49,951 bases of DNA from NCBI GenBank assembly GCA_944392465.1, contig CALXWR010000005.1, positions 1-49,951 of the forward strand, read 5' to 3'. Origin of the DNA: an uncultured Clostridia bacterium. Lineage in GTDB: Bacteria; Bacillota; Clostridia; TANB77; CAG-508. The notes under the pieces were generated by a model. The model did not search any database. It was not told the DNA's origin and was given only the letters and a program-made list of their open reading frames with translations. The translations under genes and the position numbers were made by a program. This document shows positions 1 to 49,951 of this stretch, piece after piece (the stretch's first letter is position 1; every line of letters starts with the position of its first letter).

Positions 1-53
1 TATCACTTTGCTATTAGTATCTCTTCTTTTTTCATGTTTTTTTCTTTTTCCCC

Positions 54-82
54 TTGCATTAATTTTTTTTTTGTGCTAAGAT
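54..82 (+). promoter_or_regulatory. Probable sigma-A promoter for tRNA-Trp and gtrA
   Basis: TTGCAT at 54-59 and TAAGAT at 77-82 are separated by 17 nt. They would start transcription about 10 nt before the tRNA. The overlapping GATAAT at 80-85 is an alternative -10. The match is imperfect and the region is T-rich. Confidence 0.4.
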
Positions 83-98
83 AATAAAGTAATTTTAT

Positions 99-174
99 AG
101 GGGTATAGTGTTAATGGTTAGCACGATGGTCTCCAAAACCACAAGTCTGAGTTCGAATCTTAGTACCCCTGCCA
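99..174 (+). tRNA. tRNA-Trp (anticodon CCA)
   Basis: A full cloverleaf can be drawn. The 7-bp acceptor stem pairs AGGGGTA (99-105) with TACCCCT (164-170), the discriminator is G171 and CCA is encoded at 172-174. The T arm is CTGAG-TTCGAAT-CTTAG. The anticodon loop is CTCCAAA (131-137) with CCA at 133-135, decoding UGG. The outermost anticodon-stem pair (126/142) is an A-C mismatch. The sequence resembles Firmicutes tRNA-Trp. It lies only 11 nt before the gtrA-like start codon, so the two are probably co-transcribed and separated by tRNA processing. Confidence 0.93.
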
Positions 175-185
175 AAGGATTTTTT

Positions 186-710
186 ATGGAAGATTTAAAT
201 AAAAACTTAAATACAAAAATTAATAATATAAAAAAAACTAACGAAAACGAATTAGATAACAATCAGTTAATTGAACAAAAAAAATTCAAAAAAAGTTTTT
301 GGCAAAAGCTTTTTAGTAAAGAAGTTATATTGTACGTGGTTTTTGGCGCCTTAACCACTTTAGTCAATATAGGTTCTTTTTACGTATTATCTACTTTTTT
401 TGGAATTAATTCTACTTCAGCTAATAATATTGCAATAGTTCTTGCAGTATTAGTTGCTTATGTTACAAATAAAGATTTAGTTTTTCATTCTGAAGCTCAA
501 GGCTTTGGAGAAAAATTTATAGAATTTTCAAAATTTATTTTAGGAAGATTGTTTACAATGTTTATTGAATCTTTTGGTGGAACTTTGCTATTTAATTATG
601 CGCCTTTTCCTATAATAGTTAGTAAATGTTTAATAACAATAATAGTAATTATTTTGAATTTCTTTATTAGTAAATTTTTTGCTTTTAAATCTAATAAAAA
701 TGATAATTAA
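186..710 (+). CDS. GtrA-like family membrane protein
   Basis: A 174-aa protein with a charged, Asn/Lys-rich N-terminus of about 45 residues followed by four hydrophobic segments. The first begins near the motif VLYVVFGALTTLVNIGSFY, typical of the GtrA fold (PF04138). A later element, AYVTNKDLVFHS, matches the family's conserved loop. GtrA proteins are small multi-spanning membrane proteins linked to polyprenyl-linked sugar transfer to cell-surface polymers; the substrate is not visible here. The start is set at ATG 186 because AAAGGA (175-179) precedes it. Upstream in-frame starts fall inside the tRNA and are rejected. No glycosyltransferase neighbour is seen in the window. Confidence 0.8.
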   Translation: MEDLNKNLNTKINNIKKTNENELDNNQLIEQKKFKKSFWQKLFSKEVILYVVFGALTTLVNIGSFYVLSTFFGINSTSANNIAIVLAVLVAYVTNKDLVFHSEAQGFGEKFIEFSKFILGRLFTMFIESFGGTLLFNYAPFPIIVSKCLITIIVIILNFFISKFFAFKSNKNDN

Positions 711-755
711 AAAGCAATTATAATCGGGGGCTATTAGATTACAATGGAGGTTTTT

Positions 756-1365
756 ATGTCTAATAGTTTTTTTATGCCTTTTAAATTTTTAATGATTTTT
801 TTAATTTGTTTAGTTCTTTTTATTTCTATGTTTTTCACACCTTTTATGTCTGACTCTTCTTTAGCTTATATCTCACCATCTTCTTCTAATTCTATTATAT
901 CAATGGATATTAGTTCTTCTGGATATGTATGGCCTTCTCCTGGATATACTACAATAAATTCATATTTTGGTTATAGAACCTCACCTACATCTCGGTGCTT
1001 CTACATATCATTCTGGACTAGATATTGGTGCACCTGAAGGTAGCAAACTTATCGCTGTTACTTCTGGTATAATAACTTTTACAGGTTTCTTAGGTGGAGG
1101 TGGTTATACTATTACACTTTCTAAAGATAATATGAAATTTACATATTGTCATGTTTCTCCTGTTTATATAGTAAAAAAAGGTGATTCTGTACTTCAGGGA
1201 CAAGTTGTTGGTTATGTTGGTCCTAAAAACGTCTATGGGGTTAAAGGCAATCAATATTATGATGAAAACGGAAATCCAACTAATGGAGCAACTACTGGTC
1301 CACATCTTCATTTTGGAGTAAGAATTAATGATGAATATATAAATCCTTTAACTTTGTTTGATTAA
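756..1365 (+). CDS. M23 family metallopeptidase, one +1 frameshift at CGG
   Basis: A peptidoglycan endopeptidase of the LytM/M23 family, 202 aa when read through a +1 shift at 993. The N-terminus has a hydrophobic signal/anchor (about residues 8-30). The catalytic zinc motifs are YHSGLDIGAP after the shift and GPHLHFG near the C-terminus (H-x-H). Start ATG 756 follows GGAGG (746-750) with 5-nt spacing. In frame 0 the ORF ends at 1037, before any catalytic residue. Skipping C993 (TCT-C-GGT-GCT) gives the M23 sequence SPTSGASTYHSGLDI without loss or gain of a residue. It could be read as a pseudogene, but the break has the same form as five others in the window. Confidence 0.85.
993..995 (+). 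other. In-frame CGG, inferred +1 recoding site 1 (M23)
   Basis: The frame-0 codon CGG at 993 (83 codons after 744) is followed by T. Skipping C993 reads GGT (Gly) and enters the frame encoding the catalytic domain. Preceding codon TCT (Ser). Confidence 0.8.
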
Positions 1366-1381
1366 TTCAAATTTTTTAGCA

Positions 1382-1458
1382 TTTTATGTAATAGGAGTTT
1401 CGGAAAAATTTCCTATTACATAAAAAAGCTTAAAGATAAAATAATCTTTAAGCTTTTT
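1382..1458. terminator. Tandem hairpins, bidirectional terminator between convergent genes
   Basis: Hairpin A pairs TTTATGTAATAGGA (from 1382) with TCCTATTACATAAA (1411-1424). Hairpin B pairs AAAAAGCTTAAAGAT (1423-1437) with ATCTTTAAGCTTTTTT (1443-1458). Flanking A and T runs suit termination on either strand. The hairpins lie between the plus-strand M23 gene and the minus-strand zinc-ribbon gene. Confidence 0.8.
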
Positions 1459-1460
1459 TA

Positions 1461-1997
1461 TTACATATCATCATCATTATTTTCTTCTTGACTATCATCT
1501 TTTTTCTTCTTATTTTTAGAATTATTGTTATATTCTGCATTATCTTCTGCTACTTCTTCATGACAATGTGCGCAATCTCCTGAACAAGCATACTCTTCAT
1601 CTGTATTCCAATCTAATTCTATTATATTATTACATTTAGGACATTTTATTTCATTTCTTTCTTCATCTGCTATATCAGTGGTAAATTCATAATTACAATA
1701 AGGACAAACTATTTCAAATTCATAACCATCTTCTTCATCTTCCTCATCATAAATATCTTCTTCTATTCCATCTACAATTGACTGTACATTACTTAATCTA
1801 TTATTAATTTCTACTTGTTTTTCTTCAATGTTTTTTATTCTTTCATCTGTTAAAAAAGTCAATCTATCAACTATATCCATAAAAACTACGGTTAATTCCA
1901 TGAATTTTTCTTTTGCTATAGCTAAATCTTCTTTATTTTTAATATTAGATTCTAATTCATCTAATATTTTCATATATTTACCCTTTATATCAGACAT
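1461..1997 (-). CDS. CD1247-like zinc-ribbon protein
   Basis: A 178-aa acidic protein. The N-terminal ~75 residues are helical, with a probable coiled coil (SDIKGKYMKILDELES onward), then an Asp/Glu-rich linker, then a CPYCNYEF...CPKCNN zinc ribbon at about residues 100-125. A second Cys/His cluster (CSGDCAHCHEE) and a Lys/Asp tail follow. It resembles the clostridial CD1247 N-terminal-domain family, whose role I cannot state. An AAGGAGG lies upstream; ATG 1997 is used here, but TTG 2006 closer to the ribosome binding site is possible. The gene lies 17 nt after efp and is probably in the same transcript. Confidence 0.75.
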   Translation of the reverse strand: MSDIKGKYMKILDELESNIKNKEDLAIAKEKFMELTVVFMDIVDRLTFLTDERIKNIEEKQVEINNRLSNVQSIVDGIEEDIYDEEDEEDGYEFEIVCPYCNYEFTTDIADEERNEIKCPKCNNIIELDWNTDEEYACSGDCAHCHEEVAEDNAEYNNNSKNKKKKDDSQEENNDDDM

Positions 1998-2014
1998 ATA
2001 TAACAAATTCCTCC

Positions 2015-2581
2015 TTAAACTCTTTCCATATATTCGCCAGTTCTTGTATCTATTCTAACAACATCACCTATATTTATAAATAAAGGTACAGTAAGTTTGT
2101 ATCCATTTTCAAGTGTCGCAGGTTTTCCTGATGTAGTTGTTGTGTTTCCTGCAAATCCTGGTTCTGTATATGTAACTTCTAATTCAACAAACATTGGAGG
2201 TTCTACTGAAAATACATTTCCTTTGTATGATAATATTTTCACATTCATATTCTCTTTTAAGAATTTTAATCCATCACCAATTTGTTCTTCGTTTAGAGGC
2301 ATTTGCTCATATGTTTCATTGTCCATGAAATAATATAACCCTCCATCATTATATAAGTATTGCATTTCTCTTTTTTCTATTTCTGCAGCTGGGAATTTCT
2401 CTGATGGATTAAATGTTTTTTCTATTACTGCTCCTGATATAACGTTTTTTAATTTTGTTCTAACAAATGCTGAACCTTTCCCTGGTTTAACATGTTGAAA
2501 TTCCACCACTTTAAATACATTTCCATCCATTTCAAATGTTGTTCCATTTCTAAAATCTCCTGCTGAATATACTTCTGCCAT
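2015..2581 (-). CDS. efp: Elongation factor P
   Basis: A 188-aa EF-P, the translation factor that relieves stalling at polyproline stretches by binding between the P and E sites. The N-terminal KOW-like domain has [20 protein letters not shown]. The modified-lysine loop is [13 protein letters not shown] near residue 32. OB-like domains follow, ending in [12 protein letters not shown], and the length is usual for bacterial EF-P. Start ATG 2581 is preceded by AAAGGAG with an 8-nt gap; an in-frame upstream start at 2599 is rejected. It sits between pepP and the zinc-ribbon gene, the common Firmicutes pepP-efp order. Confidence 0.96.
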
Positions 2582-2696
2582 ATTTATTTCTCCTTTCAAA
2601 TTAACATAAATTTAAACTTTAATTATTGTACCATATGTTACTCTGTAAATCAAGTAAAAGCCCTTGTATTTAGCTAAAATAAATATATTTAGTCCA

Positions 2697-3764
2697 TTAT
2701 TTATCTACTACTATATAATTTTTATCAGATTTAGTTAAACTTATACATCCAGATTTTGTAATTAATACTGTATCTTCTATTCTAACACCAAAACTTCCTG
2801 GTATATATATTCCCGGCTCATTTGTAACAACCATATTTGCTTTTAATATATTATCATTTTTTCCGTTAATAAATGGCATTTCATGGATTTCTAAACCAAC
2901 TCCATGTCCTAAACTATGCACTAAGTCATATCCATTTAGTTTAAAATCATTTTCTACCATTTTGCTAACTAATCTAATACTTACTCCATCTTTATATTCT
3001 TTTAGAGTTTGAATTTCATTTTTCAAAACTAAATCATATATTTTTTGAATTTGTACAGGAACATAACCTGCAAATATTGTTCTTGTCATATCTGAGCAAT
3101 AACCTTTATATTTACATCCCATATCAATGGTTATTGCATCTCCTGCTTCTATTTTTTTGTCTGTTGGTCTAGCATGTGGTTTTGAAGAATTTTTTCCAGA
3201 TGCTACTATTGTATCAAATGCTAGTCCATCTGCACCATTTTCTCTATAGAATTTTTCTATTTCAAATTCAATTTCTTTTTCTGTCATTCCTACTTTTATA
3301 AAATCACATATATGTGTAAAGCATTGATCAGTTATAAAACAAGCTTTTTCTATTAATCCTATCTCTTCGTCATCTTTAATCATTCTTTGTTTTTCTATTA
3401 AGTTCTCTGTTTCTTCAAAATTATTTATTTTATATCTTTCTATATATTTTTTATATGTAGCATAAGTTATATAATTCTCTTCAAATCCTACATTTTCGCA
3501 AAACAAAAAGAAATTTTCGTAATCATCTCTTGTAATAGTAGAAATATCACTAACTATTATTTCATCATTAATAGTTAATGTAGATTTTACTTCTTCTAAA
3601 TATCTTGCATCTGTTATGAAAAAATTTTCTTTTCTTGTAATAATTAATAATCCTTCTGCTGTTATTCCTGTGAGGTATCGTATATTAACAGGGTTTGATA
3701 TTATCATTCCTTGCATATTTTCCATATTTATTTTATCTCTTAGCCATTTAATCTTTGGATTCAT
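2697..3764 (-). CDS. pepP: M24B Xaa-Pro aminopeptidase
   Basis: A 355-aa cytosolic metallopeptidase predicted to remove N-terminal residues that precede proline. The N-terminal creatinase-like domain (about 1-120) contains NIRYLTGI. The C-terminal pita-bread domain carries the metal ligands: ITIDMGCKYKGYCSDMTRT (two Asp), LGHGVGLEIHE (His), TNEPGIY (Glu) and VRIEDTVLI (Glu). The length is normal. The ATG follows a purine-rich AAGGGGGG. It is about 115 nt upstream of efp and probably precedes it in a shared transcript. Confidence 0.94.
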   Translation of the reverse strand: MNPKIKWLRDKINMENMQGMIISNPVNIRYLTGITAEGLLIITRKENFFITDARYLEEVKSTLTINDEIIVSDISTITRDDYENFFLFCENVGFEENYITYATYKKYIERYKINNFEETENLIEKQRMIKDDEEIGLIEKACFITDQCFTHICDFIKVGMTEKEIEFEIEKFYRENGADGLAFDTIVASGKNSSKPHARPTDKKIEAGDAITIDMGCKYKGYCSDMTRTIFAGYVPVQIQKIYDLVLKNEIQTLKEYKDGVSIRLVSKMVENDFKLNGYDLVHSLGHGVGLEIHEMPFINGKNDNILKANMVVTNEPGIYIPGSFGVRIEDTVLITKSGCISLTKSDKNYIVVDK

Positions 3765-3816
3765 AAAATCCCCCCTTATTTAATACATACATCACTCTAT
3801 TTTTATTATATTTATT

Positions 3817-4557
3817 TTAATATGTACCTAATGAAAATATTTTTAATAGCACCATTAAAATGTCTGATGTAGACATATATATTGGTATTAAACTAGCAAC
3901 TACAATAAATGGTCCAAATGGAATATATTCACTAGATTTTTTCTTTCTACTAATTAATATTACTATACTTACAATTGCTGCAAATAAAAAGGACATTACT
4001 GATATTAGAATTATATTCATCCAACCAAAGAATAACCCTAAAGCCGCCATAAGTTTTACGTCTCCGAACCCCATGGCTTCCTTTCTTGCCATTAGCCCTC
4101 CTAGTAATGTTATTAATAAGAAAATACCTCCTCCTATTAACATTCCTAGCATATTATCTATAAATATATTAATTCCTAAATTTGTATTTTGCAATGTTTC
4201 TATGAATGTAAATATTAATCCTGTTTCAAACACTGTAAGTGTTAATCTATTTGGAATAATTTGTGATTTAAAATCAATCATAAATGCATTTAGAAGCATT
4301 GGTATTAAAAACATAAATTTAATTGTATCTATAGTTAATCCTTTAAAATATAGTAAGACTATATACGCAATTGAACTAATAATCATTAATAAATATTTTG
4401 GTCTAGCATTTTTTAAATATTCCTTAAAAAAATCTCTTGATATGATTTTTTTATGTTCAGCCATTCTTAGGTTACACCAATCAACAAATTGCCCAACTAT
4501 TAATCCTATTACTCCTACTATAACATATGTTAATATATGTAATTCATTAATATACAT
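3817..4557 (-). CDS. A24 family prepilin peptidase
   Basis: A 246-aa polytopic membrane aspartyl protease that cleaves prepilin-type signal peptides on the cytoplasmic side. About seven hydrophobic segments are visible. Both catalytic-Asp contexts are present: MIDFKSQIIPNRL (near residue 94) and GFGDVKLMAALG (the GxGD motif, near residue 167). The N-methylase domain and its CxxC pairs are reduced. Start ATG 4557 follows GGAGGAG. It lies 34 nt after the yqeG-like gene, under the promoter at 5124-5152. The only pilus-like substrates seen are the Tad-like locus at 27-40 kb, so this is a reasonable partner, though unlinked. Confidence 0.9.
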   Translation of the reverse strand: MYINELHILTYVIVGVIGLIVGQFVDWCNLRMAEHKKIISRDFFKEYLKNARPKYLLMIISSIAYIVLLYFKGLTIDTIKFMFLIPMLLNAFMIDFKSQIIPNRLTLTVFETGLIFTFIETLQNTNLGINIFIDNMLGMLIGGGIFLLITLLGGLMARKEAMGFGDVKLMAALGLFFGWMNIILISVMSFLFAAIVSIVILISRKKKSSEYIPFGPFIVVASLIPIYMSTSDILMVLLKIFSLGTY

Positions 4558-4591
4558 TTTTCTCCTCCGTTTTATGTGTTACATTTTAGTT

Positions 4592-5098
4592 TTATTTTAA
4601 ACTTTTTCTCCTTTTATCTTTTTCATAGTTTTTAATTATAAGTTTTTCTATTGGTCTTTTAATTCTTGTTATTAAATAATCTTTTTCTTCTATTGGTTTT
4701 ACTAATATTGAATACATGTTGCATCTATTAGCACCTATTATATCTGTAAAAATTTGGTCTCCGACTACAGCAATGTTTTCATTATCTAATTTAAGAATTT
4801 CTTTTGCCCTTAAAAATCCTGACTTCAATGGTTTTTTTCCAAAAAAGATATATGGTACATTTAATATTTTAGCAACTGCTCCTACTTTATCTATTTTATT
4901 ACTATTTGATAATATACATATTTTTATTCCATAATCTTTTAGATTTTTTGCCCAATCAGAAATACCTTCAGGCATTTTTCTATCTAAATTTATTAGTGTA
5001 TTATCTACATCAAGTATTAATCCCTTTATATTATGTTTATTCAGTAATTCTATACTTATATCTTTAACACTATTAAAATACTCTTTTGGATATAACAC
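4592..5098 (-). CDS. YqeG family HAD-IIIA phosphatase
   Basis: A 168-aa HAD-superfamily hydrolase. Motif I is LILDVDNTL, motif II is ILSNSN and motif IV is VVGDQIFTDIIGA. YqeG-type proteins are small cytosolic phosphatases, often beside ribosome-assembly or shikimate genes in Firmicutes; the substrate is not evident. Start GTG 5098 (MLYPKEYFNSVKDI) is chosen for two reasons. GGAGG lies 5 nt upstream, and a near-perfect promoter covers 5124-5152, so the longer ATG 5152 version would begin within the -35 box. It is first in an operon with the prepilin peptidase. Confidence 0.88.
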   Translation of the reverse strand: MLYPKEYFNSVKDISIELLNKHNIKGLILDVDNTLINLDRKMPEGISDWAKNLKDYGIKICILSNSNKIDKVGAVAKILNVPYIFFGKKPLKSGFLRAKEILKLDNENIAVVGDQIFTDIIGANRCNMYSILVKPIEEKDYLITRIKRPIEKLIIKNYEKDKRRKSLK

Positions 5099-5123
5099 GT
5101 TTTCCTCCATTTCTACATCCATA

Positions 5124-5152
5124 ATATTATCAATATGTATAGTGTTTGTCAA
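5124..5152 (-). promoter_or_regulatory. Sigma-A promoter of the yqeG-prepilin peptidase operon
   Basis: On the minus strand, consensus TTGACA (5147-5152) is followed by exactly 17 nt and TAATAT (5124-5129). Transcription should start near 5117, about 20 nt before the GTG start at 5098. Confidence 0.8.
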
Positions 5153-5189
5153 GACTTTTCGACTTTTCTATTCCTATTTATAAAGCATC

Positions 5190-5225
5190 AAAGAGATAAA
5201 GTTTTCTACTTTATCTCTTTTTGTT
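5190..5225. terminator. Rho-independent terminator hairpin
   Basis: AAAGAGATAAAGT (5190-5202) pairs with ACTTTATCTCTTT (5208-5220), with a 5-nt loop. The T-rich tail lies on the plus strand (TTGTTTTATT). It sits between the 3' end of the minus-strand Cys-rich gene and the promoter of yqeG. The best T tail is on the strand opposite to the flanking genes, so the direction is uncertain. Confidence 0.55.
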
Positions 5226-5266
5226 TTATTATATACTATGTTTATTCTAAGCAATATATGTTTTAT

Positions 5267-5413
5267 TTATCTATTACAACCACAATTGCAAAATAAAATT
5301 AAGAATATTAGTATAAAAAATAACATACTATTGTCTTGGCAACCACAACCTCCAAAGAAGTTTCCTAAAAAGCCACCATTATCACATCCACAATTTCTTA
5401 CTTCTTCTTGCAT
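5267..5413 (-). CDS. Small Gly/Cys-rich membrane protein (48 aa)
   Basis: This short ORF has a good ribosome binding site (AAAGGGG, 8 nt before ATG 5413). The N-terminal half carries NCGCDNGGF and GGCGCQDNS. A single hydrophobic helix (about residues 30-42, LFFILIFLILF) follows, and the end is CNCGCN. The seven Cys in CGC/CNC pairs plus one TM segment resemble the small YjcZ-like sporulation or coat-associated proteins of Firmicutes; this is an inference from composition only. It is monocistronic, divergent from the U32 gene, with the hairpin at 5190-5225 downstream. Confidence 0.65.
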   Translation of the reverse strand: MQEEVRNCGCDNGGFLGNFFGGCGCQDNSMLFFILIFLILFCNCGCNR

Positions 5414-5467
5414 ATATAAAACCCCTTTCTTTTTATTTATATATACTATGCGTTTTTTTGTTTTTGG

Positions 5468-5498
5468 TTACAATTTGATTTTTTTTAGCCCATATAAT
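5468..5498 (+). promoter_or_regulatory. Probable promoter of the U32 peptidase gene
   Basis: A perfect TATAAT at 5493-5498 with a TTACAA-like -35 at 5468-5473 (19-nt spacer, long). A start near 5505 would leave a 40-nt leader before ATG 5545. Confidence 0.45.
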
Positions 5499-5544
5499 AT
5501 AATTATTTTAATAATATCATGAGTTAAGAATAGGAGTATTCCAA

Positions 5545-8040
5545 ATGAAATATGATGTTGAACTTTTATCTCCTGCTCGGAGATTTTGAATGTATAAAAG
5601 CAGCTGTTCAAAATGGTGCAAATAGTGTATATTTTGGTGGAAACCTGTTTAATGCTAGAGCAACTGCCACAAATTTTGATTTTGAAGAACTTGAGAAAGT
5701 TATAAATTATTGTGCTTTAAGGAATGTAAAAACTCATCTTGCTTTAAACATACTTATAAAAGATAGTGAATTTAAAGATGCTGTTTTACTTGCAAAAAAA
5801 GCTATAGAACTAGGCATAGATGCTTTAATTATTCAAGATATTGGTCTTGCTAAATTTATAAAAAATCTTTTTCCAAATATTCCTATACATGCTAGTACTC
5901 AAATGACGATTCACAATCTAGAAGGTGTGCAACAGTTAGAAAAGCTTGGATATTCTAGAGCTGTACTGTCTAGAGAACTTTCTCTTCCAGAAATTGAATT
6001 TATAACACAAAATTCAAATATTGAAATAGAAACTTTTGTACATGGTGCCCTTTGTATATCGTATTCTGGTCAATGTTTGTTTTCTAGTATGGTTGGTGGA
6101 AGATCTGGAAACAGAGGTAAATGTGCTCAGCCTTGTAGACTGCCTTATGAATTAATAGAAGAGCAAACTAATAATAAAAAAATAATAGAGCATAAAATTG
6201 ATAAGGGTTATCTTATAAGCCCAAAAGATTTATGTTCATTAGAATATATCCCAGCACTTATTAATGCTGGTGTAAAGTGTTTTAAAATAGAAGGAAGATT
6301 AAAATCACCTGAATATGTTGCAACCGTTACTAGAATATATAGAAAATATATTGATATTGCTTTAAGTGGAACTACATATAATGTTGACATTGAGGATGTA
6401 CATGAATTAAAACAAATTTTTAATAGAGGTGGATTTTCATCTGGACATCTAGATAATCATGCTAATCACAATTTGATTTGCAAAGAAAAACCCAATAATA
6501 TGGGAATATATATAGGAAATGTTGCTGGATATAATAAGATTAAAGGACATATAAAAATACTTTTAAATAAAGAATTAGGTATTGGAGATACTATTAATTT
6601 TGAAAACGAAAATACTAGATATACTGTTTCTGAACTTATGCTTAATAATACTAACCTTACCTATGCTAAGAAACGGAGAAAAGGTTATTATTGGAAGAAT
6701 GAAAGGACATATTCATTTAGGTGATAAAATATATAAATTGTCTAGTAAAAAGCAAATTGAAAAAGCAAAATTTTCATATAATTCTGAAAGCAAGAAAATT
6801 CCTCTAGGCATAAAAATTATAGCAAAAAAAGGAACTAATATTTCCGCAAATGCTTATGTATGTAATCATATGAGAAATAGCATTTTTAATAATATTTCTG
6901 TAAATTATGAAAGCAAAATAGTTCCAGAAAAAGCTTTAAAAAGTCCTACTAATGAAGAACGAATAATTTCGCAGTTAACTAAAACCACTAATTCCCCTTT
7001 TGAATTTGAAAAGATAAAAATAGAAATGGATAACGATATTTTTATTCCAGGAATTAAAGAAATAAATGAAATTAGAAGAGTTATTCTATCTCAAATAGAA
7101 AATATTATTATTTCTAGAATTAAAAGAGACACAAATAGTACAGCAGATGATAAAATAGAACAATTATTAACTTGTGAATATAATAACAATTTGTCTAATA
7201 CTCATTTAAATAATACTACAAGACATATATCAATTTATTTAAATGAAATCCATCCTGAATTTGATTATACTAAGCTTTCAAAAGAATATATTTCAAGTGT
7301 ATATATACCTTTGAGGCATTTAAACAATAAAAATTATATTAATCAAATAAGACAAATTACCGAAAATTTTAAAACTTACATATATATGCCTGCTATAGCT
7401 AAAACTAATTATAAAAATATAATAAAACATAGTTTAGACATTATGATAAACAAATATCATATATCTGGATTTATTATATCTAGTCTTGGTGATTTTGTAT
7501 TATTAGATAATTATAAAGACGACTACGAATTTATAGGTAATTTTTCACTAAATGCTTTTAACCAAATAAGTGTAAATTCATTATCAGATTTAGGATTATC
7601 AAAAATAACACTTTCACCAGAATTGAATTTAAATGATATAAATTATATTGAAAAAACAAAAAAGGCTAATATTCCTTTAGAATTAATAGTATACGGAAAC
7701 ACACCTGTTATGAAAATGAACTATTGCGTTCTTCGGAAATAGTAACAAATGCTATCCTGAATGTAAAATGAGATGCAAAACGCTATCTAATAAATATTAT
7801 CTAAGAGATAGACTTGGCTTTAATTTTAGAGTTTTACCAGACAACATTCAGACAGTAACAACAATTTTTAATAGTAAAATCACTTGTATTACAGATATAA
7901 AAACTAATATAAATTCTTTTAGAATAGATTGTATAGATGAATCAATTGATGAGATAAATTCTATTGCAAAAGCTACATTTTTTGGTGAAAGCTTAGAAGG
8001 AAGGCAGTATACAAGAGGCAATTTGTACAGAGATGTTTAA
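5545..8040 (+). CDS. U32 family peptidase, three +1 frameshifts at CGG
   Basis: An 830-aa U32 peptidase once three single-base +1 shifts (5578, 6674, 7734) are applied. ATG 5545 has AGGAG 8 nt upstream. It starts MKYDVELLSPAGDFE, the conserved U32 N-terminus, but only after the first shift. The U32 core includes ALCISYSGQCLFSSMVGGRSGNRGKCAQPCR and KIEGRLKSPEYVA (about residues 165-260). A C-terminal collagenase-like part ends in a Cys cluster (YCVL-GNSNKCYPECKMRC, spanning shift 3) and GESLEGRQYTRG. U32 proteins include putative collagenases and tRNA/cofactor hydroxylation factors; the exact role is unknown. Without the shifts translation stops after 13 codons. The three pieces are collinear with no lost residues. 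Confidence 0.88.
5578..5580 (+). other. In-frame CGG, inferred +1 recoding site 2 (U32, first)
   Basis: Codon 12 from ATG 5545 is CGG, followed by A. Skipping C5578 reads GCT-C-GGA-GAT, giving SPAGDFE. In frame 0 a TGA stop comes two codons later. Confidence 0.85.
6674..6676 (+). other. In-frame CGG, inferred +1 recoding site 3 (U32, second)
   Basis: AAA-C-GGA-GAA: skipping C6674 continues into KGEKVIIGRMKGHIHLGD. Frame 0 runs only 16 more codons, to a stop at 6724. Confidence 0.85.
7734..7736 (+). other. In-frame CGG, inferred +1 recoding site 4 (U32, third)
   Basis: CTT-C-GGA-AAT: skipping C7734 gives YCVLGNSNKCYPEC and reaches the true stop at 8040. In frame 0, TAG follows one codon after CGG. 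Confidence 0.85.
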
Positions 8041-8103
8041 TTAGTTAAAAAAGCTAGAGTTTAAAGGAATGTAAAATTTTAAAAACATATAATTTAAAAA
8101 TAT

Positions 8104-8356
8104 AGCATTTAAAAAACTAGAATTAAAAAAAGCAAGAAGAAATTTTTCAAAAAGTGAAATTAAACATGGTTTTTGAAAGTATTTGTGCATAGAGATTATT
8201 TTGAAATTTTGTTAAGGCGTCTCACCTACTAAGGTGAGAGTGCCAACAAAATTTCATTATAAGCTCTTGCTACAAATAGCTTGAAGGACATGTTAATTGA
8301 GCTTTTTTAAAAATTCTTCTTGCTTTTTTGATAAATTCTACAATTTAAGAAATGCT
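8104..8356. repeat. 253-bp imperfect palindrome, rod-like RNA or mini-element
   Basis: The gap between the convergent U32 and RNHCP genes (8041-8393) holds one large inverted repeat centred at 8230. AGCATTT (8104-8110) pairs with AAATGCT (8350-8356). Inward, matching arms include AAGCAAGAAGAA with TTCTTCTTGCTT, AACATG with CATGTT, and TGAAATTTTGTT with AACAAAATTTCA. The GC-richer head is TCTCACCT-ACTA-AGGTGAGA (8220-8239). Arms of about 125 nt are interrupted by small bulges. It could be a structured ncRNA, a miniature inverted-repeat element, or an oversized bidirectional terminator. No ORF is seen. Confidence 0.75.
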
Positions 8357-8393
8357 TCTTACTATTCTAAATTAAATTAAATAATTAAATTAC

Positions 8394-8705
8394 TTAAATT
8401 TGCTTACTACTAAGCTCTATTATTAAATCCATATTATCATCTTTTGCTGCTTTGTTTTTTCTAATAGCTCCACATTTTTTGCATTTATATATTATCACAT
8501 AACCTTTTTTACTATCTATTTCTAATGAGACTGGCTCTAAATCTCCATGACATTCTTCCATTCTATCCCCTGGATTTATGTCTACATGTTTTGAATGTAA
8601 ACATTTGGGGCAATGGTCTCTGCAAGAATATCCTAATTTCGGAACTTTTTTTCCACAATTATCACATATAAACTCTTCATCTATTTCAGTAAATCTTTTT
8701 TCCAT
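8394..8705 (-). CDS. RNHCP domain zinc-binding protein
   Basis: A 103-aa protein with two or three zinc-ribbon-like Cys clusters: CDNCGKKVP (residues 14-22), CRDHCPKCLHSKHVD (28-42) and CKKCGAIRKNKA near residue 79. This arrangement matches the RNHCP family (named after an RNHCP-like motif), whose function is not established. The ATG follows a weak AGGAG. The gene is compact and lies 70 nt downstream of the nucleoside kinase, so it is probably in the same transcript, ending at the palindrome. Confidence 0.75.
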   Translation of the reverse strand: MEKRFTEIDEEFICDNCGKKVPKLGYSCRDHCPKCLHSKHVDINPGDRMEECHGDLEPVSLEIDSKKGYVIIYKCKKCGAIRKNKAAKDDNMDLIIELSSKQI

Positions 8706-8775
8706 TTTTTGCTCCTATTTATTTTAATATTGCTTTTCTTGTTGTGTATATCTTTACATTAATCAGCATTTATTT

Positions 8776-10365
8776 TTATTGTACATCAAATATACTTCCT
8801 CCTATAAACTCTCTTATTAGGGAATTTTTAGGTATATATTCATCGTCTATATCATCAAAATATTTTAATAGTTCACATAAACTTTGTGCTTCTGAATATT
8901 CGGGATGAGTATTATCGATCTCTTTTAGTAGTGGTAGAGCATATTTTTTTAGTACTGATATTTCATATATTAATGATGTATTAAACATACTATCTGCATC
9001 TTCTTGAAATGGATATATATAGCTTTCTTCTCCTTTATTAACCATTTCCCAATTTTCTAATGTATGAAGTGCTTTATATCCTCTAAAGTTATTATCTCTA
9101 ACTATTCTACGTATTAATCTTGTATCTGTTGTGGAAATTCTATTATAGTAATCTATGTTTAGAACTGTTAATGCACTAATATATATTTTATATTTTTGCT
9201 CTTTTGGTATTGCTTCTGTTAATTTATCATTTAAACAATGGATTCCTTCTATAACTAATATCTCATTGTTTCTCATTCTCATTTTATTACCCTTATATTC
9301 TTTATGTCCTGTTTTAAAGTTAAATGTAGGTAAATCAACTTCTTCTCCATTTAGCAATTTTGTTAAGTGATCATTAAATAATTTCAAATCTATTGAATCC
9401 AATCTTTCAAAATCATATTGACCATTTTCATCTTTTGGAGTATTTTCTCTTTCAACAAAATAATTGTCTACAGATATTGTAAGTGGCTTAATTCCATTTA
9501 GCTTTAATTGTATTCCTAATCTTTGTGCAAATGTAGTTTTTCCTGATGATGAAGGTCCTGCTATTAATATTATTTTTATATTTTTTCTTTTTACAATTTT
9601 ATCTGCTATATCAGATATTTTTTTCTCATGTAATGCTTCTGCAAGTAAAATTAGTTCTTTTGATTTTCCTTCTTCTATCTTTTTATTTAGTTTATATATT
9701 GTATTTACATTTAATACTTTATATATATCATCATAATCCTCTAATGTTTGTAGTAGTTTTTTTGTTTCTTTATATTTATCTAATTTATATGGTGCTTTTT
9801 TATCTGGATATCTTAATAAAAATCCATCATGATATTTTACTATATCAAATATCTTTATGTATCCTGTAGATATTGGCATAACTCCATAAAAATAGTTGTA
9901 ATAATTCTCGCAGAAATATAATGAAACTTCATCTTTATATTTATTATCTAGTTGTAATATTCCTCTTAATGTTTTTTCTCTTTCATAAAATTTTTCTGCT
10001 TCTTCTTTTGTCATTTCTATTTTTTTTATTTTCAAATTGCTTTTTACTATTTCTGTCATCTCATTTTTTATGTTTTCAATCATTTCGTTTGTAACTTTCA
10101 TATTATCTACATTACAAAATATTGAATTTGAAAGCTGACAATTTACTGTAAGATAAGCTTTTGGATATACTCTATTAAAAGCCATCCCCATTATATATAG
10201 AATTCCTCTTTGATAAACTCTTCTTCCATCTTTTGTAGTAAGATCTATTGGAACTACATCATCTAAATTATCCACTTCTTCATTTAATGATTTAATTTCA
10301 TTTTTATATTTACAAGCAAGAATGTTTTTTTCCTTGTCATCTCTAAATTTTTCTATTGCTAACAT
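8776..10365 (-). CDS. Nucleoside (uridine-type) kinase with N-terminal ThrRS-like domain
   Basis: A 529-aa two-domain protein. The N-terminal half (about 1-255) resembles the TGS/SAD region of threonyl-tRNA synthetase fused to kinases of this group. The C-terminal half is a uridine-kinase/phosphoribulokinase P-loop domain: Walker A GPSSSGKTTFAQRLG (near residue 271), DNYFVERENTPKDENG and the lid-like TTDTRLIRRIVRDN. It likely phosphorylates uridine/cytidine or a related nucleoside; specificity is not visible. ATG 10365 follows GGAGG. The order mutS, kinase, RNHCP is collinear on the minus strand, but the hairpins at 10445-10520 separate it from mutS. Confidence 0.85.
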   Translation of the reverse strand: MLAIEKFRDDKEKNILACKYKNEIKSLNEEVDNLDDVVPIDLTTKDGRRVYQRGILYIMGMAFNRVYPKAYLTVNCQLSNSIFCNVDNMKVTNEMIENIKNEMTEIVKSNLKIKKIEMTKEEAEKFYEREKTLRGILQLDNKYKDEVSLYFCENYYNYFYGVMPISTGYIKIFDIVKYHDGFLLRYPDKKAPYKLDKYKETKKLLQTLEDYDDIYKVLNVNTIYKLNKKIEEGKSKELILLAEALHEKKISDIADKIVKRKNIKIILIAGPSSSGKTTFAQRLGIQLKLNGIKPLTISVDNYFVERENTPKDENGQYDFERLDSIDLKLFNDHLTKLLNGEEVDLPTFNFKTGHKEYKGNKMRMRNNEILVIEGIHCLNDKLTEAIPKEQKYKIYISALTVLNIDYYNRISTTDTRLIRRIVRDNNFRGYKALHTLENWEMVNKGEESYIYPFQEDADSMFNTSLIYEISVLKKYALPLLKEIDNTHPEYSEAQSLCELLKYFDDIDDEYIPKNSLIREFIGGSIFDVQ

Positions 10366-10444
10366 ATTAATTCCTCCTATTATAGTAAGTTCTTCTCTAT
10401 TATTCTTATGTGCCAGTATAGTATACTATTTGTTATAATCACCA

Positions 10445-10520
10445 TTGCCTTTGAGATTTCCTCCTTGCTGTTGGATACTCAAATTGGCAAGAACAAAGGG
10501 CGACCAAGGTCGCTTTGTTC
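10445..10520. terminator. Two adjacent hairpins after mutS
   Basis: GAACAAAG (10491-10498) pairs with CTTTGTTC (10513-10520), with inner CGACC/GGTCG, immediately 3' of the mutS stop. A second stem pairs TTGCC-TTTGAG-TTTCC (10445-10461) with GGATA-CTCAAA-TTGGCAA (10473-10490). No U-run follows directly, so this may be a palindromic repeat serving as an mRNA 3' end rather than a classic terminator. Confidence 0.5.
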
Positions 10521-13139
10521 TTAAGACGACATCTTCTCTTTTATTTTCACTAAAGTGTTTAATGCTTCAATTGGTGTTAATTCATTAACATCAACTTTAT
10601 CAAGTTCTTGGGCAAGTTCTGCCAATTTATAATTATACATTGTAAGTTGACCTTCTGTAACATTTTTATTTTCTTTTTCTATTTTCTTATTATTAAGTAC
10701 ATTTTTTCTTTCTATTGATTTTAATATTTCATTTGCTCTTTTTGTAACTACTCTAGGAACTCCGGCAAGTTTTGCTACATGCACTCCATAACTTTCATCT
10801 GTTCCTCCGTTTACTATTTTTCTTAAAAAAATTATATCTTCTCCTTTTTCTTTTACAGCAATAGAGTAATTTTTTACACCTTCTAACTTGTTTTCCAAAT
10901 CTGTTAATTCATGATAATGTGTTGCAAATAATGTTTTTGCTCCACATTTTTCTTTGTCTGAAATATATTCTGCAACAGCCCATGCTATTGATAATCCATC
11001 ATATGTAGATGTACCTCTTCCTATTTCATCTAGTATTACTAAACTATTTGCTGTTGCTTCTTTTAATATTTGAGCCACTTCCATCATTTCTACCATAAAT
11101 GTACTTTGTCCCATGCTTAAGTCATCAGATGCTCCTACCCTTGTAAAAATTTTGTCAACTACTCCAATACTAGCACTAGATGCTGGTACAAAACTTCCAA
11201 CTTGTGCCATTAGTACTATTAATGCCACTTGTCTCATATATGTAGATTTTCCTGCCATATTAGGTCCTGTAATTATTGCTAATCTATTATCATTTTTATC
11301 TAAATATGTATCATTTTGAACAAAACTTCCGCTTGGCAATATTTTTTCTATTACTGGGTGACGTCCATCTTTTATATCTATTATCCCACTATTATCAACA
11401 TTTGGTCTTACATAATTTTGGTCTTCTGCAACTGTTGCAAATGCTGAAAGTGCATCTAGTGTTGCTATAGTTTCTGCTGTTTTTTGTATTCTTTCTATTT
11501 GTGCTTCTATTTTATCTCTTACTTTTACAAATATATCATACTCTAAATTAACAACCTTTTCTTCTGCTCCAAGTATTTGGTTTTCTAAGTTTTTTAATTC
11601 TTCTGTAATATATCTTTCACCATTTGTTAGAGTTTGCTTTCTAATATATCTATCTGTTGGCACTAATGAAATATTTGATTTTGAAACTTCTATATAATAT
11701 CCAAATACTTTGTTAAATCCAACTTTTAGAGCTTTTATGCCTGTTTTTTCTCTTTCTTCCGCTTCTAATTGCACAATCCATTTTTTGCCATCTGTTGTTG
11801 CTGTTTTTAATTTATCAACTTCTTCATTAAATCCAAGTTTTATTAATCCACCTTCTTTTACACTAATTGGTGGTTCTTCAACTATTGTTTTATCTATTAG
11901 TTCATATATATCTTCTAATGTATCTAAATTATTATACAAATTTACCAAAAGCTCAGACTTACAATTAGCAAGCACTTTCTTTACTCCTGGAAGTTGACCT
12001 GCTGATGTTTTAAGAGAAATTAAATCTCTACCATTAGCACTTCCATATGATATCTTTCCTGCTAATCTTTCTATATCATATACTTTTTTTAAGCTATCTA
12101 TTATATCTCCTCTTAATATAATATTATCCTTTAATTCAGCTACTGCATCTAACCTTTGGTTTATTTTTTTTGTGCTTATTAAAGGATTATTAAGCCATCT
12201 TCTAATAAGTCTTCCTCCCATAGATGTTGAGGATTTATCTAGCACCCATAAAAGAGTTCCTTTTTTAGTTTTATCTCTAAGTTTCTCTGTTATTTCTAAA
12301 TTTCTTCTTGCATTTATGTCTAATGCCATATATTTAGTTGTATTATATATTACCAATTTATTTATATGGTCTAAACTATTTTTTTGAGTGTCTAATAAAT
12401 ACGCTAGTAGAGCATTTGTAGCAGGTATTGATAAATTATATGCTTCTATATTTTCAATTTCATTATTTTCATCATCTATAATTTTATATTTTTCTATTAG
12501 TTTTTCTTTATCATTTACAAATTTGTCCTCATCAAGTCTTGTTACATATACTTCAAATCTTTCTTTTATCTTGTCAATTTCTTCTTTAGAATCGAACATC
12601 ATTTGATTCACAACAAGTTCTGCTGGAGAATATTTTGAAATTTCGTCCATAAGAGATGTAAAGTTATTTGTTTCTCTTATTTCAGTTGTTCTAAAATCAC
12701 CTGTTGTCACATCACATACAGTTATCCCAAAATATATCCCATTTTTATAAACACACATTATATAATTATTTTTCCTATCGTCTAGTAAATTAGCCTCTAT
12801 AACAGTTCCTGGTGTTATAACTCTTATAACATCTCTTTTAACCATTCCTTTGGCTTTTTTGGGATCTTCCATTTGCTCACAAATAGCAACTTTATATCCT
12901 TTTGCAATTAGTTTTGAAATATAATTCTCTGACGCATGATATGGAACACCACACATAGGTGCTCTTTCTTCCATTCCACACTCTTTTCCTGTAAGTGTTA
13001 GCTCTAATTCTCTAGAAACATTAATTGCATCATCAAAAAACATTTCATAAAAATCGCCTAATCTATAAAATAGTATACAATCTTTGTATTGATTTTTAGT
13101 ATCCAAATAATGTTGCATCATTGGTGAATATCCTGCCAT
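10521..13139 (-). CDS. mutS: DNA mismatch repair protein MutS
   Basis: An 872-aa mismatch-recognition ATPase. The mismatch-binding domain has LGDFYEMFFDDA (Phe-X-Glu motif) near residue 27. The core and clamp domains follow, then the ABC ATPase: GPNMAGKSTYMRQ (Walker A, near residue 620), DEIGRGTSTYDG (Walker B/signature) and FATHYHEL. Start ATG 13139 (MAGYSPMMQHYLD) follows an ATGGAGG ribosome binding site. An ORF start at 13196 overlapping miaB is rejected. It lies 20 nt after miaB; miaB-mutS is a conserved Clostridia order, although mutL is not seen downstream. All Arg codons avoid CGG. Confidence 0.97.
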   Translation of the reverse strand: MAGYSPMMQHYLDTKNQYKDCILFYRLGDFYEMFFDDAINVSRELELTLTGKECGMEERAPMCGVPYHASENYISKLIAKGYKVAICEQMEDPKKAKGMVKRDVIRVITPGTVIEANLLDDRKNNYIMCVYKNGIYFGITVCDVTTGDFRTTEIRETNNFTSLMDEISKYSPAELVVNQMMFDSKEEIDKIKERFEVYVTRLDEDKFVNDKEKLIEKYKIIDDENNEIENIEAYNLSIPATNALLAYLLDTQKNSLDHINKLVIYNTTKYMALDINARRNLEITEKLRDKTKKGTLLWVLDKSSTSMGGRLIRRWLNNPLISTKKINQRLDAVAELKDNIILRGDIIDSLKKVYDIERLAGKISYGSANGRDLISLKTSAGQLPGVKKVLANCKSELLVNLYNNLDTLEDIYELIDKTIVEEPPISVKEGGLIKLGFNEEVDKLKTATTDGKKWIVQLEAEEREKTGIKALKVGFNKVFGYYIEVSKSNISLVPTDRYIRKQTLTNGERYITEELKNLENQILGAEEKVVNLEYDIFVKVRDKIEAQIERIQKTAETIATLDALSAFATVAEDQNYVRPNVDNSGIIDIKDGRHPVIEKILPSGSFVQNDTYLDKNDNRLAIITGPNMAGKSTYMRQVALIVLMAQVGSFVPASSASIGVVDKIFTRVGASDDLSMGQSTFMVEMMEVAQILKEATANSLVILDEIGRGTSTYDGLSIAWAVAEYISDKEKCGAKTLFATHYHELTDLENKLEGVKNYSIAVKEKGEDIIFLRKIVNGGTDESYGVHVAKLAGVPRVVTKRANEILKSIERKNVLNNKKIEKENKNVTEGQLTMYNYKLAELAQELDKVDVNELTPIEALNTLVKIKEKMSS

Positions 13140-13159
13140 TATTTTAACCTCCATTCGAG

Positions 13160-14569
13160 CTAATTTAGCTCTAATATCTCTCCTTTTAAATACCATTTAT
13201 GTTCAGATATTATTTTTACATTTACAACTTTTCCAATTGCATCCTCAGCTGCTTCAAATATAACTACTTTATTAGTATCTGTTCTTCCTGTTAAAAATTT
13301 ATTATTTGTTTTGCTATATCCTTCTACAAGCAATTCAAAGTTTTTGCCTATATACTCTTTATTGTTTTCTTCTACTAATCTTTCATATAACTCTTTTAAT
13401 CTATCAAATCTTTTATGTTTAATATCTTCTGGAATTTGATTTTCCATTTCATCAGCTGGTGTTCCTTTTCTTCTAGAATATATAAACATAAAAATTTGCT
13501 CGAATTTAACCTTTCTTACCACATCTAAAGTATCTTCAAAATCCTCTTCTGTTTCTCCTGGAAAGCCTACGATTATATCTGTAGAGAACTTTACATTAGG
13601 AATCATTTTTTTCATCTTATCAACTAAATTTAAATATTGCTCTTTTGTATAAACTCTATTCATCACTTTAAGCACATTTGTACTACCAGATTGAAGTGGC
13701 AAATGAATAAACTTAGAAACATTTTTACAATCTCTTATAGCCTCTATAACGTCATCTGTAAAATCCTTAGGATGTGGTGAAATAAATCTAATTTTTTCTA
13801 TTCCATCAATTTCATTAACAGCTCTTAATAATTTAGCAAATGAATTTATCTCTGATGTAACTTCGCCTTTCTCCCTTTCAACTCTCATGTATGAGTTAAC
13901 ATTTTGTCCAAGCAACGTAATTTCTTTGTAGCCTTCCTTTGCTAAATTGCTTATCTCTTGCAAAATATCTTCTGGACTTCTACTTCTTTCTCTACCACGC
14001 ACATATGGAACAATACAATATGTACAAAAATTGTTGCATCCATTCATTATAGTAACAGATGCTCTTATATTATCATCTCTTTTAATAGGAAGCCCTTCTA
14101 TAATCTCTCCATCAATATCCAATATATCCGTTATTTTTCTATTATCAATTATAGCATCATATAAATCCTTTGGAAATTTATACAAAGTATGAGTACCAAA
14201 AATAACATCATATTTATAACTTTTCTTTATTTTATCAACAATATGCTTTTCTTGCATCATGCAACCACCAATAGCAATTATTGTCCCCTTTGCTTCCTTT
14301 TGCTTTTTAACCTCACCTAACTTACCAAAAAGCTTTTCTTCAGCATTTTCTCTTACACAACAAGTATTATATATAACCAAATCTGCATCCATTATATCAT
14401 CAGTCTCAGTATAACCCATTTTCTCAGCCATACCACAAATCTTTTCAGAATCATTCTCATTTAGCTGGCACCCCATGGTTAATATGTAATATTTCAAATT
14501 CTTCCCATCATTTATTGTTTTAACTTTATCTATATATGTTAATTCATTTTCTATATCCGATTTTTTCAT
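13160..14569 (-). CDS. miaB: tRNA-2-methylthio-N6-dimethylallyladenosine synthase MiaB
   Basis: A 469-aa radical-SAM methylthiotransferase that modifies A37 of tRNAs reading UNN codons. The N-terminal UPF0004 domain has TMGCQLNENDSEK and two further Cys (YNTCCVREN, IGGCMMQEK), which bind the auxiliary cluster. The radical-SAM motif is CNNFCTYCIVPYVRGRERSR (CxxxCxxC). A C-terminal TRAM domain ends in HKWYLKGEILELN. The length is usual. ATG 14569 has a GAGAGGA about 9 nt upstream. It is first in a miaB-mutS operon, and the REP-like repeats lie directly upstream. Confidence 0.96.
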   Translation of the reverse strand: MKKSDIENELTYIDKVKTINDGKNLKYYILTMGCQLNENDSEKICGMAEKMGYTETDDIMDADLVIYNTCCVRENAEEKLFGKLGEVKKQKEAKGTIIAIGGCMMQEKHIVDKIKKSYKYDVIFGTHTLYKFPKDLYDAIIDNRKITDILDIDGEIIEGLPIKRDDNIRASVTIMNGCNNFCTYCIVPYVRGRERSRSPEDILQEISNLAKEGYKEITLLGQNVNSYMRVEREKGEVTSEINSFAKLLRAVNEIDGIEKIRFISPHPKDFTDDVIEAIRDCKNVSKFIHLPLQSGSTNVLKVMNRVYTKEQYLNLVDKMKKMIPNVKFSTDIIVGFPGETEEDFEDTLDVVRKVKFEQIFMFIYSRRKGTPADEMENQIPEDIKHKRFDRLKELYERLVEENNKEYIGKNFELLVEGYSKTNNKFLTGRTDTNKVVIFEAAEDAIGKVVNVKIISEHKWYLKGEILELN

Positions 14570-14643
14570 TAAAATTCTATCCTCTCTGCTCCCATTTAAC
14601 TACTATATTTTACATGAAAAAAGCACTTTTTTCAAGTGCTTTT

Positions 14644-14782
14644 GCCAAACTTGTCACCAAAAGGGACAGGCTCTTTTGTGCCAGACTTGTCATCAATAGG
14701 GACAGACTCTTTTGTGCCAGACTTGTCATCAATAGGGACAGACTCTTTTGTGCCAGACTTGTCATCAATAGGGACAGACTCT
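14644..14782 (+). repeat. Four tandem 36-bp REP-like units
   Basis: Units start at 14644, 14680, 14716 and 14752 (the last incomplete). Each has the form GCCAGACTTGTCATCAATAG then GGACAGACTCTTTTGT. Units 2-4 are almost identical and unit 1 has a few substitutions. The same element occurs in pairs with 36-nt spacing at 14848, 24237, 46428 and 47803. It occupies the miaB-sleB gap (14570-14908) together with the inverted pair at 14848-14906. Confidence 0.88.
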
Positions 14783-14847
14783 ACTCAGTTATAATAGATT
14801 TTCTTTTAGTAGCCTGTTATTAAAAGTGATATAGATAAATTTAAGGT

Positions 14848-14906
14848 ATAGTCTGTCCCTAAAAGTGACATAAATGGCACTAAAGAGCCTGTCCCCTAAA
14901 CTGACA
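14848..14906 (-). repeat. Inverted pair of REP-like units
   Basis: Two 36-nt-spaced copies (GTCTGTCCCTAAAAGTGAC and GCCTGTCCCCTAAACTGAC) in the orientation opposite to the tandem array at 14644. The pair ends 3 nt before the sleB-like stop codon, so it may act in 3'-end formation. Confidence 0.82.
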
Positions 14907-14908
14907 TT

Positions 14909-15628
14909 TTATTTGCAAAATCTGTGTTTTCCTATTGTGACTGTCATTGGTCTAGACCAAATCCATTTATTAGTAGCTGTTGCTGGATTAAAATAGTATA
15001 TTGCTCCATTAGATGGATCCCACCCATTTAATGCATCTTGTGCTGCTTTTTTTGCAGTATCATTTGGGGTTAAATTTATTTGTCCATCACTTACTACATC
15101 AAATGCTCCTTTTTGATAAATTACTCCTGATACAGTATTGGGAAATGAGCTATTTCTTACCCTATTTAAAACAACTGCTGCTACTGCCACTTGCCCTGTA
15201 TAGGGTTCTCCTCTTGCTTCTCCATACACCAGTCTACTTAATAAGTTTAAATCATTTGAATTTGTTGATGAACTTGAATTATTCGATGAACTTCCTGAAT
15301 TTCCACTGTTCCCTGATGAGTTAAATATTCCCATTGCTTGTAATGTTTTAGTTCCTGCTATTCCATCTACTACTAATCCATTCTTTTTTTGAAATCTTTT
15401 TACTGCTTCTAATGTTTGACTTCCATATATTCCATCCACATTTCCGTTATAATATCCCCATCTTTTTAATTTTGCTTGTATTGTTCTTACCTCTTCTCCT
15501 CTTGAGCCATATTTAGATAATGCATATATCTCGTTATTTCTAAAGAACACATTGTATGAAATAAATATTAAGCTAACTAAAAAGATTATTATAATTGCTT
15601 TTATATTCTTTTTTACTTTTAAAGCCAA
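14909..15628 (-). CDS. sleB: SleB-type spore cortex-lytic / cell wall hydrolase
   Basis: A 239-aa exported hydrolase. An N-terminal TM/signal (about 8-28) is followed by a PG_binding_1 domain (GSRGEEVRTIQAKL...YGSQTLEAVKRFQ, ~40-100), a Ser/Asn linker and a Hydrolase_2 domain starting LLSRLVYGEARGEPYTGQVAVAAVVLNR, with the catalytic Glu in GEARGE. This is the architecture of SleB, the lytic transglycosylase that degrades spore cortex at germination. The start appears to be TTG 15628. Its weak AAAGTGGTG site lies in the 3' arm of the hairpin at 15634-15693, which may limit translation. Confidence 0.85.
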   Translation of the reverse strand: MALKVKKNIKAIIIIFLVSLIFISYNVFFRNNEIYALSKYGSRGEEVRTIQAKLKRWGYYNGNVDGIYGSQTLEAVKRFQKKNGLVVDGIAGTKTLQAMGIFNSSGNSGNSGSSSNNSSSSTNSNDLNLLSRLVYGEARGEPYTGQVAVAAVVLNRVRNSSFPNTVSGVIYQKGAFDVVSDGQINLTPNDTAKKAAQDALNGWDPSNGAIYYFNPATATNKWIWSRPMTVTIGKHRFCK

Positions 15629-15633
15629 TATAA

Positions 15634-15693
15634 AACACCACTTTCTATAAACAAAATAAACAATTTTATCTTATTTTATCCGAAATTGGTGTT
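15634..15693 (-). terminator. Hairpin after fhs, overlapping the sleB leader
   Basis: On the minus strand AACACCAATTTC (15682-15693) pairs with GAAAGTGGTGTT (15634-15645) with one mismatch, followed by TTTATATT. It could terminate fhs transcripts. Its 3' arm contains the presumed sleB ribosome binding site. Confidence 0.5.
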
Positions 15694-15706
15694 ATTATAC
15701 ATTTTA

Positions 15707-17368
15707 TTAAAATATTCCAATTATATTTCCGTCTTCATCTAAATCTATATTTTCTGCTGCCGGAACCTTTGGAAGTCCTGGCATTGTCATTATTTTTCCT
15801 GTTATAGCTACAACAAATTCAGCTCCAGATTTTAATATAACTTCATTTACATGTATTTTAAATGGTTCTAAGCACTCCAAATTCTTTTGGTCATCAGAAA
15901 AAGAATATTGTGTTTTAGCAATACATACAGGTAAGTTTCCATATCCTAATTCTTCTATTCTTTTTATTTGTTCTTCTGCTTCTTTGGTATATTCTACTCC
16001 CTCTGCTCCATATACTTTTGTTGCCACATCCTGTAATTTCTCTTTTAAGCTTTCTTTTAAATCATACATGTAATGTAATTTAGAATCTTTTTTTGTTAAT
16101 TCAACAATTTTTTCAGCTAAATCTGTAGCACCTTCTCCACCTTTTTCCCAACTTTCTACTAAACTTAATTCTATTCCTTGCTCTTTTAATTTGTTACGCA
16201 AAAATTCAATTTCATTTTCTGTGTCTTGCGTATATTTATTTATTGCTACAATTACATTTAAACCATATTTGTTTTTTAAGTTATCTACATGTCTTAAAAG
16301 ATTGTTAAATCCTCTTTCTAACGCTTCAATACTTTCGTTTTGAATTTCATCTTTTGTCATTCCACCATGATATTTTAATGCTTTAATTGTAGCCACGCAA
16401 ACTACTGCATCTGGTTTGATTTCTGCCTTTCTGCATTTTATATCCAAGAATTTTTCTGCACCTAAATCAGCTCCAAATCCTGCTTCTGTTATTACGTAAT
16501 CTCCTAACTTTAGTGCAAGACGAGTTGCAATAATACTATTACATCCATGAGCTATATTAGCAAATGGACCACCATGTACAATAGCTGGCACTTTTTCTAA
16601 AGTTTGAACTAAGTTTGGATTTAATGCATCTTTTAATAGAACAGTTAATGCTCCATCAGCCTTTAAATCTCGTGCTGTTATCGGCTTTTCATCCTTAGTA
16701 TATCCAACAATTATATTTCCAATTCTCCTTTTTAAGTCGTTTATATCAGTAGCTAAGCAAAATATTGCCATTATTTCTGATGCAACAGATATATCAAAAC
16801 CATCTTCTCTTGGCACAACTTTCTTTTCACCAGATAGTCCTGTTTCTACTTTTCTTAGTTGTCTATCATTTAAATCAACACACCTTTTCCATGTTACTTT
16901 ATCAAATCCAAGGCTGTTTCCAAAATAAATGTGGTTATCTATCATGGCAGATAGAAGATTGTTAGCAGATGTAATTGCATGAATGTCTCCTGTAAAATGT
17001 AAATTAATATCCTCCATTGGGGCTATTTGTGAATGTCCTCCACCTGTTGCTCCACCTTTTATTCCAAATACTGGTCCTAAAGATGGTTCTCTTAAAGCTA
17101 AAATTGGCTTTTCTCCAATTTTTTTAAGCCCATCTGCAAGTCCTATTGCCATTGTTGTTTTACCTTCTCCTAATGGTGTTGGATTTATTGCAGTTACTAA
17201 AACTAGTTTTCCATCTTTTTTAGCTTTTAAATTTTTCATTATATTTAAATTTATTTTAGCTTTATATTTTCCATATAGCTCTAAACTTTCATCTGGAATT
17301 CCTATACTTTCTGCAATTTTTTGTATTTTTTCTAGTCTTGTGTTTCTTGCAATCTCTACATCTCCCAT
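15707..17368 (-). CDS. fhs: Formate-tetrahydrofolate ligase
   Basis: A 553-aa enzyme that joins formate to tetrahydrofolate with ATP, giving 10-formyl-THF in one-carbon metabolism (the methyl branch in acetogens). The P-loop is NPTPLGEGKTTMAIGLADGL (near residue 64). Other conserved stretches are REPSLGPVFGIKGGATGGG, FANIAHGCNSI, TEAGFGADLGAEKF and the C-terminal GKIMTMPGLPKVPAAENIDLD. Full length. The ATG follows AAGAAGGTAAG. No folD or other one-carbon genes adjoin it, so a role in purine and glycine metabolism is as likely as acetogenesis. Confidence 0.97.
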   Translation of the reverse strand: MGDVEIARNTRLEKIQKIAESIGIPDESLELYGKYKAKINLNIMKNLKAKKDGKLVLVTAINPTPLGEGKTTMAIGLADGLKKIGEKPILALREPSLGPVFGIKGGATGGGHSQIAPMEDINLHFTGDIHAITSANNLLSAMIDNHIYFGNSLGFDKVTWKRCVDLNDRQLRKVETGLSGEKKVVPREDGFDISVASEIMAIFCLATDINDLKRRIGNIIVGYTKDEKPITARDLKADGALTVLLKDALNPNLVQTLEKVPAIVHGGPFANIAHGCNSIIATRLALKLGDYVITEAGFGADLGAEKFLDIKCRKAEIKPDAVVCVATIKALKYHGGMTKDEIQNESIEALERGFNNLLRHVDNLKNKYGLNVIVAINKYTQDTENEIEFLRNKLKEQGIELSLVESWEKGGEGATDLAEKIVELTKKDSKLHYMYDLKESLKEKLQDVATKVYGAEGVEYTKEAEEQIKRIEELGYGNLPVCIAKTQYSFSDDQKNLECLEPFKIHVNEVILKSGAEFVVAITGKIMTMPGLPKVPAAENIDLDEDGNIIGIF

Positions 17369-17382
17369 AACTTACCTTCTTT

Positions 17383-17820
17383 CTAACCAAATATTAGACC
17401 TACTATTACCCCAATTAAAGCACCAACAAAAACTTGTACTGGTGTATGTCCTAGAACTTCCTGTAGTTTTTCTGTAACTTCTACATTTGTAAGTCCTGGT
17501 GTTTGAACTATTTTGTTAAGAAGTTTTGCTTGCTTTCCTGCTGCTCTTCTTACTCCTGCCGCATCATACATTACTACAAATGCAAATACTACGGACAATC
17601 CAAATATTGCAGAATTTACCCCATAATTTTTGCCTATCATTGTAGCTAATGCAATAACAACTGCAGAGTGAGAACTTGGCATTCCTCCTGCACCTAATAT
17701 TCTTTTAAAATTAAATTTTTTTGTAGTTACTAAATCATATATTAACTTAAAAAGTTGTATAAAAAACCATGTTGCAAATGGTATTATTAAATATCTGTAT
17801 TCGTAAATAAACCCCATCAT
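17383..17820 (-). CDS. Divergent PAP2 family (YuiD/DUF212-like) membrane protein
   Basis: A 145-aa membrane protein. The conserved RILGAGGMPSSHSAVVIALAT and VVMYDAAGVRRAAGKQA motifs match the divergent PAP2/DUF212 family (Bacillus YuiD), an acid-phosphatase-like membrane fold. About four hydrophobic segments are present, ending GHTPVQVFVGALIGVIVGLI. The substrate is unknown; a lipid-phosphate phosphatase role is an inference from the fold. It starts 5 nt after the xseB stop, so it is coupled to the xse operon, and fhs follows 14 nt downstream. Confidence 0.85.
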   Translation of the reverse strand: MMGFIYEYRYLIIPFATWFFIQLFKLIYDLVTTKKFNFKRILGAGGMPSSHSAVVIALATMIGKNYGVNSAIFGLSVVFAFVVMYDAAGVRRAAGKQAKLLNKIVQTPGLTNVEVTEKLQEVLGHTPVQVFVGALIGVIVGLIFG

Positions 17821-17825
17821 CTTTC

Positions 17826-18059
17826 CTATTCCTCGTTTTGTACAAATTTCTCTTCTGATAAATTACCGTCTTCATCTTTTATAAGCATTGTAATTTTCTT
17901 TTCTGCTTCTTCAAGCATTTTGTTACATTCTTTAGATAACTTCATTCCCTCTTCAAATTTAGATACTGAATCATCTAAGTTTAATTCTCCTTTTTCAAGT
18001 TCTAATGCAATTTCTTCTAATTTTTTCATTTTATCTTCAAAGCTTGTATTCTCTTCCAT
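17826..18059 (-). CDS. xseB: Exodeoxyribonuclease VII small subunit
   Basis: A 77-aa helical protein, the small subunit that associates with XseA in exonuclease VII. The diagnostic N-terminal motif is FEDKMKKLEEIALELEKGELNLDDSVSKFEEGMKLSKECN. The C-terminal tail is acidic. It is separated from xseA by a 167-aa hypothetical gene, whereas xseA and xseB are usually adjacent. Confidence 0.93.
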   Translation of the reverse strand: MEENTSFEDKMKKLEEIALELEKGELNLDDSVSKFEEGMKLSKECNKMLEEAEKKITMLIKDEDGNLSEEKFVQNEE

Positions 18060-18071
18060 TATAATTCTCCT

Positions 18072-18575
18072 TTATTTTTCTGAAACTGTTTCTGTACTTA
18101 AGTTAACGTATAAATACATAGATCTATCAGGAGTTCCATATTTTACTATATATCTTCCTGCTCCATCTATATCATCAACTTCAAAATTCAAACCTTCTGT
18201 ACTACCATATTCATTTTCATAATATTTTTTAGCTAGTTCTACTGCTCTTTTTTCTCTATCAGCATTAGTTCCGGCCACAACTTCAGAATTAGATGTAGAG
18301 CTTTGTTTTGGTTTTTCCTCTTCTTCTGTTGTTTTCACAGCTTCTTCTTCATTATTATCTTCTTCAGGTATAGCCACTTCTTCCTCTACTACATTGTTTT
18401 CTTCAATTATTTCATTTACTTCATTTGATATTTTCATATCTTCACTTTGCATTGTATTTGTCTCGTTTATGTTAGCTTGTTCTGATTTTGTTCCTCTATA
18501 TACAAGCCACGATACTAATAATATTAAAACAATTATTATAACTACTCCTACAACTTTTTTTGTACCTTTACTCAT
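18072..18575 (-). CDS. Hypothetical membrane-anchored protein (167 aa)
   Basis: An N-terminal TM anchor (about residues 8-26, VVGVVIIIVLILLVSWLVY) is followed by an extended acidic, low-complexity linker rich in Glu/Asn/Thr (30-95). A small C-terminal domain (about 100-167) has KRAVELAKKYYENEYG and GRYIVKYGTPDRSMYLYVNLSTETV, a mixed alpha/beta pattern reminiscent of PepSY-like extracellular domains. No firm family match can be made by eye. It is inserted between xseA and xseB with tight spacing (12 nt each side), so it is certainly co-transcribed. Confidence 0.65.
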   Translation of the reverse strand: MSKGTKKVVGVVIIIVLILLVSWLVYRGTKSEQANINETNTMQSEDMKISNEVNEIIEENNVVEEEVAIPEEDNNEEEAVKTTEEEEKPKQSSTSNSEVVAGTNADREKRAVELAKKYYENEYGSTEGLNFEVDDIDGAGRYIVKYGTPDRSMYLYVNLSTETVSEK

Positions 18576-18587
18576 ATGTATTCCTCC

Positions 18588-19775
18588 TTATAAAATTTTT
18601 GCCTTTGCTATTCCATCTGTTAGCCTTAAATCTACTTCATCATCTTTTTTTACATCACTAACTGATTTTATAACTTTTCCATTTTTTTGAATTATTGAAT
18701 AACCTCTTGTTAAAGTTTTTAATGGACTTAAAGCATCTAGTTTAGATATTTGTTTTATCATATTTGTCTTTTTATCTTTATATATGCTCATCATACTATT
18801 TTGAATAGATTTTATTTTTAAATCTATAATCATATATTTTTCATTTATTTTTTGTGTTGGCTCTTTAAACACTCTACTATTCATACACTTTTCATATCTT
18901 AGTCGCATTAGCTCTACTTTTTTCTTTAGTGCCAATTTAAATCTATTACTATATGAGTCTAATTTTAAAACTAAATCTGATATGTTTGGTACTGCTAACT
19001 CTGCTGCTGCAGAAGGTGTTGGTGCTCTTAAATCTGCAACAAAATCTGCAATCGTAAAATCAGTTTCATGCCCCACAGCTGATATTACAGGTAATTTCGA
19101 ATCATATATTGCTCTTGCGACAATTTCTTCATTAAATGGCCATAAATCTTCTAATGAACCTCCACCTCTGGCTATTATTATTACATCAGCTAATTGTTTG
19201 TCATTCATTAATTTTATTGCATCTGCTATTTTTTCAGCCGCTCCTTCACCTTGTACTGGAACTGGAAGTAATTTAATGTATACATTTGGATTTCTTCTTG
19301 TAGACACATTAATTATATCTTTTATAACTGCCCCAGTATTTGATGTGAGAACACCTATACATTTTGGAAATGTTGGGATTTGCTTTTTGTGATTTACATC
19401 AAAAAGCCCTTCTTTTTCAAGTTTAGCTTTCAATTCTTCATATGCTTTATATAAGCTTCCCATACCATCTTCTTGCATTGCTTTGACATATATTTGATAT
19501 ACACCGTCTCTTTCAAATACAGATACTGTACCAAATGCCATAACTTTCATTCCATCACGTGGTTCAAATTTCAATCTAACAGCTGAGCTTTTAAACATTA
19601 TGCACTTTATTAAAGAATTTTCATCTTTCAAAGTAAAATATAAATGCCCTGTATAATGATGCTTGTAATTTGAAATTTCTCCCTTTACTAAAACATTATT
19701 TAATACTTCATCTGAATCAATTTTGTTTTTTATGTATTTATTTAGTTCTGTTACACTTATTGGATTATATGTCAT
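18588..19775 (-). CDS. xseA: Exodeoxyribonuclease VII large subunit
   Basis: A 395-aa catalytic subunit of exonuclease VII, which degrades single-stranded DNA in both directions. The N-terminal OB fold (ISVTELNKYIKNKID...LVKGEISNYKHH) is followed by the nuclease core with VLTSNTGAVIKDI, IIARGGGSLEDLWPFNEE and SAVGHETDFTIADFVADLRAPTPSAAAEL. The C-terminal helical region ends LTRGYSIIQKNGKVI. The length is slightly short but complete. It lies 10 nt after nusB. Confidence 0.96.
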   Translation of the reverse strand: MTYNPISVTELNKYIKNKIDSDEVLNNVLVKGEISNYKHHYTGHLYFTLKDENSLIKCIMFKSSAVRLKFEPRDGMKVMAFGTVSVFERDGVYQIYVKAMQEDGMGSLYKAYEELKAKLEKEGLFDVNHKKQIPTFPKCIGVLTSNTGAVIKDIINVSTRRNPNVYIKLLPVPVQGEGAAEKIADAIKLMNDKQLADVIIIARGGGSLEDLWPFNEEIVARAIYDSKLPVISAVGHETDFTIADFVADLRAPTPSAAAELAVPNISDLVLKLDSYSNRFKLALKKKVELMRLRYEKCMNSRVFKEPTQKINEKYMIIDLKIKSIQNSMMSIYKDKKTNMIKQISKLDALSPLKTLTRGYSIIQKNGKVIKSVSDVKKDDEVDLRLTDGIAKAKIL

Positions 19776-19785
19776 TAGTTTTCTA

Positions 19786-20268
19786 CTACTCCTTGTTATC
19801 CTCGTTATTTTGATTTTTCTTGGCAGAATTGTTATCCTTTTCTTCTTTTTTGTCTATTTCATTTCTTTTAACAATGCTTGCTAAAACCCCATTTATAAAA
19901 CTTGGTGCTTTTGTATCTGAATATTCTTTTGCAAGTTCCACCGCTTCGTTTATTACAACTTTATATGGTGTATTTAAATAAAGCATCTCAAATATAGCAA
20001 TCTCTAAAATTACTATATTTACTTTTGAAACTCTATCGTAACTCCATTTTTCAGATAAACACTCTTCTATTTGTTTTCTTATTTGTTTGCCATGTCTTTT
20101 GGTTCCATAAACAACATCTTTAATATATTTAGATGTAGCTCTACCGTGTATGTTTCTCTCTTCAAAAAACATTTCAACATTTTCTTTATATTCTTCATAT
20201 TTTACATTTTGAGATTCTAAACTATATACTATTTCAAATGCTACTTTTCTATTATCTGACATACTCAT
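19786..20268 (-). CDS. nusB: Transcription antitermination factor NusB
   Basis: A 160-aa all-helical RNA-binding factor of rRNA antitermination. Recognisable motifs are RKVAFEIVYSLESQNV at the N-terminus, ILEIAIFEMLYLNTPYKVVINEAVELAKEYSD (residues ~88-120) and FINGVLASI. A charged Lys/Asn tail of about 25 residues is added. It is placed in the canonical Firmicutes order asp23-amaP-DUF2273-nusB-xseA. Confidence 0.94.
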   Translation of the reverse strand: MSMSDNRKVAFEIVYSLESQNVKYEEYKENVEMFFEERNIHGRATSKYIKDVVYGTKRHGKQIRKQIEECLSEKWSYDRVSKVNIVILEIAIFEMLYLNTPYKVVINEAVELAKEYSDTKAPSFINGVLASIVKRNEIDKKEEKDNNSAKKNQNNEDNKE

Positions 20269-20287
20269 TTTGCTATCTTTCCCCTTT

Positions 20288-20491
20288 TTATAATTTGTCT
20301 ATAAAATTTTTAAGTTTATCTTTTACACTGTTTTTGTTATGCTGAAAATAATAACCTGCATAACCACATACTACAATTAAAACTATTGCAATTATTAATT
20401 CATAGAATTTCGTTAATAATAATAAAATAGCTATAATTACTCCTATAATCATGCCACCATATTGAGACATGAAACTTTTAAAATCGTCCAT
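20288..20491 (-). CDS. DUF2273 small membrane protein
   Basis: A 67-aa protein with two closely spaced hydrophobic helices (GGMIIGVIIAILLLLTKFYELIIAIVLIVVCGYAGYYF) and a basic C-terminal tail. This is the usual DUF2273 protein found between amaP and nusB in Firmicutes and linked to Asp23/AmaP envelope stress complexes. Function beyond that is unknown. Confidence 0.85.
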   Translation of the reverse strand: MDDFKSFMSQYGGMIIGVIIAILLLLTKFYELIIAIVLIVVCGYAGYYFQHNKNSVKDKLKNFIDKL

Positions 20492-20541
20492 ACCAGCTTC
20501 TTCCTTTCATATGATTCCAATTAAAAAATTGTTATCTTTTG

Positions 20542-21117
20542 TTATTTTTCTCCCTCAATCGTTGTCTGCTCTATGTCTTTTACTGGTTCTATATTCTTCA
20601 CTTTTATATTTACTTCCTTTACCTCTAAATCTGATGCTTTCTTTATTGTATCTTTAATTTTGTTTTGAAGATTTGTAGACAATTCTTTAATAACAGCATT
20701 TTCTTTAACTGTTAAATTAACAAAAACATTTAGATTATTTTCTTTATCTAGTTCTATTTTTGTAGTAACATCTTCTGCACTATCAAAACCTTTTACGACA
20801 CCATTTACAAGGTTTTCAATTGTCTCTCTAGTAATTAAAAGCTTTCCGTTTGAATTTTCTAACAATATTCCTTTTTTGTTCTCCTCATCATCTTTTGCAC
20901 TTGAATCAAAGAAAATACATTTTATTGAAAGTAATATAAATATTATGCTTAAAGTCAAAAGAATTTTAGATGTTACTTCATTCTTTATCGCAATTTCTAA
21001 AGCATCTTCTACAAATCTATAATCTAACCACCCAAATATTGTTAAACATAGTACAACTGAAATTATAAGCATTATTGTTGAAAAAAGTATTAATGATAAT
21101 TTTTCTAATTTTCTCAT
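20542..21117 (-). CDS. amaP: Alkaline shock response membrane anchor protein AmaP
   Basis: A 191-aa protein with two N-terminal TM helices (about 8-30 and 52-70) followed by an Asp23-like cytoplasmic domain (GKLLITRETIENLVNGVVKGFDSAEDVTTKIEL...FVNLTVKENAVIKELSTNLQNKI). AmaP anchors Asp23 at the membrane. The gene lies 120 nt downstream of asp23 with an 83-nt palindrome in the gap, and upstream of DUF2273 and nusB. Confidence 0.87.
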   Translation of the reverse strand: MRKLEKLSLILFSTIMLIISVVLCLTIFGWLDYRFVEDALEIAIKNEVTSKILLTLSIIFILLSIKCIFFDSSAKDDEENKKGILLENSNGKLLITRETIENLVNGVVKGFDSAEDVTTKIELDKENNLNVFVNLTVKENAVIKELSTNLQNKIKDTIKKASDLEVKEVNIKVKNIEPVKDIEQTTIEGEK

Positions 21118-21147
21118 TTTATTTTCCTACCTTTCCGCTACTTAGAA

Positions 21148-21230
21148 AAGGCACTCTAAAATTATTTTATTTCAACTTCTGCAATCTATATTCATAATAT
21201 TTTGAAATAATGTAATTTTTAAAGTGCCTT
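21148..21230. repeat. 83-nt imperfect palindrome between asp23 and amaP
   Basis: AAGGCACTCTAAAATTA (from 21148) pairs with the complementary arm ending AAAGTGCCTT (21221-21230). TATTTCAA/TTGAAATA continues the stem inward. It may act as a processing or attenuation hairpin that sets asp23 above amaP, or be a mini-element. Confidence 0.6.
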
Positions 21231-21237
21231 ATAAATA

Positions 21238-21687
21238 TTATTCTGGTTTATTAGAACCATCTTGTTTCATTTCTTCTACATTATTTGCATCAGTATTAAC
21301 ACCTTGAACATGAACATTTACATCTAAAACTTTTAGTCCAGTCATACTTTCAACAGCTTTTTTAACTCTATTTTGAATTTCAAAAGCAACATCTGGAATT
21401 CTTACTCCATATTCCACGATTATGTTAACATCTATTCTAGTTTCTTTTTCTCCGGCTTCCACTTTAATACCTTTAGCAAAGTTTTTCTTACCACTAAATA
21501 CTTCAGAAATTCCTCCTGCGAAACCTCCTGCCATTGAAGAAACTCCTGGCACTTCTGAAGCTGCTGCTCCGGCAATAACCGCAATAACGTCATCTGCTAT
21601 TTTTATGTTTGAATTATTTTCAAGTGTTACCTCTCCTTCATTTTCTACATTGTTTGTAACTTCATTTATTTCTTTATTATCTTCCAT
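21238..21687 (-). CDS. Asp23/Gls24 family envelope stress response protein
   Basis: A 149-aa Asp23-domain protein: NIKIADDVIAVIAGAAASEVPGVSSMAGGF, IKVEAGEKETRIDVNIIVEYGVRIPDVAFEIQNRVKKAVESMTGLKVLDVNVHVQGV. An acidic N-terminal leader of about 25 residues and a short polar tail flank it. Asp23 proteins form a membrane-associated network through AmaP. ATG 21687 is preceded by AAGGAGG. It is first in the run to xseB. Confidence 0.93.
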   Translation of the reverse strand: MEDNKEINEVTNNVENEGEVTLENNSNIKIADDVIAVIAGAAASEVPGVSSMAGGFAGGISEVFSGKKNFAKGIKVEAGEKETRIDVNIIVEYGVRIPDVAFEIQNRVKKAVESMTGLKVLDVNVHVQGVNTDANNVEEMKQDGSNKPE

Positions 21688-21849
21688 TACTTTACCTCCT
21701 TAAAGAATTCTAAGAAAAAGCATGTTACGCTTTTTTAATACCATTAGTATATCAATTATTACAACTTTTTACAACAGTTTTTATAAAAAATTAATTTTTT
21801 TAAAATTTACAAAAGAAAACGGGCTCGTTTTTTTAATTTTATATAAAAC

Positions 21850-21950
21850 AATTGTGCCAATGGGTTCAGTACACATGAAAATGAACCCTCCTTATTAAAC
21901 TTTTTTGTCTAATAATTGGGGTTCACTTCACTGTCTCCATTGGCACAATT
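21850..21950 (-). mobile_element. Miniature inverted-repeat element, possible IS3/IS150-type remnant
   Basis: The perfect 14-bp terminal repeats AATTGTGCCAATGG (21850-21863) and CCATTGGCACAATT (21937-21950) bound a 101-bp segment. Reading the minus strand it contains GTGAAGTGAACCCC, AATTATTAGAC, an AAGGAGG-like site and an ATG, then TACTGAACCC. That looks like the left end of an IS150-group element joined to its right end, without a transposase. It occupies most of the pnp-asp23 gap. The IS assignment is from remembered end sequences and is uncertain. Confidence 0.55.
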
Positions 21951-21963
21951 CCTATTTTATAAA

Positions 21964-24084
21964 CTATTCTTCTTCTTTATTTCCTGCTTCTAAGTCTTTC
22001 ATTGTTAAATTTATTCTTCCTTGATGGTCTATTTCATATACTTTTACTGTAACTTCATCACCTACAGAAAGTACATCTTCAACTTTTTCAACTCTTTTAT
22101 TTGAAATTTTCGATATATGAAGTAATCCTTCTTTTCCTCCTCCTACATCTACAAATGCTCCAAATGACATTATTCTTGTAACTATACCATCATATATTCC
22201 ACCAACTTCAATTTCTCTTGCAATATTTTCAATCATTTTTAATGCTTTTTTTCCACTTTCTGGATCATTTGAATAAACACAAACTTTGCCATCCTCTTCA
22301 ATATCAATTTTTACTCCTGTTTCTTCAATAATTTTATTAATCATTTTTCCGCCAGGTCCTATTACATCTTTTATTTTGTCTACACTTATTTGTGTTGTAT
22401 TTATTCTTGGTGCATATTTAGAAATATCTGCTCTTGGTTTATCTATAACAGGAAGCATTATTTCATCTAATATATAATCTCTTGCAACTTTTGTTCTTTC
22501 AAATGCTTCTTTTATTATGTCATATGTTAAACCATCTATTTTTATATCAACTTGTATTGCTGTTATTCCATCTTTTGTACCACCTACTTTAAAGTCCATG
22601 TCTCCAAAGAAGTCTTCTATTCCTTGAATATCTGTAAGCATTATATAGTTACTTGTATCTTCTTTATCTGTTACTAGTCCTGTTGAAATTCCTGCAACTA
22701 GCTTTCTAATAGGAACACCTCCATCCATTAATGCTAATGTACTACCACATATACTTGCTTGTGATGTTGATCCATTTGAAGATAATACTTCAGATACTAC
22801 TCTTATTGCATATGGAAATTCTTCTTCTGATGGTAATACTGGAACTAATGCTTTTTCTGCTAAAGCTCCATGCCCTATTTCTCTTCTTCCTGGACCTCTT
22901 GATGGTCTTGCTTCACCTACTGAATATGAAGGGAAATTATATTGATGCATATATCTTTTTTCTGTTTCTTCATCAATTCCATCTAATATTTGTTCTTCAC
23001 TTTTCATTCCAAGTGTTACAATTGACATTACTTGTGTTTGTCCTCTTGTGAAAATTGCACTTCCATGTACTCTTGGAAGTACTCCAACTTCACATGAAAG
23101 AGGTCTTATTTCATCAATTTTTCTACCATCTGGACGTTTGTGCTCTTTTAATATCATCTCTCTTACACATGCTTTTTCTAAGTCATGTATACTGTCTGCT
23201 ATGTCTGATTTTCTCTCCTCTTCTGCCTCTTCGCCATATTTTTCTATAACATAAGCTGTAATATCTTCTGTTATTTTATCTATATTTGCATCTCTTACTT
23301 CTTTATCTGTAGCTTGTACATCTTGATACATTCTATCTTTGAAATGCTCAACAATATCTTGATAAAATTCCGGATCTACTGCAAATGATTTATATTCAAA
23401 TTTTGGCTTTCCTATTTCTGCTTTTATATCCGATATAAAATTACAAATGTTTTTAATTTCAATATGAGCTTTTTCAATTGCTTCTAACATTTTTTCATTA
23501 GGTATTTCATCTGCTCCTGCTTCTATCATAGTTATTTTATCTAATGTTCCTGCAACTGTTGCAGTTAATTTGCTTCTTTTTCTTTGCTCTACTGTTGGAT
23601 TAATAACTATTTCTCCATCTACCCAGCCAACGGCTACTGCTGCAGTTGGTCCTCCAAATGGTATATCTGAAATTGAAAGTGCAGCACTTGCACCAATCAT
23701 ACTACAAACTTCTGGACTATTATCCTGCTCAACTGATAATACTGTTGCTGTAACACATACATCATTTCTAAAATCTTTTGGAAATAGAGGACGAAGAGGT
23801 CTATCTATTGCTCTTGATGTAAGTATTGCCTTTTCTGATGGTTTTCCCTCTCTTTTGTTAAATCCCCCAGGAATTTTTCCCACTGAATATAATTTTTCTT
23901 CATAATCTACTGAAAGTGGAAAAAAGTCTATTCCTTCTCTTGGCTCTTTCGAAGCTGTAACATTTACCATTACAACTGTATCTCCATATCTTACTACTAT
24001 GCTTCCATTTGCTAGTCCTGCTATTTTACCTGTTTCAATACTTAAATTTCTTCCTGCTAATTCTGTACTATAAGTTTTAACCAT
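21964..24084 (-). CDS. pnp: Polyribonucleotide nucleotidyltransferase
   Basis: A 706-aa phosphorolytic 3'-5' exoribonuclease. Two RNase PH domains are visible (GSIVVRYGDTVVMVNVTASKEPREGIDFFPLSVDYEEK; HGSAIFTRGQTQVMSIVTLG with RRGIGHG-like GRREIGHGALAEKAL). The KH domain carries IGPGGKMINKIIEETG, and the S1 domain GGIYDGIVTRIMSFGAFVDV ends with INLTMKDLE. Full length. It lies downstream of rpsO as usual, but a 327-bp gap holding REP-like repeats separates them. Confidence 0.98.
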   Translation of the reverse strand: MVKTYSTELAGRNLSIETGKIAGLANGSIVVRYGDTVVMVNVTASKEPREGIDFFPLSVDYEEKLYSVGKIPGGFNKREGKPSEKAILTSRAIDRPLRPLFPKDFRNDVCVTATVLSVEQDNSPEVCSMIGASAALSISDIPFGGPTAAVAVGWVDGEIVINPTVEQRKRSKLTATVAGTLDKITMIEAGADEIPNEKMLEAIEKAHIEIKNICNFISDIKAEIGKPKFEYKSFAVDPEFYQDIVEHFKDRMYQDVQATDKEVRDANIDKITEDITAYVIEKYGEEAEEERKSDIADSIHDLEKACVREMILKEHKRPDGRKIDEIRPLSCEVGVLPRVHGSAIFTRGQTQVMSIVTLGMKSEEQILDGIDEETEKRYMHQYNFPSYSVGEARPSRGPGRREIGHGALAEKALVPVLPSEEEFPYAIRVVSEVLSSNGSTSQASICGSTLALMDGGVPIRKLVAGISTGLVTDKEDTSNYIMLTDIQGIEDFFGDMDFKVGGTKDGITAIQVDIKIDGLTYDIIKEAFERTKVARDYILDEIMLPVIDKPRADISKYAPRINTTQISVDKIKDVIGPGGKMINKIIEETGVKIDIEEDGKVCVYSNDPESGKKALKMIENIAREIEVGGIYDGIVTRIMSFGAFVDVGGGKEGLLHISKISNKRVEKVEDVLSVGDEVTVKVYEIDHQGRINLTMKDLEAGNKEEE

Positions 24085-24236
24085 TTTCTATTTGTATGAT
24101 AATAAAATTATCATACTACTCCTTTCTTTTTTATATTTAATTAATAGCACCTTAATTAGCTGTAACCTCTATACTATGCTTTTGTTATATTTTGATTTTT
24201 TGTCCATAGCAATAAATTATAAATTTTGTAGATTGA

Positions 24237-24295
24237 AGCCTGTCCCCAAAGCTGACAAACTTGGCAGAAAAGAGCCTGTCCCTAAAACTGACAAA
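24237..24295 (-). repeat. Pair of REP-like units in the rpsO-pnp gap
   Basis: GCCTGTCCCCAAAGCTGAC and GCCTGTCCCTAAAACTGAC, 36 nt apart, in the same orientation as the copies at 14848 and 47803. They lie in the 327-bp gap (24085-24411) between rpsO and pnp, which otherwise holds only A+T-rich sequence and GGACGTTTAAGC...GGCGT-type short inverted segments near 24370-24400. Confidence 0.82.
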
Positions 24296-24411
24296 AGCAC
24301 ATTATACAAGCTACTTACTAATTTTTGTGCTATTTAATTAGCCGTTTTTAAAAATCAATTTCTCGCAAATGGACGTTTAAGCCTATAACGCCAAACGCCC
24401 ACCACAATAAA

Positions 24412-24675
24412 TTATTTTCTTAATCCTAATTTTGCAACTATGTCTCTATATCTTTGAATATCTTTTTTGCTTAAATAGTTAAGTAAGTTTCTTCTTGAAC
24501 CTACCATTTTTAAAAGTCCTCTTCTTGAATGATTGTCTTTTTTATGAACTTTTAAGTGTTCTGTTAATTCGTTAATTCTTTCTGTTAAAAGAGCGATCTG
24601 AACCTCTGGAGAACCAGTATCTTTTTCATCTCTTCTATATGTTGCAATAATTTCTTGTTTTCTTTCTGTTGTCAT
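24412..24675 (-). CDS. rpsO: 30S ribosomal protein S15
   Basis: An 87-aa S15 with the characteristic [50 protein letters not shown] core, binding 16S rRNA in the 30S platform. Start ATG 24675 ([13 protein letters not shown]) follows AGGAGG with an 8-nt gap. GTG 24684 overlaps the ribosome binding site and is rejected. A promoter at 24773-24801 and a leader hairpin at 24714-24750 precede it. Confidence 0.97.
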
Positions 24676-24713
24676 AATATACACCTCCTAAAATTTATGT
24701 TATTTGCCTTCAA

Positions 24714-24750
24714 CTGAGTTATAGTGGTGTTATTTTCCTATAACTAAGTA
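24714..24750 (-). promoter_or_regulatory. rpsO leader hairpin, candidate S15 autoregulatory site
   Basis: On the minus strand CTTAGTTATAG pairs with CTATAACTCAG across a roughly 13-nt loop, about 40 nt before the rpsO start and downstream of its promoter. S15 represses its own mRNA through 5' structures in several bacteria; that this one binds S15 is an inference. Confidence 0.45.
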
Positions 24751-24772
24751 GAGGTACTTTTTAACATTAAGT

Positions 24773-24801
24773 ATTGTATCACAAAAACTTAATAATTGCA
24801 A
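24773..24801 (-). promoter_or_regulatory. Sigma-A promoter of rpsO
   Basis: Minus strand TTGCAA (24796-24801), 17-nt spacer, TACAAT (24773-24778). The predicted start is near 24766, leaving a leader of about 90 nt with the hairpin. Confidence 0.75.
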
Positions 24802-24904
24802 GCCCTATTTTATACATACTGCTAAGACGAAAATTTCACTTTATGTTGAACAGTAACGTTTATATGACAATACGTAATACTTACTTAAACTTTAACAAAC
24901 TTTT

Positions 24905-26041
24905 TTAATAATTATAATCTTCTTTACTTAATGTTGGAAATTTAAACTTTATACTTCCTGGTGATAAATATCCATCTTCTTTATGATTTATAAAAAACTT
25001 GTTAGATCCTCTTAAGAAGTTTTCATATCTATCTTCTTCAGTTATATAGGCATTTCCTATTGCAACGGGATCGTCCCATGTTGTATCTATTGCATACCAA
25101 TTATTATTTATTTGAACATAATTCCATGCGTGTGATTCTGTTTCTCCATTAGAGTTTGTTCCTATTCCGCTAACTAATATACAAGGAATTCCTATTGCGT
25201 CCATTATATATTTATATGCTCTTGCATATCCTTCACATACTGCTTTTTCTTCTACAAGTGCTCCTACTATTGAATATGGTTCTTCTGATTCGAAATTTAT
25301 ATCATATTCTACTGTGTTAATTAGCCAGTTATGTACTTGTCTCATTTTTTCCACATTGTCATATTGAGATACTTGATTTGTAATTTCATTTCTCATAGCA
25401 TTTAATAAATTTAATGTTTGGTCAATTTCTTCTTTATTACTAAAATTTGGCTTTAAGTATGAATTATTATCTCCATTAGATAATTCTACTGTATGTGTTG
25501 ATTTTCTTCCGATTGTTCTCGTTTTTGTAATTAAAGTAAGTTTTTCAACATCAATATAAAATAAATCCATATGATCATATGTATACGCATTCCAAGCTGA
25601 TTGAAATGCTATATTTAAAGTTTCTTCTCCTCCTTCTGAGTTTAATAAATCATTAAACTTTGTTCCGAAATCAATTTTATATGTTCCAGATTTCATATTT
25701 TCTTTATTATCTTCAAAACCTTTATATATTGTTTTACCATATGCATCTAATTGATTATAGTAATAACTATTTTGTGCTGTAGATGATGTATTATTACCAG
25801 CTTTATTGTCATCTACAATAATTGGCTCATGTGCTGATACATTTTCTATTTGCGTATCTGCTTCTGCACTTGCCGGAATTAAACTATTTATTATCCCACC
25901 TATAGTAATTTGTCCTTCCCCTTTAGGCATAAGTCCAAAAAAGTCTGAAAATACCATTTGATATATTAGAAAACCAAATACCAACATTATTAATATAGTT
26001 AATACAATTAATAAAATTGAAACTCTTCCCTTTTCTTTCAT
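24905..26041 (-). CDS. Membrane-anchored transglutaminase-like protein
   Basis: A 378-aa protein with an N-terminal TM anchor (about 8-30) and a C-terminal transglutaminase-like cysteine-protease fold. The catalytic contexts are EEKAVCEGYARAYKYIMDAIG (Cys), ESHAWNYVQINNNWYAIDTTWDDP (His and Asp). Such exported domains act as proteases or crosslinkers at the cell surface; the target is unknown. Its ATG overlaps the SpoIVB stop by one base (TAATG), indicating translational coupling. It is last in that pair, with an A+T-rich leader of rpsO beyond. Confidence 0.85.
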   Translation of the reverse strand: MKEKGRVSILLIVLTILIMLVFGFLIYQMVFSDFFGLMPKGEGQITIGGIINSLIPASAEADTQIENVSAHEPIIVDDNKAGNNTSSTAQNSYYYNQLDAYGKTIYKGFEDNKENMKSGTYKIDFGTKFNDLLNSEGGEETLNIAFQSAWNAYTYDHMDLFYIDVEKLTLITKTRTIGRKSTHTVELSNGDNNSYLKPNFSNKEEIDQTLNLLNAMRNEITNQVSQYDNVEKMRQVHNWLINTVEYDINFESEEPYSIVGALVEEKAVCEGYARAYKYIMDAIGIPCILVSGIGTNSNGETESHAWNYVQINNNWYAIDTTWDDPVAIGNAYITEEDRYENFLRGSNKFFINHKEDGYLSPGSIKFKFPTLSKEDYNY

Positions 26042-27252
26042 TAATCTACCTCTTTCAACTGTTTTATCATTAAATCTGCAAATACTCCATAGCCAACTTT
26101 TGCATCATTTACCAACACATGTGTTACAGCTCCTATAAATTTACCATTTTGTATTATAGGTGCTCCACTCATTCCTTGTATTATTCCTCCTGTTTTTTCT
26201 ATAAGCCTTGCATCTGTTATTTTTATTAACATACTTTTATTATCTTGATTATTATCTTTAAATAATTTTTGTATTTCTATTTCGTATTTTTCTGTTTTAC
26301 CATTTTCTAATTCACATAGAATATGTGCTTTTCCTGTATTTATCTCACTTCTATCTGCCACTTCCATTTCTGCTAGGTTTTGTATATTAAGTGCATTTGT
26401 ATTTGTTATAGTTCCATAAACCCCAAAATCCGTATTCTTAGAAATATCACCTATAGTTACACTATTGTCTATACTTCCCTTTATTTCTCCTGGAATACCG
26501 TTCTTTCCTTTCACTATGTCTAGTATTTTTGCTGTTACTAATTCCCCATTTGCTATATTTATTAATTCATAAGTATCTACATCATTAATTCCATGCCCAA
26601 GAGAGGCAAAACTTCCTGTTGAGGGTTCATAAAATGTAATAGTTCCTACTCCGGCAGCTGCATCTCTGACCCAAAGTCCTATTTTATATTCATCATTTGA
26701 TGTTTTAGCAGGTTCTATTTGAGTCAATACTATTTTATCTTCATTATTAACATATTTTATTTCTATGTTTCTTCCATTACAAGCATTAACACATTCTGTA
26801 AGTTCATCTGAGGTTGTTATTTTTTTATTATTTACTTCTATTATTCTATCTCCTGCTTCTATACCTGAGTTTTCGTATGGTCTTTTTCCTTCTATTTCAG
26901 ACATTCCCACCACTAATACACCTTCGGTGTATAATTTCATCCCTATTGTTTTTCCGAGTGGAATTACTGTTGTTTTAGGTATAACATTAACTGTTACATC
27001 TTTTACAGGAATAATGTTAAATAAATTTAACTCTAAATCTTTTTTACCTACTTGTTCTGTTAATTTCTCATTTAAACTACTTGATGCTTGCATGGTTTGT
27101 TTATTTTTAATGCTTATTCCTAAAACTGTATCTATTTTTAAATTTTCCCCTTGCATTAAAATAATACTATTGGGAAACATTGTTATATTGCAAATATATG
27201 CGTAAATAGTTATTAATATTAGAACTGTTAATATTTTTTTATATAATTTCAT
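26041..27252 (-). CDS. spoIVB: SpoIVB-family S55 serine protease
   Basis: A 403-aa secreted signalling protease that in Bacillus activates pro-sigma-K processing from the forespore. An N-terminal TM signal (about 5-25) is followed by a PDZ domain (VLVVGMSEIEGKRPYENSGIEAGDRIIEVNNKKI) and the S55 catalytic domain with GHGIND (His) and GMSGAPIIQNGKFIGAVTHVLVND (Ser). Start ATG 27252 (MKLYKKIL) has AAGGA upstream. An in-frame ATG at 27285 lies 11 codons earlier. A 12-bp inverted repeat covers both ATGs and the ribosome binding site. Its linkage to a Tad-like locus is unusual. Confidence 0.9.
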   Translation of the reverse strand: MKLYKKILTVLILITIYAYICNITMFPNSIILMQGENLKIDTVLGISIKNKQTMQASSSLNEKLTEQVGKKDLELNLFNIIPVKDVTVNVIPKTTVIPLGKTIGMKLYTEGVLVVGMSEIEGKRPYENSGIEAGDRIIEVNNKKITTSDELTECVNACNGRNIEIKYVNNEDKIVLTQIEPAKTSNDEYKIGLWVRDAAAGVGTITFYEPSTGSFASLGHGINDVDTYELINIANGELVTAKILDIVKGKNGIPGEIKGSIDNSVTIGDISKNTDFGVYGTITNTNALNIQNLAEMEVADRSEINTGKAHILCELENGKTEKYEIEIQKLFKDNNQDNKSMLIKITDARLIEKTGGIIQGMSGAPIIQNGKFIGAVTHVLVNDAKVGYGVFADLMIKQLKEVD

Positions 27253-27287
27253 GGTTATCCTTCTTTCTACTAATAGGATAACCATGA
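27249..27287 (-). promoter_or_regulatory. 12-bp inverted repeat sequestering the spoIVB start
   Basis: TCATGGTTATCC (27249-27260) and GGATAACCATGA (27276-27287) are perfect complements with a 15-nt loop. On the mRNA the 3' arm contains GGA of the ribosome binding site and the ATG at 27252. Each arm also contains an in-frame ATG. It may block translation or be an operator. Confidence 0.6.
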
Positions 27288-27316
27288 TGAATTTTTTTAA
27301 ACCTTTTTTCTAACTT

Positions 27317-29134
27317 TTACTCATTTGTTTGTAAATTTATATTAGATTTATATATATCTTGCCTTTCTCTTGCTAAAGCTGTCATATATGCTTGTCTAAT
27401 TTTTTCATATTCTGCGGTTGAAAAACTTGCTGTTCCACTTCCCCCATTTTCGGTTTTATCATAATATTTAATTAAGTCCACACCTGCAATTATGTCTTGG
27501 AGGTCATATTCTGCAGTAGCATTTACAATACAGTTATAACATCCTGTTATATATTGCGTTGAAACATTTTGCGGATAATAATATACTGAATTATTTTCAT
27601 TAATGTCTACAGTTTGTCTTTGGAAGCCGTATGTAGGATATGCTCCTACTATTGATAAAGTATTATCTTCTACTCCTTGTAATAGTTTTTCACATCCTGG
27701 TTGATGATACTCTCTACTTCCGTTGCTTTGTGCTACAATATATATATTCTCTGGTTTTATAACTTCTTTATTTATATTGTTTGTAACTATCGCATAATTA
27801 CTATAAAATCTAAAACCAATTGACATACCCTGTAAAAATGTTGTTAATGATACATTATTTAAAATTTTGTACCAATCTGCATCAGATAATACTGGCATTG
27901 CAAAATCATATAAATTATTTCTTGCCTCATAGTTGTCTATTACAACTGATAAAGTAGTTTCAATTGATTTTCTTATTACTGATAGTCTATGGTTATTAAA
28001 TGCAGATTCTGAAAGTAGTGGATTGTTATTTTCTCCCGGAACAAGCATTGTACCAGCTACACTATCTGATAAGTATGTGTTTCTTTCGTCTCCTGTTAAA
28101 TCTCCTAATTTTCTTGTAGAATCTTCAAATAATAATAAATCATTTTCATCTATTTCTGATAATTTTGATTCTTCCACTACCCATTTACTAAATTTATAAG
28201 CTTCGTTATAATAATCAAATGCACTTGTGCTACAAATATGGTCTCCTCCTCCATATTTTTGTCTGTTCTCATTTAGATATGCAACTATTTCTGGTGCATT
28301 TACATATGATTTTTTTGATTCATTTGTATAATAAAAATACTGTGCACCACTTCCATGTCCATCTTGATAGATTTTATTATTTTGATAAACTATGTAATAA
28401 TAATCTCCTTCCTCAATTGATGAATCATCATTTACTGTAATTAAGTGCTCTACTAATGATTCTGGTTTTATATTTACATTACCATCATATGTTAATGTTT
28501 TACTGTTTTCATTTATATTTGTTACTTTAGATGGATCTATTAAATATCCTGATCTTGCCACATAACTTCCGTCTGCCTGTGCATTTCCATAAACAGTTAT
28601 ATAATTGTCTAATGTATAATTTATTATTACAATATCTCCATTATTTAATGCATATTTTGCTGAATAATACACATATGGTTTTAAGCCATTATCATATTCA
28701 TTTGCATCTGTATTTATTTGTACTCTATCTTCTTCTCCTCCACTAACTGGTATTTGTGTTGTGGAGTATACATTATCATATGAGGTATATATATAATATC
28801 CATCATATAATGTATATAAAAGTGCTGGAGTATAATCACGCAAATCTTGTGCAGATTGAACATATCCTCCCATTGATGTGACCAGAGAATTATAAAAAGT
28901 ATTAACAGCTGCTTCTATATCCCTTATCTTTGAATTACTTATTCCTGAATATTTGTTATTTACAGTATTTAATTGAAATGCCTTAACAGAATCATATGTT
29001 GCATTTATTAAGTTTGAATCATATTTGGCTTGTAATAATATCGCATCAATTTGATTTTGTATATATACAGACATAACCATTGATATTGGCACTATTATTA
29101 ATACACAAATTATCGCTAAATATTGTAATTTCAT
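27317..29134 (-). CDS. Large single-TM Tad-locus protein (605 aa), TadG/adhesin-like
   Basis: The N-terminus MKLQYLAIICVLIIVPISMVM is a prepilin/TadE-F-like helix running into an amphipathic stretch (IQNQIDAILLQAKYDSNLINATYDSVKAF). A long, Tyr/Asn-rich extracellular region follows, with two Cys pairs late (QPGCEKLL, TGCYNCIV). A C-terminal helix is YEKIRQAYMTALARERQDIY. It matches the pattern of a large minor pilin or surface adhesin; no domain is recognised. It is last in the pseudopilin run and sits 116 nt after the 178-aa gene, with hairpins in between. Confidence 0.6.
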   Translation of the reverse strand: MKLQYLAIICVLIIVPISMVMSVYIQNQIDAILLQAKYDSNLINATYDSVKAFQLNTVNNKYSGISNSKIRDIEAAVNTFYNSLVTSMGGYVQSAQDLRDYTPALLYTLYDGYYIYTSYDNVYSTTQIPVSGGEEDRVQINTDANEYDNGLKPYVYYSAKYALNNGDIVIINYTLDNYITVYGNAQADGSYVARSGYLIDPSKVTNINENSKTLTYDGNVNIKPESLVEHLITVNDDSSIEEGDYYYIVYQNNKIYQDGHGSGAQYFYYTNESKKSYVNAPEIVAYLNENRQKYGGGDHICSTSAFDYYNEAYKFSKWVVEESKLSEIDENDLLLFEDSTRKLGDLTGDERNTYLSDSVAGTMLVPGENNNPLLSESAFNNHRLSVIRKSIETTLSVVIDNYEARNNLYDFAMPVLSDADWYKILNNVSLTTFLQGMSIGFRFYSNYAIVTNNINKEVIKPENIYIVAQSNGSREYHQPGCEKLLQGVEDNTLSIVGAYPTYGFQRQTVDINENNSVYYYPQNVSTQYITGCYNCIVNATAEYDLQDIIAGVDLIKYYDKTENGGSGTASFSTAEYEKIRQAYMTALARERQDIYKSNINLQTNE

Positions 29135-29159
29135 ATGTAATTTACCTTTCTTCCTTTAG

Positions 29160-29235
29160 TAAAAAATAGAGATAGAATAAAAACTCTACCCCTACATATG
29201 TATCATTGTAGAGACAGATGCATTATCTGCCCAAC
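29160..29235. repeat. Palindromic intergenic element
   Basis: Two small hairpins lie in the gap 29135-29249: CTACATATGTATCATTGTAG and CAGATGCATTATCTG, flanked by ACTCTACCCC and CAACAA. The arrangement resembles dispersed GGGG...CCCC palindromic repeats of gut Firmicutes, but only one copy is seen here. Confidence 0.4.
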
Positions 29236-29249
29236 AATATATTTTTATT

Positions 29250-29786
29250 TTAATCTTCTCCACTTGTACTACCATTTACTGCTACTACACCTGTACTTTG
29301 TCCAGCTATCTGATAAGAATCATTTCCTGAAATTGCATAGAAAAAGTTTCTTAAAAGTTGAGATATAGTTTTATTTGTATTTTTTGCCGTTACAGTTATA
29401 ATATCCCCTTCTTTTAATCTAATTCTACCTGTATCATCTAATAATTGTTCCACTTGTGTAGTATAAATATTGTAATATAAATTTTCACCTATTTTTGTTA
29501 CTTCTGCTTGAGTTGTTTTTACTCCAGGATTTTCATCAAGTTGTTGAATTAAAACTTCAACATCAAAAGAGTTTCCTGTTGCAGAAATTTCTGATAAATA
29601 TGCATCATAATCTTCTAATGTCATTTTTCCAGTAGTTCTTACATTTTCTACAAATTCACTAGTAGCAGTTTGTACAGCAAGTTGAGATATATCGTCATTT
29701 CTTTCGGCAAGTGACATTAGAGGAAATATAAACATTAATATTGCAGCTAAAAATATTGCGACTACGGTAATTAAACTATCTCCCAT
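29250..29786 (-). CDS. Tad-like minor pilin / TadE-like protein (178 aa)
   Basis: The N-terminus MGDSLITVVAIFLAAILMFIFPLMSLAERNDDISQ is a hydrophobic helix followed by an acidic patch, as in TadE-type proteins. The extracellular domain (about 40-160) includes ATSEFVENVRTTGKMTLEDYDAYLSEISATGN, a pattern of TadE-like secreted domains, and GDIITVTAKNTNKTISQLLRNFFY. The low-complexity tail is Gly/Ser/Asp. It has its own promoter at 29880-29908. Confidence 0.65.
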   Translation of the reverse strand: MGDSLITVVAIFLAAILMFIFPLMSLAERNDDISQLAVQTATSEFVENVRTTGKMTLEDYDAYLSEISATGNSFDVEVLIQQLDENPGVKTTQAEVTKIGENLYYNIYTTQVEQLLDDTGRIRLKEGDIITVTAKNTNKTISQLLRNFFYAISGNDSYQIAGQSTGVVAVNGSTSGED

Positions 29787-29879
29787 ATTATTTCCTCCTA
29801 TTTATAGATTTAGTTTTATTTTTTATTTAATAAGAAATTTATATCAAATAAAAAACGAATAAATAAACTATATATCTAT

Positions 29880-29908
29880 ATTATACATTATTTTTATTTG
29901 TAAATCAA
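29880..29908 (-). promoter_or_regulatory. Sigma-A promoter inside the Tad-like locus
   Basis: Minus strand TTGATT (29903-29908), 17-nt spacer, TATAAT (29880-29885). It would transcribe the 178-aa and 605-aa genes separately from the upstream pseudopilins. The gap 29787-29980 otherwise holds only A+T-rich sequence. Confidence 0.7.
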
Positions 29909-29980
29909 CAAATCGGTTTTAAAGAAATGTAATCATATTTACAAACAAAAATTAGAAATTACATAAAATTAAAAAATATT

Positions 29981-30715
29981 TTATCTTTCTCTATAAATTA
30001 TTACTCTTTTGGTTTGTGGTTTTACTTCTGTTGTAGATGCATTATCTGTAACATATTCTCCAGAACCAGAACCAGTATCATCATCAGATACATCATTATA
30101 CACATACCATCCAAGAAATTCATCAAACTGAGTATCTTTAAATCTTTCTACAAAGCTTGACGTTCCAGACCATCCATGTACACTACTACTTGAATAATTA
30201 TAATCTACTCCATTTCCACTTGGTGACAAAAATGTTGTACCAGATAAAAATGCGTCCATATTTTGTGTCATGTAGTAGTCTTGTGTATTTCCACCTGTTC
30301 CAGATGTTGTCCATGGTTCACGACGTCTTTGCTCTTCATTAGCATCAAAAGAACAAACTCTTTCGTCTTTTCCACCAAAATACCTATTATGATAGCCTAC
30401 GCTCCAAAGATTTGGGTCTGTCTGTGTTTTGTATATTGGCATAAAATTATTAGTACTATCTAAAAAAATTACAGTATAATTTTCTCTATAATAATTATAG
30501 AGAGTAGGTATAATTGTTTCAAGTCCTACAACTCTACTTGTTCCCATATCTACTGTATTTTCTATATACTCAATATACTCAGAAACATCAGACGTTCTTA
30601 ATACAATGTCTGATGTTTCTTTTGCTTGTGAAAACATAACCATTGCTAAAGACAAAGCCATAGTAAATACCATTACCGCGAATGCTATTTTTAATGCGTC
30701 TACAGCATTTTCCAT
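29981..30715 (-). CDS. MENA-type pseudopilin-like protein (244 aa)
   Basis: It starts MENAVDALKIAFAVMVFTMALSLAMVMFSQAKE, a charged five-residue head, then a ~24-residue hydrophobic helix. This is shared in form with the three MENASKAL proteins upstream. The C-terminal region is an extracellular, Gly/Ser/Tyr-rich domain with conserved-looking VGLETIIPTLYNYYRENYTVIFLD. No catalytic motif is visible. A pilin-like, N-terminally anchored structural protein is inferred from the N-terminus and locus. Confidence 0.62.
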   Translation of the reverse strand: MENAVDALKIAFAVMVFTMALSLAMVMFSQAKETSDIVLRTSDVSEYIEYIENTVDMGTSRVVGLETIIPTLYNYYRENYTVIFLDSTNNFMPIYKTQTDPNLWSVGYHNRYFGGKDERVCSFDANEEQRRREPWTTSGTGGNTQDYYMTQNMDAFLSGTTFLSPSGNGVDYNYSSSSVHGWSGTSSFVERFKDTQFDEFLGWYVYNDVSDDDTGSGSGEYVTDNASTTEVKPQTKRVIIYRER

Positions 30716-30761
30716 ATAACTCTTCCTTTACATTTAATTAGCTTTTATTTTTAATTAATCA

Positions 30762-31211
30762 CTAAGCTCCTTGTTGAACAACATAAATTGTTGTGATTTT
30801 ACCTGAACTTGGATCATATCCAAAAGAAACTTGATATGTTCTTCCAGATTGTATAGCATTTGATGTCTCTTGTAAACCTGTTGTTGAAGCTGCTCCCTCA
30901 ACATCAACTTCATCTACAGAAACTTCTGTCTCACCTGCTGCTGTTAAAACTTGTACTTTTTCTGAATCGTCTGTTGCTGTTAAATTGTGTTGTTTTACTG
31001 TATTTATTAATGTTTTTACTCTTGATCCTCTTACTGCATTTCCTTCGTATGAATCAAATTCTGAATTATATGCTGTAACCTCCTCTGATGACATATCTGT
31101 TCCTGAAACTGAGTCTGATGCATTGTTAAATACTGCCATACCAACTCCAATGATAGCTATTGCTAATAATATTGCACCTGCTATAATTAGTGCTTTAGAT
31201 GCGTTCTCCAT
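30762..31211 (-). CDS. MENASKAL pseudopilin-like protein (149 aa)
   Basis: The N-terminus is MENASKALIIAGAILLAIAIIGVGMAVFNNASD, then a short extracellular domain (YNSEFDSYEGNAVRGSRVKTLINTVKQHNL; ending TTIYVVQQGA). At 149 aa it is the smallest of the family and the best candidate for the major subunit. It has a strong AAGGAGG site. The motif YNSEFDSYEG has counterparts in the paralogs (FNEQFLQYTG, IEQFNRTLYG), supporting common descent. Confidence 0.65.
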   Translation of the reverse strand: MENASKALIIAGAILLAIAIIGVGMAVFNNASDSVSGTDMSSEEVTAYNSEFDSYEGNAVRGSRVKTLINTVKQHNLTATDDSEKVQVLTAAGETEVSVDEVDVEGAASTTGLQETSNAIQSGRTYQVSFGYDPSSGKITTIYVVQQGA

Positions 31212-31270
31212 AAATATTTCCTCCTTAATTTCTTAATTAAATTCATTTATATGTTATTTAATATTAATAT

Positions 31271-31723
31271 CTAATTTTTTATTTCTGTAAAAGTTAAACT
31301 TTTTACATTATTTGTTTTTTCATGGTATGTTATTTTTGTACATTTAAAACTAGCTGTACTATATACATTTATAAATTGATCAATACCATTATTTTCTATT
31401 TTCTCCATTTCAATAGTTCTTATTTCATCTTCATCATATAAAAATTCAATATATATTTTTATAGAATTTTTATCATTTTCTATATACAAACCATCTTGAT
31501 TTTTTTCTATTCCTTCTTTTTCGTTAAAATCTATAGTTTTATTTATTATGCTAATAAGTTCCGAACCAAGTATTTGTATATTTTCATAGGTTTTATATGT
31601 GTTATTTATTTTTTGTGCTTCTGCATATTGTTTTCTATAATTATAAATACCATAAGTAACAATAGCAATTATAATCATAAAAACAGCAAGTAATATTAAT
31701 ATTTTATTTTTCATATTCATCAC
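31271..31723 (-). CDS. Hypothetical membrane protein of the Tad-like locus (150 aa)
   Basis: The N-terminus MMNMKNKILILLAVFMIIIAIVTYGIYNYRKQ is a signal-anchor. The remainder is a small Ile/Asn/Lys-rich extracellular domain with ELISIINKTIDFNEKEGI, recalling SLINFVEDYNSREAG in the 242-aa paralog, so it may be a divergent pseudopilin lacking the MENA head. No family assignment is possible. The exact start among clustered Met codons is uncertain. Confidence 0.55.
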   Translation of the reverse strand: MMNMKNKILILLAVFMIIIAIVTYGIYNYRKQYAEAQKINNTYKTYENIQILGSELISIINKTIDFNEKEGIEKNQDGLYIENDKNSIKIYIEFLYDEDEIRTIEMEKIENNGIDQFINVYSTASFKCTKITYHEKTNNVKSLTFTEIKN

Positions 31724-31786
31724 TCATTATATTATTAAAATCCTTTATATGCAAGTAATTTTTTTAAAATTTACATTTTTTTTACT

Positions 31787-32335
31787 TTACATATCAGTAA
31801 AAGACATATAATTTACTGTTTTAGCATTTTGTGCTATATGGTAATCATCACATTGAAAATATCTAATATCAGCTGTTCCAGCTGTAATTAGTGTATCATT
31901 TGCTTTAATTAAGTCAATTAACTCATCTTCTGTTAAAGTTTCTAAATGTTCTTCTTTTCCTGTTACACTTGATTTTAATGTTATTTGTATATATGCATTA
32001 TTATCTGAAGTAGAAGTTTCTGGCGGATCTTCAAGGTCAACAAATCCATTATCTATATTAGTTTGTTTTGCTAAATTTGCTAACCCTACTATATCATGTA
32101 TTGTACATGGTACTGGTCCTTGATATGGCATTCCTGCATCATCATATAATGTTGTCATTCCTGTATACTGAAGAAATTGCTCATTAAATTGTGCTATTTG
32201 TGTATCTTCAATTTGTTTTGTTGTATTTGCACTGTATTTTCCCATTTCGCTAAACAAATATACTCCAATGGAAACTATCATAATGCCAACTAATACTTCT
32301 GCAATCATTATTAGTGCTTTTGATGCATTCTCCAT
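31787..32335 (-). CDS. MENASKAL pseudopilin-like protein (182 aa)
   Basis: The N-terminus MENASKALIMIAEVLVGIMIVSIGVYLFSEMGKYS is followed by QIAQFNEQFLQYTG and HDIVGLANLAKQTNIDNG, which align in position with the paralogs at 30762 and 32354. The extracellular C-terminal domain has acidic loops. No prepilin peptidase site of classical GFxxxE type is evident. It lies 19 nt after the 242-aa paralog, so it is coupled. Confidence 0.63.
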   Translation of the reverse strand: MENASKALIMIAEVLVGIMIVSIGVYLFSEMGKYSANTTKQIEDTQIAQFNEQFLQYTGMTTLYDDAGMPYQGPVPCTIHDIVGLANLAKQTNIDNGFVDLEDPPETSTSDNNAYIQITLKSSVTGKEEHLETLTEDELIDLIKANDTLITAGTADIRYFQCDDYHIAQNAKTVNYMSFTDM

Positions 32336-32353
32336 TCCTTTCCTCCTAAATTA

Positions 32354-33082
32354 TTATATCTCTACAAAATTAATTTCTGTAACTCTACCATTCTGATTAT
32401 CATATACAAATCCATCATCATCTGCAGGCTTAAACCTTTTTCCTTCTCTAAATTGAGTAAATATAGAATTTAATAAATCATATTTTTTTATATCTTCTAA
32501 AAGGTCTTGAATAGTTGATAATTCACCATTTTCACTAGCTGATTCTAATAGTTTCGCTTCTAAGTCATAGCTTGGTGTGTTTGATGGAATGTTTAAATCA
32601 AATTCACTAGCTATTTCTCTATATGTTTTTTTCCAATAGTATTTTACACTTTTATTATTATACTTTTTTTCTGGTTGTTCAAGTTCTTCTATTTGACTTT
32701 GTATACCACTTGGTCCTTTCACAAGATTATATAAAGCGTCTAGTTTATAATCTCCTGCTTCAAAAAAATTATATTCTGAGCCACCATCTATACTACGAGT
32801 AATCTTTACGTTTAGTTCTATTGGTGCATATCCATCTCCTGCTTCTCGTGAATTATAGTCTTCTACAAAATTTATTAGAGATAATAATTCACTTCCATAT
32901 AAAGTTCTATTAAATTGTTCTATTTGATGCATAAATTCAGTATCTGTTGTTACTTGCTGTGTATCATCTAGTTGTTGTTGATAATCCGATAATTGAGTAT
33001 ATCCAACAACTATTAGAGATATAACAAGTAAGGAAATTAGTATAGACCCTGCCATGATTAATGCTTTTGATGCATTTTCCAT
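32354..33082 (-). CDS. MENASKAL pseudopilin-like protein (242 aa)
   Basis: The N-terminus MENASKALIMAGSILISLLVISLIVVGYTQLSDYQ is followed by FMHQIEQFNRTLYGSELLSLINFVEDYNSREAGDGY, the shared family core. A longer C-terminal part is charged and helical (SENGELSTIQDLLEDIKKYDLLNSIFTQFREG). It is first of the pseudopilin run, 20 nt after the TadB-TadC fusion. As in the other copies, Asn/Ser before Lys6-Ala-Leu could be the cleavage region of a very short leader, which is an inference. Confidence 0.63.
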   Translation of the reverse strand: MENASKALIMAGSILISLLVISLIVVGYTQLSDYQQQLDDTQQVTTDTEFMHQIEQFNRTLYGSELLSLINFVEDYNSREAGDGYAPIELNVKITRSIDGGSEYNFFEAGDYKLDALYNLVKGPSGIQSQIEELEQPEKKYNNKSVKYYWKKTYREIASEFDLNIPSNTPSYDLEAKLLESASENGELSTIQDLLEDIKKYDLLNSIFTQFREGKRFKPADDDGFVYDNQNGRVTEINFVEI

Positions 33083-33102
33083 ATGTTAATCCTTTCTATT
33101 TA

Positions 33103-35190
33103 TTAATAATTACTTTGCATACCAGCCATTGATGTAGACATACTTGTTAATCCTATAAATACTAGAGGTATAATTAAGTAACCTACGAAAATTACAATCA
33201 TTGGTGCAAAACCAATAGCTCTACCTATCATTCCTTTTCTTGAAATTAATCTTTCATTTGATTCTTTTCTCTTTGCTTGATAGTAATCTCTTTCAGTATC
33301 TAATTCATCAAACGCATCTGCAATTGGTATTTTTTCAACTGCCGCTTGTAAACTTTCAACTATTCTTATAAATTGTTGGAATGATACATCTTCTTTTAAT
33401 TGTTCTAGTGCTTCCCAAGGTCCACTCTCATAGTTGTTAACACATTTGCTAATTGGTTCTTTAAAGATATTCGCATATCTCTCTAACCATTCTAGTATAA
33501 TTTCAACATTTACTCTTTCGATTTTCATAAGCATTAATATGATTGTTTGGAATTGCATTACTTCATCTTCCATTTCAAGTTGTCTCATCTTAGCTTGGAA
33601 TTTTAACATCCAAATTGGCATATTATACGCTACTACTGCTAATACCATTGCAATAATTAATTCAAACCATTGCATATTTTCACTATTTACAAGTTTAATT
33701 TTATCTAATACTCTTTCAGCAGCTACTTGAATCTCGTCATCATCTGCATTCTCATAAAAATCATCTATTCTACCTTTTTCCATTTCTGCTGCTATATCAT
33801 CTGTTGTAACCTCTGGGTCTGCTTTAAAGTGTTCTATATATTTGTTATCTGAATTTGTTATTTCCATAGCACTGGCAACATCTTTTTCTGACATTTGACC
33901 AATTATATCAAAATTTGCAGTTGGATCAGTATATACATTTCTTATCACCAGAGCATGTAATTGCATTACTATGATAATAGTTGCTATAAAAGTAACAATA
34001 CCCAGTAATAATCTGTTTATATATATCCATTCCATTTTATCTTTGGATGCTGCATCTTTCATGTCTTTTTGTAGATTTCTGTACTCTTTTGTTCCTGGTT
34101 TTGGAATGAATAAATCTACAAATTTTTTAATAATTGGGTTTCTGTATAATTTAGCTTGCCAAGGATTTTCTGTGTCTTTTGCACTTAAATTAACTGAACC
34201 ATTATCTTTTAATTTTCTTGTCAAAAAATAACATATGATTGTTAAAACAAGTATTAATATTTGAACAATCATTCCGCCTTTTCCTTCATAGAAAGATGCT
34301 GTAAAACTAAATTGCGATACTGCCCAATTTTTTAATGGTTCCATGAATAAAATTGGAACTATTGAGATAAGTGATAAACTTTGAAATACATAATCAAGTT
34401 TATCTCTTTTTAATATTTCTAGTTGCATCTCTTGAGTAATATTGTTTAAGTTTTTTAAGTATAAAGATGCTCCATTTACTTTTCTATCACCAAATTCTTT
34501 TGTTAAATAAGATATACCAGCAAATTCTTTTAAGTATGGATTTGGTGCTATATCGTAGTATTTTTCAAGTTCTCCTTCAGGATCATCTGAAATTAATACA
34601 TCATATATTTTTTCTGCCTGTCTTGACATTTCGATATTTTCATCATCTTGTGCAACTTGATAAATTGCTTCTTCAACCATGTTGTATTCATGATAAGCAT
34701 GTCTTATTTCTGAAAAGAAATTTATTTGCTCTTTTAGTAATTTATTATCTATTTTATCAACCATACCATTTATTAATGTATCAGCCATAAATATTTCAAA
34801 AATTAATAGGAATGACATTAATAAATAGTTTTCATGTGTTAACCAAATAATTACTATTGTTAGCGGTATTATTATTGCTATTGCTCTTGTTAAAATTTCT
34901 GCTGCTTGTCTTCTAGTTAAGTATTCGTCATCAATGTTTATAATTTCAAGTCTTCTTCTTATTTTTAAAATATATCTTTTTACAAATGGAAGCTTTGTAT
35001 ATCTTACATATAATTTTTGATATAACACTTCCATTGAAAAGTTTTTCTCTCTTGTTCCTTCTCTTAATTGTTGTATTTCTCTATAACCTGATGACTGCAT
35101 TTTCTTTCTTATAACTAAATATGTAATTAATACTATAACAAAAAGTGCTACTACACCAATTAATAAATACATTATTTGATCATTTGTCAT
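33103..35190 (-). CDS. TadB-TadC-like fused inner-membrane platform protein
   Basis: A 695-aa polytopic protein. The N-terminal half (about 1-330) has TM segments and a T2SSF/TadB-like cytoplasmic region (KLLKEQINFFSEIRHAYHEYNMVEEAIYQVA). The C-terminal half (about 350-695) repeats the pattern, with MEDEVMQFQTIILMLMKIERVNVEIILEWLERYA, ESLQAAVEKIPIADAFDELDTERDYYQAKRKESNERLISRKGMIGRAIGFAPM and terminal TM helices, typical of TadC. Canonical Tad systems encode TadB and TadC separately, so this looks like a fusion. It follows cpaF by 22 nt. Confidence 0.78.
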   Translation of the reverse strand: MTNDQIMYLLIGVVALFVIVLITYLVIRKKMQSSGYREIQQLREGTREKNFSMEVLYQKLYVRYTKLPFVKRYILKIRRRLEIINIDDEYLTRRQAAEILTRAIAIIIPLTIVIIWLTHENYLLMSFLLIFEIFMADTLINGMVDKIDNKLLKEQINFFSEIRHAYHEYNMVEEAIYQVAQDDENIEMSRQAEKIYDVLISDDPEGELEKYYDIAPNPYLKEFAGISYLTKEFGDRKVNGASLYLKNLNNITQEMQLEILKRDKLDYVFQSLSLISIVPILFMEPLKNWAVSQFSFTASFYEGKGGMIVQILILVLTIICYFLTRKLKDNGSVNLSAKDTENPWQAKLYRNPIIKKFVDLFIPKPGTKEYRNLQKDMKDAASKDKMEWIYINRLLLGIVTFIATIIIVMQLHALVIRNVYTDPTANFDIIGQMSEKDVASAMEITNSDNKYIEHFKADPEVTTDDIAAEMEKGRIDDFYENADDDEIQVAAERVLDKIKLVNSENMQWFELIIAMVLAVVAYNMPIWMLKFQAKMRQLEMEDEVMQFQTIILMLMKIERVNVEIILEWLERYANIFKEPISKCVNNYESGPWEALEQLKEDVSFQQFIRIVESLQAAVEKIPIADAFDELDTERDYYQAKRKESNERLISRKGMIGRAIGFAPMIVIFVGYLIIPLVFIGLTSMSTSMAGMQSNY

Positions 35191-35212
35191 TGATTAAAGC
35201 TGCACCTCCTTG

Positions 35213-49951: not shown

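Follow-up and report, generated by a model that had tools for sequence, protein, structure and literature searches.

ERIC and similar MITE-like palindromes are non-coding and lineage-specific, ERIC being 127 bp long, and they affect transcripts near genes (PMC10969869, PMC2759123). RAYTs go together with pairs of inverted repeats that have material between them (PMC2817692). In turn, template switching between the arms of a palindrome is known both to homogenise the arms and to bring about spacer inversion (PMC8604942, PMC8794818). Here we describe a dispersed palindromic repeat of one Clostridia family, previously undescribed, starting from a copy in the window, that is, the whole 49,951-nt stretch of DNA analysed.

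The copy of the window is an imperfect palindrome at 8104-8356, delimited from the sequence, its folding and its match to its own reverse complement, and it was taken as a whole without strand. Its arms start with AGCATTTAAAAAACTAG at 8104 and end with AAATGCT at 8356. The conserved core (8148-8309, + strand) was recognised by covariance model R2 with 110.2 bits (E 1.8e-22), and it also scored 54.1 bits on the - strand because it is nearly palindromic. On the + strand, the core is enclosed by a left terminal arm (8104-8147), copy-specific in sequence as are the stems of the family, and by a right terminal arm (8310-8356) that pairs with the left one apart from small bulges, both assigned from sequence and folding. 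Within it lies a conserved internal loop, also read on the + strand, whose 5' side (8170-8179) is TTTTTGAAAG in the window copy vs. GAATGGAAAG in most of the family and whose 3' side (8279-8287) is GCTTGAAGG vs. GCTTGACCGA. The apical hairpin TCTCACCT-ACTA-AGGTGAGA (8220-8239, + strand; sequence and folding) constitutes the G+C-richer cap TCTCACCTACTAAGGTGAGA. The region 8090-8370 folded on the + strand with -97.8 kcal/mol, compared with -47.3 (sd 4.7) for its shuffles (z -10.7; none of 200 shuffles as good), and on the - strand with -85.2 kcal/mol (z -9.5). At the DNA level, 78% of 8126-8329 matched its own reverse complement, and no ORFs of at least 60 aa were found inside the palindrome.

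The gap is convergent because the flanking ORFs end at 8040 (+ strand) and 8394 (- strand). The first is the last fragment of a U32-peptidase gene (5552-8040, + strand) and the second an RNHCP-domain gene of 103 aa (8394-8705, - strand), both identified by ORFs and domain matches. The U32-peptidase gene is split in three ORFs, possibly as a pseudogene arisen by mutation or through an assembly error, and its orthologues in relatives border the same gap. The imperfect 253-bp palindrome with a G+C-richer cap and no ORF, placed by the original prediction in a convergent gap, was therefore found as described, with a fold beyond that of all shuffles. The same prediction had named the lack of both further copies and covariation as the sign of chance A+T-rich pairing; many copies and strong covariation were found. 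The genome is indeed A+T-rich, but the two z-scores, the copies in many genomes and the covariation refute such pairing, whose probability we consider negligible.

The family has ten copies, including that of the window, in a 1.34-Mb Clostridia MAG from a gut bacterium. Eight of them are 87-94% identical to the copy of contig C2, while the window copy is the divergent one (about 71%) and is closer to copies of the relatives G020 and G013 (75-76%) than to its sister copies (69-72%). The common form in the host genome reads AAAAAAnACTATACAATTTTTAG...TAAAATTTTACTAG...CTAGTAAAATTTTA...AAAAATTGTATAGTnTTTTTT. With the covariance model, the family was found in 16 of 30 genomes of the same genus. Single genomes gave as many as 33 matches, some of these counts being inflated because a near-palindromic copy may be matched once on each strand. 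A second covariance model detected it order-wide in 55 of 238 genomes, all but one of which belong to the same family, and these represent 15 of 40 genera. Exact-pattern matches among named species genomes came from uncultured Clostridia MAGs only. The arm pattern gave zero matches in plasmids, phages and IMG/VR viral contigs, and a phage or plasmid origin was rejected on this basis; six IMG/VR matches to the apical-loop pattern failed the covariance model. No Rfam match at the gathering score was obtained for the family.

The core is about 160 nt long and is bounded by an A-tract and a T-tract, followed by the copy-specific terminal stems. In other species it reads AATATGGAATGGAAAGTGATTTGA...GGTAGGGAATCTC(loop)GAGGGCGCTACC...AAAATCAGCTTGACCGACATATT. 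It has two internal loops with almost no variation, GAATGGAAAG/GCTTGACCGA and GGGAAT/GGGCGC, and both can be recognised in other genera despite differing helices. Tandem G-A pairs in the internal loop are only suggested by its sequence, and a kink-turn reading, also considered from the sequence, was abandoned since the three-base bulge is at odds with it. A subfamily (L180, L190, L193-L195) differs in its apical domain (ATGGAAAGAGTTCATC...GATGGAAGGGTGCCAT), and one core type stands in place of the other at an orthologous locus (L154 vs. L190).

The terminal stems vary among copies yet are self-complementary, the mean arm-match score being 19.8 within a copy and 6.95 between copies (permutation maximum 10.3). 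Their uniqueness suggests that they might derive from inverted duplication of host DNA. However, GC[CA]A is a frequent start of the stems, and their divergence at orthologous loci is gradual; these features speak for turnover. About 10 of 34 copies (among them L163, L173, L174, L180 and L186) also have, tens of bases beyond the palindrome, a second outer inverted repeat of 17-41 bp, mostly locus-specific and often perfect. In genome G023, several copies (L156, L160, L162, L166, L168 and L185) have common outer inverted repeats (GTTACAATTCACGGCTT), as though a larger terminal-repeat element carried the palindrome.

The covariation score was 0.154 for 13 copies (0.072 when shuffled) and 0.317 for 39 copies (0.116 when shuffled; best slid control, 0.084), and in the latter set 32 of 59 pairs had changed on both sides. 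In addition, G-U cells outnumbered A-C cells in the core (46 vs. 17, counted in related sequences without correction for kinship), an excess that is only suggestive of RNA-level selection on that strand. The palindrome thus combines covarying helices with conserved unpaired motifs, as expected of a structured functional RNA, and the rod-like ncRNA of the original prediction stands with respect to structure only, on the covariation, the nearly invariant internal loops and the predominance of G-U over A-C cells on one strand. It must be noted that template switching can also yield covariation and has to be considered here, since it is known to homogenise arms and to invert spacers. At several orthologous loci, the core and its flanks are in opposite relative orientation (L139/L140, L143/L150, L145 and L146 vs. 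L149, and L147/L157), and the stem of one locus has diverged with matched changes in both arms (GCCAATGAGTAGCTC to GCCAATAAGTAGTTC); the inverted cores and the matched changes fit template switching. If the covariation were merely the footprint of this process in decaying palindromes, with nothing selected, perfect fast-changing arms and centres inverted in place would be its natural products. However, template switching would erase asymmetric internal loops, which were found nearly invariant, and we hold that explanation to be very improbable. Template switching leaves the conserved asymmetric loops unexplained.

Presence and absence of the palindrome were compared at orthologous sites. The gap orthologous to that of the window has other hairpins in the close relatives G006 and G008, and the sites of the C2, C6, C33a, C33b, C3 and C18 copies, where recovered in close relatives, are without palindrome. 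The L144 locus has a full copy in G020, a centre-deleted copy in G019 and G029, only a short palindrome (AGCCAATAATAAACGTTATTATTGGCT) in G007 and none in more distant species. These differences and the centre-deleted forms indicate that copies arrive, decay by central deletion and disappear. Insertion polymorphism at orthologous sites, by which MITEs are recognised, is thus present in the family, and together with the dispersed copies it gives good support to the palindromic mini-element that had been among the first suggestions for this sequence, next to a putative double-stranded RNA precursor that RNase III would cleave.

Other hairpin families were also observed. A second palindromic family (B) has the same plan, with a core CTTAAGGTGGGGACCAACAAGT...ACAGTTTGTACGATGTTGGGGGCC within copy-specific terminal stems, at loci L205, L206, L211, L219-L222 and, in the window-orthologous gap of G024, L067. 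Two sub-threshold Rfam miRNA matches in family-B hairpins were dismissed, and nothing above threshold was obtained for this family. A third hairpin family (C), TTGTATAGGAAAAATCGACTTTTT...CGATTTTTCCTATACAACAAGGTTAGG, was represented by L052 (G010), L055 (G005) and L072 (G028), all in the window-orthologous gap, and the hairpin family in this convergent gap differs by species.

With respect to gene context, 33 of the 59 classified copies were between tandem genes, 20 between convergent genes and 6 between divergent genes, these counts being approximate as the loci are not fully independent. Consequently, 53 of the 59 are downstream of at least one gene. A fixed orientation relative to neighbouring genes was not found among the copies. 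In 9 of 13 palindrome-free orthologous gaps, folding revealed a compact hairpin that outdid all of its shuffles, such as ATGCCAATGGGGACAGACCCCTTTGGCATTTTTT at the site of the window copy in G008, and so the palindrome occupies sites where relatives often keep a terminator-like hairpin. The consensus scan of 7700-8800 found no intrinsic terminator, understood as a G+C-rich stem immediately followed by a T-run, and promoter-like matches around the window palindrome were at chance level only. Because the scan gave no terminator score, a role at transcript ends is deduced from position; it would be the most likely function of the palindrome.

The same data bear on whether the copies might be free-standing structured ncRNA genes, i.e., a multi-copy sRNA acting in trans. 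The strong covariation and the conserved loops in a rod-like fold would suit such genes, as would the positional conservation of some loci between species. Nevertheless, they would have to be reconciled with zero Rfam matches, chance-level promoter-like matches, variable orientation and frequent centre deletions, and with a family that is missing from many species of the genus and whose sites are empty in close relatives. We regard a trans-acting sRNA as improbable.

The window also encodes a Y1 (IS200-like) transposase (46527-47345, - strand) that resembles REP-associated tyrosine transposases in its domain profiles and flanking repeats. It scored 60.3 bits with Y1_Tnp (cut-off 23), being the sole Y1_Tnp match in the genome, and 64.9 bits with REP_Tyr_transpos NF047646, below the NCBIfam cut-off of 80, and it is therefore designated RAYT-like and not an equivalog. 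Repeat matches placed a left flanking repeat at 46457-46483 (- strand) and a right one, inverted relative to it, at 47805-47831 (+ strand). This repeat, with a 36-bp period, had 59 matches in the genome at up to 2 mismatches. The locus accordingly has the arrangement that defines RAYT/REP systems, a Y1 gene with flanking inverted repeats abundant in the genome. RAYT-type repeats are found beside 8 of the 10 host copies of the palindrome: five copies sit within inverted repeat pairs and three more have a repeat on one side, one of these at a contig end. No matches to the repeat were found beside the window copy (8104-8356) or the C3 copy, nor was it observed with the copies of most other species. 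In the relative G008, the palindrome at the site of the C10 copy is shortened and lacks RAYT-type repeats, which indicates that the palindrome may have been resident at this site before them. A further group of inverted RAYT-type repeats (GGGACAGGCTCTTTTGTGCC...) was observed at 14652-14906 of the window, where there is no palindrome.

These observations raise the possibility of a purely selfish, non-autonomous mobile palindrome without host function, whose hairpin would matter as DNA, as a substrate of the Y1/RAYT or another transposase, and whose 3' bias would only reflect tolerance. High and uneven copy numbers, gains and central deletions are consistent with it, as are the RAYT repeats beside most host copies and the single RAYT-like gene with the same inverted repeats. 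However, an element acting only as DNA would need neither asymmetric loops conserved across genera nor an excess of G-U over A-C, and relatives have terminator-like hairpins at the same sites. We consider such a selfish element a serious candidate, although rather unlikely.

The explanation that we favour, at about even chances, is a family-specific ERIC/MITE-like palindrome located mostly at 3' gene ends, where it would act as a two-way transcript-end hairpin with template-switched arms and selected core loops. Under this explanation, copies would have spread into the gaps between genes, for the most part past the 3' end of one gene or two, and the palindrome probably took over the role of the terminator-like hairpin that relatives often have at such sites. 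Transcription from either side would then produce a long hairpin ending or protecting the transcript. The complementarity of the arms would be kept, and the centre flipped, probably by template switching within the palindrome during replication, and selection, most likely acting on the RNA, would maintain the asymmetric core loops. The recent spread in the host genome may have accompanied that of RAYT repeats, possibly with mobilisation by the RAYT. A more speculative reading, which we consider unlikely, is that of a family-specific structured RNA cassette whose two loops are a putative protein-binding site and which stands at transcript ends in either orientation within locus-specific stems, where it flips and is exchanged in place; it would represent a new class of mobile 3'-end modules that work in both directions.

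The combination of a persistent RNA-like core with stem turnover and centre inversion offers a natural system in which selection on RNA structure can be separated from template-switch mutation as causes of covariation. In this regard, the family calls for care when RNAs are sought by covariation. A gut clade that is largely uncultured also gains a repeat family not described before, and with it a possible case of mobile hairpins replacing terminators.

Among known systems, the RAYT/REP elements, REPINs and BIMEs share with the host genome the single Y1 gene and the scattered inverted repeats that flank it. However, these repeats merely flank eight sister copies, and the palindrome is a separate and larger unit which, in the window, also occurs free of them. 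Bidirectional intrinsic terminators share with the palindrome the position between convergent genes, the hairpin, and the A-tract and T-tract flanking the core, but the palindrome is far longer, forms a repeated family, has conserved internal loops and has no consensus-scan score. With the hairpin evolution by template switching described previously (PMC8794818, PMC8604942), it shares the homogenised arms, the concerted changes of both arms and the inverted spacer; in those cases a few bases were inverted, whereas here the inverted centre is a long conserved core that recurs at many loci. MITEs are likewise short, non-coding and multi-copy with terminal inverted repeats, but those of the palindrome are copy-specific and not shared. 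No consistent target-site duplication was seen by eye in the flanks of the copies, and no autonomous partner sharing the ends of the palindrome was detected. ERIC, BOX, RUP and Correia elements, with which no relation in sequence would be expected, resemble it in being short, non-coding, intergenic, present in tens of copies, lineage-specific and foldable as RNA. Unlike them, the palindrome has stems that differ between copies and a core subject to inversion in place, and neither a target duplication nor a terminal repeat constant among copies was seen. Taken together, the habit of the palindrome is ERIC/MITE-like, and its stem turnover and in-place inversion are unusual.
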